Positions 1 to 64,000 of a stretch of 64,000 nucleotides of DNA are shown one piece after another. Below the pieces are notes generated by a model, which saw nothing but the letters and a program-made list of their open reading frames with translations, did no database searches and was not told the DNA's origin. Source of the DNA: Microbulbifer elongatus (GTDB lineage Bacteria; Pseudomonadota; Gammaproteobacteria; Pseudomonadales; Cellvibrionaceae); assembly GCF_021165935.1 (NCBI RefSeq), contig NZ_CP088953.1, positions 2,465,501 to 2,529,500 on the forward strand, in the 5' to 3' direction. The position numbers were made by a program, and so were the translations under genes. Each line of letters begins with the position of its first letter. The stretch's first letter is position 1.

Positions 1-155
1 CGCTATGCTTGCTGCGCACGCCGCCGTTGCCGCGGTGATGTCCACAAAAACCCGGTTTGTGAACGATTGGGTCAGATTTTGATCGGAATCCGTGCAAGAC
101 CACAATGTTTCCACCGGTATGCACCGAACCGGACAGTGGATATGGCAGAAATGGT

Positions 156-175
156 ATTCAAACACACGTTTGAAT
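156..175. promoter_or_regulatory. PsrA-like operator upstream of fadBA
   Basis: Perfect inverted repeat with 8-bp arms (ATTCAAAC / GTTTGAAT) around a 4-nt spacer. Its centre, CAAAC-N4-GTTTG, is the motif known for PsrA, the TetR-family fatty-acid-responsive repressor that controls fadBA in Pseudomonas. A -10-like TATACT lies at 181-186, so the palindrome would cover the -35 region, as expected for repression relieved by long-chain acyl compounds. The link to PsrA is inferred; no psrA gene is in the window. I see no convincing gene in 1-342. Confidence 0.7.
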
Positions 176-342
176 CTGGCTATACTTGGCGCGTTGACTG
201 ATTTCGGACAGTGCGTCATTAACTGGCAACACGAGTGCCGCACGCTGTTCGCGGCGAGTCCTATCTCAGTCTTGCACAACCCGACCCCCGGACCGGTCCA
301 TTGACGTCAATGACACCGGGTCACCAATCAATGAGGTCAATA

Positions 343-3686
<3,344 letters not shown>

Positions 3687-3707
3687 GCGATCGGGTCTTG
3701 TGTTCGC

Positions 3708-3741
3708 AATCAGGGCGCCTGCGGGCGCCCTGATTGTTTTT
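3708..3741 (+). terminator. Intrinsic terminator of fadBA
   Basis: A 12-bp perfect GC-rich stem (3708-3719 with 3724-3735), 4-nt loop, then GTTTTT. It lies 22 nt after the fadA stop. Confidence 0.9.
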
Positions 3742-3859
3742 GGGCTACTTATTGAAGCCCTGTGCCCACTGTGGCACAATCTGCTCCCCTCGCTGGACGT
3801 GCGGCCTGTTTTTTCCTAAAAATGCAGGAAAATCAAAGGCTTATCCGCGAGTGTGTGTT

Positions 3860-3944
<85 letters not shown>

Positions 3945-4140
3945 ATCAGGAATTTTGCAGTCCGTGCTTATTCGGCACCTTCTCTGCGCAAGCCTCGGGC
4001 GCGCAAGGGGAGGGCGCAGTGGCGCGGGCTGTTTGTATTTGGCGGCCGGAACAAGTTCGGCGCAACGCTAATCGCTGGTGGCGGGCAAGCATTCCCGTAG
4101 CCCGGCATTCAGTGAAGAGAAGAGTCTCACGAGGATTAAC

Positions 4141-5454
4141 ATGCAGGTTTCCATCGAAACAACTTCCGGTCTGGAACGTCGCTTAACCGTCAATCTGCCG
4201 GCAGAAGTGGTTGATAAGGAAGTAGACAAGCGCCTTCAGCAAGCGGCCAAGACCGTGCGCATTAACGGCTTCCGTAAAGGCAAGGTGCCGATGAAGGTTG
4301 TGCGTCAGCGTTTTGGTGCTGGAGTTCGTCAGGAAGTGCTGGGCGAAGTGATGAGCCGTTCTTTCTACGACGCTGTGCAAAAAGAGCAGGTCAAGCCGGC
4401 TGGCCAGCCCAGCATCGAAGCCAAGAATGTGACGGAAGGTGAGAACCTGGAGTACGTGGCGACCTTCGAAGTCTATCCGGAAGTTGAGCTGGCGGACCTG
4501 TCTGAAGTTACTGTTGAGCGCCCGGTGGCGGAAGTGACCGACGCGGACGTGGACAATATGATCGACGTTCTGCGCAAGCAGCAGTCCGGCTGGAAAGAAA
4601 CCAAGCGCAAGGCGCAGAAAGGCGACCGCGTAACCATCGACTTTGTCGGCCGCAAAGATGGCGAAGAGTTCGAGGGTGGCAAGGCGGAAGGTCAGCAGCT
4701 GGTGCTGGGTTCCGGCAGCATGATCCCGGGCTTTGAAGACGGCATTCTGGGTATGAAGCCGGGCGAAGAGAAAGAAGTGGAAGTGACTTTCCCGGAAGAT
4801 TACCAGGCGGAAAACCTGAAAGGTGCAGATGCCGTGTTCACCATCAAGGTGACGGCTTCCGAGAAGCCGGAACTGCCTGAGCTGAACGACGAGTTCTTCG
4901 CTGGTTACGGCGTGGAAGAGGGCGGCGAAGAGAGGTTCCGCGAAGAAGTGCGTGGCAACATGCAACGCGAACTGAAAAACGCCGCGCTGAACAAGGTCAA
5001 GACCCAGGTCATGGACCAGCTGTTTGAAAAGCACCAGGTTGAAATCCCGGCTGCACTGGTTGCGGGTGAGGTTCAGACCCTGCGCGGCCAGATGGTTCAG
5101 CAGTTCGGCGGCCAGATCAAGCCAGAAGACGCAGCCAAAATGCTGCCGGACACCATGTTCGAAGATCAGGCAAAGCGCCGTGTTGTGCTCGGTCTGGTGG
5201 TTGGCGAAATCGTCAAGGAAAACAAGCTGACCGTGGATGCCGACCGAGTGAAGGCCAAAGTGGAAGAGCTTGCCTCCACTTATCAGCAGCCGGAAGAGGT
5301 GGTTGAGTACTACCTCAATAACCGCGAACTGCTGGCTGGCGTCGAATCTGTAGTGCTGGAAGATCAGGTCGTTGACTTTGTACTGGACAAGGCAAAAGTG
5401 AGCGAAGTTGAAAGCAGCTACGACGACGTGATCAAGCCCCAGAAGCAGTCTTGA
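4141..5454 (+). CDS. tig: Trigger factor
   Basis: Ribosome-bound chaperone and peptidyl-prolyl isomerase that receives nascent chains at the exit tunnel. The ATG at 4141 has an ACGAGG site 7 nt upstream and gives 437 aa, the usual length. The N-terminal ribosome-binding domain carries the signature FRKGKVP around residues 41-47. An FKBP-type domain follows at about 160-245 (VTIDFVGRKDGEEFEGG), then the long helical C-terminal domain. It heads tig-clpP-clpX-lon, a common proteostasis order in gammaproteobacteria, and has its own terminator. Confidence 0.97.
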   Translation: MQVSIETTSGLERRLTVNLPAEVVDKEVDKRLQQAAKTVRINGFRKGKVPMKVVRQRFGAGVRQEVLGEVMSRSFYDAVQKEQVKPAGQPSIEAKNVTEGENLEYVATFEVYPEVELADLSEVTVERPVAEVTDADVDNMIDVLRKQQSGWKETKRKAQKGDRVTIDFVGRKDGEEFEGGKAEGQQLVLGSGSMIPGFEDGILGMKPGEEKEVEVTFPEDYQAENLKGADAVFTIKVTASEKPELPELNDEFFAGYGVEEGGEERFREEVRGNMQRELKNAALNKVKTQVMDQLFEKHQVEIPAALVAGEVQTLRGQMVQQFGGQIKPEDAAKMLPDTMFEDQAKRRVVLGLVVGEIVKENKLTVDADRVKAKVEELASTYQQPEEVVEYYLNNRELLAGVESVVLEDQVVDFVLDKAKVSEVESSYDDVIKPQKQS

Positions 5455-5474
5455 TTCGCACGCAGTAGCGTTTC

Positions 5475-5504
5475 AAAGCGGCCACCTTCGGGTGGCCGTT
5501 TTTG
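5475..5504 (+). terminator. Intrinsic terminator of tig
   Basis: Stem CGGCCACC / GGTGGCCG (5479-5486 with 5491-5498), TTCG tetraloop, then a T run. Confidence 0.9.
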
Positions 5505-5666
5505 TTTGTAGGTTTTGTTTTTTCCGCCCGGTGGCGCGAGTGTCAATCTGGCATTATTGCTGTCGAGCAGTTAAGCTCAGGTTGAGCGAATTTTTCAGAA
5601 GTGTGTCTTTTTTGAGCACATGCGTTCTGACCCGCCTAATACGCCGAAAAAGGAAGCATCGTATCC

Positions 5667-6311
5667 ATGGCATATTTTGATAATCCAATGAACTCCAAAG
5701 AAATTCTCGCCACCGGTGGGCTGGTGCCCATGGTGGTGGAGCAGACAGCGCGCGGGGAGCGTTCATTTGATATTTACTCCCGCCTGCTGAAAGAGCGTGT
5801 GATTTTCCTGGTTGGTCCGGTCGAAGACCATATGGCCAACCTGGTAGTGGCGCAGCTGCTTTTCCTGGAAGCGGAAAACCCCGATAAAGACATTCATCTG
5901 TATATCAACTCGCCAGGCGGGTCGGTGACGGCAGGTATGTCCATTTATGACACCATGCAGTTTATCAAGCCCGACGTCAGCACCATGTGTATTGGTCAGG
6001 CCTGTAGCATGGGTGCGTTTCTGCTGACCGCTGGCGCGGAAGGCAAGCGCTACGCCACACCAAATTCCCGCGTCATGATTCACCAGCCCAGTGGTGGCGC
6101 TCAGGGGCAGGCGTCGGATATTCACATTCATGCCCAGGAAATTCTGAAGATCCGCGCGCGCCTGAATGAGCTCATGGCGCATCACACTGGCCGCAGTGTG
6201 GCGGACATCGAGCGTGATACGGATCGCGACCGCTTCCTGAGTGCTGATGAGGCCAAGGAGTACGGTTTGGTGGATGAAGTACTGGCTCAGCGTCAGAATT
6301 TGGGTAAGTAA
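5667..6311 (+). CDS. clpP: ATP-dependent Clp protease proteolytic subunit ClpP
   Basis: Serine peptidase that forms the tetradecameric chamber used by ClpX or ClpA. It is 214 aa, full length with a short propeptide. The catalytic triad is S114 ([11 protein letters not shown]), H139 (VMIHQPSGG) and D188 (RDRF), each shifted by 3 from E. coli numbering. The ATG follows AAAAAGGAAG. The 160-nt upstream region was searched for a heat-shock promoter, and none was clear. clpX follows 227 nt later in the same direction. Confidence 0.98.
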
Positions 6312-6351
6312 TACGCTTGGGGCGTTGACCGCGCACCAAATCCCTAAAATA

Positions 6352-6365
6352 CCCCGGGCCCGGGG
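6352..6365. repeat. 14-bp perfect GC palindrome between clpP and clpX
   Basis: CCCCGGGCCCGGGG, perfectly self-complementary with no loop and no following T run. It lies 41 nt after clpP. The role is unknown. Confidence 0.5.
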
Positions 6366-6538
6366 AGTGTTGTCCCGCAGAATTCGGCATCCTGTTGCTG
6401 GCGTTGTGGGGCGGCGCTACCGCCGGGCCCGGAGGAGAGAATAAAAAAGCTTGAAAATCCTGCCAAAAGACCGCATCTTGGTTATGAACCCTTTTTGCCA
6501 CCGAGTTTTGGCTGGCTATGAGACCACGGAGTACTTAG

Positions 6539-7822
<1,284 letters not shown>

Positions 7823-7855
7823 TCGGCTGCGGTAAATACCTGCTTCGGCAGGCAT

Positions 7856-7882
7856 AAAAAGCCCCAATTTGGGGCTTTTTTT
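7856..7882 (+). terminator. Intrinsic terminator of clpX
   Basis: AAAAAGCCCC / GGGGCTTTTT stem with an AATTT loop and a long T run. A small hairpin, CCTGC-TTCG-GCAGG, precedes it at 7839-7852. Confidence 0.9.
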
Positions 7883-8078
7883 GTGCCTGTCGATTGCGGT
7901 GACAACGGGCGATGGTGGCCGGGTCACTCTCGTAACTGACCCCGACGTCAGGCTCCCGCTGGCCTACAATCGAGTGTCTTTTGTGCTAATAGACTCAGGC
8001 ATTCAGGAACTTGAGTTTTGTGCAACCAAGGCTGAGGCTGTGGAATTAAACTAATTTTGCTGCGCTTGGCGGCACAGG

Positions 8079-8106
8079 CTTGTTATTCTGCGGTATGCCC
8101 CCACTT
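8079..8106 (+). promoter_or_regulatory. Candidate sigma-32 heat-shock promoter of lon
   Basis: CTTGTTA (8079-8085), 12-nt spacer, CCCCCACTT (8098-8106), close to the sigma-32 consensus CTTGAAA-N11-16-CCCCATNT. It would start transcription about 105 nt before lon. The rest of 7883-8220 holds no convincing gene: the one open frame there (7869-8054) begins inside the clpX terminator and matches nothing I know. Confidence 0.45.
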
Positions 8107-8220
8107 TAGCTGTTGAACTGGCACTAGCCGTACAAGAACCGCGTCTGGAATAGCGGCTTGCGACGACGAATACGCTGCCAATCTGGCGGTTTCTACCGCC
8201 TGAAGGCCGAGAGGAGTTTT

Positions 8221-10626
8221 ATGGACCAGCCATCCGAGACCTTGAACGAATACCCCTTGCTGCCACTGCGAGATGTGGTGGTATACCCGCATATGGTGAT
8301 CCCGCTGTTTGTTGGCCGGGAGAAATCCATTGATGCGCTGGAAGACGCCATGCGCAGTGACAAGCAGGTGTTGTTGGTAGCCCAGCGTCAGGCGTCGGAA
8401 GATGATCCTGGTGCTGAAGATGTATATCGCGTAGGCACCGTCGCCAGCGTGCTGCAGTTGCTGAAGCTGCCCGATGGCACCGTAAAGGTGCTGGTTGAGG
8501 GCGGCCACCGGGTGAAGGTGGAAGAAATTACCGAAGGCGAAGGGCACTACCGCGCCACTGTATCTCAGATTGATTCGGAAGATTTGCCCGAAGCGGAGGC
8601 CGAAGCACTGGTGCGTTCCGCGATGTCTCAGTTTGAGCAATATGTCAGTGTCAGCAAAAAGGTGCCCAACGAGGTCATGACCTCACTGTCCGGGATTGAT
8701 GAGCCCGGTCGCCTGGCGGATACCATTGCCGCGCATATGTCCCTGGATTTGCCCCAGAAGCAGGAGCTGTTGGAAACGATCAGTGTCAAGGAGCGCCTGG
8801 AGCACCTGCTGGGCCTGATGGATTCGGAAATCGACCTGATTCAGGTCGAAAAGCGTATTCGCGGCCGAGTCAAAAAGCAGATGGAGAAGAGCCAGCGCGA
8901 GTATTACCTGAATGAGCAGATGAAGGCAATTCAGAAAGAATTGGGCGAGATTACGGAAGAGCCCAATGAAATTGAAGAGCTGGAAAAGAAAATTGCCGAT
9001 TCCGGTATGTCCACTGAGGCGGAAAAGAAAACCCGTGCCGAACTGGGCAAGCTGAAGATGATGTCGCCGATGTCGGCAGAAGCTTCTGTGCTGCGCAGCT
9101 ACATCGACTGGATGTTGAGTGTCCCCTGGAAGAAAGCCAGTCGAGTGCGCCACGACCTGATCAAGGCAGAAGAAATTCTGAACAAAGATCATTACGGTCT
9201 GGAAGAGGTGAAGGAGCGCATCCTTGAGTATCTCGCGGTGCAAAAGCGCGTGAAAAAAGTGAAGGGTCCGATTCTTTGCCTGGTGGGTCCGCCCGGGGTC
9301 GGTAAAACTTCCCTCGGTGAGTCCATTGCCCGTGCAACCAATCGCAAGTATGTGCGTATGGCTCTGGGTGGCGTACGTGATGAGGCCGAAATTCGCGGTC
9401 ACCGCAGAACCTACATCGGCTCTCTGCCCGGTAAACTGGTACAGAAAATCTCCAAGGTCGGGGTGAAAAACCCGTTGTTCCTGCTGGATGAAGTGGACAA
9501 GATGGGGATGGATCACCGCGGTGATCCGGCCTCTGCACTGCTTGAGGTGCTCGACCCGGAACAGAACAAGTCGTTCAACGACCACTACCTGGAAGTGGAC
9601 TACGACCTCTCTGATGTGATGTTCGTATGCACCTCCAACTCCATGAATATTCCGGGCCCTCTGCTGGACCGGATGGAGGTGATTCGAATCCCCGGCTACA
9701 CCGAGGACGAGAAACTCAACATTGCCCAGCGTTATCTGATTCCGAAGCAGCGCAAGGCCGCCGGCCTCAAGCCCGAAGAGCTGGAGCTGGCAGACGAGGC
9801 AGTGCGCGATGTAGTGCGTTATTACACTCGTGAGGCCGGGGTCCGCGGTCTGGATCGCGAGATGGCGAAAATCTGCCGTAAAGTGGTTACCGAGCATGTG
9901 CGCAACGCCACCACTGAGAAGGTGGTGATCAAGCCGGAACAGCTGGAAGACCTGCTCGGTGTGCGCAAGTTTGATTACGGTCGCGCTGAAGACGAAAACA
10001 AGATTGGTCAGGTTACCGGCCTGGCGTGGACCGAGGTTGGCGGCGAGCTGCTGACGATCGAATCTTCCGCCGTGTCTGGTAAAGGGCGGGTGATCAAAAC
10101 CGGTTCCCTGGGCGATGTCATGCAGGAGTCTATTCAGGCTGCGCTCACCGTTGTACGCGCGCGTGCACAGGCACTGGGTATTGCGCCAGACTTCCACGAA
10201 ACACGGGATATTCACATTCACGTGCCGGAGGGGGCGACCCCGAAAGACGGACCGTCTGCGGGTATCGCCATGTGCACGGTTCTGGCTTCTGTACTCACCA
10301 ATATTCCGGTGCGTTCGGATGTGGCAATGACCGGTGAAATTACCTTACGCGGAGAAGTGTTGCGTATTGGCGGCCTGAAAGAGAAGCTGCTGGCAGCGCA
10401 CCGGGGCGGAATCAAAACTGTGCTGATTCCCGCGGACAACGAGCGCGACCTGAAGGATATTCCCGACAATATTCAGCAGGATTTGGTGATCAAGCCCGTT
10501 AAATGGATTGATCAGGTGCTTGAATACGCGCTCGAATCCATGCCCAGCCCACTCAGTGACGAGGAGTATTCCGCACTGCAAAAGCAGGCGGATGAGCGTT
10601 CCCAGCGCTCGATGCAAACTCACTAA
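8221..10626 (+). CDS. lon: ATP-dependent protease La (Lon)
   Basis: Cytoplasmic hexameric AAA+ serine protease degrading misfolded and regulatory proteins. The ATG at 8221 follows GAGAGGAG and gives 801 aa, slightly longer than E. coli (784). The N-terminal substrate domain ([20 protein letters not shown]) is followed by a coiled-coil region. Walker A is GPPGVGKT near residue 356. The protease domain has the catalytic Ser-Lys dyad at S679 (DGPSAG) and K722 (GGLKEK). Upstream in-frame codons are ignored because they precede the clear ribosome site. Confidence 0.98.
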
Positions 10627-10670
10627 AACGCCTGCCATCCGGTCGGCGGAAAAAACCATTGAAACCTCGG

Positions 10671-10701
10671 CAGCAAGTCGCGTAGAGTACGCGACCTGCT
10701 G
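10671..10701. repeat. Long hairpin after lon
   Basis: CAGCA and GTCGCGTA pair with TACGCGAC and TGCTG around a GAG loop, broken by one mismatch. There is no T run after it, so it is not a standard terminator. It lies between lon and the hupB promoter and may end or stabilise the lon mRNA. Confidence 0.55.
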
Positions 10702-10791
10702 CTGTTACAGGTTAAAAAATGAACTTGCAGGCGGTTGACTGAACAAGTGTGCTTCAAAATTGTCCAACTGCCCGCAAAGCCGCATGGTTCC

Positions 10792-10820
10792 TTGACCCAC
10801 CAACAGGCAGTTGGTATAAA
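10792..10820 (+). promoter_or_regulatory. Sigma-70 promoter of hupB
   Basis: TTGACC (10792-10797), exactly 17 nt, TATAAA (10815-10820). The predicted start near 10827 gives a leader of about 190 nt before hupB. Together with the post-lon hairpin this accounts for the 389-nt space between lon and hupB; I see no gene in it. Confidence 0.65.
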
Positions 10821-11015
10821 ACGTGGCTTGTTGCGCTGCGGGGGAGCCGCAGGCGATTAAAAATCGACTGCAAAAAATGCACGATTGCGCCTCGTAAAAC
10901 GGGGTTGCAACAGACCTGAAAAAGACACCTGGAAATCACGTCCGGAACGATCTTCCGGATGCAGAATCTAGATATTTAGACCATTTAGACCTAGAAAAGA
11001 ACAGAGGGATATAGC

Positions 11016-11288
11016 GTGAATAAGTCCGAACTGATTGAAGCCATCGCCGCGTCTGCCGACATTCCAAAGGCAGCGGCAGGCCGTGCGCTGGACGCCATGG
11101 TAGACAGCATTACTGACGCCCTGAAAAAAGGCGATCAGGTAGCACTGGTTGGCTTTGGTACCTTCGCTGTAAAAGAGCGCGCTGCCCGTACTGGCCGCAA
11201 CCCGCGCACCGGCGATCCGATCGAAATCGCAGCGGCTAAAATCCCGAACTTCAAAGCTGGTAAAGCTTTGAAAGACGCGGTGAACTAA
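11016..11288 (+). CDS. hupB: DNA-binding protein HU-beta
   Basis: Small nucleoid protein that bends DNA without strong sequence preference. 90 aa, the exact family size. The signature [21 protein letters not shown], holding the DNA-minor-groove arm, spans about residues 46-66. The start follows AGAGGGATA. It is monocistronic: its own promoter lies upstream and two hairpins follow. Placement between lon and ppiD matches many gammaproteobacteria. Confidence 0.98.
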
Positions 11289-11344
11289 GAAGCCTTGTAA
11301 AAGCAAGGCTTCAAAGAGGCGTATCATCTGGATGCGCCTTTTTT
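11289..11344 (+). terminator. Tandem terminator hairpins after hupB
   Basis: The first stem is GAAGCCTTG / CAAGGCTTC (11289-11297 with 11304-11312). The second is AGGCGTATC / GATGCGCCT (11317-11325 with 11331-11339, one G-T pair) followed by TTTTTT. The second is the classical terminator. Confidence 0.85.
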
Positions 11345-11483
11345 GTTTGTGAAAGAAAAAATTGTAAACAGGATCAACAGGATATTTGTCCTGATCGGCC
11401 GGGTGCTTTCTGCACATGAGGTCGAGACAACAATAAAGATTGATCTGCCTGAGTACTGACAAGAGTTAATTTCGGAGCTGAAT

Positions 11484-13382
11484 ATGCTTCAGTCCATGCG
11501 TGACAACCTGAAGGGAACGGCCGCCATTATCGTAGCGGCCTTTTTCGGATTTATCATGGTGATCGGTGGGATCGATTTCTTCACTGGCGCCAGTGGCGGT
11601 TCCGCCGAAAAAGTAGCGGAAGTGAATGGTGAAAAGATCACCCAGTTGGATTTACAGCGGGCGATCCAGAATCGCCGTGCGATGATTGAAAGCCAATACG
11701 GCGAAAATGTGCCGAGCGACCTGCTTACCGATGAGCAGCTGCGAGGCCCCGTTCTGCAGCAGTTGGTCAATAGCGCGGTGATGCGCCAGGCGGCGCTGGA
11801 TAGCGGTATGGCGATGAGCACCAGTGCGGTTGATCGTGAAATTGTGCAGATGCCCGGTTTTCAGGTAAACGGTCAGTTCGATCAGCAGATGTTCCGTGAA
11901 GGGCTGCGCCGGATGGGATACAGCCCGGCAGGTTTCCGTCAGCTGCTGGAGCAGGAAATGGTCATGCAGCAGTTTATCAGCAGCGTGTCCGACACCGCAT
12001 TCAGTACCCGTACCGATGCGGAAAATATTGTAGCGGTGTCGATGGAAGAGCGTGACTTTGACTATGTCACACTGCCTGCCTCTCCGCTGCTGGACGGAAT
12101 AGAAGTGGCTGACGAAGAAGTACAGACCTACTACGACGAAAACCAGGCCTCCTTTCAGCGCCCCGAACAGGTTGCAATTGAGTACATTGAGCTGACCCCT
12201 GAGCAGTTTGCGGCGAACATTGATGTGTCCGAACAGGACGTGCGTGCGCAATACGAGCAGGAAGTAAAAAGCTTTGAAGCCAATGTGCGTCGCCATGCCG
12301 CACACATTCTGGTGGAGGGCGACGACGAAGCAGCGCAGGCCAAAATCGCAGAAGTGCAGGCCAAGCTGAGCGAGGGGGCGTCCTTCGAGGCGCTGGCGAA
12401 AGAGTACTCCGACGATATTATCTCCAGTGAAGATGGCGGTGATGTGGGCTTCACCTCGGGTGATGTGTTCCCGGAGGCTTTCGAAGATGCGCTGGCAAAT
12501 CTGCAGGTTGGGGAAGTGTCGGGTCCGGTTGAGACCGATGGTGGTACCCATTTTATCAAGCTGATTGAAATTGCCGATGCGGAGCCCCCGACGTTCGAAG
12601 AACGCAAAGCGGCCATTTCGGCCCGTTTGCGCAACGCGGCTGCGGAGCGGGAGTTTGTTGATGCGGTCAGCCGTCTGGGCGATCTCGCTTATAACGCGGA
12701 AACCCTGGCCGCACCGGCAGAAGAGCTGGGTGTGAGCGTTCAGAAATCCGCTCTGTTCTCGCGCCAGGGTGGCAGTGGTATTACCGGTGAAGGGCAGGTG
12801 ATATCCGCTGCGTTTGCCCCGGAAGTACTGGAAGATGGCAATACGTCCGATGTGTTGAATCTCACGGAGAATCACGCGGTGGTACTGCGTGTTATCGAGC
12901 ACAAAACCGCCGGGGTTAAACCGCTCGAAGAAGTCACAGCAGAAATCGTTCAGCGTCTGAAGCGTGAAAAGGCCAGTGAGCAGCTTGCCAGCAAGGCGGA
13001 GCAGATTCGTGACCAGGCGGCCTCCGGAGACGGTCTGGCGACGGTTGCGGAAGCCGAAGGATTGACGCTGGAGACCAGCGACAAGACACGCCGTGGCGGT
13101 TTTGGGACGCGGGGTGAGGTGGTGAATAAAGTCTTCGCAATGAATGCGCCCCGCCCAGGAGCACGCACCCTTGAACAGTTTGCTCTGCCTAGTGGCGATG
13201 TGGTGGTTGCGCAACTGCGCGCGGTCCGTGCCGGTGTTCTTGCGCGGCAAAGCAAGGAGCAGCGAGAGGCATTGCTGCAGCAGCTGGCTTCGATGCAGGG
13301 CAGTGCGGAACTTGCGGCCGTTCAGCAGTTCCTGACTGGCAAAGCAGATGTGGAAGTATCCCAGGCTGAGCCGGCACAGTAA
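11484..13382 (+). CDS. ppiD: Periplasmic folding chaperone PpiD
   Basis: Inner-membrane-anchored periplasmic chaperone associated with the Sec translocon and outer-membrane protein folding. 632 aa, normal length. A single membrane helix lies near residues 12-34 (GTAAIIVAAFFGFIMVIGGI). The SurA-like N-terminal helical domain follows. A parvulin-type domain starts near residue 270 (HAAHILVEGDD, GGDVGFTSGDVFPEAFEDA), and a C-terminal domain completes it. It is downstream of hupB, as in E. coli and Pseudomonas. Confidence 0.95.
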   Translation: MLQSMRDNLKGTAAIIVAAFFGFIMVIGGIDFFTGASGGSAEKVAEVNGEKITQLDLQRAIQNRRAMIESQYGENVPSDLLTDEQLRGPVLQQLVNSAVMRQAALDSGMAMSTSAVDREIVQMPGFQVNGQFDQQMFREGLRRMGYSPAGFRQLLEQEMVMQQFISSVSDTAFSTRTDAENIVAVSMEERDFDYVTLPASPLLDGIEVADEEVQTYYDENQASFQRPEQVAIEYIELTPEQFAANIDVSEQDVRAQYEQEVKSFEANVRRHAAHILVEGDDEAAQAKIAEVQAKLSEGASFEALAKEYSDDIISSEDGGDVGFTSGDVFPEAFEDALANLQVGEVSGPVETDGGTHFIKLIEIADAEPPTFEERKAAISARLRNAAAEREFVDAVSRLGDLAYNAETLAAPAEELGVSVQKSALFSRQGGSGITGEGQVISAAFAPEVLEDGNTSDVLNLTENHAVVLRVIEHKTAGVKPLEEVTAEIVQRLKREKASEQLASKAEQIRDQAASGDGLATVAEAEGLTLETSDKTRRGGFGTRGEVVNKVFAMNAPRPGARTLEQFALPSGDVVVAQLRAVRAGVLARQSKEQREALLQQLASMQGSAELAAVQQFLTGKADVEVSQAEPAQ

Positions 13383-13417
13383 TGCGTGGTACCACTGGTT
13401 GATACAATACGTGTTCA

Positions 13418-13449
13418 ATAAAAAAACCGGCGATATCGCCGGTTTTTTT
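13418..13449. terminator. Bidirectional terminator between ppiD and mltD
   Basis: A poly-A / CCGGCGATATCGCCGG / poly-T palindrome that works for ppiD on the plus strand and for mltD on the minus strand. Confidence 0.92.
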
Positions 13450-13474
13450 ATGCCTGTCTGGACAGTTTGTTGAC

Positions 13475-15046
13475 TCAGCCGCTGTTGGCGGTATCCACAA
13501 ACAGCGTCAATCGCTGGCCCGGTTGCCGGTAGCTGTTTTTGCTGATTTTATTCCAGCGCACAATGTCGCTGATATCGATGCGGAATTTGCGTGCGATACG
13601 GTACAGCGAGTCTCCGCTACGCACCCGGTAGGAGAGTTTACGGGTTGTACGGCTCTCGCTGCTTTGGGCACCGCTGTAAGCCACCAGTTTACGCCCTGGT
13701 CGGAGGGTGTCGCCCGGGGCCATACTGTTCCAGCTGGCCAGCTCACGCACTTTCACATCCAGCTTGCGGGCGATGCCCCAGAGTGTGTCGCCGGGACGAA
13801 CGGTGTAGTTTGTTTTCTGGCCTTTACCCGAGCTCTGCCGGCGCTTTACGCGTTGGTCGATCGCGTAAGCGTATTGGGCATTGGGGCCGGACGCGCTGGG
13901 AATTAACAGGGTCTGACCTGCGCGGATGTTGCTGCCGCGCAGTTTATTGGCCTGCTGGATGGCGGCAATGGTGGTCTCATAGCGGCGTGCAATTACAGAA
14001 AGAGAGTCACCACGGGCCACGCGGTAGTGCTGCCAGCTTACCCGTTGGTCGGCGGGAAGTTTCTCCAGTGCCTCGATGAACCGGGCACTCTTTTCCCGCG
14101 GGACCAGTAGGCGGTGGTGGCCTTCCGGATCGGTTGCCCAGCGGTTGAAGCCGGGATTCAGCAGGTGGAGCTCTTCAATCTCTACGCCCGCCAGTTCCGC
14201 GGCCTGGGCAAGATCGATCTGGCTGCCCACATTGACCGCTGCGTAGTAAGGTTCGTTACCGACGTCGTGCAGGGGGACCCGGTAATGGTCCGAGCGGGAC
14301 ACCACTTCGGCGAGGGCCAGCAACTGCGGTACATAGCGCTGGGTTTCACGGGGCAGTTTCAGGTCCCAGAAACTGGTTCCTTTTCCCTGCCGGGCGTTGC
14401 GTTCCCTGGCGCGGCGAACGGTGCCTTCGCCGGCATTGTAGGCGGCCAGTACCAGCAACCAGTCGCCATCAAATTTCGCAGACAGGTAGTTGAAGTACTC
14501 GGAGGCGGCCCGGGTGGACTCGACAACGTCCCGGCGTCCGTCGTACCACCAGTTCTGATGCAGTCCAAATGAGCGTCCTGTGGCGGGGATAAACTGCCAC
14601 ATTCCGGATGCCTGTGCATGGGAGTAGGCGAAGGGATCGTACGCGCTTTCCACGATGGGCAGCAGGGCGAATTCCAGCGGAATATTTTCCTGTTCCAGTT
14701 GCTCGGCGACGTGAAAGATGTAGCGACGGGCCCGTTCCGTTACCCGGGCCATATAGCCCTGGTTGGAAGAAAAATATTTTACGTAATCCTTAACTTTTGG
14801 ACGATGTGTTTCACGATCCAGCGTGAAACCCTGTCGCAGGCGCTGCCAGATATCGTCCGGCGGAAGGGCCGGTTCGGTGACATTCAGGATATTCTGGCTG
14901 ATCGCACTGTGCTCCCCCCCGGATGCTGCCGGGTCTTGAGCGGCGCCGTTGTCGGAGGCGTTTGCATTTTGCGGAGCAGAGTCGATCTGCGTACAGGCCC
15001 CCACGGCCGCTGCCAGGAGCGCAACGGCAAACTTCTTATAAACCAT
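13475..15046 (-). CDS. mltD: Membrane-bound lytic murein transglycosylase D
   Basis: Lipoprotein that cleaves peptidoglycan glycan strands between MurNAc and GlcNAc, forming anhydro ends. The lipobox Cys is C18 (AVGAC). The SLT domain has catalytic E133 (LPIVESAYDPF) plus the family motifs ASGMWQF and AAYNAGEG. Three LysM repeats follow (YRVARGDSLS, YTVRPGDTLW, YRVRSGDSLY), the last reaching the C terminus. The ATG at 15046 gives 523 aa; a GTG 12 nt upstream (15058) is equally possible, as neither has a strong ribosome site. It lies next to gloB as in E. coli. Confidence 0.95.
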   Translation of the reverse strand: MVYKKFAVALLAAAVGACTQIDSAPQNANASDNGAAQDPAASGGEHSAISQNILNVTEPALPPDDIWQRLRQGFTLDRETHRPKVKDYVKYFSSNQGYMARVTERARRYIFHVAEQLEQENIPLEFALLPIVESAYDPFAYSHAQASGMWQFIPATGRSFGLHQNWWYDGRRDVVESTRAASEYFNYLSAKFDGDWLLVLAAYNAGEGTVRRARERNARQGKGTSFWDLKLPRETQRYVPQLLALAEVVSRSDHYRVPLHDVGNEPYYAAVNVGSQIDLAQAAELAGVEIEELHLLNPGFNRWATDPEGHHRLLVPREKSARFIEALEKLPADQRVSWQHYRVARGDSLSVIARRYETTIAAIQQANKLRGSNIRAGQTLLIPSASGPNAQYAYAIDQRVKRRQSSGKGQKTNYTVRPGDTLWGIARKLDVKVRELASWNSMAPGDTLRPGRKLVAYSGAQSSESRTTRKLSYRVRSGDSLYRIARKFRIDISDIVRWNKISKNSYRQPGQRLTLFVDTANSG

Positions 15047-15264
15047 TCTGGTGTCCACGATCTGTTGTTATCTTGTGGCTCTTTATTCCTGTGCAGCGCG
15101 CCCAGCGCGACACGGATGCGATACTGGCGGAATTCACGGCTCCGGCAGAAATTACTGCCGGCGAATACAGCCGTGGAATCAAGCGGCCAAATAATACACT
15201 TGAGCTTTGAATTGTAATTATCTGATTCTAAAGACGGGGGTTGGTTCCGGTCAATGGAATCTGG

Positions 15265-16023
15265 TCAAAAAACGTCCTTCCACTGACGTAAAGTGGCGAA
15301 AATTTCTACAGCATCCGCTGTGTCGGGCGCACCCTGTTGGTGTGCCCGGGCGCGCACCGAGGGTTGGTCGGTGCGCAGAAACGGGTTGGTGGCACGTTCC
15401 AGCGCGATGGTCGAGGGCAGTGTGGGTTCATCTCGCTCCCGCAGCGCCGCAGCGGCCCGCTTTCGTTCGACCAGCTGCTGGTTGTCCGGCTCCACCGCAA
15501 GGGCGAAGGCCAGGTTGGCAAGGGTGTACTCGTGGGTGCAGTAGACGCGGGTATGCGGCGGCAGCGCTGCGAGCCTGGCAAGGGATTCGTGCATTTGCCC
15601 GGGAGAGCCCTCGAACAGGCGTCCGCAACCGCCGGCGAACAGGGTATCGCCACAGAACAGATAGCGTTCGCGGCCGTCTTCCATCAGCACGGCGATGTGG
15701 TCCAGTGTGTGCCCTGGTACCGCCATGACGGTACAGGGGTTCCCCATCAAGTTGACATCAGCGCCGTCGGTCAGCGGGTGAGTGACGCCCTCGATGGTCG
15801 CCGGGCCGTAAACCGGGCAGTCAAAGGTGCGGGTGAGAGCGGGAACGCCACCGGTATGATCGAAGTGGTGATGTGTCAGCAGTATGCCCGACAAGCGTTC
15901 ACCCTGCAGAGCGCGCATTACCGGCGCCGCGTCCCCCGGATCTACTACCCAGTGCTCACCATTTTGTTGCAAATGCCAGATATAGTTGTCGTTGAATGCC
16001 GGGATGGGGCGGATTGTGATCAT
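15265..16023 (-). CDS. gloB: Hydroxyacylglutathione hydrolase (glyoxalase II)
   Basis: Metallo-beta-lactamase-fold enzyme that hydrolyses S-lactoylglutathione, completing methylglyoxal detoxification. 252 aa. The metal motif is H51-x-H53-x-D55-H56 (THHHFDHTGG). Further ligands lie in PGHTLDH, CGDTLFAGGCGR and THEYT, all typical of GloB. It is divergent from the methyltransferase gene, giving the mltD-gloB / methyltransferase-rnhA-dnaQ arrangement known from E. coli. Confidence 0.96.
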   Translation of the reverse strand: MITIRPIPAFNDNYIWHLQQNGEHWVVDPGDAAPVMRALQGERLSGILLTHHHFDHTGGVPALTRTFDCPVYGPATIEGVTHPLTDGADVNLMGNPCTVMAVPGHTLDHIAVLMEDGRERYLFCGDTLFAGGCGRLFEGSPGQMHESLARLAALPPHTRVYCTHEYTLANLAFALAVEPDNQQLVERKRAAAALRERDEPTLPSTIALERATNPFLRTDQPSVRARAHQQGAPDTADAVEIFATLRQWKDVF

Positions 16024-16193
16024 TGGCTGTCCCCGCTAACCTAAGGATGATTGGCGAACCCTAACACAGCCGAATTGCTGGGGCAGTGAAGAATACCGCC
16101 ATCCGGGCGACTGTGGAGTTCCGCACGGAGGTGGCCTTTCGGGGCTCAACCGCGGATAAACAGGTACGGGATGTCAGAAATAAGGAGCTGGTG

Positions 16194-17039
16194 ATGACGC
16201 GGATGCCGGAAAAACCGGATAAACAATCCCTCTTCTTTGGGGGGAAGGCGCCCATAGCTCCACTTGCAGAATCCTGTGAGGCGTTGAGTGACTGGTTTGA
16301 CAGCGGACTGGGACGGGAAATCCTGACCCAGCAGTTGGCGCTGGTCCAGCCGGTCGTGGAAGGGCTGTTCGGCTATCACCTGATGCAGGCCAGTGTGGCC
16401 CGGCAGGTGGATTTTGCCGCGTGCAGCCGCATCAATCACCGCTTCAAACTTAGTCCTTGCGCGGAAGGCCAGGGGGCCGCGCTGGTTGAGTTTGATCAGT
16501 TACCGCTGCCGTCCGAGTCCATTGATGTGGCGGTGTTGCACCACCTGCTGGACTTTTCGCCGCAGCCACACCAGGTCCTGCGGGAAGCCGCACGGGTATT
16601 GATCCCCGGCGGGCATATGGTGTTGATTGGGTTCAATCCGTTTTCTCTTCTGGGGCTGGCGCGCTTTTTCCGCTCCTCGAGCCCCTATCAAGCGGGTAAT
16701 CAGTTGCGCGCTGCGCGCATTGCCGACTGGATGAACCTGCTGGATTTACAGTCGGGAGAAATAGAGCGCGGTTTTTTCCGTCTGCCTCTGAAGCATGGTG
16801 ACCTGCTGGCGAAGACATCGTGGATGGAGCGCGTGGGGACCCGCTGGCACTTGCCGTGGGGAGGCTTTTACATCATAGTCGCGCGCAAAGAGGTGGCGCG
16901 GATGCGCACCATCAAACTCAACTGGCGCGGTGAGAAAAAGCCGGCCCTGAGTGTGGTGCCAAGCAGTCCGCGGATCGCCGCCAGAGACAGGCTCAAGCCG
17001 CTGCGTCCGGGTAAGCAGAACCGGAATACCAAGCGCTGA
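16194..17039 (+). CDS. SAM-dependent methyltransferase (YafS-like)
   Basis: Class I methyltransferase of the Methyltransf_11 type, substrate unknown. The start at 16194 follows AAGGAG, giving 281 aa; an upstream ATG at 16086 would add 36 residues without a ribosome site. The domain carries LPLPSESIDVAVLHHLLDFS, VLREAARVLIPGGHMVLIGFNP and a basic C-terminal tail. The glycine-rich SAM loop is poorly conserved, so the N-terminal half looks divergent. Position between gloB and rnhA matches E. coli yafS. Confidence 0.82.
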   Translation: MTRMPEKPDKQSLFFGGKAPIAPLAESCEALSDWFDSGLGREILTQQLALVQPVVEGLFGYHLMQASVARQVDFAACSRINHRFKLSPCAEGQGAALVEFDQLPLPSESIDVAVLHHLLDFSPQPHQVLREAARVLIPGGHMVLIGFNPFSLLGLARFFRSSSPYQAGNQLRAARIADWMNLLDLQSGEIERGFFRLPLKHGDLLAKTSWMERVGTRWHLPWGGFYIIVARKEVARMRTIKLNWRGEKKPALSVVPSSPRIAARDRLKPLRPGKQNRNTKR

Positions 17040-17085
17040 CCAGACCTGTCAGCAATTTATCGAATAATTTCACGACGAGCACGAT

Positions 17086-17526
17086 TTGAAACAAGTCACC
17101 ATATATACCGATGGCGCTTGCCGGGGTAATCCTGGCCCGGGCGGGTGGGGTGCGTTGCTGATGAGTGGCGGTGCTGAAAAAGAATTGTGTGGCGGCGAGT
17201 CCCTGACCACCAACAACCGCATGGAGTTGATGGCGGCGATTCAGGCCCTGCAGGCGCTCAATCAGCACTGTCGCGTCGATCTGCATACCGATTCCCAGTA
17301 TGTGCGCCAGGGAATCACCGGGTGGATACACAACTGGAAGAAGAATGGCTGGAAGACCTCGGCCAAAAAACCGGTGAAAAACGCCGATCTCTGGCAGGCG
17401 CTGGATGCGGCCATTGGGGAGCATGAAGTACATTGGCACTGGGTCAAAGGGCACGCGGGAGATCCGGGCAACGAGCGTGCCGATGCCCTGGCCAATCGCG
17501 GTATTGATGAATTGGGGGAGTCCTGA
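17086..17526 (+). CDS. rnhA: Ribonuclease HI
   Basis: Degrades the RNA strand of RNA-DNA hybrids, including R-loops and primers. 146 aa. The active-site set is complete: D9 ([16 protein letters not shown]), E47 (NNRMEL), D69 (HTDSQYV), H123 (KGHAG) and D133 (ERAD). The start is TTG; no in-frame ATG or GTG lies closer to the conserved N terminus. It ends 3 nt before dnaQ, so the two are co-transcribed. Confidence 0.96.
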
Positions 17527-17529
17527 GTC

Positions 17530-18813
17530 ATGCGTCAGATTGTTCTGGATACGGAAACCACGGGTCTGGACCCCAAATCCGGCCACCGGATTATTGAAAT
17601 TGGTTGTGTCGAACTGATCAACCGCAAGCTCACTGGTCGTCACTATCACCAGTACATCAACCCGGAGCGCGAGGTGGATGACGGGGCTATCGAGGTGCAC
17701 GGCATAACCAACGAGTTTCTGGTCGATAAACCGGTTTTCTCACAAGTTGTCGATGAGTTCATGACCTTCTGTGATGGTGCAGAGCTGGTCATCCACAATG
17801 CGCCGTTCGATGTGGGGTTTATTGATGCTGAGCTGAAGCGGTTGGGGAGTCCGCGCTGGCAAAGTGTGGCGGCGCACTGCGGAGTACTGGATACCCTGGC
17901 GCTCGCGCGGGAAAAGCATCCGGGCCAGAAGAACAACCTGGATGCTCTGTGCAAACGTTATTTTGTCGATAACTCACAGCGGGATTTGCACGGCGCACTA
18001 CTGGATGCGGAGATTCTCGCCGACGTTTACCTGATGATGACCGGGGGCCAGACGGATCTCGCGCTTGCCGGTACCGATACCTCCGGCGATGACGATGCGG
18101 ATAATCAGACCCAGGAATCTGGAAGTTCCTTCTGTTCTCTGTTCCTTCTGCGCTATGGCTCAGATTGCGTAGACGACGCAGGTCAGTGCAACAATCGTCA
18201 GAACGACGGTGTATGGCAGGGCCATAATTACCATGCGACCGTAAGACAGGCGAATCAGCGGTGCGAGGGCGGAGGTCAGGAGAAACAGGAACGCCGCCTG
18301 GCCATTGGGAGTAGCCACGCTGGGCAGATTGGTGCCGGTATTGATGGCGATGGCGAGCTTGTCGAAGTGCTCGCGGCTGATGTCCCCGGCGATCAGGGCG
18401 TCCTTGACTTCATTGATGTAGACGGTGGCAACAAACACGTTGTCACTGATCATGGAAAGGATGCCATTGGCGAGAAACAGCATGCCCGGCTGCTGTTCCG
18501 GCGCCAGACTCAGTACGAAATGGGTAACCGGTGCGAACAGGTGCTGCTGATGGATTACCGCGACGATGGCAAAGAACACGACCAGCAAAGCAGTAAATGG
18601 CAGGGCTTCCTCAAAGGCGTGGCCAATCCGCGCTTCCTGGATGACGCCGTTGAAAGCGGTCAGGAGCACAATGACCATCAGGCCAATAATGCCTACTTCT
18701 GCCACATGGAAGGCCAAGGAAAGCACCAGAATGACGGCTACAATCCCCTGAATCCACAGCTCAACCACGTCGCGTTGGGTGCGCTTGCGCTCCTGTTCGG
18801 ACGCGTAATTTGA
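17530..18813 (+). CDS. dnaQ: DNA polymerase III epsilon subunit with an abnormal run-on C terminus
   Basis: 3'-5' proofreading exonuclease. The catalytic domain is intact: D7 and E9 (LDTETTG), D94 (HNAPFDVGF), H154 and D159 ([11 protein letters not shown]). Homology stops near residue 197 (NQTQES). The family normally ends near 240 aa with a short tail that binds the alpha subunit. Here that tail is absent and the frame stays open to 427 aa, the last ~218 residues being translated mostly from the antisense strand of nhaB (overlap 18160-18813). A 16-bp partial duplication at 18125-18150 shifts the frame; without it a TAG at 18170-18172 would end the protein at 208 aa. The exonuclease call is certain; the tail is probably not functional sequence. 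Confidence 0.85.
18125..18150. repeat. 10-bp direct repeat in the dnaQ/nhaB junction
   Basis: GTTCCTTCTG occurs at 18125-18134 and at 18141-18150, so 16 bp are effectively duplicated. Deleting one 16-bp unit restores a nearby stop codon for dnaQ. It lies 10 nt beyond the nhaB stop. Confidence 0.8.
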
Positions 18814-19692
18814 CAGCACTTCGCGCACCGCATCCGGCAGTTTGGCGCCGTAGCCAAACATCCTGGATTTTTCCAGCAGGAAGCAGGTAATCAGGCCGGC
18901 TGCGAATGCGGGCATGGTGACTGGCGCCATGTAGGTGAAAAACTGCAGGAAGTCCCAGCCGGCTTTTTCTGCAATTAGCAGGTTTTGCGGTTCGCCGACC
19001 AGGGTGCAGACGCCGCCCAGGGCGGTGCCTACCGCTCCGTGCATGATCAGGCTGCGCAAAAATGCCCGGAACTGGTCCAGATCGGAACGGTGGTATTCAA
19101 CCACCCCATCGTCGCTGGAGTGGTCGTGTTCCGGATGGGCCTGCCGGTTGGAGGTCACCTTGTGATAGACCGCGTAAAAACCCACTGCCACTGCAATCAG
19201 GACCGCGGTGACGGTGAGCGCATCAAGAAACGCGGACAGTACCGCGGAAACGCCGCAAAACAGCAGGGATAGTACAGATTTTGAACGGACGGTAACCAGC
19301 AGCTTGGTGAATACATACAGCAGCAGGTTCTTCATAAAATAGATGCCGGCCACCATAAACATCAGCAGGAGAATAACCTGAATGTTTTCTGTCACCTCGT
19401 GAAAGACCGACTCGCTGCTGGTCATGCCCAGTAGTACCGCTTCGATGGCCAGCAGGCCTCCTGGCTGCAGGGGGTAGCATTTCAGGGCCATGGCGAGGGT
19501 GAAGATAAATTCACCAATCAGAACCCATCCGGTCACGAACGGTGATGTGGTGTACAGTAGGATGGGATTGAGGATCAGGAAGAGGGCGATGGTCAGCTTG
19601 TACCAGTCAGGGGCCTCCCCGAGAAAGTTGTCGGTAAATGCGCGGCCGATGCCGCTACCCGTTGCCGGCAGGGTGTCATTCAGAGCGTTCAT
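18160..19692 (-). CDS. nhaB: Na+/H+ antiporter NhaB
   Basis: Electrogenic inner-membrane sodium/proton antiporter used for sodium homeostasis. 510 aa with about a dozen hydrophobic segments. Family landmarks include the N-terminal [54 protein letters not shown] and [24 protein letters not shown]. The C terminus ends at ALTCVVYAI; from memory, other NhaB proteins extend roughly 20 residues beyond this point, so the 3' end looks clipped, matching the odd end of convergent dnaQ. A FadR-like palindrome lies about 90 nt upstream of the start. Confidence 0.95.
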
Positions 19693-19781
19693 TAATACTA
19701 CTTCCTTGGTTCTCTTAGGGCTCCCTTGCCGCTACCGCCGGGAGGACCGGCGGCAAAGCTACCTTTTTCCGCGGCGAATTT

Positions 19782-19800
19782 CAATTGGTTTTACCAATTG
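19782..19800. promoter_or_regulatory. Palindrome upstream of nhaB, FadR/GntR-like
   Basis: CAATTGGTTTTACCAATTG, a perfect 8-bp inverted repeat with a 3-nt centre. The core TGGT-N3-ACCA matches the conserved half-sites of FadR operators. It lies in the divergent nhaB/fimL region. In E. coli fadR itself is next to nhaB. The regulator assignment is inferred. Confidence 0.5.
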
Positions 19801-19959
19801 GCAGGTGGCGTGCATTTTTGTCGATTGATCGGTGGAAACGGGATGATTTTATCTGGACACTTTTACGGTTTTGTATAAATTGGACGGTTTGCAGGAAGGC
19901 GCCATTGGCGCCCAGCTGGCTGGCAGTAAAAAATAACGAGAATTGCAGTGGTGTAGGCA

Positions 19960-21657
19960 ATGAATGGATTGCGCGAAATCAACCTGACATCCGTCAGTCT
20001 GGTAAAAGACGAGCTGGTTGCGAGTATTGAAGGAGCAACCGGCTACCTGGACCAGTACGCGGCAGATCACGGGGATAAACTGGCGCTGGAAGAATGTATC
20101 CAGAGCATGCGTCAGGTGTCTGGTGTGTTGCAGATGGTGCAGTTGAGCGCTGCGGAGCTGCTTGCTCAGGAAATGCTCGCGGCCATGGGTGACCTGCTAC
20201 AGGATCGCCAGCAGTCGCCTCAGGAGCTGCTGGAAAGCCTCGGTATCGCCTTTTATGTAATGACCCGCTATCTGGACTTTGTCCAGAATCGGGCCGCCCC
20301 CCGTCCGGAGCTACTGGTTCCCTATATCAACAGCCTGCGACTGGCGCGCGCCCAGGCGCCGGTGCCCGAGAGCCACTTCCTGCGCTGCCGCCTCGATGCC
20401 ACCGTGCCGGGAGCGGTGTCGTCTGCGGTGATGTCCGAGGACCTCAAAACCTTTGTGCGCCGCTTCCGTCACATGTACCAGGTGGGCTTGCTCGCGCTGC
20501 TGAAAGGAAAGCCCCGCGGCCCCGCCTATACCATGATGGCGCGCGCACTGCAGCGGATTGCCAGTGTGTGTGCCGGGCGTCCCAATGGCAAACTCTGGTC
20601 CGTCGCGGGCACCGCGATTGCCGCAATGGCAAGCCGCGAGATGCTGATCAACCGGCAGCGGGTGATGGTCTTCAGTATGCTGGACCGTCGCCTGCGCAAT
20701 ATCTGCCGCGACGGCGATGCGGCACTGGATCAGCCGGCCCCCCCTGTGTTGATCAAGGAGTGCCTCTACTGGCTGGCCCTGGCGGGGCCGTCCGGACAGG
20801 GAGAAAAAATGCTGCAGGTGTTCGGAGTCCGCCCGCTGGCCTATCGCGAGCCGGAGCTGGAGCGGGATCGTGCGAGCCTCGGTGGCCCCGGCGCCACGGC
20901 GATCGCCGCGGTAGCCGGTGCACTGGAAGAAGAGCTTTCCGGTGTGCGGCGTCTGCTGGACGATGCAGAAATGGTCGGTATGACTGGTCTGGATGACGAG
21001 GGCGGGCTGGTAGAAACCCTGCGGCGGATCTCCAACACCCTCATTCTGCTCAATTTTCGTCGCATTGGTGAAAATCTCGGCGGCTCTCTCACTGCCTACC
21101 AGAATTGTGCGCAGGTGGGTGGTCGCGCAGCGGACAATGCGCTGCAGCAGCTGACAAACCAGATTCTAACCGTGGACAGTGCGATCCGGGCCATGCGCCA
21201 GCGTTCCACCATCGAGCTGGATGAGAGCGGCCAGGCGGATATTGCCCTTGAGCGCAGTCAGCTCGAAGAGGCGGAGCTCGCGGTGCTCAAAGAAGCGGAA
21301 GCCGGGCTCTCTCTGATCAAACGGGCGCTGGGTTCCTATGCGGATTCCGGGTTCGATCACGGTCATATCCGCAATGTGTCCACCACATTGAACAGTGTGC
21401 GCGGCGGTATGGTGGTGTTGAGTCTCAGCCGGGCGGCAGCGGTGGTGGAGCGGCTGACCCATTTTGTGGATGCGGTAATCGATCAGAAGACCGTGTCCCC
21501 GGGGATAGAGCAGTCCCTGGAGATATTTGCTGATGCCATCATCAGTCTGGAATATTACCTCGGTGAGGTGAAGCTGCACCGGCAAGTGGATATGCAGTCC
21601 CTGGACCTGGCTGTGGAAAGTCTCGAGGCGCTCGGGTACCCGGTAGAGGTTGCCTGA
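19960..21657 (+). CDS. fimL: FimL-like protein (ChpA N-terminal homologue)
   Basis: Cytoplasmic protein related to Pseudomonas FimL, which resembles the N-terminal part of the chemotaxis kinase ChpA and modulates type IV pilus function and cAMP signalling. 565 aa, matching FimL (about 560). The start LTSVSLVKDELVASIEGA, followed by a helical region with LQMVQLSAAELLAQEM, fits the FimL/ChpA N-domain. No phospho-accepting histidine box, kinase or receiver domain is present. The position between nhaB and nudC is the same as that of fimL in P. aeruginosa, which supports the call. Confidence 0.8.
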   Translation: MNGLREINLTSVSLVKDELVASIEGATGYLDQYAADHGDKLALEECIQSMRQVSGVLQMVQLSAAELLAQEMLAAMGDLLQDRQQSPQELLESLGIAFYVMTRYLDFVQNRAAPRPELLVPYINSLRLARAQAPVPESHFLRCRLDATVPGAVSSAVMSEDLKTFVRRFRHMYQVGLLALLKGKPRGPAYTMMARALQRIASVCAGRPNGKLWSVAGTAIAAMASREMLINRQRVMVFSMLDRRLRNICRDGDAALDQPAPPVLIKECLYWLALAGPSGQGEKMLQVFGVRPLAYREPELERDRASLGGPGATAIAAVAGALEEELSGVRRLLDDAEMVGMTGLDDEGGLVETLRRISNTLILLNFRRIGENLGGSLTAYQNCAQVGGRAADNALQQLTNQILTVDSAIRAMRQRSTIELDESGQADIALERSQLEEAELAVLKEAEAGLSLIKRALGSYADSGFDHGHIRNVSTTLNSVRGGMVVLSLSRAAAVVERLTHFVDAVIDQKTVSPGIEQSLEIFADAIISLEYYLGEVKLHRQVDMQSLDLAVESLEALGYPVEVA

Positions 21658-21710
21658 ACCCGGGCGCTGGTGCAGTCTTGGTGTAATGATCCAAGTACAG
21701 AATTCTCTGC

Positions 21711-22532
21711 ATGTCTGATTTCAGCCCCGCGGCGAGCGTATTTCCCCACCCGGAATTTCACTGGCATATTGTGGTTTCCCATGGAGAAGTCCTGTGTGGT
21801 GCACAGGGGCCGCTCCACCGGTCCCTGCCGGTTCATGAACTAGCCGCAGACGATGCCCTGTCCAGCACGCATTATCTGGGTGAATGGGCGGGCAAGCCCT
21901 GTGCCGTTCATTACCTGCCTTTCCGCGTAGCGTTGCCCGGCTGTGATTGGCGAGGCCTGCGCACATTCCTGGGGACCGTCAGTGAGCCCCTGTTTTTTCT
22001 GATCGGGCGTGCCATGCAGGTGGTCAATTGGGATCTCGACCATCGCTACTGTGGCCGTTGTGGGCGGCACACAACCTACCACGCGAGGGATCGGGCTCGG
22101 GTCTGCAGTAGCTGCAATTTCAACGTATACCCGCGCATTTCCCCCTGTGTCATCATGTTGCTGGTGCGTGGGGATGAGTGTCTTCTGGCCCGTCACACTC
22201 ACCATCGTCACGCCCTATATACCGCACTGGCCGGGTTTATTGAGCCCGGTGAAAACGCAGAGCAGGCCCTCGCCAGAGAGGCGCGTGAAGAAGTGGGGCT
22301 GGAGGTCGGGATGGGGCCGGAGCAGCTGCACTATGTCGGTACCCAATCCTGGCCATTTCCCGGGCAATTAATGATTGGCTACCTTGCCGAGGTAACCGGC
22401 GGGACCCTGCGGCCGGACCAGGAAGAGATCATGGAAGCGCACTGGTTCCACAAATCGCAAATCCCTCAGGCAATTCCGCCCGCGGAAACGCTTTCGGGGC
22501 AATTGATCCGAACGTTTGTTGGGCAGCGCTGA
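21711..22532 (+). CDS. nudC: NAD+ diphosphatase / RNA NAD-decapping hydrolase NudC
   Basis: Nudix hydrolase that cleaves NADH to NMNH and AMP and removes NAD caps from RNA. 273 aa. The zinc ribbon uses C114, C117, C132 and C135. The Nudix box GFIEPGENAEQALAREAREEVG spans 175-196. The NADH-specific motif appears as TQSWPFPGQLMIGY from residue 211. There is no clear ribosome site ahead of the ATG. Confidence 0.95.
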   Translation: MSDFSPAASVFPHPEFHWHIVVSHGEVLCGAQGPLHRSLPVHELAADDALSSTHYLGEWAGKPCAVHYLPFRVALPGCDWRGLRTFLGTVSEPLFFLIGRAMQVVNWDLDHRYCGRCGRHTTYHARDRARVCSSCNFNVYPRISPCVIMLLVRGDECLLARHTHHRHALYTALAGFIEPGENAEQALAREAREEVGLEVGMGPEQLHYVGTQSWPFPGQLMIGYLAEVTGGTLRPDQEEIMEAHWFHKSQIPQAIPPAETLSGQLIRTFVGQR

Positions 22533-22575
22533 AACGGTTCCACCACAGGCGCAGCCCGTGAATGAGGCTAAAACA

Positions 22576-23226
22576 ATGTATATCGCTATAACCTTTGCCA
22601 TTGCCTTTGTGGCACTTTTACTGGTTTTCTGGGGTGGGAAGGTGTTGCTGCGCGGCAACTGGCTGATGGGCTTTCTGCGCGGTTCGGTCGGGCTGCTGTT
22701 GCTTGTGGGGGCTCTGTTGATCGTGCTGCTGGCATTGGATGTCTATAGTTATCGCAACCTCGGAGACGAGCACAGCGTGGGCACGGTTTCCTTTGAGCGT
22801 CTGGGCAACCAGCACTACATGGTGAAATTCGCCGACGAAGATGGTATTTCCCAGGAATTCGAGCTCTACGGGGACCAGTGGCAGCTCGATGCCCGTATGC
22901 TCAAGTGGAAGGGGGTACTCGCACGCTGGGGTATTGAGCCCGCCTACCGGCTGGATCGGCTGAGTGGCCGCTACCTGACATTGCAGGACGAGCGCAACAA
23001 GGCGCGCTCTGTTTATGCGCTGGAACAGAGTAACCACGGTGTAGACCTGTGGAATTTTCTGCGGGAAATGGATAATCGCGTGCCCATGGTGGATGCGGTT
23101 TATGGAAGTGCTACCTTCCTGCCCATGCAGGACGGTGCTGTGTACGAGGTCCGGATCAGCCATACCGGGTTGCTGGCACGGCCGCTGAATCAGCAGGCAG
23201 AATCTGCACTGAACGAGTGGCAATAA
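22576..23226 (+). CDS. Conserved membrane-anchored protein of unknown function
   Basis: 216 aa. Two hydrophobic helices near the N terminus (about 2-20 and 36-55) are followed by a soluble domain of about 160 residues (YSYRNLGDEHSVGTVSFERLGNQHY). I do not recognise a catalytic motif. P. aeruginosa has a conserved hypothetical gene in the same place after nudC, sometimes labelled as an efflux pump, which this architecture does not support. The chosen ATG follows AATGAGG; an earlier in-frame ATG (22516) would overlap nudC. Confidence 0.7.
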   Translation: MYIAITFAIAFVALLLVFWGGKVLLRGNWLMGFLRGSVGLLLLVGALLIVLLALDVYSYRNLGDEHSVGTVSFERLGNQHYMVKFADEDGISQEFELYGDQWQLDARMLKWKGVLARWGIEPAYRLDRLSGRYLTLQDERNKARSVYALEQSNHGVDLWNFLREMDNRVPMVDAVYGSATFLPMQDGAVYEVRISHTGLLARPLNQQAESALNEWQ

Positions 23227-23295
23227 ACGGGAAGTGCCACAGATTGAACGTTGCCGCAGTTGATGTCACTGCGGGAAAGAAAAAGAGAGGATTGA

Positions 23296-24504
23296 GTGGA
23301 ATTTCTGAGTGAATACGGATTATTTCTGGCCAAGGTCGTCACCATTGTGTTGGCACTGCTGTTGGTGATCGGATTTATAGTGGCCAACCGCGCGCAACTG
23401 AAAGATCGCCAGCCCGGCCACATCGCGGTGACCTATCTGAACGACCGCTACGACGACATGAAAGAGTCTCTGCTGGAAGCGGTAATGGACGATGCGGATT
23501 ACGCAGAGCGGAAAAAACAGCAGGAAAAAGAAAAAAAAGCGGAAGCCAAAGCGCAGGCAAAGCAACGTAAAGCCGAATTGAAGGCACAGGCGAAATCGCG
23601 CAAAGGGCAGGGTAAGAAGCGTGAATCGGCAGAAGCCGCGGTGCCCGAGCAGGCGGAAGCCGATGCGGAAACCGGGGCTGCCGCCCTCGAAGGTGAAGTG
23701 GAGACTGCCGGTGATGGTTCCCGGGAGGCAGAAGGGGCCAAGTGCAAGCGTCTGTTTGTGGTGCATTTCGATGGCGATATCAAGGCCAGTGCACTGTCCA
23801 ATTTGCGCGAAGAAATCACCGCGATTCTGCAGATTGCGGGTAAGAAAGATGAAGTCGTTGTGTGCCTGGAAAGCCCCGGTGGCATGGTGGCCAACTACGG
23901 ACTCGCCGCCAGCCAACTGGCGCGCGTGCGCAGCGCCGGTGTGCACCTGACCATTGTGGTCGACAAGGTGGCGGCGAGTGGTGGGTATATGATGGCCTGT
24001 GTGGCGGACCGCATTCTCGCGGCGCCCTTCGCGATGCTGGGCTCCATCGGTGTGGTTGCTCAGTTGCCGAACTTTCACCGCCTGCTGCAGCGGAACGATG
24101 TGGATTTTGAACTGTTTACCGCGGGTGAATACAAGCGCACGGTGACCATGTTCGGTGAGAACACTGAGGAAGGCAAAGAGAAATTCCAGGCCGATCTGGA
24201 AGAGATTCACACCCTGTTCCAGCACTTTGTGCAGGAATTTCGTCCGCAGCTGGATATTGCCAAGGTTGCCACGGGCGAAGTCTGGTTCGGGCAGCGCGCA
24301 CTCGATCTCGCACTGGTTGATGAATTGAAAACCTCCGACGAGTATCTCACTGCTCGGGCGGCGAATGCCGACCTGTATCAGGTGGAATATAAAGAGCGAC
24401 AGAATATCGCACGCAAGATGGGAATCGCTGCACAGCTGGGCGTCGAAAGTGCCTTTTCTCGCCTGTTTACACGGCTCGAAGCCTGGCGTCATCAGGCCCA
24501 GTAA
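23296..24504 (+). CDS. sohB: SohB-family inner-membrane signal peptide peptidase
   Basis: Peptidase S49 family protein anchored in the inner membrane. GTG start after GAGAGG. 402 aa, about 50 longer than E. coli SohB. A membrane helix spans about residues 8-30. A highly charged, Lys/Glu/Ala-rich linker (70-140), unusual in length, leads to the S49 core. The probable nucleophile is S228 (VAASGGYMMA) and the general-base lysine K280 (AGEYKRTVTMFGENT). The linker probably forms a coiled coil and accounts for the extra length. Confidence 0.92.
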   Translation: MEFLSEYGLFLAKVVTIVLALLLVIGFIVANRAQLKDRQPGHIAVTYLNDRYDDMKESLLEAVMDDADYAERKKQQEKEKKAEAKAQAKQRKAELKAQAKSRKGQGKKRESAEAAVPEQAEADAETGAAALEGEVETAGDGSREAEGAKCKRLFVVHFDGDIKASALSNLREEITAILQIAGKKDEVVVCLESPGGMVANYGLAASQLARVRSAGVHLTIVVDKVAASGGYMMACVADRILAAPFAMLGSIGVVAQLPNFHRLLQRNDVDFELFTAGEYKRTVTMFGENTEEGKEKFQADLEEIHTLFQHFVQEFRPQLDIAKVATGEVWFGQRALDLALVDELKTSDEYLTARAANADLYQVEYKERQNIARKMGIAAQLGVESAFSRLFTRLEAWRHQAQ

Positions 24505-24550
24505 GTATTTCCTGGGGCTGGCATTTTCAGTGGATAAGGAAGTGGCGGGA

Positions 24551-25576
24551 ATGGCTGCTGAACAACAGAACAATACGGATCAGTGTTACCGGGCCATGCT
24601 GGTAGAAGAGGTGGCCGCGGGAAAGTACGACCAGAATATCGTACAGCGCCCGATGAGCGACTTGCCCGACAATCCGGTGCGGATTGCGGTTTCCCATTCG
24701 TCCCTGAACTACAAGGACGCGCTGTCTGCCTTTGGCAATCGCGCCATCACTCGCGAGTATCCTCACACTCCGGGTATAGATGCCGCGGGCACCGTCATCC
24801 GGGATGACAGCGGTACGCTGCAAGCGGGGACGCGGGTACTGGTAACCGGCTACGATCTGGGTATGAACACCCCGGGAGGCTTTGCTGAGCGCATTTCCGT
24901 GCCGGCGCAATGGGTGGCGCCCCTGCCGGATGGTCTGTCCCTGCGCGAATCGATGATTCTGGGAACCGCTGGCCTGACAGCGGCGCTCTGTGTTGAAAAG
25001 TTGCTGGAAGCGGGGGCAAAACCCGAAGATGGCGAGGTGTTGGTGACCGGTGCTACCGGGGGCGTCGGCTCCATCGCCGTGGCGCTTCTGGCCAAGTTGG
25101 GCTTCCGTGTGGCGGCAGTTACCGGCAAGCTCGAATCCGCCGAGTTTCTCACCGCACTTGGCGCCTGGAAGGTTCTCGACCGTGAGACCCTGGCCCCCTT
25201 CGCCAACAAGGCTATCGCCAAGCCGCTGTGGGCCTGGGCGGTGGATACCGTTGGCGGCGAGACGCTGTTCAATGTGATCAAGTGTCTCAAATACAGTGGT
25301 GGTGTCGCGGCCTGTGGTATGGCCTCCGGTGCCCAGTTCCAGGCCAATGTTTTCCCCTTTATTCTGCGCGGTATCAGCCTGCTGGGGGTGGACAGCGTGG
25401 AGCTGCCACTGCAGAAAAAGGTTGATGTCTGGCAGAAGCTGGCGGGATCCTGGTATATCGGTGAGCAACTGGAGCGGATTGCCGAAGATATCTCGCTCGA
25501 ACAGGCGCCGGAATTCCTGGCTCGACTGCACCGCGGTCACGGCATCGGCCGCTATGTGGTCGATATGACCCGGTGA
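24551..25576 (+). CDS. acuI: Acrylyl-CoA reductase AcuI / YhdH-type oxidoreductase
   Basis: NADPH-dependent medium-chain reductase of the YhdH/AcuI group, expected to reduce toxic acrylyl-CoA to propionyl-CoA. The ATG at 24551 after GGATAAGGAAG gives 341 aa. Typical features are the N-terminal SSLNYKDALSAFGN, PGIDAAGTV, the nucleotide loop TGATGGVGSIAVALL and AACGMASGAQF. Residues for catalytic zinc are missing, as in other quinone-reductase-like members. In marine bacteria AcuI often serves DMSP or acrylate metabolism, but no such genes are adjacent, so the substrate is inferred from the family only. Confidence 0.88.
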   Translation: MAAEQQNNTDQCYRAMLVEEVAAGKYDQNIVQRPMSDLPDNPVRIAVSHSSLNYKDALSAFGNRAITREYPHTPGIDAAGTVIRDDSGTLQAGTRVLVTGYDLGMNTPGGFAERISVPAQWVAPLPDGLSLRESMILGTAGLTAALCVEKLLEAGAKPEDGEVLVTGATGGVGSIAVALLAKLGFRVAAVTGKLESAEFLTALGAWKVLDRETLAPFANKAIAKPLWAWAVDTVGGETLFNVIKCLKYSGGVAACGMASGAQFQANVFPFILRGISLLGVDSVELPLQKKVDVWQKLAGSWYIGEQLERIAEDISLEQAPEFLARLHRGHGIGRYVVDMTR

Positions 25577-25774
25577 CGCAGCTTCAGTCAGTTTTGTGAC
25601 CCTGCGCGCACATTTTTGTTTTGCGCGCCGGTCCGCGGGACCGGCGGCCGCAGGCGCTGCTATCCTCAGCTGCTATGCTAAATAGCCACAATAAATTTAA
25701 ACTGGGATAGATTGACGAGTTATTGGTCAATCATGAAAGAAATTTCCTAACTCCTGTTGATCTGGTAGCAAACT

Positions 25775-27037
25775 TTGTCGGTCAATAATCCGGTACCCCC
25801 CATCACACATGATTCTGGCGCCCTGATTCTCTCCGGTGGTGGCGCCCGCGCGGCCTATCAGGTTGGCGTGTTGAAAGCGCTGGCGGAGCTGGCGCCGGAC
25901 AGTGAACCGCATCCGTTCAAGATCATCTGTGGTACTTCTGCCGGGGCGGTCAACGCACTGGTGCTGGCGACTCACCCGGGGACCTTCAAAGAGGCGGTGG
26001 CGCGCCTGTGTGATCTGTGGATGGGGCTGTCTGTCGACCGTATCTACCGCAGTCACTTCACCAGTCTGCTGGGCAATATGTTTACCATTACCCGGTCCCT
26101 GTTCAATCAGGGGATGGCCCGGCACAAGCCCCTGGCGTTACTGGATAATCGCCCGCTGCGGGAGCTGGTCACTGAGGTGGTGCCATTTGGCAATATCCAG
26201 CGCAACATCGACGCAGGGCGTCTGCGGGCCGTCAGCGTCAATGCCATGTCATACAGCGAAGGGGAATCGGTCAGTTTCTTTCAGGGCTGTGACGAGTTGC
26301 AGGAATGGCGTCGCTTTCGCCGCTGTGGTGAGCGCACCCAGCTCACCGTCGATCACTTGATGGCGTCAGCGGCAATCCCCACACTGTTTCCGTCGGTCAA
26401 AATTGGCGATGCGTATTTTGGCGACGGTGCGGTGCGCCAGTTGGCGCCGATCAGCCCGGCCTTGCACCTGGGGGCGAGTCGGGTGTTTGTGGTGGGTGTG
26501 TCAGATAACCGTTCGCCGGTACACTGGGGTAAGCACCGCAAGCCTCCCCGGCACTCCCCGTCGATTGCACAAATTGGCGGCCAGTTGTTCAACGCTGCAT
26601 TTATTGACAGCCTGGAAGGGGATCTTGAGCATCTCGACAGGGTCAATTTACTGTTGAAGTCGGTGGATGAAAAAGTCCTGCCAGATCTCGCGCCTCTGCG
26701 CGCAGTGGAGTCCGCGGTGATCGAGCCGAGCCAGAGTCTGGACCGTATTGCCGGGCGCAAGGTGCGTTATCTGCCGCCAACATTGCGTTGGCTGTTTCGC
26801 TCTACCGGTGCAACCACTTCCGGTGGCGGAGCCTCGGCGGCCAGTTATCTGCTGTTTGAAAAACCTTATCTCGGTGAATTGCTGGAGTTAGGGTATCAGG
26901 ATGCGATGTGGGAGCGGGAAACCCTGAAGGAGTTCCTGCGGCCGCGCACCCAGCTGGTGGAAAGCCAGCAAAAAAGTCTGTTTGGTTTACGGGTAAAACC
27001 CGCAACGGAAGCTTCCAATGATAATTCCTCGAACTGA
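25775..27037 (+). CDS. Patatin-like phospholipase
   Basis: Serine hydrolase of the patatin family with a Ser-Asp dyad. 420 aa. The oxyanion motif is SGGGARAAYQVG (20-31), the nucleophile elbow GTSAG with S55, and the acid D217 (FGDGAVRQLAP). No signal peptide, so probably cytoplasmic or membrane-associated. The start is TTG; an in-frame stop at 25766 rules out anything much longer and no ATG is available. Its end overlaps the next gene by 20 nt, suggesting co-expression with the lipoprotein. The lipid substrate is unknown. Confidence 0.88.
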   Translation: MSVNNPVPPITHDSGALILSGGGARAAYQVGVLKALAELAPDSEPHPFKIICGTSAGAVNALVLATHPGTFKEAVARLCDLWMGLSVDRIYRSHFTSLLGNMFTITRSLFNQGMARHKPLALLDNRPLRELVTEVVPFGNIQRNIDAGRLRAVSVNAMSYSEGESVSFFQGCDELQEWRRFRRCGERTQLTVDHLMASAAIPTLFPSVKIGDAYFGDGAVRQLAPISPALHLGASRVFVVGVSDNRSPVHWGKHRKPPRHSPSIAQIGGQLFNAAFIDSLEGDLEHLDRVNLLLKSVDEKVLPDLAPLRAVESAVIEPSQSLDRIAGRKVRYLPPTLRWLFRSTGATTSGGGASAASYLLFEKPYLGELLELGYQDAMWERETLKEFLRPRTQLVESQQKSLFGLRVKPATEASNDNSSN

Positions 27038-27722
27038 TTTATGTTTCTCAATCCAGACCCGCAGCCTGGCCCGGTTTGCTGCCGCGGTGTCGCTGGCGGT
27101 GCTGCTGGCCGCCTGTAGTGGCCAGGGGACGCAGCAGGGTGGGTCGAGTCCGGGCTTGCGAGCACAGAACCAGAGTGAGTACCAGATGCTGCTGGAAGAG
27201 GCGCGTCAGTTGAGTTTTACACTGGATTTTGATCGTCTGCGCAAGGCCTATGTGGCGTCATCGGAATACAACCCCTACGGTGGCATGAAGCTGAAAGGGC
27301 TGCCGGAAGCCTACAGTTCGGTAGAGCAGGCGGACTTCACCAGCTGTCTGCGCAATGTCGACAAGGTGCTGGCGTATAACTATATGAGTCTTGAGGCCCA
27401 TATGATCGGTGTGGTGTGCAGTGGGCAGGCGGGGGAGTACGAGCGTGAGGATCTGCATCGCTACATGGTGGAAGGCTTGATGACCTCCATTGAAAACAGT
27501 GGCGATGGTAAAAGCCAGGAGAGTGCATTTCTGACCATCAGCACATCCGAGTTGCGTGGCTTTGTTCGGCTGAAGGGGCTGCAGGTTCTGGATCAGTCTA
27601 TTGTCTACGACAAGCAGGGCATCTACGACAAAATGCAGGTGCGCGATCCGGAGTCCGGCGAGGAATACCCGCTGTTTTTCAATGTCAGCCAGCAGTTCGC
27701 GCACTCCACGGAAGCGGAATAA
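27018..27722 (+). CDS. DUF4919-like lipoprotein
   Basis: 234 aa with a signal region and lipobox (VLLAACSG, Cys near residue 33), so a predicted lipoprotein. The mature part (DFDRLRKAYVASSEYNPYGG, LAYNYMSLEAHMIGVVC) resembles my recollection of DUF4919 proteins. The biochemical role is unknown. It overlaps the patatin gene by 20 nt. The convergent helicase gene ends 33 nt downstream. Confidence 0.7.
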   Translation: MIIPRTDLCFSIQTRSLARFAAAVSLAVLLAACSGQGTQQGGSSPGLRAQNQSEYQMLLEEARQLSFTLDFDRLRKAYVASSEYNPYGGMKLKGLPEAYSSVEQADFTSCLRNVDKVLAYNYMSLEAHMIGVVCSGQAGEYEREDLHRYMVEGLMTSIENSGDGKSQESAFLTISTSELRGFVRLKGLQVLDQSIVYDKQGIYDKMQVRDPESGEEYPLFFNVSQQFAHSTEAE

Positions 27723-27755
27723 GCGGGCGTCAGGCTGCCCGCTGCCCCGGCGGAG

Positions 27756-30053
27756 TCAGCACAAGTGTTGTGACAGCTTGTCCCAGTCAAAGCGGCGGGT
27801 CTGGCGATCACTAAACAGGATCTCCACCCGCGCGTCCTCCCACTTTATGACTCGCCCGTAGCCCAGCTTCTGGTGCTGTATCCCATCTCCCACCGCAGGT
27901 TTCTTCACCGTCGCCTGCGGTGCATTGATGTCCGGGTTGTAATCGCACGCTGCCAGATAGCGCAGTGCCAGCCGCGTAATCGGCACTTTGGTGTCGATGT
28001 TTTCCGGTCGCTCCTGCAAGGCGCTCGCCAGTAAATCACTCAGCGGCAAATGCATTTCATCCAGAAACAGTGAGGGTTTCTGTTCGGTCTCCGCAGGATG
28101 GCCCGGGGCTTTGTTATTGCTCTCTGTTGGCGGTGGTGGTGTGAGCAGGAACAGGTGTTTGCGTGCACGGGTCATGGCTACGTACATCAGGCGGCGTTCG
28201 CTCTCGACAGAGGCTGGGGTGGAAAAATCCCGCTGCGGCTGGTATGGCATATTGTGGGTGGTAAGCCCGGGAATAATGACCTGATCCCACTCCAGCCCCT
28301 TGGCCTGGTGCATGGTCGTGATCTGAATGCGAGCGCGTTTTTCGTTCGGTACTTCTGCGCCGTCGGTGAGTGTGGCCGCGTCTACGTTTTCCTGGGCGCT
28401 CTCGTTCTGATGCTGCTCTTGCAGTTGTTGCAGGTGAGACAGCGCTTCCTGTGGCGTCAGGCGCAATTGGTCGAGGTACTGGATAAAGGCCAGTATGGTC
28501 TGCTGTTTTTCTTCTGCCTGTTGCCGATTGAATGCATCTTCGGCAATGCCGCTCAGAAAATCCAGTTCGCCCAGTTGCCGTCGCACCAGCTCCCCGGCCG
28601 TACCGCGCCAGTGTTCCACCTGTTGCAGCAGTTCTGCCCGTTGTCGCAGCCGTTTACTCTGGGGCTGGCTCAGGGACTCCGGCATCAGGGTGAGCAGCGT
28701 TTTACCCCAGTCTTTCTCCAGTCGGGCAAGCCTCTCGCAGAGAGGTTCCAGAACCGCGCGGGCGATGCGTACATGTGGAGCCGTAAGCCACTCATAGAGT
28801 CCCCTGGCGCGGCGTGTCACGGGCAGGTCGCGAAACCGGCCGGCAGCGATATTCAGGCTCCAGAACAGTGGTCGTAACTCCCGACGTGAGAGTACGGTGT
28901 TGCGACTGCCGGAGCGGTAGGGAATATTGTTGGCCAGCAGGGCCAGTTCCAGCGGTGCCGCGAGGGACCAGAGTCTGACCAGTACCGCGATACTCCCTAG
29001 GTCGACGCCTTCCTTGCGACAGCGGCGAATGTGCTCCACCAGCCACTTCCCTTCATTGGCGGCACTGACCTGCTGAATGCGGGTTGTGGCCTCGGGGTTG
29101 CCGGAAACGCAGAAAATATCTGCGCGCTCGCGGTTATTCTGAATAAAGTGGTTGGCTGCCAGTGACAGTGTGTGTCCATAGCGGAAGGTACGGCTCAGAC
29201 GATATACATTGGACGGCGGGAAGTCCCCATCGAACAGACGCAGTAGAAATTCCGGTCGCGAGCCTCGCCATTCGTAAATGGTCTGATCCGGATCGCCGAT
29301 GGCAATGACGTTACCGGATTTACCGTAGAAGACCCGCAGCAGGAGGTGTTGGACTTCGTTGATGTCCTGGTATTCATCGACCAGCAGTTCCTGGTAAAAA
29401 CTGCCGTAAGTTTCGGCCATTTCCGGGTTGAGTTTCAGTTGCATGGCGGGATCGTACAGCAGGTCCGCGTAGGTCACTGCCTGCTGCTCGCGACGCCAGT
29501 CCTCAAAGTGGCGGAACACCTTCAGAAAGTACCGGTACTCATCCCCCAGTCGGAGACGGTCGAAAGCGCTGAGGTCGCCGTCCAGTGTGGTTTTGGTGAA
29601 ATCAATAAAGAATTCCGCCGCCTCTGTCTCAGATTGTTTGCGCGCGCGGATATCTTCCAGTTCCGCCGGGGGGGCGCAGGCTTCGATGGCTTTCCATATC
29701 TGCAGTTGCACCAGCGACTGGGGCAGAGGAGAGAGGTTGGCCTGCGGCAGCTGCCCTCGGGCGATCATGCGCTGGTACAGGCGATAGCCGAGGCTATGAA
29801 AAGTGTTTACCACCGGACTGTTCTGGCCACAGAGTGCCTGCAGGCGGCTACTGAAGTCTTCCCGGGCGCTGCGGTTGTACATCACCACCAGAATCCGGCG
29901 GGGGTCAGTTCCCGCGTTCAACCGGTTCTGAATGTAGTGCAGGAGCGCCGTGGTTTTTCCGGAGCCGGCCACCGCGATAATCTTTGCGTGGCCGCCGGGA
30001 TGGTTGGCAATGGCCTGTTGCTCTTCCGTGAGCTGTGCTGGGTTGCCTGACAT
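27756..30053 (-). CDS. UvrD/Rep-family superfamily 1 DNA helicase
   Basis: ATP-dependent 3'-5' helicase. The start chosen is the ATG at 30053, giving 765 aa; a longer frame adds 43 residues overlapping the sulP gene. SF1A motifs appear in order: Walker A AVAGSGKTTALL, NTFHSLGYRLY, DEYQDIN, IGDPDQTIYEWRGS, TTMHQAKGLEWDQVI and VAMTRARKHLFL. The C terminus has a small Tudor-like module (KLGYGRVIKWEDARVEILF) of the kind that binds RNA polymerase in UvrD/PcrA relatives. It is not UvrD itself, since DEYQD and the spacing differ, and its cellular role is unassigned. Confidence 0.88.
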   Translation of the reverse strand: MSGNPAQLTEEQQAIANHPGGHAKIIAVAGSGKTTALLHYIQNRLNAGTDPRRILVVMYNRSAREDFSSRLQALCGQNSPVVNTFHSLGYRLYQRMIARGQLPQANLSPLPQSLVQLQIWKAIEACAPPAELEDIRARKQSETEAAEFFIDFTKTTLDGDLSAFDRLRLGDEYRYFLKVFRHFEDWRREQQAVTYADLLYDPAMQLKLNPEMAETYGSFYQELLVDEYQDINEVQHLLLRVFYGKSGNVIAIGDPDQTIYEWRGSRPEFLLRLFDGDFPPSNVYRLSRTFRYGHTLSLAANHFIQNNRERADIFCVSGNPEATTRIQQVSAANEGKWLVEHIRRCRKEGVDLGSIAVLVRLWSLAAPLELALLANNIPYRSGSRNTVLSRRELRPLFWSLNIAAGRFRDLPVTRRARGLYEWLTAPHVRIARAVLEPLCERLARLEKDWGKTLLTLMPESLSQPQSKRLRQRAELLQQVEHWRGTAGELVRRQLGELDFLSGIAEDAFNRQQAEEKQQTILAFIQYLDQLRLTPQEALSHLQQLQEQHQNESAQENVDAATLTDGAEVPNEKRARIQITTMHQAKGLEWDQVIIPGLTTHNMPYQPQRDFSTPASVESERRLMYVAMTRARKHLFLLTPPPPTESNNKAPGHPAETEQKPSLFLDEMHLPLSDLLASALQERPENIDTKVPITRLALRYLAACDYNPDINAPQATVKKPAVGDGIQHQKLGYGRVIKWEDARVEILFSDRQTRRFDWDKLSQHLC

Positions 30054-30120
30054 GGATTCGAGTACCGCCAAAAAAGAGTACTGGATATATTGCCAGTATC
30101 CGGGTGGCGGGTACAAGTCT

Positions 30121-31854
30121 TTATGCCGGCTCCTCTGGTATGGGCTCTCCTTCATCGCCGTGCCGCAGCGCCAGTTCGGCAATATACGACGACAGGAAGA
30201 TGCGGCCGGTCAGTTTTTCCAGCAGTTTTGAGCGGCTCAAGCGATCGAGCACCGGCCCTTTTACCTCGGAAAGGTGCAGGCGGATATTGCGGTTTCTCAG
30301 GTCCTTGTTGATCTGGTGCAGGCGCTCTAGTGCGGTGCCATCGATGCGGCTCACCGATGACAGAATCAGCACCAGCTCGCGGGTCGCCGGGTGGCGTTTC
30401 AGTTCGCTCAGGAGGCGGTCCTCCACGGCGCTGATATTGCTGAAGAAGAGGCTCTCATCAATGCGCAGAAATAGAATTTCCTCCTGGGTTTCCACGTCGT
30501 GGCGCAACACATTGCGGAAATGTTCTGTGCCCGGGACGCGCCCGACCACCGCAATATGCGGCCGGCTGCTGCGCCAGATCAGAGTGGCGAAGGAGAGGCC
30601 AATGCCCAGCGCGATGCCGACTTCCACCCCGAAAAGCAGCACTCCGATAAACGTGCACAGCATGGCAATGCCATCGGTGCGATCGTAGCGCCAGTTATGA
30701 ATAAAGCCGCGGAAATCGAACAGGCTGGCGGCGGCCACAATAATGATCGCAGCCAGAACCGTCAGTGGCAGAACGCTGAATAGCCTGGTCAGGTACAGCA
30801 GCACTGGAATCATCAGCAGCGCCGCCAGCACGCCGGCCAGGGGGGAGACAGCGCCGGCCTCGGCATTGACCGCGGTGCGGGAAAAGCTGCCTGCGACCGG
30901 CAGGCCTCCAGACAGCCCGCTGGTGATATTGGCGGCACCCAGACCGAGAAGCTCCCCGTCGGCATTGAGGCGCTCTCCGCGCCGGGCGGCCAGCGCCTGG
31001 GCGATGGAAAGACTTTCCACAAAGGTGAGCAGGGCGATGATCAGCGCGGGTAGCAATAGCTGAAAGACCAGGTGCCCATTCCAGTCGGGGATCACGATCT
31101 CGGGTAACCCGGCGGGGATGTCACCGACAATGTCCAGTTCATCACTGAGGGCGAGCCAGTGCACCAGGCCGATGGCGCAGAGCACCAGCAACATGGGCAT
31201 CAGCCGGGCGCCCAGCCGTGCCAGTTGTTTGGGCGCACCGAGGCGAAACAGCAGCATGGGTAGCCAGATGCGGCTGAATATCAGGATGGCGGCGGTGGCA
31301 ACGCCAAATACCATGGTGGGCAGGTGGGCCTGTGGCAGGTGTTCCAGTACATGCAGCAGTTTGACCGAGGCCGTTTCCCCATCCGCTTCGACCCCGAGCA
31401 ACGCAGGTAGTTGGCCTACGATAATCAGCGCCGCAGCACCGGACACAAACCCGTTGATCACCGGGTGGCTCAGCAGGTTGGACAGGGCCCCCAGTTTGAA
31501 CAGTCCCATGGCGAACAGAAATAGGCCGCTCAACAGGGTGAGTACCACTGCAGCGCCGATATATTCGGGGCTGCCGACGGCGGCGAGAGGACTGAGTGCG
31601 GAAACTGTCATCAGCGAGAGGACGGCGGCGGGACCAACGGACATGGCGCTACTGCTGCCAAAGGCAGCATAGGCAATCAGTGGGACCAGGCTGGCGTAGA
31701 GCCCCACATGGGGCGGCAGCCCGGCCAGCAACGCATAGGCCAGCCCCTGAGGGACCAGCAGCATACCCGACACCAGTGCCGCGGTCAGATCAGAAAGGAG
31801 CCACTGGCGGCGATAGTTTCGCAGCCAGAAGGGTATCAGTCGGTTTGCCCGCAT
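30121..31854 (-). CDS. SulP-family anion transporter with STAS domain (first copy)
   Basis: Inner-membrane SulP transporter, 577 aa. Core motifs include PQGLAYALLAGLPPHVGLYAS and GLSGGLPVAGSFSRTAVN. About ten to twelve hydrophobic segments precede a C-terminal STAS domain (VLILSSVSRIDGTALERL). The substrate could be sulfate, bicarbonate or another anion; sequence alone does not decide. It is the distal gene of the run bigR-yedE-yedE-sulP and a clear paralogue of the SulP at 34772-36523, sharing the SRPHIA...GTEHFRN stretch. This suggests export or import of a sulfur anion linked to persulfide oxidation. Confidence 0.9.
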   Translation of the reverse strand: MRANRLIPFWLRNYRRQWLLSDLTAALVSGMLLVPQGLAYALLAGLPPHVGLYASLVPLIAYAAFGSSSAMSVGPAAVLSLMTVSALSPLAAVGSPEYIGAAVVLTLLSGLFLFAMGLFKLGALSNLLSHPVINGFVSGAAALIIVGQLPALLGVEADGETASVKLLHVLEHLPQAHLPTMVFGVATAAILIFSRIWLPMLLFRLGAPKQLARLGARLMPMLLVLCAIGLVHWLALSDELDIVGDIPAGLPEIVIPDWNGHLVFQLLLPALIIALLTFVESLSIAQALAARRGERLNADGELLGLGAANITSGLSGGLPVAGSFSRTAVNAEAGAVSPLAGVLAALLMIPVLLYLTRLFSVLPLTVLAAIIIVAAASLFDFRGFIHNWRYDRTDGIAMLCTFIGVLLFGVEVGIALGIGLSFATLIWRSSRPHIAVVGRVPGTEHFRNVLRHDVETQEEILFLRIDESLFFSNISAVEDRLLSELKRHPATRELVLILSSVSRIDGTALERLHQINKDLRNRNIRLHLSEVKGPVLDRLSRSKLLEKLTGRIFLSSYIAELALRHGDEGEPIPEEPA

Positions 31855-31938
31855 GGGTTGTGCAGTCTTGCTCCGGAGGGCGCATGAATTCCATCAGCAT
31901 AGCCCCTGCCATCTGGAAGAGGCCAGTGCCATCTACGC

Positions 31939-32361
31939 TCAGTGGGTGCGCTGCTCCAGAATGCGAAAGAAGAACATCCCGGCCAGCATGGCGAGCACAA
32001 ATACCGCCGCACCCGGCTGCAGTGCGCCGGTAGCGACAATGCCTGGTCCCGGGCAGAAACCGGCAAGTCCCCAGCCAACTCCGAAAGCCAGGCTGCCGAG
32101 AACCAGGCGCCTGTCGAGGGAGCGTTTGGTGGGCAGGTGTATCTCCCCTCCGAGCAGTGCGCGCTCGCGCTTTCTGGCCAGTGTAAACACGGGCAGGCCG
32201 ACCGCAATGGCGCCCCCCATTACCAGCGCCAGGGAAGGGTCCCAGGCACCGAACAGGTCGAGAAACCCGAGTACCTTTTCCGGGTTGGCCATTCCTGAAA
32301 GCAGCAAGCCGACACTGAAGATCAGCCCGGAAGCAAATGCGGATACCGTTACTCTATTCAT
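31939..32361 (-). CDS. YeeE/YedE-type membrane protein (DUF6691)
   Basis: 140 aa with four hydrophobic helices; the half-size partner of the following YeeE/YedE protein. Conserved pieces include SGMANPEKVLGFLDLFGAWDPSLALVMGGA and GLAGFCPGPGIV, with a Cys in the CPGPG turn. Such pairs act in uptake or handling of thiosulfate-like sulfur species and are frequent partners of BigR and persulfide dioxygenase. It begins 4 nt after its partner gene, so the two are translated together. Confidence 0.85.
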   Translation of the reverse strand: MNRVTVSAFASGLIFSVGLLLSGMANPEKVLGFLDLFGAWDPSLALVMGGAIAVGLPVFTLARKRERALLGGEIHLPTKRSLDRRLVLGSLAFGVGWGLAGFCPGPGIVATGALQPGAAVFVLAMLAGMFFFRILEQRTH

Positions 32362-32365
32362 GGCG

Positions 32366-32815
32366 TCAGGCTCCCAGCAGGTGGCGCGCGATAAAAACAG
32401 TGGCGAAGCCGCCGCACATAAACGTCAAGGTGGCAGCCAGCGACCTGGGCGACAGTCGCGACAATCCGCAAACACCGTGGCCGCTGGTACATCCGGCTGC
32501 ATAGCGGGTGCCGAGCCCCACCAGCAGGCCGGCCGCAACCAGCACCGGGTAGCTGGCATTGATTTCAATGGGGGGTAATACATAAAACAGTGCCCAGACC
32601 CCGGGGCCTGCGAGAAGGCCGAGGATAAAGGCGAGCTGCCAGCCGTGATTGCGTCGCTCTTGAGGCCCGCGCTCGCGGTTTACAAGTCCGCCGAGAATCC
32701 CGGAAATTCCAGCGATACGGCCGTTTGCGAGGATCAACCAGGCGCTGGCCAGCCCGATCAGCACCCCGCCGGCGAGGGCGGATATGGGGGTAAATGCATT
32801 CCAGTCGATGGTCAT
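32366..32815 (-). CDS. YeeE/YedE-type sulfur transport protein
   Basis: 149 aa, four hydrophobic helices. It contains [13 protein letters not shown] and the family motif [27 protein letters not shown], whose Cys residues are thought to relay sulfane sulfur in related thiosulfate transporters. It is the first membrane gene after the ArsR regulator, 9 nt downstream, and upstream of the DUF6691 half. Confidence 0.87.
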
Positions 32816-32824
32816 GGTGGCGAG

Positions 32825-33139
32825 TTACTCCGCGCAGTACAGTTGATACAAAGTTTGTAACAGGGTCAGTACCTTCTGGTCAGCCACCCGGTAGTACACC
32901 CGCTTGCCTTGCTTGCGTGTGGCGACCAGACCCTCCCGACGCAATACACCCAGCTGCTGAGACAGGCTCGGTTGGCGGATATCCAGTCGTTCCTCCAGCT
33001 CTCCAACGCTCAGTTCCTCTTCACACAGCTGGCAGAGCAAGAGCAGACGATCCTGATTGCCCAGCGAGCGCAGGAGTTGCGAAGCTTCCCCTGCGGCGGC
33101 ACGCATTCTGTCGAGCTGTAGGTCACTTGGTTCCGGCAT
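32825..33139 (-). CDS. bigR: ArsR-family persulfide-responsive regulator (BigR/SqrR-like)
   Basis: Winged-helix repressor, 104 aa from the ATG at 33139; a GTG at 33187 would give 120 aa. The recognition region LDIRQPSLSQQLGVLRREGLVATRKQGKRVYYRV is clear. Cysteines in LLCQLCEEE and at the extreme C terminus (LYQLYCAE) match the positions at which BigR/SqrR form a tetrasulfide bridge upon persulfide exposure. It faces a persulfide dioxygenase gene across an AT-rich palindromic region, fitting local autoregulation. Confidence 0.85.
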   Translation of the reverse strand: MPEPSDLQLDRMRAAAGEASQLLRSLGNQDRLLLLCQLCEEELSVGELEERLDIRQPSLSQQLGVLRREGLVATRKQGKRVYYRVADQKVLTLLQTLYQLYCAE

Positions 33140-33224
33140 TCTTGGTGTTCCGCTTGGTGATTCAGGCTGGGGTGCGGCTAAGTGCACGCCGTATGAGGTG
33201 CCGGGCAGCCACGGTAAACTGTTA

Positions 33225-33300
33225 CGAAAAAAATAATATATTGAAAAGTATATTGTTGGAATATATATTTCTCCTGGTTATTGATATATTCCTGGATGGT
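33225..33300. promoter_or_regulatory. AT-rich palindromic control region between bigR and persulfide dioxygenase
   Basis: A sharply AT-rich patch. AATATA-N8-TATATT lies at 33235-33254. GGAATATAT (33258-33266) pairs with ATATATTCC (33284-33292). AATATATATT is itself palindromic at 33260-33269. Expected to hold promoters and ArsR-family operators for both arms; BigR is known to bind TA-rich palindromes. Confidence 0.65.
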
Positions 33301-33315
33301 CTATGAGGCGCTGAC

Positions 33316-34194
33316 ATGGTTACCGCAGATCCCTGTCCACTCGTGCAACCGTTTCTCGATGATGACACCGAGACATGGAGCTATGTGGTCTATGACCGGG
33401 CCGGTGGCAGTGCCGCGGTCATTGATGCGGTTCTTGACTTTGACCAGGCATCCGGGCGTACCAGCACCGACGGCGCCCAGAGAATGGTTGAGTTCGTGCG
33501 CGACAAGGATCTGACCGTGGAATGGATCCTGGAGACCCATGCCCACGCCGACCACCTGTCTGCGGCGCCGTTCATTCGCGAGCAGCTGGGGGGCAAGATC
33601 GCCATCGGCGATCAGATTCGCCAGGTGCAGGGTATCTTCCGTGAGGTGTTCAATCTGGAAAAAACCTTCCTGGTAGACGGCTCCCAGTTCGATCACCTGT
33701 TCCATGACGGCGATATCTTCAAAATCGGTGATCTGGAAGCCCGGGTCATCTATGTTCCCGGGCACACCCCGGCGGACATGGCATGGTTGATTGGCGATGC
33801 GCTGTTTGTAGGCGATACCCTGTTTCTGCCGGACGTGGGCAGCGCACGCTGCGATTTCCCTGGTGGCGATGCCCGTACTCTGTATCAGTCGGTCCAGAAG
33901 CTGCTGTCACTTCCGGAGGAGACCCGCATGTTCATGTGCCACGACTATCCCCCCAATGGGGTCCGCGGGCACGAATGTGAAACCACCGTGGGGGCGCAAA
34001 AGCGCGAGAATATTCATCTGCACCAGGGGGTGACAGAGGAGGAGTTTGTAAAAATGCGCAGTGCCCGCGATGCCACTTTGGGCATGCCACGACTGATTCT
34101 GCCCTCTATCCAGGTCAACATTCGCGCGGGCCAGATGCCACCGGCAGAAGACAACGGCACCGTGTACCTGAAAGTGCCCGTCGACAGGTTGTAA
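33316..34194 (+). CDS. blh: Persulfide dioxygenase, ETHE1/Blh type
   Basis: Metallo-beta-lactamase-fold non-haem iron dioxygenase that oxidises glutathione persulfide to sulfite and GSH. 292 aa. Metal motif H75-x-H77-x-D79-H80 (ETHAHADHLSAA), then PGHTPADMAW, VGDTLF and MCHDYPPNG. Residues 225-292 form the C-terminal extension seen in Blh. The start follows GAGG. In Agrobacterium and Xylella the Blh protein also carries a DUF442 domain; here that domain is a separate downstream gene. Role: sulfide detoxification. Confidence 0.92.
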   Translation: MVTADPCPLVQPFLDDDTETWSYVVYDRAGGSAAVIDAVLDFDQASGRTSTDGAQRMVEFVRDKDLTVEWILETHAHADHLSAAPFIREQLGGKIAIGDQIRQVQGIFREVFNLEKTFLVDGSQFDHLFHDGDIFKIGDLEARVIYVPGHTPADMAWLIGDALFVGDTLFLPDVGSARCDFPGGDARTLYQSVQKLLSLPEETRMFMCHDYPPNGVRGHECETTVGAQKRENIHLHQGVTEEEFVKMRSARDATLGMPRLILPSIQVNIRAGQMPPAEDNGTVYLKVPVDRL

Positions 34195-34268
34195 CGCGCG
34201 GGTTTCGTCTGTTTACAGATATTCATCTTACATCGCAGCCATCGATCGCATTAATTGAGGATACGCAT

Positions 34269-34676
34269 ATGGAGCGCAAGACACTGGACTCTCAGGTAAG
34301 CATTTCCGCAGAGCCCGCCCTCGCGGAGTTTGCCGCGTTGGCCGAGCAGGGGGTGGAAGTGGTCGTATGCAATCGGCCGGAAAACGAGGCGGAAGATAAT
34401 CCCAGTTTCGCCGAGCTCGAAAACGCGGTCTCTGATGCCGGCATGACATTTGTCGCCATCCCGTTTTCCCGAGGGCAGATGCAGCCCCAGCACAGTGAAG
34501 CCTTTGCCGAGCTATTGCGCAGCGGCAAAAAAGTGCATGCGTTCTGCCGTACCGGTAACCGCTCCTGCAATCTCTGGGCAGCGGCCAGCTGCCTGAATGG
34601 AGCAGAGAAACCGCAGTTGCAGCAGGCGGCGCAGAAGGCGGGGTTCGATATCAGCGGAGTGCTGGTGACCTACTGA
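34269..34676 (+). CDS. DUF442 (TIGR01244-type) sulfur-transfer/phosphatase-like protein
   Basis: 135 aa, single domain with a protein-tyrosine-phosphatase-like loop FCRTGNRSCNLWAA (catalytic Cys near residue 97). Homologous domains are fused to persulfide dioxygenase in Blh and CstB. Position 75 nt after the dioxygenase gene suggests a sulfur-relay partner. The sulfurtransferase role is inferred from the family context. Confidence 0.85.
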   Translation: MERKTLDSQVSISAEPALAEFAALAEQGVEVVVCNRPENEAEDNPSFAELENAVSDAGMTFVAIPFSRGQMQPQHSEAFAELLRSGKKVHAFCRTGNRSCNLWAAASCLNGAEKPQLQQAAQKAGFDISGVLVTY

Positions 34677-34771
34677 TCGGGTCCGGCAGTCATTGAAAAA
34701 TCAAGGATGCGAAAGCAGGTATTGAGGAGCGAGCCGGTGAATCAGGTATTTGATCGCAGTGCGGAGCTGGT

Positions 34772-36523
34772 GTGGTACCTTTCCTGAACCACACTGTTCC
34801 GGCTACGCAGTGGCTGCGCGAATATTCTCTGGGCACCCTGCAGCGGGATCTGTTGGCGGCGGTTGTCGTCACCATCATGCTGATTCCGCAATCCCTTGCC
34901 TACGCCCTACTGGCTGGTGTTCCGGCCGAAGTGGGGCTTTACGCTAGTATTGCGCCGCTGATGGTTTATGCGCTGTTCGGCAGCAGCCGCACTCTGTCTG
35001 TAGGGCCTGTGGCGGTGGCCTCGCTGATGAGTGCCACAGCCCTGAGTCAGGTGGCCGCGCAGAACACGGCGGATTATCTGCTGGCGGCGACGCTACTGGC
35101 GCTATTGTCGGGCCTGTTCCTATTACTGCTGGGGGTGCTGCGTCTCGGTTTTCTCGCCAACTTCCTTTCTCACCCGGTCATTTCCGGGTTTATCACCGCC
35201 TCGGGAATCCTGATAGCGTTCAGTCAGCTCAAGCATCTGACGGGTGTCACTGCCCAGGGAGACAGCCTGCCGGAGCTGCTTCTGTCGATGCTCGCCGGTG
35301 CAGAGAGCATCAATCCATATTCGCTCTTACTGGGCGCGGCGGTAATCATATTCCTGATCTGGTCGCGCGGTGCGGCAGCGCGGTTTCTACAGTACTTTTC
35401 GCTGTCGGAGAATACCGCGGCAATGTTGGTAAAAGCCGCGCCGATCATTGGCGTGATCGCAACCATACTGATCGCCAGCGGTTGGGATCTTGAAGGGAAG
35501 GGAGTGAAACTGGTGGGGGCAATCCCCAGTGGCCTGCCACAGCTGGTATGGCCCAGTTTCACGTTGGAGTTGATCCAGCAGCTGCTGATGCCCGCCATCA
35601 TGATTTCCATTATCGGCTATGTGGAGTCGATTTCGGTTGGAAAAACCCTGGCGGTCAGACGCCGGCAGAAAATCGATATGAACCGGGAATTGATCGGTCT
35701 GGGGGCGGCGAACTTGGCTTCGGGCTTCTCCGGCGGTTTTCCGGTCACCGGGGGATTCTCCCGTTCGGTGGTCAACTTCGATGCCGGTGCAGAAACCCAG
35801 ATGGCGAGTGTATTCACTGCTTTCGGGATAGCGCTTGCGGCCATGTTTCTTACCCCGTTTCTTTATTACCTACCCAAGGCAACTCTGGCGGCGACCATTA
35901 TTGTCGCCGTGTTATCCCTGGTGGATTTCTCCATTCTGAAAAAGACCTGGCACTATGCCCCCAGGGATTTCGTCGCGGTATTGACCACCATTGTGGTGAC
36001 CCTGCTGTTTGGGGTAGAGGCGGGGGTGTCCTGTGGTGTGCTGGCCTCGATCGTGCTGTTCCTGTACCGCACCTCCAGGCCGCATATTGCGGAAGTGGGA
36101 CTGGTTGAAGGTACCGAGCATTTTCGCAATATCCAGCGGCATCAGGTGCACACCCTGCCGCAGATCCTGAGCATCCGCATGGATGAAAGCCTGATGTTTT
36201 CCAATGCGGCGTTTCTGGAAGACCGGATGTACGCCGACATCGCCGGGACACCGGAAGTGAGACACGTCATTCTGGTGTGCAGTGCGGTCAACGAAATCGA
36301 CTGGAGCGCTCTGGAAACTCTCGAATCCATCAACGCGCGACTGCGGGCCGCTGGAATCTACTTTCACCTGTCCGAGGTCAAAGGGCCCGTGATGGATGCG
36401 TTGTCGAGGAGTGGTTTTGTACAGCGCTTGTCAGGGGAGATATTCTTTACCCAGTATCAGGCCTTTACGACATTGAGTGAAACTCTGGGTAGCGGTCCGC
36501 CCGCTCAGTGGGAGAACAGATAG
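34772..36523 (+). CDS. SulP-family anion transporter with STAS domain (second copy)
   Basis: 583 aa, GTG start behind GCGGAG. SulP core IPQSLAYALLAGVPAEVGLYAS and FSGGFPVTGGFSRSVVNFDAGA, with a C-terminal STAS domain (VILVCSAVNEIDWSALETL). It is paralogous along its whole length to the SulP at 30121-31854, so one transporter caps each arm of the sulfide module. Probable substrate is sulfite or sulfate produced by the dioxygenase, not shown by sequence. Its last 19 nt overlap the convergent DUF1415 gene. Confidence 0.9.
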   Translation: MVPFLNHTVPATQWLREYSLGTLQRDLLAAVVVTIMLIPQSLAYALLAGVPAEVGLYASIAPLMVYALFGSSRTLSVGPVAVASLMSATALSQVAAQNTADYLLAATLLALLSGLFLLLLGVLRLGFLANFLSHPVISGFITASGILIAFSQLKHLTGVTAQGDSLPELLLSMLAGAESINPYSLLLGAAVIIFLIWSRGAAARFLQYFSLSENTAAMLVKAAPIIGVIATILIASGWDLEGKGVKLVGAIPSGLPQLVWPSFTLELIQQLLMPAIMISIIGYVESISVGKTLAVRRRQKIDMNRELIGLGAANLASGFSGGFPVTGGFSRSVVNFDAGAETQMASVFTAFGIALAAMFLTPFLYYLPKATLAATIIVAVLSLVDFSILKKTWHYAPRDFVAVLTTIVVTLLFGVEAGVSCGVLASIVLFLYRTSRPHIAEVGLVEGTEHFRNIQRHQVHTLPQILSIRMDESLMFSNAAFLEDRMYADIAGTPEVRHVILVCSAVNEIDWSALETLESINARLRAAGIYFHLSEVKGPVMDALSRSGFVQRLSGEIFFTQYQAFTTLSETLGSGPPAQWENR

Positions 36524-37068
36524 GGGAACAGTCGCTTCCTTTCCGCATCCGTGAGCGACTCTACCCGCAGGATATTGTTGTGGGGAATAGACTCCGGATC
36601 CGGATAATTTTTCAGTCCGCGTTCCAGGCTCGCTTCCCGCAGAATATGCAAAATAGGGTAGGGGGCGCGGTTGGTAAGGTTCTCCGCATCGTCCGGTTGT
36701 GTGTCGGCAAACTGGTAGTGGGGGTGAAAACTGGCGATCTGGTAGATGCCCTCATAACCCTGCCGCTTGAGCAGCCACTCGGCATCGTCGAGGAAAAAGT
36801 TGTAATCGTGAAAGTCCTGCAGCTGGGTGGGCAGGATCAGCAGGGTGGTTTCCACCTCTTCTTCCGTGCAGCGGTCCAGTACCTGAAATTCCTGCAGTAA
36901 CTCCTCCAGCAAAATTTCCGTGCACTTTTCCGCGGCGGCGTCGCTCACCACGTAACGGATCTGCCCGGCGCGCAGCGGCTTGCGGGCAAAGGGGCACAGG
37001 TTCAGCCCCACCACGACCTCATTCAGCCACTGCTCGACCTGGGCGATAACTGGATCGCTGTCTGTCAT
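36505..37068 (-). CDS. DUF1415 family protein
   Basis: 187 aa soluble protein. The conserved start VEQWLNEVVVGLNLCPFARKPL and the middle FLDDAEWLLKRQGYEGIYQIASFHPHYQFADT are family features. Function unknown. It begins 16 nt after the end of the upstream DUF2058 gene in the same direction, and overlaps the convergent sulP by 19 nt. Confidence 0.87.
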   Translation of the reverse strand: MTDSDPVIAQVEQWLNEVVVGLNLCPFARKPLRAGQIRYVVSDAAAEKCTEILLEELLQEFQVLDRCTEEEVETTLLILPTQLQDFHDYNFFLDDAEWLLKRQGYEGIYQIASFHPHYQFADTQPDDAENLTNRAPYPILHILREASLERGLKNYPDPESIPHNNILRVESLTDAERKRLFPYLFSH

Positions 37069-37084
37069 CTCACTGAGCGTCCGC

Positions 37085-37633
37085 TTACCACATCAGGTCA
37101 TCGGGGATTTCATAGCCCGCATAGGGGTCGTCTTCGTCCGGTGCTGCACTGCTGTTTTCCGGTGGCTGCACCACCATGGCGGGATTGCGCTCGGCAATCT
37201 TTTCGGCCACGACCTTGGGCACCAGCTCGAACTGTTCGCCCTCACCGACGATCAGTAGCCGGCCTGCGATCAGGTGGTCCTGCACCGCGGCGGAGACATA
37301 GATTTTTTTGACTTTCTTGTCGAAGGTAAAGTGGTAGGCAATATCGTCTTTACCGTTGGCGCCCTTGGGCTGCTTGTTGCGCTCGATCAGCTGTTTGACC
37401 TGGGCCTGGATCGCCTTCTCCTGAGCGGCCGCCTCACGCTGGGCATTCAGTTCCCGGTCTTTGGCCACCTTGGCTGCACGGGCCTGCTCCGCTGCCAGTT
37501 TGGCCTCGTCCACCTGACCTTCGCCAGATTTCTTGGCCACTTTGTTCTGTTTGCGCTTTTCTTTGCTGATTTGCTTGGCTTTCTTGCCGTCTACCAGACC
37601 TGCCTTGAGCAGTTGATCCTGGAGTGATGCCAT
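37085..37633 (-). CDS. DUF2058 family protein (YaiL-like)
   Basis: 182 aa nucleoprotein-like protein. The highly basic N terminus (SLQDQLLKAGLVDGKKAKQISKEKRKQ), a charged coiled coil to about residue 90, and a C-terminal domain (YHFTFDKKVKKIYVS, LIVGEGEQFELVP) match YaiL/DUF2058. Function unknown, probably nucleic-acid associated. It is followed by DUF1415 with 16 nt between. Confidence 0.88.
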   Translation of the reverse strand: MASLQDQLLKAGLVDGKKAKQISKEKRKQNKVAKKSGEGQVDEAKLAAEQARAAKVAKDRELNAQREAAAQEKAIQAQVKQLIERNKQPKGANGKDDIAYHFTFDKKVKKIYVSAAVQDHLIAGRLLIVGEGEQFELVPKVVAEKIAERNPAMVVQPPENSSAAPDEDDPYAGYEIPDDLMW

Positions 37634-37746
37634 GGGGGTCTACCTGATGGGAACGTTCAGGCGGGAATTCTAGCGGATTTTGGTTGGGGATCGCAGTAGG
37701 GAAACTGCTATTGCGATGGTGGGTAATGTGATTATGTGGGCTTGAA

Positions 37747-37858
37747 GGTGGCTCTGCCGGTACAGGCTTGCAAGACCTTCCGCGAGAGGGACCTCGCGGA
37801 AGAGCCCCCATGGATGGGTTCACGGCGTGTATTGCAAGCCTGTACCGGCAGAGTCACC
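37747..37858. repeat. Variable-arm hairpin element, copy 1
   Basis: A 58-nt core (37773-37830) is enclosed by 27-nt arms (37747-37773 and 37832-37858) that are complementary at 26 of 27 positions. Within the core are a perfect 10-bp hairpin (CTTCCGCGAG / CTCGCGGAAG, 37777-37786 with 37793-37802) and a smaller CCCA-N4-TGGG hairpin (37807-37818), so the whole could fold into a three-way junction. Copy 2 (40414-40530) has the same core and unrelated arms. It sits between yceI and the DUF2058 gene. Confidence 0.9.
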
Positions 37859-37890
37859 GCCACAAAACTTAATTTATGGCGATGAACTTA

Positions 37891-38469
37891 CTATTTCTGC
37901 TCAAACACCAGACTGGTAGTCACCGGCACCATCGGGCTGATGCTATCCAGGCCAGCCACTTCGCGCAGCTTCTCGATACCTTCGAGCAGCTTGTAATCAC
38001 CGGCATTGAGCAGAATGGGCGCCTTGGTGGTGACCAGCAGGCTGCCGCCTTCCAGACCGGTAACATGAAGCTTGGCCTTGTGGGTTTTGGACTCGCCGTG
38101 GATCGCGACAGTAACATCCGCGTTCACCGACATGGTCTGACCGGGCTTCAGGGCCTTCAGTTTCGCGGCATCCACACTGGTGGAAACTGTCGCCTCGGCG
38201 AATTTCGCCGTCTCGAAGAGCATTTTCTGCATCCGCTCGTTGCGGATCGGGATGTTGGTCTCCACGCTGGCCAGGTCGATGGTCACTTCCGCCTTACCCT
38301 CGTCGGAAATGGCACCGCTCACGCTCTTGAAAAAGTGGGTCTCGGCAATGGTGCTTTTTTTGACGGATACGAAATTGACACTGGAGTCATCACCGGCCAG
38401 CTGCCAGTCAGCGAACGCGGAAACGGGCAGAGCAAGTAGGGATGCCAGGGCAATGGACTTTAAAGTCAT
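37891..38469 (-). CDS. yceI: YceI-family periplasmic lipid-binding protein
   Basis: 192 aa with a signal peptide (LALPVSAFA, cleavage near residue 20). The lipocalin-like YceI beta-barrel shows the pattern WQLAGDDSSVNFVSVKKSTIAETHFFKSVSG and TVAIHGESKTHKAKLHVTG. Relatives bind polyisoprenoids or quinone-like lipids. It is flanked by the two copies of the hairpin element, with ahpF upstream. Confidence 0.9.
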   Translation of the reverse strand: MTLKSIALASLLALPVSAFADWQLAGDDSSVNFVSVKKSTIAETHFFKSVSGAISDEGKAEVTIDLASVETNIPIRNERMQKMLFETAKFAEATVSTSVDAAKLKALKPGQTMSVNADVTVAIHGESKTHKAKLHVTGLEGGSLLVTTKAPILLNAGDYKLLEGIEKLREVAGLDSISPMVPVTTSLVFEQK

Positions 38470-38628
38470 GGTGATTCTCCTGTTTCAGACTCGGTAGTGA
38501 GACCGGGGTTTAATCCATACACAGACTGTGTCGACCAGAATCGACCAATCGGTTTCAGGTGAGAAACATTATCAGTCACTGTGGTTACTGGCCAGTGAAA
38601 GTCAGCGAATAGTAGTAAAAACTGCAAA

Positions 38629-38653
38629 GAAAAAAAGCCGGCTAGGGCCGGCT
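38629..38653 (-). terminator. Intrinsic terminator of ahpF
   Basis: AGCCGGC / GCCGGCT stem with a 4-nt loop. On the minus strand it is followed by a T run. Two more hairpins lie between it and ahpF (38681-38699, GATGGGA / TCCCATC; 38709-38737, CCGGGCGC / GCGCCCGG). These account for the 304-nt space between yceI and ahpF, where I see no gene. Confidence 0.8.
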
Positions 38654-38773
38654 AAAGGTTGAGGATGGTTCCCAGTGGGGGATGGGAGGGGTTCCCATCG
38701 GGGAGAGGCCGGGCGCCGCTGGGAGGCCAGCGCCCGGTGTTGCGATATCGCGCCGAGGCAGGTGTGGCGCCAC

Positions 38774-40369
38774 TCAGCTCGCCAGTGACAGCGACGCATT
38801 CGCTGTCGCGGCATTTTCATCCGGTACCGAATGGCGGATCAGGTGATCAAAGGCGCCCAGGGCGGCGGTAGCGCCGGCACCCATGGAGATCACAATCTGT
38901 TTGTAGGGCACGGTGGTAGCGTCCCCCGCGGCGAACACACCGGGTACGGACGTGGCACCGCGGCTGTCGATCACAATTTCACCAACTCGGTTCATTTCCA
39001 CGCCGCTGCCCTTCAGAAACTCGGTGTTGGGTACCAGGCCGATCTGCACAAATACTCCCGCCAGTTCCAGCTTCCTGCGCTCACCGCTGACGCGGTCGGT
39101 GTATTGCAGGCCGTTGACCTTGCTGCCGTCGCCGAGCACTTCGGTGGTCTGGGCGTTGGTGATGATGTCCACATTCGGCATGGAGCGCGCCTTGCGTACC
39201 AGTACCTCGTCAGCGCGCAAGGTGTCGGCAAATTCCAGCACCGTGACCTGCTTGACGATACCGGCGAGATCAATGGCCGCTTCGATACCGGAGTTGCCGC
39301 CGCCGATCACCGCCACGTGCTTGCCCTTGAAGAAGGGGCCGTCACAGTGCGGACAGTAAGCCACGCCACGGGTTTTGTATTCCGCTTCACCAGGGACTCC
39401 CAGCTCGCGCCAGCGGGCACCGGTGGCCAGCACCACGGACTTACTGGCCAGGGTAGCGCCGCTCTCCATTTGCAGCTCGATCAACTGTTTTCGTTGAAGG
39501 TCGGCCGCCCGCTGCCCGGTAATGATGTCCACACCGTACTCTTTCACGTGCTGCTCGAGGCTGGCGGCCAGCTTCGGGCCTTCGGTGTAGGGCACGGAAA
39601 TAAAGTTTTCGATACCCACGGTATCCATGACCTGGCCACCGAAGCGCTCCGCCACCAGAGCGGTGCGAATGCCTTTGCGCGCGGCATAGATCGCCGCTGC
39701 GGCACCGGCGGGGCCGCCACCGAGCACCAGTACGTCGTAGGGCTCGCGCCTGTTCAACTCTTCCGCTTTGCGGGCCTCGGCACCGGTGTCGATCTTTGCC
39801 ACGATTTCTTCCAGGCCCATGCGGCCCTGGCCGAAGTGTTCACCGTTCAGGTAGACCGCGGGCACCGCCATGATCTGGCGCTCGTCCACTTCGTCCTGGA
39901 ACAGGGCACCGTCGATCATTTCGTGAGTGATGTTCGGGTTCAGGTTTGCCATCAGGTTCAGTGCCTGGACCACGTCCGGGCAATTCTGGCAAGACAGTGA
40001 AATATAGGTTTCAAAGTGGAATTCACCTTGGATATTGCGAATCTGCTCCAGCAGTTCCGGATCCGCTTTGGACGGGTGGCCGCCGGCCTGCAGGAGGGCG
40101 AGCACCAGGGAGGTGAATTCGTGTCCCATGGGGATGCCGGCGAAACTGACGCGCGGGGCTTCTCCGGCGGGCGCGATGGCCATGCTCGGGGTGCGCTTGC
40201 GGCTCTCCTGTTGCAGCTCAATTTGGCTGGAGAGGCCGGCGATTTCGCTGGCGAGGTTGTTCAGTTCAACAGCCTTGGGGCTGCTGTCGGCGGACACACT
40301 GATCTGGATCGGAGTGACGATATTCTGCAGATAGGTGTCCAATTGTTTCTTTACGTTTGCGTCCAACAT
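38774..40369 (-). CDS. ahpF: Alkyl hydroperoxide reductase subunit F
   Basis: NADH-dependent flavoprotein disulfide reductase that recycles AhpC. 531 aa. The N-terminal double-thioredoxin domain carries CQNC (near 128-131). The FAD domain has [12 protein letters not shown], the redox CPHC (near 345-348), an NAD loop [11 protein letters not shown], and the C-terminal FAD motif GVFAAGDAT. All elements are intact. It follows ahpC on the minus strand, with hairpin copy 2 in the gap. Confidence 0.97.
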
Positions 40370-40413
40370 CGGTGTGTCCTGAAATTCGGGTATTTATCAG
40401 AGGTTGTGGTGAA

Positions 40414-40530
40414 GGCGCCGATGCCGGGTGCTCTCTTGTGAGACCTTCCGCGAGAGGGACCTCGCGGAAGAGCCCCCAGGGATGGGTTCACGGCGTGTCT
40501 CACAAGAGAGCACCCGGTAGCGGCGGCGCC
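40414..40530. repeat. Variable-arm hairpin element, copy 2
   Basis: The 58-nt core (40441-40498) differs from copy 1 at one base (G40479 versus T37811). The inner arms are 20 nt and perfectly complementary (40424-40443 with 40498-40517) but share no meaningful sequence with the copy 1 arms. A further GGCGCCG / CGGCGCC pair (40414-40420 with 40524-40530) extends the stem across an internal loop. It lies between ahpC and ahpF in the same orientation relative to transcription as copy 1. Confidence 0.92.
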
Positions 40531-40585
40531 ACTGAACTCTATTCAGAGCTCTGAATTGTTGCGGGCCGAAGCCCGCTGTGGATGG

Positions 40586-41152
40586 TTAGATCTTGCCAAC
40601 AAGATCCAGAGACGGTGCCAGAGTTTCTTCACCTTCTTTCCACTTGGCCGGGCAGACTTCACCCGGATGGGCGGCGACGTACTGGGCGGCTTTGATCTTG
40701 CGCAGCAGGTCCTGGGCGTCGCGGCCAATACCGCCGGCGTTGATCTCAACGATCTGAATACGGCCTTCCGGGTCGATCACGAAGGTACCGCGGTCTGCGA
40801 TGCCTTCTTCCTCGATCATCACACCGAAGTTGCGGGTGATGGTGCCGGTGGGGTCGCCGATCATCGGGAATTGAATCTTGCCGATGGTGTCGGAAGTGTC
40901 GTGCCACGCTTTGTGGGTGAAGTGGGTGTCGGTGGAGACGGAGTAGATCTCAACGCCCAGCTTCTGGAATTCGGCGTAGTTGTCCGCCAGGTCGCCCAGC
41001 TCGGTGGGGCACACGAAGGTGAAGTCCGCCGGGTAGAAGAAGACCACAGACCACTTGCCTTTCAGGTCCGCGTCAGACACATCGAAGAAGTCACCAGACT
41101 GGTAAGCCTTGGCGTTGAACGGTTTGATTTCGCTGTTGATGTAGTTAGCCAT
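40586..41152 (-). CDS. ahpC: Alkyl hydroperoxide reductase subunit C (peroxiredoxin)
   Basis: Two-cysteine peroxiredoxin that scavenges hydrogen peroxide and organic hydroperoxides. 188 aa, full length. The peroxidatic Cys lies in [14 protein letters not shown] and the resolving Cys in [11 protein letters not shown] strong ribosome site (AGGAGATAAGGA) precedes the start. It is first in the ahpC-ahpF pair and likely responds to peroxide through the OxyR-like site at 41264-41300. Confidence 0.98.
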
Positions 41153-41263
41153 GGTATTTCCTTATCTCCTGAGAGAATGTTTGCCCGTTGTTTCAGGTAT
41201 CTGTTTCGGGCGTGGGTTATCGGGTACGGGGGAAATACTATTGGATCGCTGCTTCTGATAAAA

Positions 41264-41300
41264 ATTATTGATTTTAATGGGTGTGATTGCCCTGCGCTAT
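41264..41300 (-). promoter_or_regulatory. Candidate OxyR-type site upstream of ahpC
   Basis: Read on the minus strand: ATAG-N7-CAAT-N7-ATTA-N7-TAAT, giving four half-sites at exactly the 11-bp period of the OxyR motif (ATAG-N7-CTAT repeated). Eleven of 16 specified bases match. A possible -10 TAGTAT follows downstream at about 41236-41241. The site is imperfect. Confidence 0.45.
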
Positions 41301-41328
41301 CTGTGTATTGGTTTTGATAGCCTGATCG

Positions 41329-41913
41329 TCAAAAGAAGTAATGGGGGATCAACGCCAGGGCACTGCCGGTGAGTGCAAACGCCAGCAGCTCCAGGGCACC
41401 GTCGCGGGCGACCAGTGCCAGGCCGAAGGTAATCAGCGCAAGACCCGCCAGGGAGGCGGAGAAGGGGATGATTTCCATCACCGGTAGCAGCAGCGCGATG
41501 ATGCAGCAGATACCCGCCGTAGCGAGGCTGCCGGCGCGATACACCATGATGCCAAGCCGTGGACGTAACAACCGGTCCAGGTGCTCCGCCGGTTTTTCGA
41601 TCCAGTCCAGACCACGCACCAGGGGCTTTTTGGGAATGGTGCGGCTGAGCAGCCACTGTGGCAGCCACAAGTGATGGCGCAGCATCAGCATCTGGGTACT
41701 GATCAACAGCAGCAGGATACCCATCAGGGTAGGTACGCCGGGAATGCCGGACAGCGGGGAGAACAGGATCAGGCCGGCGAGGAGGATCACCGGTGCAAAG
41801 GACCGGTCGCCCAGGGCGTCGAGCACCTTATCCAGGGTAATCTTGCCACTGCACTCGGTCAGCGCCTCCAGCTGCTCTACCAGCTGACTGAGATTTCGAA
41901 TCCTGTCTGTCAT
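41329..41913 (-). CDS. ExoD-family membrane protein
   Basis: 194 aa, with four to five hydrophobic segments in the C-terminal two thirds. Family features are GKITLDKVLDALGDRSFAPVILLAGL and FSPLSGIPGVPTLMG. ExoD of Rhizobium affects exopolysaccharide production; the biochemical role is unclear. It follows the RND permease by 9 nt, so it is probably the last gene of that operon. Confidence 0.87.
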   Translation of the reverse strand: MTDRIRNLSQLVEQLEALTECSGKITLDKVLDALGDRSFAPVILLAGLILFSPLSGIPGVPTLMGILLLLISTQMLMLRHHLWLPQWLLSRTIPKKPLVRGLDWIEKPAEHLDRLLRPRLGIMVYRAGSLATAGICCIIALLLPVMEIIPFSASLAGLALITFGLALVARDGALELLAFALTGSALALIPHYFF

Positions 41914-41922
41914 AGGGAAAGG

Positions 41923-44900
41923 CTACGCCTCGTCCGGTGCATGTGTGTGGCGCTGGTGCCACTCCAGTACAAATGCCGTCAGGGACGGCAGCATTGTCAG
42001 TGTCACCAGCGTGGCTCCAATGATACCCGCCATTACAATCACGCCCACTCCTCGGTAGAGTTCGGTACCGGCACCCGGTAGAAAGACCAGTGGCGCAAGT
42101 CCAAAGATGGTGGTCAGGGTGGATATGGCGATGGGGCGCAGGCGGGAATCCACTGCTTCCTGCACCGCTTCTACGGCGCTCATACCGTCTTCCTTCACGT
42201 TGGCGATGGCGCGGTGCACGATCAGGATCGGGTTGTTGACCACGGTACCCATCAAAATCAGAAAACCCAGCATGGAGATCATATCGAACGGCTGGTGAAC
42301 CCCCTCAAATCCCACGCTGCGCAGCAGGGTTCCGGCGAGGTTGAGCAGAGCCAGCCCGGCAATGCCACCGGCAATACCCAGTGGAATGGTGGTCATGATC
42401 AGCAGTGGATACCCCCAGTGGGAAAAGATCGCCACCATCAGCAGATAGATAATGGCCAGGGCCACCACATAGTTACTCCCCAGAGAGGCGCGGGTTGCGT
42501 CCAGCTGATCTGCAGCGCCGGAGATATTCATCGACACGCCGAGGGGCACCTGGCCGTTATCCCGCAGGTACTGGACCAGCTCTGTGCGCACGGCTTCCAC
42601 GCCGGTTTCCAGAGCCACTGAACGGGGCGGGATGATATTCAGCGTGACGGTACGGCGGCCATCGATTCGTCGCACCGTGGCCGTGTCCACGGTTTCCTGA
42701 ATCCGCGCCAGCTCGGACAGCGGCAACACTGCGCCGGTGGGGGTGTACACAAAAATCTGTTCCAGCGTCTCCACCGTCGCTTCCGGCCCCTGCCGGTTGT
42801 ACAGATAGATATCCACCTTGTCGTCGTCCATGAAAAATTCGTTGACGAAAGCGCCGTCGGTCAGGGCTGCCACCGCGAAGCCAATGTCTTCCGCGCTCAT
42901 GCCCACTTCTGCGGCACGGGCCCAGCGGGGCTTTACTTCCAGCAGTGGCTGGGCCAGAGACAGGCTGGCGGGGCGGGTCTGGATATTGGGGTTGTCGAAA
43001 ATCTGCTGCGCGCGGCTGTAGGCGGTGCGGGCAACCTGGTAGAGATCGGCGAGATTGGCCCCGGAAATATCCAGGTTCACGCTGCGGGTGCCGCCATCGT
43101 TACTGCTGATGATGGAGCCTCGGGTGGCGAAGGCGCGCATGCCGGGGTACTGCTCGTATTGTTTGACGATGATCGTCATCAGCTCGTCGATGTGCCGTGG
43201 ATCCTTGGTTTCCGCAATGATACGCAGGCTCTGCGGGGATACGCTGATGATAAAGAACTTCATCGGTGGCACTGCGGCGTCGCCGCGATCGAATGCCTCC
43301 GGTGCCGGGTCCAGATAGGGCAGAAAGAATGCCTGCAGCTCCAGCGCGATCTCTTTCATGGTGGCGAGGTTGTAGCCGGGCGGGGCATTCATGCTGGCAA
43401 AGGTTTTTGCCTCCTCGCCCTCGGGCAGATATTCCGCCGGGGGCGTCAGCAACAGGACAATGGCAAGGCTTGCGGTAACGGTCACTCCGATACAGTACAG
43501 ACGGCGCGCGGGCGCGGCGAGCAGCCAGTGGATGCGGCGAACCACGCCTCGGCGCACCCGGCTGTGGGTCAGATGATCGGCGGTGGTGCCGTCAAATCTC
43601 AGGCGCGCGCTGGCGGTGGGGATGACCGTGATGGCCACCAGCATGGAAACGAGAATGGACGCGGAAATGGCGATGGCAATGTCAGAGTACAGTTGCCCCG
43701 CTTCTTCTGCGATAAATACCACCGGCAAAAATACCATTACCGTGGTCAGTGTGGATGCCAGCACCGCCGGCCAGACTTTTTTTACGCCGCTGATGGCCGA
43801 CTGTAACCGGTCCAATCCCCGTCGGCGTTCGAGCTCAATGCTTTCCAGCACCACAATACTATTGTCCAGTGTCATGCCGATGGAGAAGGCCACGCCGGCG
43901 AGGGAGATCACGTTGATGGTGCGCCCGGCGATCAGCAGGCCGATAAAGGCGGCAATGGTACAGATGGGAATACCGACCACGCCGAGTGCGGTTGCCCGCA
44001 GGGAGCGCAGGAAGGCGTACATGATGGCGGTGGCCAGTGCCGCGCCGAGAGCCAGGTTTTTCCATACATTGAATACGGAGGACTCTACATAGCCCACATC
44101 GTCCGCGGTGAGGGACAGATGCATACCCTGGGGTTCCAGTAACTCCCGATTGATCTGTGCCACCTCTCGGAGCATGGCGCGCTTGATATCAATGACATTG
44201 GAGCCGCTTTCCCGGCGCACGGAGAGAAAAATCACCGACTGACCATTGACGAAAGCACTGCTGCGGATCTTGAAGTGGTCCAGGGTGATCTCGGCGACGT
44301 CTTCCAGATACACGATACCGTCACCGTCCCGCCGCAGTATCAGCGCGCGAAGCTCTTCCAGATCCTTGAAGCGCCCCAGGGTTCGCAGCAGGTAGCGGCG
44401 CTTTCCACTTTCGACTTCGCCCCCGGAGATATCGCGATTGCGCGCATTGATCACCGCGCGCACCTGCGCAAGGGTCAGATTGCGCTCGGCCAGCCGTTCC
44501 GGTTTCAGGCGGATCTGGATCTGTCGCTCGGCACCGCCACCCACATCCACCTGAGCCACACCCGCCACCCCCGACATACGCGGTCGCACATTGTCTTCGA
44601 CGAAATCACGCAGCATATCCATATCCAGCCCATGCGGATTGCCGGGTAGGGGGGACACACGAAAATACATAAAGGCATTGGAGGAAAAAGACGTGGCATA
44701 AACCCGGGGCTCGTCCACATTTTCCGGGTAGGAAGGCACCTGGGTGAGGGCGTTGTTGACCCGGATCTGGGTTTCCAGAATATCCACCCCAAATGGAAAT
44801 TCCAGCTCGATCTCCGCAGAGCCGAGATCCGCGGTGGATTGCAGTTCCTGGAGATAGGGAATGTTGCGCAGGTATTCCTCTTGCTCGATCAGGATTTCCT

Positions 44901-45075
44901 TTTCGATATCCTGTGGTGTGGCGCCGGGCCAGCTGGTGCGGATGGAGATGGTGCGCACTTCCAGGTCGGGGATCATCTGCACGGGGATACGAAATGCCGC
45001 GACCAGGCCGAGGATGGCGATGATCAACACGGATACGGTTACCAGAATACCGTTTTTGATGATCTGCTCGAACAT
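41923..45075 (-). CDS. RND efflux transporter permease (AcrB-like)
   Basis: Proton-driven trimeric inner-membrane pump, 1050 aa, full size. Twelve membrane helices in two halves each carry a large periplasmic loop. Landmarks are the N-terminal FRIPVQMIPDLEVRTISI, the helix 4 motif GMTLDNSIVVLESIELERR with the proton-relay Asp, and VFLPVVFIAEEAGQLY. It starts in a TGATG overlap with the adaptor gene, showing translational coupling. No outer-membrane channel is encoded nearby. Substrates are unknown. Confidence 0.94.
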   Translation of the reverse strand: MFEQIIKNGILVTVSVLIIAILGLVAAFRIPVQMIPDLEVRTISIRTSWPGATPQDIEKEILIEQEEYLRNIPYLQELQSTADLGSAEIELEFPFGVDILETQIRVNNALTQVPSYPENVDEPRVYATSFSSNAFMYFRVSPLPGNPHGLDMDMLRDFVEDNVRPRMSGVAGVAQVDVGGGAERQIQIRLKPERLAERNLTLAQVRAVINARNRDISGGEVESGKRRYLLRTLGRFKDLEELRALILRRDGDGIVYLEDVAEITLDHFKIRSSAFVNGQSVIFLSVRRESGSNVIDIKRAMLREVAQINRELLEPQGMHLSLTADDVGYVESSVFNVWKNLALGAALATAIMYAFLRSLRATALGVVGIPICTIAAFIGLLIAGRTINVISLAGVAFSIGMTLDNSIVVLESIELERRRGLDRLQSAISGVKKVWPAVLASTLTTVMVFLPVVFIAEEAGQLYSDIAIAISASILVSMLVAITVIPTASARLRFDGTTADHLTHSRVRRGVVRRIHWLLAAPARRLYCIGVTVTASLAIVLLLTPPAEYLPEGEEAKTFASMNAPPGYNLATMKEIALELQAFFLPYLDPAPEAFDRGDAAVPPMKFFIISVSPQSLRIIAETKDPRHIDELMTIIVKQYEQYPGMRAFATRGSIISSNDGGTRSVNLDISGANLADLYQVARTAYSRAQQIFDNPNIQTRPASLSLAQPLLEVKPRWARAAEVGMSAEDIGFAVAALTDGAFVNEFFMDDDKVDIYLYNRQGPEATVETLEQIFVYTPTGAVLPLSELARIQETVDTATVRRIDGRRTVTLNIIPPRSVALETGVEAVRTELVQYLRDNGQVPLGVSMNISGAADQLDATRASLGSNYVVALAIIYLLMVAIFSHWGYPLLIMTTIPLGIAGGIAGLALLNLAGTLLRSVGFEGVHQPFDMISMLGFLILMGTVVNNPILIVHRAIANVKEDGMSAVEAVQEAVDSRLRPIAISTLTTIFGLAPLVFLPGAGTELYRGVGVIVMAGIIGATLVTLTMLPSLTAFVLEWHQRHTHAPDEA

Positions 45076-46208
45076 CAGTGACTGCCTGCGGTCTTCGGTG
45101 TTCCTGCCCGTTTCAATATCACGCGCTGCCGGGGTTGCAGGCTCTCATTGCCGCGCACGATGACGGGCTGGCCTGCATTGATTCCCTCGGTGATTTCGAT
45201 CATGCCGTTGAAGCTGAGTCCGGTTGAGACCTGCTGCTCGGTTACGGTGGTGACAGCTCCCCAGCGGCTGTCGCGGGCGGCCACCCATAGGGTGATACGG
45301 CCGTCGGGGTAGCGCAGGACGGCATCCCGCGGCACCGCGATCCCCTCGCGATCTTGCTTCAGGTGCAATACCGCGGACGCGGACATGCCCGGGATAATCG
45401 AAGGGGGGTTGCCCGCGCGCTGCTGTTGGACGGTGGTGCGTAGTAGAAAGGTGCGGCTGCCACTGCGGCTCACCGGAATGCGATGCTCCACCCGGGCGCT
45501 CAGTGTCTCGCCGTTGTCGAGGGTCAGGCGTAGGCCGGTGTCGGGCCGGATACGGGAATAGTAGCGCTGCGGGACCTGGAAGTCGGCGCGGAGTGTTTGC
45601 GTATCCACCAGTTCAAACAGGGCAGTGCCCGGTTCGACCCATTCCCCTACGTCCACCTCCCGCAGACTCACGGTGCCGTTGAAGGGGGCGGCAATCTGGT
45701 GTCGGCGGAGCAGGGCACCCAGGCGCTCACTCTCTACCTGGGCTGCCTGCAATTGGGCACTGCGTTCGCGCACTTCGGAACTGAGGCTTTCCACTTCTGT
45801 TTCCGCCACGTGGTTGTCGCCCACCAGCCGCTGTAATTCCGCCAGACGTCGCCGGCTGTCTGCCAAGGTTTCCCGCACCCGCGCGACTTCCGCAAGGGCT
45901 GCGTCACGGTCGAGGCGGCTGAGCTCCGGGTCGAGGGTAACCAGCAACGCCCCTTGCTCTACCCGGTCGCCAATATCCGCGTGAATTGTCTGAATCATAC
46001 CCGCCACCTCCGCGGACAGCAGGGACTGCCGCAAGGGATTGATGGTGCCGGTGACCGGCACCTCCTCGATCAGTGGCTGCGCCCGCGCGACTACCGCCTC
46101 TACCGTGATGGCGGCGGTCTCGGATGCCTTCTCGTCACCTGTCGGCTGTGCCCACAGCGGGGACAGTGCGACGAAGAGGGTAATGGGCAGGAATCGGATT
46201 AGCCGCAT
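45075..46208 (-). CDS. RND efflux periplasmic adaptor (membrane fusion protein)
   Basis: 377 aa with a signal peptide (LFVALSPLWAQ). The barrel-sandwich halves PVTGTINPLRQSLLSAEVAGMIQTIHADIGDRVEQGALLVTLD and HQIAAPFNGTVSLREVDVGEWVEPGTALFELVD flank a coiled-coil hairpin (about 100-160). It links the permease to an outer-membrane channel encoded elsewhere. The stop codon overlaps the permease start by one base. Confidence 0.93.
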   Translation of the reverse strand: MRLIRFLPITLFVALSPLWAQPTGDEKASETAAITVEAVVARAQPLIEEVPVTGTINPLRQSLLSAEVAGMIQTIHADIGDRVEQGALLVTLDPELSRLDRDAALAEVARVRETLADSRRRLAELQRLVGDNHVAETEVESLSSEVRERSAQLQAAQVESERLGALLRRHQIAAPFNGTVSLREVDVGEWVEPGTALFELVDTQTLRADFQVPQRYYSRIRPDTGLRLTLDNGETLSARVEHRIPVSRSGSRTFLLRTTVQQQRAGNPPSIIPGMSASAVLHLKQDREGIAVPRDAVLRYPDGRITLWVAARDSRWGAVTTVTEQQVSTGLSFNGMIEITEGINAGQPVIVRGNESLQPRQRVILKRAGTPKTAGSH

Positions 46209-46447
46209 GGAGGCGAAATCATTAAACGTATCTGGCTAGTGTAGTAATCCTGCCCGAGAGAATTGGCGACGGCGGTATAGATAAACAGATAAGGAAAAGC
46301 AATGACGCTGATTTGCGGGCTTAATCGGTAGCCCGGTATTTCGGCAAAGTTCCACTGAGAGCCGTTCGATTGGCGTCGAATAGCTGGAGTTGTGTGAAGA
46401 CTGAGGTTGCCAGTGCCTATATTCAAAACCAGCATTATTCAGAATAA

Positions 46448-48712
<2,265 letters not shown>

Positions 48713-48723
48713 TCACGGGGATA

Positions 48724-48748
48724 CGGGCACTCACAGAGTGCCCGTTTT
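48724..48748 (+). terminator. Intrinsic terminator of katG
   Basis: CGGGCACTC / GAGTGCCCG stem with an ACA loop, then TTTT. Confidence 0.88.
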
Positions 48749-48837
48749 CGTCTGCGCCCAGAATTCACCCTGGGGGTGATCCACGGGACTGAAATTGCGT
48801 ACCATAACCAATAGATACGCTGAACCGTCTCTGGAAA

Positions 48838-49971
48838 ATGGAATTGTTTATGTCGACACCACGCCGAGGAATACCCGCGATATTCCTGATTTTGTGTACG
48901 CTGCTGGCTTCGAACCGGCTGTCAGCGGCCGCCCTTGATGTGCGGGTGGTCAATGCCCCGGCAGAGGGCACTCTGGTGTTTCAGGTGTACGACAACCCAG
49001 ACGCATTTGGTGACTTCCGCAGCCCCTCCCGGGAGATTCCACTGCCGGTCAATGGCAGCGGTGTTTACCGTATTGACGATGTGCGCCCCGGCGCGGTGGC
49101 GCTGCTGGTTTATGCGGATGGCAATCAGAATCGCGCTCTGGATCGCACCTTTATCGGTATCCCCAAAGAACCCATTGGCTTATCCAACGGTTACCGCCCG
49201 AAAGGGCCGCCCAGTTTTCAGCGGGCAAGTTTTTCGCTGGCCGAGAACGAAACAAAAACCGTCGATATTGAACTCTACGAAGTACTGGGTGAATTCGGCC
49301 AGTGGGGTGTCGGGTTGGGTGTCATTGGTCGCAGCAGTCCGTACATCGGTTCCGACTCCACGGTGACTCAGGTGATTCCGGCTATTACCTATTTTGGTGA
49401 GCGCCTTCAGTGGGTGGGGCCAAGTCTGCGCTATGGCCTGTGGGGCAGCGATACTTTCCGCTTCGCGGTCAATGCCACCTATCGGGTCGGCGCTTATGAA
49501 GAGAGCGACAGTCCCGTTTTACTGGGGCTGGGTGACCGGGACAGTACTCTGATGGCGGGCGTTGGGCTGGTGTATGACGGTCCTAACCGTATCGATGTGG
49601 ATTTTCGCTATCAGCACGACGTACTCGATCGGTTTGGCGGCGGTACCGCCGAACTGCGGGTGTCGAGAGGGTTTCAAAATGGCAATATCAACTGGGCGCC
49701 GTCGCTTGGTGTCAACTGGCTGAGCAGTGACCTCGCCAACTACGATTTCGGCGTGCCGACCTGGGGCGCGCTGCCCGGGCGCCCAGCCTACGACGTGGGT
49801 AGCACCGTGACGGTGGAGGCGGGTATTGGCGCGATGCTGGAGATTACCGAGCACTGGCGCCTGGTGCTGGATATTAATGCCGAGTATCTCGGGGATGATA
49901 TCTCGGACAGCCCGATTGTCGGTGACGACTATGTTCTCAAGGGGTTTGCCGCGATTACCTATACCTTCTGA
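48838..49971 (+). CDS. DUF2141 - MipA/OmpV fusion outer-membrane protein
   Basis: 377 aa with a signal peptide (LILCTLLASNRLSAA). Residues about 32-145 resemble DUF2141 (LVFQVYDNPDAFGDFR, GAVALLVYADGNQNRALDRTFIGIPKEPIGLSNGY), a small secreted domain. Residues about 155-377 resemble a MipA/OmpV beta-barrel (WGVGLGVIGRSSPYIGSD, WVGPSLRYG, ending FAAITYTF with terminal Phe). MipA is known as a scaffold for murein-synthesising complexes. The second ATG at 48850 is an alternative start. Function of the fusion is unknown. Confidence 0.82.
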   Translation: MELFMSTPRRGIPAIFLILCTLLASNRLSAAALDVRVVNAPAEGTLVFQVYDNPDAFGDFRSPSREIPLPVNGSGVYRIDDVRPGAVALLVYADGNQNRALDRTFIGIPKEPIGLSNGYRPKGPPSFQRASFSLAENETKTVDIELYEVLGEFGQWGVGLGVIGRSSPYIGSDSTVTQVIPAITYFGERLQWVGPSLRYGLWGSDTFRFAVNATYRVGAYEESDSPVLLGLGDRDSTLMAGVGLVYDGPNRIDVDFRYQHDVLDRFGGGTAELRVSRGFQNGNINWAPSLGVNWLSSDLANYDFGVPTWGALPGRPAYDVGSTVTVEAGIGAMLEITEHWRLVLDINAEYLGDDISDSPIVGDDYVLKGFAAITYTF

Positions 49972-49996
49972 CGTCCGCGGTCCTTGCGGAGGTTCC

Positions 49997-50842
49997 CTAG
50001 AACAGCCCCAGTTGGGGCTGTTTTTCGTTAAAGGTCATCACCGGCGCCTGGGGCAGGCGCGCGTGTAGCAGTTCGGTCCACAATGTGACCAGGTTCAGGG
50101 CATCGCCGTTATCCGGCATATGGATGAAAACGTACGGCCGGACTCCCTGTTCGATCCAGTTCGCCACTCGAGCGACCCAGGGAGCGAGGTATTCCCGATT
50201 GCTTTCCAGTTCCGGGTGGCCGATAAAGCGAATCACCGGCGGTGCATTTACCGGTAGCAGGTGCACCGGTACCTTCGGTTTCTTGCGCTGCGCATCTGCG
50301 ATCGATGGGCTCTCCGCTTCTGCCGCAAACAGGCCGCGGCTGTCCAGGCACACACGTGCGCACTCTCGCTCGCGCAACCCCCGGTTCAGGGCGCGCTCTG
50401 CGTCACCCTTTTGGAAGAATGCGGCGTGTCGGACTTCCACTGCGCAGGAAAGTGGATGCGGGAGATCATCCATAAACCGCCACAGATTGCTCAACTGCTG
50501 TGGGCCAAATGCCGCAGGCAACTGCAGCAGAAATGGGCCTAGCACGTCATTCAGTGGAGAAACGATCTCCAGAAATTCGGTCACCAATTTTTGTGGTGGG
50601 GTCAGCAGGTAGTCGTGGCTGATGCTGCGGGGAAACTTGAGCAAAAAGCGAAAATTATCGGAAACCTGGCGTCGCCACTGCACACATTGCGCCTGACTCG
50701 GGGTTGCGTAGAAAGTGGTATTACCTTCTACACAATTCAGCACCTGACTGTAGCGTTCGAGGGGCGCCGGGCCCGCGGGCAAGCGGGTGTGCCAGGCCGG
50801 GTGTTGCCACTGGGGACAGCCGAGAAAATAGGGAAGATCCAT
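49997..50842 (-). CDS. DUF72 family protein (YecE-like)
   Basis: 281 aa from the ATG at 50842; a longer frame adds 19 residues. The TIM-barrel-like DUF72 features are the N-terminal YFLGCPQWQHPAW, VEGNTTFYATPS, FLLKFPRSISHD, GPFLLQLPAAFG and VEVRHAAFF. Biochemical function is unknown. Its final codons carry the terminator of the convergent upstream gene. Confidence 0.9.
   Translation of the reverse strand: MDLPYFLGCPQWQHPAWHTRLPAGPAPLERYSQVLNCVEGNTTFYATPSQAQCVQWRRQVSDNFRFLLKFPRSISHDYLLTPPQKLVTEFLEIVSPLNDVLGPFLLQLPAAFGPQQLSNLWRFMDDLPHPLSCAVEVRHAAFFQKGDAERALNRGLRERECARVCLDSRGLFAAEAESPSIADAQRKKPKVPVHLLPVNAPPVIRFIGHPELESNREYLAPWVARVANWIEQGVRPYVFIHMPDNGDALNLVTLWTELLHARLPQAPVMTFNEKQPQLGLF
50001..50026 (+). 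terminator. Terminator for the DUF2141-MipA gene, inside DUF72 coding sequence
   Basis: AACAGCCCC / GGGGCTGTT stem, AGTT loop, then TTTTTC on the plus strand. It lies within the last ten codons of the minus-strand DUF72 gene, whose own side lacks a T run. Confidence 0.82.
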
Positions 50843-51033
50843 GATTTCGCAGTGATAAATATTTCCGCGCAAATGTAACCCCCGTATTCCGCAAGTCAAG
50901 TCTGCACATTTACTTTTAAATCATTAGAATTCGCGACCTTTTCGCGGGCCGGATTTTCGTGAACCTGAGCTACGAGAACCGAGGTTTGCGATTGACCCGC
51001 ACGTCTGATTAAGAAGAGGTTGACTGAGATACC

Positions 51034-51603
51034 ATGATCGTATTTACCCTGACCAACGAAGATACGGATCAAGTATGGGTGGGCACTGCGCGCGAGGGCG
51101 TGACGCCGGAAGCCCGCTTCGAGCAGATCCAGGCCGCCGTATCTTCGGGTATCGATCACCCTTTCTATGATGAACTGAAGAAATTCGGTGCGTCTGCCTT
51201 CACCCCGAGCCTGTTTGCCGTAGCGGAAGACCGCCTGGAGCTGCAGGAGATGGTGGAAGAAGCACTGGACAGCTTCAATGCCAAAAGTCTGGTAGGTATC
51301 AAAACGGTAAAGCCCGGCACTACTCAATCCGCACTGGCTCCCAAGCGCAAGACGCGGGTGACACGCGTCAAACCGTCAGCCAGCACCGCGGCGAAACCGA
51401 ATAGCAAAAAGCCGGTAAAAGAAAAGCTGGCCACCGGGCGCACCGGCAGCGCGGCGAAAGAGCGGGCGATTAAAGCGGGTATCGAGGCCGAAAAGGCACG
51501 TATTGCAGCGGAAAAGGCCAAAAAGGTGCAGGAAGAGGCTGATGAGATGAAGGCAATTCTCGCCGGCCTGGATGCGCGGGGCTCGACGCTATCCCGGCGC
51601 TAA
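51034..51603 (+). CDS. Uncharacterised protein, possible degenerate GIY-YIG domain with basic tail
   Basis: 189 aa. The first ~90 residues (FTLTNEDTDQVWVGTAREG, EARFEQIQAAV, FYDELKKFGASAFTPSLFAVAED, EMVEEALDSFN) follow the order of a GIY-YIG nuclease fold: FTLTN and VWVG in place of GIY and YIG, an Arg on the first helix, and a Glu-containing helix. The key Tyr residues are absent, so nuclease activity is doubtful. Residues 100-189 are Lys/Ala-rich with a predicted coiled coil, suggesting nucleic-acid binding. The fold match is my inference and should be treated as tentative. Confidence 0.5.
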   Translation: MIVFTLTNEDTDQVWVGTAREGVTPEARFEQIQAAVSSGIDHPFYDELKKFGASAFTPSLFAVAEDRLELQEMVEEALDSFNAKSLVGIKTVKPGTTQSALAPKRKTRVTRVKPSASTAAKPNSKKPVKEKLATGRTGSAAKERAIKAGIEAEKARIAAEKAKKVQEEADEMKAILAGLDARGSTLSRR

Positions 51604-51689
51604 GCTGGATGAGTTCAATGCGGCGGGATCCCTGATCGCGCCGCGTTTCCCGCCTGTTTTATTGAGGGCGCGCCGGGCGCCGAAGCGCG

Positions 51690-52121
51690 TCACAGCAGTA
51701 CGCAGTCGTTTCTTGATCCACAGTAAAACGCAGCAATCAGTGAGTAGCGCAAGAAGGGTGCGTAGCTGCTCAGGAAGTCCTTGATCCAGAACTGAATGTC
51801 TTCCGTGTTCAGCGGCTGACCTTCTGTTGCGAACGTGCACTGCACCACGGCGTGGGAGTCACGTACTTTGCCATCGTCGGTGACGACGATGGTCAATGTT
51901 GCCGTATCGACATTCCAGCCAAAGAGCAGGTAGCGGGAGTCGTCCTGGATATTGCCTTCCAGGAGCTCACAGGCTTTTTCAGTCGTTGCTTCAATCGCGC
52001 GCTGTACGTTCTGATTGTCTGGACTTTTCACATCCGCTCGATAAACCGTGAACTCGCGATCATTTCCCGCTGTGGCCTCGGGGAGTGAATTTTCTTGCGT
52101 CGTCATCCAGTTTAAAGACAT
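51690..52121 (-). CDS. Uncharacterised protein
   Basis: 143 aa, soluble, no recognised family. It has a mixed alpha/beta pattern (YLLFGWNVDTATLTIVVTDDG, SHAVVQCTFATEG) and two Cys near the C terminus (FYCGSRNDCVLL). GAAGAG lies ahead of the ATG. It sits between the possible GIY-YIG gene and acnB, with the acnB terminator just upstream of its start. Confidence 0.6.
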   Translation of the reverse strand: MSLNWMTTQENSLPEATAGNDREFTVYRADVKSPDNQNVQRAIEATTEKACELLEGNIQDDSRYLLFGWNVDTATLTIVVTDDGKVRDSHAVVQCTFATEGQPLNTEDIQFWIKDFLSSYAPFLRYSLIAAFYCGSRNDCVLL

Positions 52122-52153
52122 GGCCGTTTCTCTTCGTTTTCAGTTCAGCTGGC

Positions 52154-52186
52154 AAAAAAAAGCCCCGCTCTTTCGAGCAGGGCTTT
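52154..52186 (-). terminator. Intrinsic terminator of acnB
   Basis: A stem pairing 52160-52170 with 52175-52185 around TTTC, with one mismatch; on the minus strand it runs into an eight-T tract. It lies 20 nt after the acnB stop. Confidence 0.85.
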
Positions 52187-52205
52187 CCGAACCTCAGTCA
52201 GTCAC

Positions 52206-54821
52206 TTATACAGCAACATCCTGAATCTCGGTCGCGGCGATACGCTTACCTTCTTCGGCAGACTTCTGGAAGTCTTCAATCTGGTCGAAGTTCAGGTAGC
52301 GGTAGATTTCCGCAGACATGGAGTTCAGGTTCTGGGCGTATTCCTGGTATTCCGCCGGGGTCGGCAGTTTGCCCAGGATGGCGCCTACAGAGGCCAGTTC
52401 CGCGGAGGTCAGGTACACGTTGGCACCATCGCCCAGGCGGTTGGGGAAGTTACGGGTAGAGGTGGACAGCACGGTGCTGTTCGGGGCTACGCGCGCCTGG
52501 TTACCCATGCACAGGGAGCATCCCGGCATCTCGGTGCGTGCACCGGATGCGCCGTAGATGTTGTAGTAGCCTTCTTCCATCAGCTGGTGCTCGTCCATCT
52601 TGGTGGGCGGAGAGATCCACATACGGGTGGAGATGCCACCCTTGTGCTGCTGCAGCAGTTTACCGGCGGCGCGGAAGTGACCGATGTTGGTCATGCAGGA
52701 GCCGATAAATACTTCATCGACCTTGTCGCCGGCCACGTCAGACAGCAGCTTGGCGTCGTCCGGGTCGTTCGGGCAGCACACGATGGGCTCTTTTACTTCC
52801 GCCAGGTCGATTTCGATCACTGCGGCGTACTCGGCGTCGGCGTCGGCGCTCATCAGCTCCGGTTTTTCCAGCCAGGCTTCCATGGCGCGTGCACGACGCT
52901 CCAGGGTGCGCTTGTCGCCGTAGCCTTCCGCGATCATCCAGCGCAGCAGGGTGATGTTGGAGCGCAGGTACTCGGCGATGGAGTCTTCCGGCAGCTTGAT
53001 GGTACAGCCCGCAGCGGAACGCTCGGCGGAAGCGTCGGACAGCTCGAATGCCTGCTCTACAGTCAGGTTGTCCAGACCTTCGATCTCGAGGATGCGGCCG
53101 GAGAAGATGTTCTTCTTGCCTTTCTTCTCGACGGTCAGCAGGCCTTCCTGAATCGCGTAGTAAGGGATGGCATGTACCAAGTCACGCAGGGTGATGCCCG
53201 GCTGCATTTCGCCCTTGAAGCGCACCAGTACGGATTCCGGCATATCCAGCGGCATAACGCCGGTGGCCGCGGCAAACGCCACCAAGCCGGAGCCGGCCGG
53301 GAAGGAGATGCCCATGGGGAAGCGGGTGTGGGAGTCACCACCGGTACCCACGGTGTCCGGCAGCAGCATGCGGTTCAGCCAGCTGTGGATGATGCCGTCG
53401 CCCGGGCGCAGGGAAACACCGCCGCGGTTCATGATGAAGTCCGGCAGGGTGTGCTGGGTGTCGATGTCCACGGGCTTGGGGTAAGCCGCGGTGTGACAGA
53501 AAGACTGCATGGTGAGGTCGGCCTGGAAGCCGAGGCACGCCAGGTCTTTCAGTTCGTCACGGGTCATCGGACCCGTGGTGTCCTGGGAGCCAACGGTGGT
53601 CATCTTCGGCTCGCAGTAGGTGCCCGGACGGACGCCTTCCATACCGCAGGCTTTACCCACCATTTTCTGTGCCAGGGTGTAACCCTTGCCAGTGTCGTTC
53701 GGTTGCTCCGGCAGGCGGAACAGGTCGGAAGCGCCGAGTCCCAGGGATTCGCGGGCTTTGGTGGTCAGACCGCGGCCAACGATCAGGTTGATACGGCCAC
53801 CGGCCTGCACTTCGTCCAGCAGTACGTCGGACTTCAGTTCGAATTCGGAAATGACCTTGCCGTCCTCGGACAGGATCTTGCCTTCATAGGGGCGGATTTC
53901 GATGATGTCGCCCATATTCAGGTCGTCAACCGGGGCTTCGAAGACCAGTGCGCCGGCGTCTTCCATGGTGTTGTAGAAGATCGGGGCCACTTTACCGCCG
54001 ATGCAGATACCGCCGCCTTTCTTGTTCGGTACGCCCGGCAGTTCGTCGCCGAAGAACCACAGGACAGAGTTGGTGGCGGACTTACGGGAAGAACCGGTAC
54101 CGACTACGTCACCAACAAAGGCAACCGGCAGGCCTTTGGCCTGGATTTCTTCGATTTGCTTCATCGGGCCGGTCACGCCGTGCTCTTCCGGCTCCAGACC
54201 GTCGCGGGTCATTTTGTACATGGCGCGCGCGTGCAGGGGGATATCCGGGCGGGACCAGGCGTCCGGGGCCGGGGACAGGTCGTCGGTGTTGGTTTCACCG
54301 GTCACTTTGAAGACCGCAACCTTGATGCTCTCGGGCACTTTATCGCGCTTGGTGAACCACTCGCCGTCGGCCCAGGACTGGATTACCGCCTTGGCCACTT
54401 CGTTGCCGGCTTTGGCTTTTTCTTCCACATCGTGGAAGGCGTCAAACATCAGCAGGGTGCCTTTCAGCTGTTCGCCGGCCAGTTCCGCCAGATCTTTGTC
54501 GTCCAGCAGGTCTACCAGAGTGGCGATGTTGTAGCCGCCCAGCATTTTACCCAGCAGTTTGGTGGCATGTTCTCTGTCGATCAGGGGGGATTCGGCCTCG
54601 CCCTTGACGATGGCGGTGAGGAAACCGGCTTTTACGTAGGCGGCCTCGTCCACACCCGGCGGTACGCGATTGGTGATCAGGTCCAGCAGTTCCTGCTCTT
54701 CACCCGCGGGCGGGTTTTTCAGCAGTTCCACCAGGCCGGCAACCTGCTCGGCGTTCAGGGGCTTGGGTGGGATATTCTGTTCGGCGCGCTCGGCGACGTG
54801 TTTGCGATAGGCTTCAAGCAC
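52206..54821 (-). CDS. acnB: Aconitate hydratase B
   Basis: TCA-cycle enzyme interconverting citrate and isocitrate, with a 4Fe-4S cluster. GTG start at 54821 after GAGGG gives 871 aa (E. coli 865). The N-terminal HEAT-like domain starts [15 protein letters not shown]. The swivelling domain carries [20 protein letters not shown]. Cluster ligands are in [12 protein letters not shown] and PGCSLCMGN near the C terminus. It is monocistronic. Confidence 0.97.
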
Positions 54822-55246
54822 GGATAATTCCCTCTTTGGTGTATGGGGTGGAACCAACAGCTTTCCTGGAGTTCTGGGCGACCAGAGCCGCAAATCGAAC
54901 TCCGTTTTACATCGATGGCCGCTGGAAGCGGGTGGCGAATTCTACATTACTCGGTTAACGCTGTTAAGTTCGTTGAAAAATCAATAACTTACGCAAATTC
55001 TCATCATTCATCGGATGAATAAAGGTCGATTTCAGTGGCTTTTTTCAACTGATAATCAATCGCATTATGGTGCTTTCACCCGGCTATTATCCATGTGATG
55101 AATGGACGTAAACGGTCATCGAAAATGCTATTCTGTGCCGCCTCGATTCACACAGCGTTTCACACGAATTTATCGGCGCCCCACCGTACGGTGAGCATCA
55201 CACAGGATGCTGGCGGTAGTGGCGGCAGAAGAGGTATTTTCGCTGC
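54822..55246. other. Intergenic control region between acnB and the DUF1289 gene
   Basis: 425 nt, AT-richer than the surroundings, between divergent genes. It holds a perfect ATTCATC-G-GATGAAT palindrome near 55006-55020 and an extended -10-like TGCTATTCT ending at 55134, about 112 nt before the DUF1289 gene. No convincing coding frame. Probably carries the promoters of both genes. Confidence 0.5.
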
Positions 55247-55714
55247 ATGGCGATTTATAAAAAAGTACGTACGCCCTGTATTGGCGTCTGCTCCACCGGC
55301 ATTGGCGACAATGTCTGTCGTGGGTGCAAGCGATTTGCGCACGAAGTGATCAACTGGAACGCATACTCGGAAGAGCAACGCCGCATCATAGCGGAGCGCC
55401 GTGACGGCTATCTTGCAAATGCCGTGCGCAGTCAGTTTGAAATCGTCGACCAGAACCTGTTGCTGGCGCAGTTGCGCCATCAACAGATCCGTTTTAATGA
55501 AGATCAGAACCCCTACTGCTGGGTGTTTGAATTGTTGCGCGCGGGGGCTAGCCAGATTGCCGACCCGGCGGAGTACGGGTTGCAGGTGACCCCGGTAGCA
55601 CGGGGTATCCCGTTGACGGAGCTGCGCAGGCGCATCGATGAAGACTTTTTCGCACTCTCACAGGCGTACTACCTGCGATTTGTGGCGCCGGGGCTGGCAT
55701 CGGCGGCCGAGTAG
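55247..55714 (+). CDS. DUF1289 domain protein
   Basis: 155 aa. The N-terminal DUF1289 motif has four Cys in TPCIGVCSTGIGDNVCRGCKRFAHEV, probably binding zinc or an Fe-S cluster, followed by W(N)xYSEEQRRII, typical of the family. The remaining 100 residues are unassigned. It is probably transcribed alone or with the lipid kinase gene 89 nt downstream. Confidence 0.88.
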   Translation: MAIYKKVRTPCIGVCSTGIGDNVCRGCKRFAHEVINWNAYSEEQRRIIAERRDGYLANAVRSQFEIVDQNLLLAQLRHQQIRFNEDQNPYCWVFELLRAGASQIADPAEYGLQVTPVARGIPLTELRRRIDEDFFALSQAYYLRFVAPGLASAAE

Positions 55715-55803
55715 CCGGTGCGTACGTCAGGTGCTGTTTATTTCGGGTTGCTGTCAGGGCTCACAGTGCCCTGGCCACCGTTCATTATTTTTAGGAGTCT
55801 CAC

Positions 55804-56712
55804 TTGCCCCACGCTTCCCGTCGCCCAGACAAGCAGCTCCTTATCCTGATCAACCCGGCCAGTCGCAGCGGCGGGGATTGTGCTGATCAGCTGCAGGCGG
55901 GGGTATCCGGCTTGCGGGAAGAGGGCTGGTCGGTCGAGGTAAGAGACACGGACAGTCCTGAAGATGCCGTTACCAGTATTCGTGATGCCCGGGCAGATAT
56001 GATTGCCATTGGCGGTGGTGATGGCACTGTCAGCGGTTGTGCAAAAGCCCTGGTGGAGCGGGGGCTTCCTCTGGCGGTACTGCCCATGGGGACCGCCAAT
56101 GATCTCGCACGTTCCCTCGGTATCGAGTCACTGGAACAGGCATTTGCAGCCATTCGTGACGGCCACACGGCAAGGATCGATCTCGCGCGCTTGGGGGATG
56201 AGTACTTCTTCAATGTGGCAAATCTGGGGCTGGGTGTGCAGGTGACGGAGGCGCTTACCCCGGATGTAAAGCGCCGCTGGGGTGTTCTCAGTTATCTCAA
56301 AGCCGTGAGTGAAGCGCTGACGCGCAGCAACCAGTTCAAGGTCCGGCTGGTCGTTGACGGGCAGAAATTCCATATCCGATCAATGCAGCTTGCGGTCGGT
56401 AACGGCCGTTTCTACGGGGGCGGCAATGTGGTGCACGAGCAGGCTACCATTAGCGATGGCAAACTCCACCTGTACAGCCTGAAGCCGCAAAGTCTGCTGG
56501 AACTGTTGTCCTTGGCGCCGTTTCTTCGCTTGGGGCAGCACCGGGTGTCCAGGCGCGTATTTACGGCGTCGGGTTCCGAAGTGGCGATCGAGACAGCGCC
56601 GGCAGCGATGGAAGTCCACGCAGACGGCGAGCCAGTGGCGACTACCCCGGTATGTATTCGGGTGGAGAAAGGGGTGATCGCGGCCGTGGTGCCGGCTGAC
56701 GCTGGCGTCTAG
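55804..56712 (+). CDS. Lipid kinase YegS-like (diacylglycerol kinase catalytic fold)
   Basis: 302 aa. TTG start behind TAGGAG. The DAGK catalytic domain has LINPASRSGG, IGGGDGTVSGCAKAL and LPMGTANDLARSLG, the nucleotide-binding loops of the YegS family. The C-terminal beta-rich half (VGNGRFYGGGNVVHEQATISDGKLHLY) is also typical. Expected to phosphorylate a lipid such as phosphatidylglycerol or diacylglycerol; the substrate is unproven. Confidence 0.9.
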   Translation: MPHASRRPDKQLLILINPASRSGGDCADQLQAGVSGLREEGWSVEVRDTDSPEDAVTSIRDARADMIAIGGGDGTVSGCAKALVERGLPLAVLPMGTANDLARSLGIESLEQAFAAIRDGHTARIDLARLGDEYFFNVANLGLGVQVTEALTPDVKRRWGVLSYLKAVSEALTRSNQFKVRLVVDGQKFHIRSMQLAVGNGRFYGGGNVVHEQATISDGKLHLYSLKPQSLLELLSLAPFLRLGQHRVSRRVFTASGSEVAIETAPAAMEVHADGEPVATTPVCIRVEKGVIAAVVPADAGV

Positions 56713-56773
56713 CGGGCTGTTTGTCCCCGGCGCTGAGGAAGGCCGGGGTTCATGCGTAAGGAGAGTTGGTCTA

Positions 56774-57205
56774 ATGAGTTTACTGAGAAGCGACCGTCAG
56801 GTGGCATTGCAGTGGCTGCACGGCTGGGCGCTGGAAACCCTGTCGCATTTCCGTTTCGTTGCCGATCACGAGGTGGGTGCGGAAGCGGTAGCGCTGTGTG
56901 AATCCCTGGCGGATGAGCGCGAGCAGCTGGTGGGCAGGCTGGCGGCGGCCATCCGGGAAACCGGTGATCTACCGGCGGAGCCAGATCCTGATCGCGAAGC
57001 GCTGCAGCAGATGCAGGAGCAGCTGTCCAGCGTCTTTGCGGAGCAGGGTGGGGACGCCATGCTGGCATACTGCGGCTCCCGGGAGGAGGCATTTCTGGAA
57101 CAGGCTCGGCAGGAGGCGGGTGTGCTGGAGGGTACGCGATATGCGTCGCTACTTTCGGCGTGCCAGGCCAGTGCTGCGCAGGCAATCAAGCGCCTGCAGG
57201 CCTGA
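56774..57205 (+). CDS. Uncharacterised helical protein
   Basis: 143 aa, almost wholly alpha-helical by composition, acidic, with Cys at two positions (ALCESL, LLSACQ). AAGGAGAG precedes the ATG. The pattern (VALQWLHGWALETLSHFRFVAD) could be a four-helix bundle related to ferritin-like DUFs, but I cannot name a family. It follows the lipid kinase gene by 61 nt. Confidence 0.6.
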   Translation: MSLLRSDRQVALQWLHGWALETLSHFRFVADHEVGAEAVALCESLADEREQLVGRLAAAIRETGDLPAEPDPDREALQQMQEQLSSVFAEQGGDAMLAYCGSREEAFLEQARQEAGVLEGTRYASLLSACQASAAQAIKRLQA

Positions 57206-57233
57206 CTACCGGCTTTATGCCCAATGCCCACGT

Positions 57234-58187
57234 TCAGTGCGGGCGGATAAGGTGCACCCGCAATGCCGGTAAAAATGGTGTTTTATCCACCTGCAAGTCC
57301 CGGCGCGTGCGTCGCCGGCTCGCCGGTGGCGTGTGGTCGACCCGAGAGAACTCCGGCAAAGAGCGATCCGCACCACCGCTGATCAGCACCGGCATCGCCG
57401 AATAACCTACCTGCCGATAGTCGTCCCGCTGATCCTGCTCTGCGGCATGAAAGATTTCCGCTACCTGTAAATTCGCTCTGCTCTGAATCTGTACCTGGCG
57501 CAGGTGGTCGTGGTCGTTACGGTGCAGCCCGGCCAGGAGCTGACGCTGATACTGAATACCCGGGTCCTGTCCCTGTGGGTCCAGTTGCACCAGCTTCCTC
57601 TCACACCACGCAATACTCACCTTTTTCATGGATTTGCGAGCCTTGATCCAGCTGAGTGCTATGGCATCCGGGCGCCGTGGGCAGAGTAGTATCTGGCGGT
57701 AACACTGGCGCAAATGGGTGCGGGGAAAACCAGCATCCGCGAGCATATCCCGCAGTTGTTGGTCGCGCTCTAGGGCAGGTTGGGGGGCGAGAGCCTGTTT
57801 TATGTCGGCGACCGTCTTCTGAAATACCGCTTTTGCTTTATTGAGTTGCTGCGCGTGCTCAATAGCACCGGTGGGAACCGCCAGTAGCCCCGGAACCTGT
57901 AGTGTATTGCGGGCATCCCCTGGCTGGTGGGCCTCACCATAATCAAGGCTGGCGAAGAGTGCAGCGGCCAGGCCGAATGGCTGTTCAAAGGTGACGCCCA
58001 GGCGGTTCGCCGAATCGATCGCAAACTCCGGGCGCAGCAGATAGTGCTGCCAACTGGGAGCGGCGTCCTCCAGTGCAGACAGGTGTTGCGCCAGTTGCTC
58101 CGCCAGTCCGTGCAGCTGCACAAGGGAGGCTGCCAGCTCGCGGTTGAGTTGTGCCAATTGGGACTTCGAGGTGACGCTGTTCGACAT
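57234..58187 (-). CDS. tus: Tus-like DNA replication terminus site-binding protein
   Basis: 317 aa (E. coli Tus 309). Compared with E. coli Tus from memory, several blocks align in order: an N-terminal helix with LNRELAASLVQLHGLAEQL; VPGLLAVPTGAIEHAQQLNKAKAVFQK for Tus LPGVL...HINKLKTTFEH; CYRQILL followed by SWIKARKSMKKV; AEIFHAAEQDQ...SAMPVLIS for ARVWYKGDQKQ...PTPLIALI; and the C terminus LPALRVHLIRPH for LIIPRLHLYVAD. Tus binds Ter sites and blocks DnaB in one direction. The basic composition fits. The gene has a good promoter overlapping a weak Ter-like sequence, recalling the autoregulated E. coli tus/TerB. Family call fairly sure; site specificity unknown. Confidence 0.75.
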   Translation of the reverse strand: MSNSVTSKSQLAQLNRELAASLVQLHGLAEQLAQHLSALEDAAPSWQHYLLRPEFAIDSANRLGVTFEQPFGLAAALFASLDYGEAHQPGDARNTLQVPGLLAVPTGAIEHAQQLNKAKAVFQKTVADIKQALAPQPALERDQQLRDMLADAGFPRTHLRQCYRQILLCPRRPDAIALSWIKARKSMKKVSIAWCERKLVQLDPQGQDPGIQYQRQLLAGLHRNDHDHLRQVQIQSRANLQVAEIFHAAEQDQRDDYRQVGYSAMPVLISGGADRSLPEFSRVDHTPPASRRRTRRDLQVDKTPFLPALRVHLIRPH

Positions 58188-58267
58188 CTTCTGTGCCCTG
58201 GAGGTGATCCGCCGGATCTGGCCCTGGAGAGCGATGAATCCGACCTTGGGTGGTGCGGGAGTCTCCT

Positions 58268-58302
58268 ATATTAATCCACTTAATAAGTCGTTATCAAATG
58301 AG
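58268..58302 (-). promoter_or_regulatory. tus promoter overlapping a Ter-like sequence
   Basis: On the minus strand, TTGATA (58297-58292), 18-nt spacer, TAATAT (58273-58268). On the plus strand, AATAAGT from 58282, identical to the start of TerB, runs through the spacer and -35. Beyond those 7 bases the match to E. coli Ter is poor: 12 of 21 positions over 58282-58302. Confidence 0.5.
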
Positions 58303-58423
58303 CGCGATGCTCGGTACGCCCACCCCCGAGCGCGGTAACCGGTCAACAAAAGGCGGGGAGGGGCGTTATGATGCGCCGCGCCGGGAGGCACGTGTATTCC
58401 CGCGTATCCGTATTTGATTTGTC

Positions 58424-59059
58424 ATGAGTTCTGTTATGAGTAGTGCCCCGGTTCCCGACCTGTCCGCCATCCACGACTTTCTGTTGTGCGAAACCCCCGG
58501 CGCGTGGATCGAGGCGGCGCTCGCGCAACCTGAAATGATGCTGGTGGACCACGCCAATTGCGAAAAGAAAGCCGCGGGCACGGCGCTCAATCTGATGTTT
58601 CGCTATCTCGACAATTTTGAGCTGCTGAACAAAATGTCGCGACTGGCGCGGGAGGAGCTGCGGCATTTCGAGCAGGTGATTGCGATTATGAAAAAGCGGG
58701 GTATTCGCTACCCGCATGTCACGGCCTCGCGCTATGCAGCGGGACTGCGCGACCAGGTGCGCCGGGAGGAGCCGGGCCGACTGGTAGATACGCTGATCTG
58801 TGGCGCGATTATCGAGGCGCGCTCCTGTGAGCGGTTTGCCCGGATTGCGCCGCATCTGGATGAAGAGCTGCAGGCGTTTTATCTCTCCCTGCTCAAGTCT
58901 GAGGCGCGGCATTTCCGCGACTATCTAACACTTGCGCAAAAGGCGACGAGCGAGGATATCCAGCCGAGGGTGCAGGCAATGCTGGAGGTAGAGCGGGACC
59001 TGGTGCAGGGCAGCGATGAGGAATTCCGCTTCCACAGTGGTGTACCCGGGCTCGCATGA
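58424..59059 (+). CDS. miaE: tRNA-(ms2io6A)-hydroxylase MiaE
   Basis: Di-iron monooxygenase that hydroxylates the isopentenyl group of ms2i6A37 in tRNAs reading UNN codons. 211 aa. The ferritin-like iron ligands fall in NCEKKAAGTAL, REELRHFEQV, IEARSCERFA and KSEARHFRDY. An in-frame ATG four codons later is an alternative start. Divergent from tus, and convergent with the LysR gene, which ends 13 nt away. Confidence 0.93.
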   Translation: MSSVMSSAPVPDLSAIHDFLLCETPGAWIEAALAQPEMMLVDHANCEKKAAGTALNLMFRYLDNFELLNKMSRLAREELRHFEQVIAIMKKRGIRYPHVTASRYAAGLRDQVRREEPGRLVDTLICGAIIEARSCERFARIAPHLDEELQAFYLSLLKSEARHFRDYLTLAQKATSEDIQPRVQAMLEVERDLVQGSDEEFRFHSGVPGLA

Positions 59060-59071
59060 GTCCCGTCGCGG

Positions 59072-60013
59072 CTATTTGTACACTTCGACCACATCCCCAA
59101 GCCGCTCTGCGACGATTGCCCGTAGGTCGCTGGCCAGCTCCCGGTAAAAGCGCCGTGCCGGGGCGCTCGCCCGCCATACCAGGCCGTGCTGGCGTCGAAT
59201 CGGTTTCGCCCGCAGCTCGCTGACGTGCAGTGCTTCCGGGTTGTGCATTTCTGAATGGACGTAGAGTCCGGGCAGAAAGGCAACGCCCAACCCCATCACT
59301 ACCATCTGGCGCAAAGTGTCCAGGCTGGTGCCCTCATAGTCTCGCTGTAGCTGGGCGCCCAGGCGCTCGCATATCTCCTGCACCTGATGGTGAAAGTGAT
59401 GTTGTCCTTCCAGGGTCAGCACTTTTTCCCCCTTGAGCTGTGATGGCGTCACCTGAGCCTTGCCTGCCAGCCGATGGTCCGCGGGTACCACGAACTTGAG
59501 CGGTTCGGTAAACAGGGGTTCCACTGATATGTCGTCCCGTTTGACCGGGAGGGGCACGATCGCAATGTCGTAGAGACCTTCGGTAAGTGATTGGAGCAGG
59601 CGGTTTGGGGGCGCCTCCCGCACATAGAGTTTCAGTTTGTGGTGCCGGTGATGTAGAGCTGGCAGCACGTTGGGGAGCAGGTAGGGCCCCAGCGTGGGGG
59701 GTACTCCGAGTTTGTAGGTGCTCTGATGTCCCTGGGAAATCAGGTCCGCGTGTTGCGAAAATTCGCGAACTCCCAGAATAAGCTGCTTTGCGTGTTCAAG
59801 TAGCTCGCGGCCTTCCGGGGTCAACAGGGTGCCCGAGCGGTTTCGTTCAAACAGGGGAATGCCCAGGTTGCTTTCCAGGGCCTGAATCTGCGCGGTGAGT
59901 GCGGGCTGGCTGACTCTAAGCTCGTCAGCGGCACGCCGAAAGCTTGATTGTGACGCTATGGTCACAAAGTATTCCAGCTGTTTAAAACTGGGTGGTTGAG
60001 AGGTTTTCGGCAT
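59072..60013 (-). CDS. LysR-family regulator, OxyR-like but lacking the peroxidatic cysteine
   Basis: 313 aa. The N-terminal winged helix reads LEYFVTIASQSSFRRAADELRVSQPALTAQIQALE. The effector domain aligns without gaps to E. coli OxyR around its redox site: GEKVLTLEGQHHFHHQVQEICERLGA. C199 of OxyR corresponds to H206 here, while C208 corresponds to C215. TSLDTLRQMVVMGLGVAFLP follows as in OxyR. Peroxide sensing by a C199-C208 disulfide is therefore impossible. It is divergent from a carbonic anhydrase-SulP operon, so it more likely senses something tied to CO2/bicarbonate or another ligand. The His-rich patch (QHHFHHQ) could bind metal. Confidence 0.88.
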   Translation of the reverse strand: MPKTSQPPSFKQLEYFVTIASQSSFRRAADELRVSQPALTAQIQALESNLGIPLFERNRSGTLLTPEGRELLEHAKQLILGVREFSQHADLISQGHQSTYKLGVPPTLGPYLLPNVLPALHHRHHKLKLYVREAPPNRLLQSLTEGLYDIAIVPLPVKRDDISVEPLFTEPLKFVVPADHRLAGKAQVTPSQLKGEKVLTLEGQHHFHHQVQEICERLGAQLQRDYEGTSLDTLRQMVVMGLGVAFLPGLYVHSEMHNPEALHVSELRAKPIRRQHGLVWRASAPARRFYRELASDLRAIVAERLGDVVEVYK

Positions 60014-60030
60014 GGCGCTTCAGTCTTTTT

Positions 60031-60079
60031 TGATAACGAATGATTATCAGCGATAGGTATTTTAACTTATTGAACTATC
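60031..60079. promoter_or_regulatory. Inverted repeats in the LysR / carbonic anhydrase divergent region
   Basis: TGATAA-N7-TTATCA (60031-60049) and GATAG-N18-CTATC (60052-60079). The half-sites resemble OxyR tetranucleotides (ATAG / CTAT). Location between the divergent genes suits a LysR-type recognition and activation site pair. Confidence 0.6.
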
Positions 60080-60136
60080 AAAAAATAATGGATTCCAAGT
60101 TGAATGCCCGTTCCAGAATGATTGCAAGGAGTAATG

Positions 60137-60811
60137 ATGGAGCACGTAATTTCCGGTGTGGCGAAGTTTCAGAAAGAAGTCTATCCCACCAAAAAGGCAC
60201 GCTTTTCCAAGCTGGCTGACGGCCAGAATCCCGAGGTGCTGTTTATCACCTGCGCCGATTCCCGCATCGATCCGAACCTGGTCACCCAGACCGAGCCCGG
60301 CGAGCTGTTTATCTGTCGCAATGCGGGCAATGTGGTTCCCCCGCACAGCAATCATTCCGGCGGCATGACGGCATCCATCGAGTTCGCGGTGGCGGCGTTG
60401 GGGGTTTCCCATATCGTGATCTGTGGGCATACCGATTGTGGCGCCATGAAGGGCGCGATCGAGCCGGAGAACCTGGACTCGCTGCCGCATGTGAAGGAAT
60501 GGCTTGGTCACTGTCGTTCAGCCACCGATGTTGTGCGCGACCGCCACGGCGAGCTGAGTAAAGATCACCTGAATGAAGTGACTTGTGAAAATGTGGTCCA
60601 ACAATTGCAGCACCTGCGTACCCACCCTGCGGTCGCCAGTGGTCTCGCCAATGGTCGGGTTACCTTGCACGGTTGGGTTTACAACATTGGCAGCGGGGAA
60701 GTTCTGTGCTTCGACGAGTCAACGCGGGAGTTCAAGCCGATGGATGAGCGCTATCGCGCAATGTTCGGCGAGCTGGCGGACTCGGTTGCCAAGGACACCT
60801 GCGGCAGCTGA
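60137..60811 (+). CDS. can: Beta-carbonic anhydrase
   Basis: Zinc enzyme interconverting CO2 and bicarbonate. 224 aa from the ATG at 60137, 5 nt after AAGGAG; the adjacent ATG at 60134 is also possible. Zinc ligands C39, H98 and C101, with the D41-R43 dyad (TCADSRIDP, CGHTDCGAMKG), are intact. It is followed by a SulP transporter 96 nt downstream; the space contains a small hairpin (60849-60868) that may tune expression between the two genes. Confidence 0.96.
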   Translation: MEHVISGVAKFQKEVYPTKKARFSKLADGQNPEVLFITCADSRIDPNLVTQTEPGELFICRNAGNVVPPHSNHSGGMTASIEFAVAALGVSHIVICGHTDCGAMKGAIEPENLDSLPHVKEWLGHCRSATDVVRDRHGELSKDHLNEVTCENVVQQLQHLRTHPAVASGLANGRVTLHGWVYNIGSGEVLCFDESTREFKPMDERYRAMFGELADSVAKDTCGS

Positions 60812-60907
60812 TCGCCTCGCGTGTGTGTCGTCTGCGTTTCGTGCTGACAAAAGGGGCCAAGGCTCCTTTCGCAAGGAAGATTCTGAAGTATAAGAGGTGC
60901 CGAAGTC

Positions 60908-62557
60908 ATGAAGTTCGACCTGTCTAATTTGCGCGGCGACATCACCGGGGGTATTACCGCCGGTGTCGTTGCGTTGCCGCTGGCACTGGCGTTGGGGGTT
61001 GCCTCCGGGCTTGGCCCCATGGCCGGTATGTACGGTGCAATCGCCGTAGGTTTCTTTGCCGCCCTGTTCGGTGGCACCGGCCCCCAGATTTCCGGTCCCA
61101 CCGGGCCGATGGTGGTTGTTCTCGCGGGCCTGTTTGCCAGCCTCTCCGGCGATGCTGCGCTCATATTCACGGCAGTGATTCTGGCGGGCGTTTTTCAGAT
61201 CGCCTTCGGGGTACTGGGCATCGGCCACTACATTCGACTGGTACCCTATCCGGTGATTTCCGGGTTTATGACGGGTATTGGTGTCATCATCATTATTCTC
61301 CAGTTGAACCCACTGCTTGGACACGCTTCTCCAAGCGGGGTGCTGGGCGCACTGGGGAATGTGCCTGAGGCGCTTTCTTCTGTTCATCCGGCAAACCTGG
61401 TACTCGGTCTGGCAACCCTGGCCATGGTCTACCTGTGGCCCGGTAAATGGGGGCGCTACCTCCCGGGGCCTCTGGCGGCATTGATTGTGGGTACCGTGGT
61501 TGCCTATTTCGCCCTGGATGTGCCGATTCTCGGCAGTATTCCCACCGGGCTGCCTGAGCTGCAAATGCCTGTGCTGGGTGGGGAGAATATGATGCTGGTG
61601 GTGGAAGCAGCCATCATCCTGGCGATCCTCGGTTCTCTCGACAGCCTGCTGACTTCTCTGGTAGCGGACAACATGTCCCGTACCCGACACCACAGCAATA
61701 AAGAGCTGATTGGCCAGGGTATTGGTAACACGGCGGCAGGATTTATCGGTGGTATCGCCGGTGCGGGCGCGACCATGCGCACCGTGGTGAATATCCGTTC
61801 CGGGGGCCAGACCCGTATTTCTGGGATGGTTCATGCGCTGGTATTGCTTGCGGTGGCACTGGGCCTCGGTCCCCTGGCGGAGAATATTCCCCAGGCGGTG
61901 CTGGCCGGTATCCTCGTGAAAGTGGGGCTGGATATCATCGACTGGAAATACCTCAAGCGCGCACACCAGGGCCCGCGTTGGGATCTGCTGTTGATGGTGC
62001 TGGTACTCAGCATGACCGTGTTTGTTGACCTGATTACTGCGGTTGCGGCCGGTGTGGTACTGGCAGCGCTGGCCTATGTGAAGCAGGTGGCGAGCCTGCA
62101 GATCGAGCGCCTGCGCAATTTACCCGAGCATCTGGATAGCGAGGAAGACAAAGCCATCCTGCAGCGTCACCGCGATCGTATTGCGCTCTTCGAGTTCAGC
62201 GGTCCGCTGAGCTTCGGTGCGGCGGCCGATCTGGGTCACCATGTGCGCGAGCAGAGCAGTCAGCAGTCGCGGGTGCTGATTCTGAACTTCTCTTCGGTAC
62301 CTTACCTCGATCTGTCTGCGGCCCTTGCGGTGGAGACGATCGCAGCGGACGCCAAGGACAGCGGCAAGCAGCTCTATCTGGCGGGCATGAACGAAGAGGT
62401 GCACAAGGTATTGAAGGGCCTGAATGGCCGGATTCCTGCCTCGGGCACTTATGAGACCCTGAGCGAAGCGTTGAAAGCGGCGGAAGCGTCGATCGAATCG
62501 ACCGCTGAAGTCGGTACGGACGATCTGAAGGGCTTGCCCAGCGGAGGTGCAGCCTGA
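60908..62557 (+). CDS. SulP-family bicarbonate transporter, BicA-like, with STAS domain
   Basis: 549 aa. SulP core DITGGITAGVVALPLALALGVASGLGP and SGPTGPMVVVLAGLFA, the latter close to the cyanobacterial BicA motif, then AGFIGGIAGAGATMRTVVNIRSGG, and a C-terminal STAS domain (LILNFSSVPYLDLSAALAVET). Pairing with carbonic anhydrase suggests sodium-dependent bicarbonate uptake. It belongs to a different SulP subgroup from the two SulP copies in the sulfur module. Confidence 0.9.
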   Translation: MKFDLSNLRGDITGGITAGVVALPLALALGVASGLGPMAGMYGAIAVGFFAALFGGTGPQISGPTGPMVVVLAGLFASLSGDAALIFTAVILAGVFQIAFGVLGIGHYIRLVPYPVISGFMTGIGVIIIILQLNPLLGHASPSGVLGALGNVPEALSSVHPANLVLGLATLAMVYLWPGKWGRYLPGPLAALIVGTVVAYFALDVPILGSIPTGLPELQMPVLGGENMMLVVEAAIILAILGSLDSLLTSLVADNMSRTRHHSNKELIGQGIGNTAAGFIGGIAGAGATMRTVVNIRSGGQTRISGMVHALVLLAVALGLGPLAENIPQAVLAGILVKVGLDIIDWKYLKRAHQGPRWDLLLMVLVLSMTVFVDLITAVAAGVVLAALAYVKQVASLQIERLRNLPEHLDSEEDKAILQRHRDRIALFEFSGPLSFGAAADLGHHVREQSSQQSRVLILNFSSVPYLDLSAALAVETIAADAKDSGKQLYLAGMNEEVHKVLKGLNGRIPASGTYETLSEALKAAEASIESTAEVGTDDLKGLPSGGAA

Positions 62558-62583
62558 TTGATTGGGCTGACATTGCGTAAAAC

Positions 62584-62614
62584 AAAAACGGGGCACATTC
62601 AGTGCCCCGTTTTT
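62584..62614. terminator. Bidirectional terminator between the SulP gene and lpxH
   Basis: AAAAACGGGGCAC / GTGCCCCGTTTTT stem with an ATTCA loop; T runs on both strands. Confidence 0.92.
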
Positions 62615-62648
62615 GTTTATCTGTCCGTCCGGCGTTTAACCGCGGGAA

Positions 62649-63377
62649 TCAGGGCTCAATAGGCCATTGTTCCAGCGACAGGCCGTTTTCATCTGCCCTG
62701 GTGCACCACGCCAGCGCGCCCCAGTCCCCCAGCACGATACGCTCCGCCGCCTGGCCATTCGCGGTCAGCGCATGCCGGTCGGGTCGGTGCGTGTGTCCGT
62801 GAATCAGGGTCTGGGTGTTATGGGATTCCATGACCTTGACCACTTCCTCCGGTGTGACATCCATGATGTCTTCGGCTTTCAGGCTGTTCATGGATTTTGA
62901 GGTGGCGCGGATCTGCGCGGCAATCTGGCGGCGCTCCTCCAGGGACTTGGCAAGCAGCCCCTGCTGCCACAGCGGGTTACGGGCCTGCTGGCGGAATGCC
63001 ATATATTCCTGGTCGCGGGTACACAGGCTGTCGCCGTGCATCAGCAGGACCGGGTGGCCTGCCAGCTCCACCAGGCTGGGATCCGGGAGCAGGGTGGCGC
63101 CGCAGCGCCGGGCGAAGTCTTCACCCATCAGGAAATCCCGGTTGCCGTGCATCAGGTAGAGTGCCGGGCCGGAATCGGAATAGGTCCTGAGTTGGCGCGC
63201 AACTTCTTCGATCAGGGGAGCATCGTCGTCGTCTCCGATCCATACTTCGAAAAAGTCGCCGAGGATGTGCAGCGCTTCGGCGCCCGCCGCGGGCCCTTTC
63301 AGAAAGTCAAAAAAGGCCCGGGTGATATTCGGGCGGGATTCGTCCAGGTGCAGGTCTGAAATCAGGTAGGTTGCCAC
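62649..63377 (-). CDS. lpxH: UDP-2,3-diacylglucosamine hydrolase
   Basis: Lipid A pathway enzyme that hydrolyses UDP-2,3-diacylglucosamine to lipid X and UMP at the inner membrane. 242 aa. The calcineurin-like metal motifs are SDLHLDESRP, LGDFFEVWIGDDD, MHGNRDFLMG, MHGDSLC and IHGHTHRPDRH. It follows ppiB by 49 nt on the same strand. Confidence 0.96.
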   Translation of the reverse strand: MATYLISDLHLDESRPNITRAFFDFLKGPAAGAEALHILGDFFEVWIGDDDDAPLIEEVARQLRTYSDSGPALYLMHGNRDFLMGEDFARRCGATLLPDPSLVELAGHPVLLMHGDSLCTRDQEYMAFRQQARNPLWQQGLLAKSLEERRQIAAQIRATSKSMNSLKAEDIMDVTPEEVVKVMESHNTQTLIHGHTHRPDRHALTANGQAAERIVLGDWGALAWCTRADENGLSLEQWPIEP

Positions 63378-63426
63378 TGGTCTGCTCCGCCCGGTTTGGT
63401 GTGGTATGCGAGTATTCGGGATTCGC

Positions 63427-63936
63427 TTACTTGTCGGCGTAGGCGTCGGAGACGGTCACACCGGTAATTTCGATGGTCTCGGTGGGTACGTCCTGATGGA
63501 AGCCGTTGCTGCCGGTGGGAACGTCCTTGATCTTGTTGACCACGTCCATACCGTCGACCACCTTGCCGAATACACAGTAGCCCCAGCCCTGTGCGTCTTT
63601 GGCGCGGAAGTTCAGGAAGTCGTTGTCTTTCACGTTGATGAAAAACTGCGCGGTGGCGGAGTGTGGGTCCATGGTGCGTGCCATGGCCAGGGTGCCGGTG
63701 TCGTTCTTCAGGCCATTATCCGCTTCGTTCTCGATCGCGTCGCGGGTGGGCTTCTGGTCCATATTCGGGGTCATGCCGCCACCCTGGATCATGAAGTTGT
63801 TGATCACCCGGTGAAAGATGGTGCCGGTGTAAAAGTCGTCGCGGCAATACAGCAGGAAGTTGGCCGCGGTCTTCGGCGCCTTGTCAAAATCCAGTTCGAT
63901 GTTGATGTCGCCGTAGGTGGTGTGCAGAGTGATCAT
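63427..63936 (-). CDS. ppiB: Peptidyl-prolyl cis-trans isomerase B (cyclophilin)
   Basis: 169 aa cytoplasmic cyclophilin without a signal peptide. Active-site elements are [15 protein letters not shown] (catalytic Arg), [17 protein letters not shown] and [14 protein letters not shown]. It is upstream of lpxH, an order also found in Pseudomonas. Upstream genes lie outside the window. Confidence 0.96.
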
Positions 63937-64000
63937 AAAATGTCCTGTCCGGGATCGGTTTGGGGCGGCATGATACTCTGTTCACAGTCCGACGCAAGCC

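Follow-up and report, generated by a model that had tools for sequence, protein, structure and literature searches.

Introduction

Judged by sequence, the element described here appears to have its closest relative in print in YPAL/RU-2 of Yersinia, which the accessible portions of the relevant papers present as an intergenic, palindromic, high-copy repeat of ~168 bp, without a known transposase and with target-site duplications of 3-26 bp (PMC2759123, PMC2229807, PMC2267715). The REP/BIME repeats are palindromes of 20-40 bp carrying a GTAG or CGTC tag (PMC3733652, accessible text). Template switching between inverted repeats yields homogenisation of the arms together with inversion of the spacer (PMC8604942, accessible text), and the perfect stems of RNA genes have likewise been argued to come from template switching (PMC8794818, accessible text). 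Strong covariation, on the other hand, is commonly read as demonstrating that an RNA is functional.

The CsrA-sequestering RNAs CsrB, RsmY and RsmZ are single small RNA genes with many sites, in which hairpins with GGA in the loop are repeated. In integron attC the fold is conserved while the stem sequence is free, and recombination sites are located at the ends of the stem. CsrA/RsmA targets consist of an ANGGAN hexaloop on a stem, and two such sites can be bridged at a distance of 10-63 nt (PMC7652899, accessible text).

Here we describe an element present in two copies in a 64,000-nt stretch (hereafter the window; positions 2465501-2529500) of the single-contig genome of Microbulbifer elongatus (4,196,952 bases). 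We hold with moderate confidence that it is a dispersed, YPAL-like palindromic cassette in which template switching would keep the arms matched and flip the core, the latter being predicted to bind CsrA/RsmA.

Results and discussion

Anatomy of the two copies in the window

Both copies were recovered on the plus strand with R1, a covariance model built from 27 of the first 30 loci (L026, L028 and L030 were omitted owing to insertions): copy A at 37743-37864 (128.8 bits) and copy B at 40410-40533 (142.2 bits). They are also matched, at 37764-37842 and 40432-40510, by R2, a model of the core that includes about nine inner pairs of the arms. A sequence-only reading of the window had described a near-identical core between long inverted arms, and recounting agrees with it: the 58-nt stretches compared (37773-37830 and 40441-40498) are identical at 57 of 58 positions, the sole difference being T vs G at position 2 of the hairpin-2 loop. 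In copy A, the left arm (37747-37773) and the right arm (37832-37858), each of 27 nt, pair with one mismatch in the predicted fold; in copy B, the perfect parts of the arms (40424-40444 and 40497-40517) pair over 21 nt with no mismatch. The arrangement of the core as two hairpins within a three-way junction, also proposed in that reading, is found in the predicted folds of both copies. Hairpin 1 lies at 37777-37802 in copy A and at 40445-40470 in copy B, in each case with the hexaloop AGGGAC (37787-37792 and 40455-40460), and hairpin 2 with its bulge lies at 37804-37826 and 40472-40494, with the hexaloop ATGGAT in copy A (37810-37815) and AGGGAT in copy B (40478-40483); all these features are on the plus strand. 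Single-strand RNA folding gave z = -9.54 for copy A and z = -9.06 for copy B against shuffles, and copy B folded as DNA gave z = -10.81.

The element is larger than the 58-nt core that had been quoted, since R1 spans the whole of the two intervals above and weak conservation extends ~20 nt beyond the R1 match on both sides. From the outside inward, it consists of a weakly conserved tail (~20 nt), a partly conserved outer arm, an inner arm of free sequence, and the core, which comprises in order hairpin 1, a short linker, hairpin 2, a UUCAC bulge and GGCGUGU; the conserved spacer between the arms measures ~52 nt. The earlier statement that the arms of the two copies share essentially no sequence holds for the middle of the arm but not for its whole length, as 11 of 27 left-arm positions of copies A and B agree when aligned on the core and the ends are partly conserved throughout the family.

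The printed sequence of YPAL/RU-2, compared by eye, displays the same order as the cassette, an AnGGAT-loop hairpin being followed by a short linker and a TACATGGATGTATTTACGGCG hairpin (PMC2759123, accessible text). When six 16-mers of the core were searched in literature text, one was found, in the accessible text of PMC2759123 alone. YPAL/RU-2 measures ~168 bp and the cassette 124 nt of match plus the ~20 nt of weak conservation on each side, and the two share a palindromic make-up, a high copy number and an intergenic position close downstream of stop codons (0/141 cassettes in genes). They differ in arms and host group, and the accessible portions of the YPAL/RU-2 papers make no mention of in-place inversion, mirrored arms or CsrA-type loops. 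REP/BIME repeats are, like the cassette, intergenic, downstream of genes and often in close inverted pairs (PMC3733652, accessible text). However, the cassette is ~124 nt or more in length, its presence does not follow that of Y1 transposases, and it has no constant REP tag, GGTAGC occurring in the right arm of one subfamily and GGTGCT in that of another. With attC, the cassette shares a free stem and a conserved fold; it has instead a conserved tip.

An Rfam scan of the whole window at the gathering threshold returned tRNA alone. With E up to 1, three elements (L106, L003 and L119) gave five sub-threshold matches, none of them to TwoAYGGAY or CsrB/RsmY/RsmZ; a sub-threshold match to Ysr224 lies on the strand opposite the GGA loops. 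The TwoAYGGAY RNA (PMC2864571, accessible text) was set aside as a likeness in name, with no Rfam match to the tested elements.

A high-copy intergenic family

A DNA search of the genome with copy A returned 42 rows, corresponding to 40 places including itself plus its own two inverted arms. The search of the core across its own genome that the sequence-only reading had proposed thus uncovered a much larger family: R1 gave at least 140 rows (150 of 2181 first-look candidates scored), and the fetched loci contain at least 141 distinct elements, obtained from 185 R1 rows by removing 44 (mirror-strand matches over a stronger match, and rows repeated where loci overlap); the weak places L100, L103 and L132 lie outside this count.

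None of the 141 elements extends more than 15 nt into a called gene, and the distances to the facing gene ends have medians of 49 and 33 nt, these and the following counts of location and orientation being approximate, as gene calling relied on a simple hexamer script. Between co-directional genes, 55 elements are sense and 48 antisense (p = 0.55 for 55/103); 30 of the others lie between convergent genes, 7 between divergent genes and 1 at a locus edge. Of the gaps of 100 nt or more that lack an element in these loci, 58 are co-directional, 28 divergent and 5 convergent. Among 99 elements from other Microbulbifer loci, 36 are sense, 34 antisense, 16 convergent, 4 divergent and 9 at edges. No strand bias relative to genes was therefore found in either set, and a strand-specific RNA function at each site is accordingly not supported. 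Close pairs of elements are arranged head to head in 19 of 22 cases. In the window, copy A is flanked by genes for a DUF2058 protein and a YceI-domain protein. The neighbours of copy B are a gene of the AhpC/TSA family and one, taken for ahpF, that encodes thioredoxin and pyridine-nucleotide oxidoreductase domains; all four genes are on the minus strand, so that the GGA strand is antisense to its neighbours in both cases.

Distribution and the question of a dedicated enzyme

R1 matched 37 of 58 relatives, namely 33 of the 37 genomes of the genus and 4 in other families of the order. R2 matched 54 of the 274 gammaproteobacterial genomes searched, spread over 48 of 222 genera and counting that of M. 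elongatus itself, in agreement with the mention, in the sequence-only reading, of similar cores in other marine gammaproteobacteria. In a draw across the phylum whose class make-up is not given, 17 of 299 genomes matched, all of the same class or nearer. Per-genome numbers of matches are lower bounds, stricter filters having been applied for sets of more than 40 genomes; G006, for instance, has at least 6 matches by R1 and at least 15 by R2. A pattern search for the core hit 58 named stretches, all of them Microbulbifer records, a count that may exclude the record of the window itself. In viral contigs the pattern hit only 2 stretches, and phage was set aside as a vehicle. The same core is accompanied by unrelated arms in many gammaproteobacterial genomes, and scattered hairpin repeats, including the Yersinia YPAL, may thereby be united as one core-defined group across the Gammaproteobacteria.

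A constant core between free arms would also be expected if the core were a single-stranded DNA structure recognised by a putative transposase or recombinase that moves and flips the cassette, with the loops as its contacts, in the way that attC sites and REP hairpins are recognised by their own enzymes. The lack of strand bias, the head-to-head arrangement of close pairs and the location of young copies in small mobile elements (see below) are all in line with such an enzyme, although the loops closely fit a known RNA-binding protein, and we regard this explanation as unlikely. The Y1/RAYT transposase was rejected as mobiliser because its presence across genomes does not track the element: G012, G021 and G035 have at least 40, 23 and 17 R1 matches, respectively, with no Y1 match, while G003, G004, G007 and G030 have Y1 matches with no R1 match. 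Moreover, no element match was found near the two Y1 genes of the M. elongatus genome.

Arms remain complementary while their sequence varies

The sequence-only reading had proposed that pairing is kept while sequence is free, and the covariation analysis it called for bears this out. In an alignment of the 27 copies used for R1, 98.5% of 1218 arm cells are paired, compared with 39.5-43.9% in slid controls; 160 arm cells are doubly changed, changes occur on both sides in 24 of 30 arm pairs, and none of 500 shuffles reaches any of five covariation measures. In the 105 of 141 M. elongatus elements with lengths of 120-124 nt, the 1575 cells of the inner arm (positions 19-33) comprise 1504 Watson-Crick (95.5%), 16 G-U (1.0%) and 55 other pairs (3.5%), and those of the outer arm (positions 5-12) comprise 662 Watson-Crick, 92 G-U (11.0%) and 86 other pairs (10.2%). 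Some of the 55 inner mismatches fall at positions 19-20 and appear to be an artefact of register; positions 21-33 have 16 G-U against 31 other pairs. At positions 21 and 22 every one of the four Watson-Crick types is common.

Such very strong covariation would also be expected under plain selection for an RNA hairpin, for example for mRNA stability, with arms covarying through point mutation and compensation. The stable folds and the position of the elements next to gene ends fit this possibility, and an effect of YPAL on the stability of the upstream transcript has been proposed (PMC2229807, accessible text). In the inner arm, however, G-U pairs are rarer than mismatches, with or without positions 19-20. 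A stem selected as RNA should show G-U at least as often as mismatches, the outer arm being the sole control for this here. The absence of strand bias, together with the mirrored insertion and the in-place core inversions described below, also argues against selection of this kind, which we judge distinctly improbable as the source of the covariation. The covariation seems instead to come largely from DNA copying between the arms, in which case elements of this type could mislead covariation screens.

The same behaviour of the arms was observed in other genomes, where the pairing beyond the nine or so inner pairs spanned by R2 is not imposed by the search. Arms were recovered in 20 of 26 loci of one set (L250-L275; the others failed the pattern or threshold) and, in a second extraction with a set including L394, in 59 of 60 loci, 57 of which were tabulated. 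Arms from different genomes are unrelated to one another, as are, in many cases, those of different copies within a genome. In G338 (20 copies), only 11 of 600 arm cells are non-Watson-Crick, all in the outer 11 positions, and 14 of 20 copies are perfectly paired across 30 positions, even though their left arms show a median of 9 differences over 30 positions. In G298, the arms span ~25-49 bp, several of them perfect, with sequences that differ among copies of the genome. Conversely, three copies examined in G127 share nearly identical arms, and arms are similar within G143 and within G095. The variable-arm model is thus upheld as to complementarity; as to free sequence it needs qualification, given the partly conserved arm ends within a genome and the shared arms of G127.

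Mirrored changes in young copies

In G343, the cassette occupies the centre of ~230 bp elements whose terminal inverted repeats, as read from the sequence, include TA. Two families of these elements have different arms and a like core, and the arm-core-arm units have been copied together with their surroundings. In 16 of the 18 copies of one family, 14 arm cells are mirrored in both arms (representing 9 separate changes, some of them inherited from a common ancestral copy), whereas 5 are unmirrored. The two remaining copies were kept apart: L394 has a one-base insertion mirrored in both arms, and L381 has several arm changes with its inner 28 pairs perfect. Mirrored changes of this sort are what is expected of a template-switch product.

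These copies also bear on whether each insertion builds a new palindrome by duplicating target DNA in inverted form, or enters an existing hairpin, as the sequence-only reading had suggested among other mechanisms. The unrelated arms of different genomes, and often of different copies, would be accounted for in this way. Yet the G343 units were copied with their surroundings, arm ends are common to the copies of one genome, and an empty site in G333, facing two G298 elements, contains no 8-nt word of either arm, in a stretch that is strongly diverged; Microbulbifer empty-site alignments are likewise highly diverged around the junctions. Copying of the arms from target DNA is therefore unsupported at the one empty site examined, and we consider either form of this explanation very improbable.

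Inversion of the core between unchanged arms

The clearest case of inversion is provided by L134 of M. elongatus and L353 of HZ11, where flanks, tails, and outer and inner arms agree and the core is reversed. A scan of Microbulbifer loci for core against outer-arm orientation gave 2 discordant, 184 concordant and 48 unclear cases. The second discordant core, L207, lies at the site of L149 of M. elongatus, whose core has the opposite orientation, and is a less clean case because the inner arms differ too, so that L134/L353 is the only pair showing clean in-place inversion in Microbulbifer. Among 36 G343 loci, 14 copies of family 1 and 9 of family 2 were examined: the core is reversed relative to the spacers in 5 of 13 readable copies of the former (8 vs 5) and in 1 of 7 of the latter (6 vs 1). 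Inversion of the spacer between unchanged arms, the second expectation under template switching, is thus found in both Microbulbifer and G343.

Because mirrored arms and core inversion match the published outcome, we hold template switching as the best explanation; it was among the mechanisms put forward in the sequence-only reading, and these two observations speak for it. The cassette would fold into a hairpin during replication, and the polymerase would switch template between the arms, rewriting one from the other, so that the stem would stay perfect while its sequence drifts; the switch would sometimes flip the core. Published template-switch cases resemble the cassette in arm homogenisation, spacer inversion and perfect stems formed at the DNA level, but their inverted spacers are of a few bases, whereas the cassette is a high-copy bacterial family with a conserved spacer of ~52 nt (PMC8604942, PMC8794818, accessible text). 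The family may hence serve as a natural high-copy test bed for the origin of perfect stems. Unmirrored changes do exist (29 of 558 cells in the comparison with HZ11 below and the 5 cells in G343), so that some selection to maintain pairing may be involved as well.

Exchange of whole elements at orthologous sites

Among 24 M. elongatus sites compared one to one, 7 (including L149) have at least one relative with the element in opposite orientation. In the comparison with HZ11 (48 element records, some duplicated across two loci, 8 of them unmatched), the 30 distinct M. elongatus sites divide into 25 with the same orientation, 18 of which are of equal length, and 5 with the opposite one, of which L092/L201 is doubtful owing to an element pair at both sites. 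Over 558 arm cells, 57 changes are both-sided and 29 one-sided. Rapid in-place compensation was rejected as the cause, since, among the pairs compared in detail, those with many double changes hold a different element with different tails; the count of 57 vs 29 is for this reason not used as proof. These pairs fall into two groups: in one (copy B, L099) both the element and its near flanks are the same, and in the other the element, its tails and the near flanks are all different. Replacement of one element by another is frequent at orthologous sites, as opposed to inversion in place. The 124 nt of copy B are unchanged in HZ11 but the flanks are not, an indication that the element as a whole is constrained or homogenised. 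At the ahpC-ahpF site, M. elongatus and HZ11 carry the element of the window; in M. harenosus (two records) and an uncultured Microbulbifer, the site is occupied by a different element in the opposite orientation.

Homologous recombination, in which arms would convert or invert with each other and with the arms of other copies, swapping core types, predicts the same mirrored arms and inversions as template switching. It would also agree with the differing core types of some orthologous sites whose arms are alike (L118 vs L184) and with the exchange of whole elements between species. The arms, at ~20-35 bp, are nevertheless short for RecA-dependent exchange, and the exchanged elements differ in tails and near flanks as well, which conversion within the arms would not give; we think it improbable that recombination is the main process.

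The loops as predicted CsrA/RsmA sites

Template switching, our preferred explanation for the arms, leaves the core to be considered. Less surely, what would keep the core constant is the binding of a CsrA/RsmA dimer, upon transcription of the GGA strand, to its two ANGGAN loops, which are separated by 20 nt. The A-N-GGA-N signature of a CsrA/RsmA target is matched by both loops, in the case of loop 2 by 245-247 of 247 distinct elements per fixed position. Extracted without specifying its letters, loop 2 has A at position 1 in 247, G, T, A and C at position 2 in 147, 92, 6 and 2, G at positions 3 and 4 in 246 each, A at position 5 in 247, and T, C, A and G at position 6 in 214, 26, 4 and 3, respectively, counts that are biased upward, as are those of the inner pairs, by element-finding models that contain both. 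For hairpin 1, a hexaloop was scored in 134 of the 247 elements, the script scoring the others as 4- or 5-nt loops; its stem is varied, with 19 distinct stems in 85 M. elongatus elements. Among 230 elements of at most 130 nt, 210 have two GGA-loop hairpins, 10 have one, 7 have three and 3 have none. In both window copies the distance of 20 nt between the GGA motifs falls inside the 10-63 nt bridging range, and hairpin 2 of some copies (e.g. L254, L255, L258) equals the SELEX consensus (PMC7652899, accessible text). It is from the loops alone that we infer a predicted binding of CsrA.

The cassette resembles CsrB/RsmY/RsmZ in its repeated GGA-loop hairpins, two sites lying within bridging distance, and is unlike them in its many dispersed copies, each with two predicted sites and in either orientation relative to genes. 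The lack of strand bias argues against a role of CsrA, as does the lack of tracking with CsrA presence, which does not discriminate between genomes with elements (50/54) and listed element-free genomes (18/20). With a limited set of wordings, and outside subscription papers, no paper was found that names both YPAL and CsrA.

As a tentative and rather doubtful extension, the cassette might act as a widespread, invertible predicted decoy for CsrA, offering a hairpin with two CsrA sites on one of its strands. Flipping of the core, driven by replication, would toggle the decoy of each site for the neighbouring transcript, and the family would amount to an inherited collection of CsrA buffers, carried on mobile DNA and slowly reshuffled. 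Some gammaproteobacterial genomes contain the cassette in more than 100 copies and, if the loops bind CsrA, these mobile repeats would represent an unrecognised load on a global regulator.

Structural variants of the element

In five loci, hairpin 1 of the conserved core encloses a second hairpin-bearing module of ~55-65 nt (L030:1405-1587, L112:1801-1993, L127:1801-1976, L149:1801-1982 and L169:594-771). The small stem of this nested module varies in sequence while its pairing is kept. At the same site as L030, and between the same arms, the copy of the related Microbulbifer strain HZ11 (L177) is devoid of the nested hairpin-1 module. Other inserts were observed in the loops proper, inside loop 1 (L151:1801-1960, L105:1801-1960 and L133:1801-1973), as well as inside hairpin 2 of two HZ11 loci, L178 and L213, the copies opposite L016 and L029 of the window's own genome. 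Finally, several copies (L026, L028, L128, L148, L156 and others) carry a variant core, where a G-run and, after it, a CGCCTAGC-type stretch take the place of the right side.

Distribution of CsrA-family matches

CsrA is an RNA-binding regulator whose target signature (ANGGAN) is matched by the core loops. The window's genome and G030 have one CsrA-family match each, against 12 in G003 and five in G004, two Microbulbifer genomes without matches to R1, a covariance model of the element; some matches may be fragments. A search of G255 (98% complete), which presents nine core matches, returned zero matches to CsrA, a possible counter-case to a CsrA role of the element.

Arrangement and genomic spread

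Against Rfam at the gathering threshold, the whole window matched nothing besides a tRNA gene at 3860-3941. The 141 elements identified in the genome are sparse over a stretch of ~2.4-3.1 Mb, with only five in the bins from 2.4 to 3.2 Mb. Close neighbouring elements of this genome are arranged head to head (minus then plus) in 19 of 22 pairs, 18 of these 19 being separated by a spacer of 50-90 nt. On contig 1 of another genome, G534, six core matches lie on a single strand between 94430 and 95645 at a spacing of ~227 bases, as if forming a tandem array.
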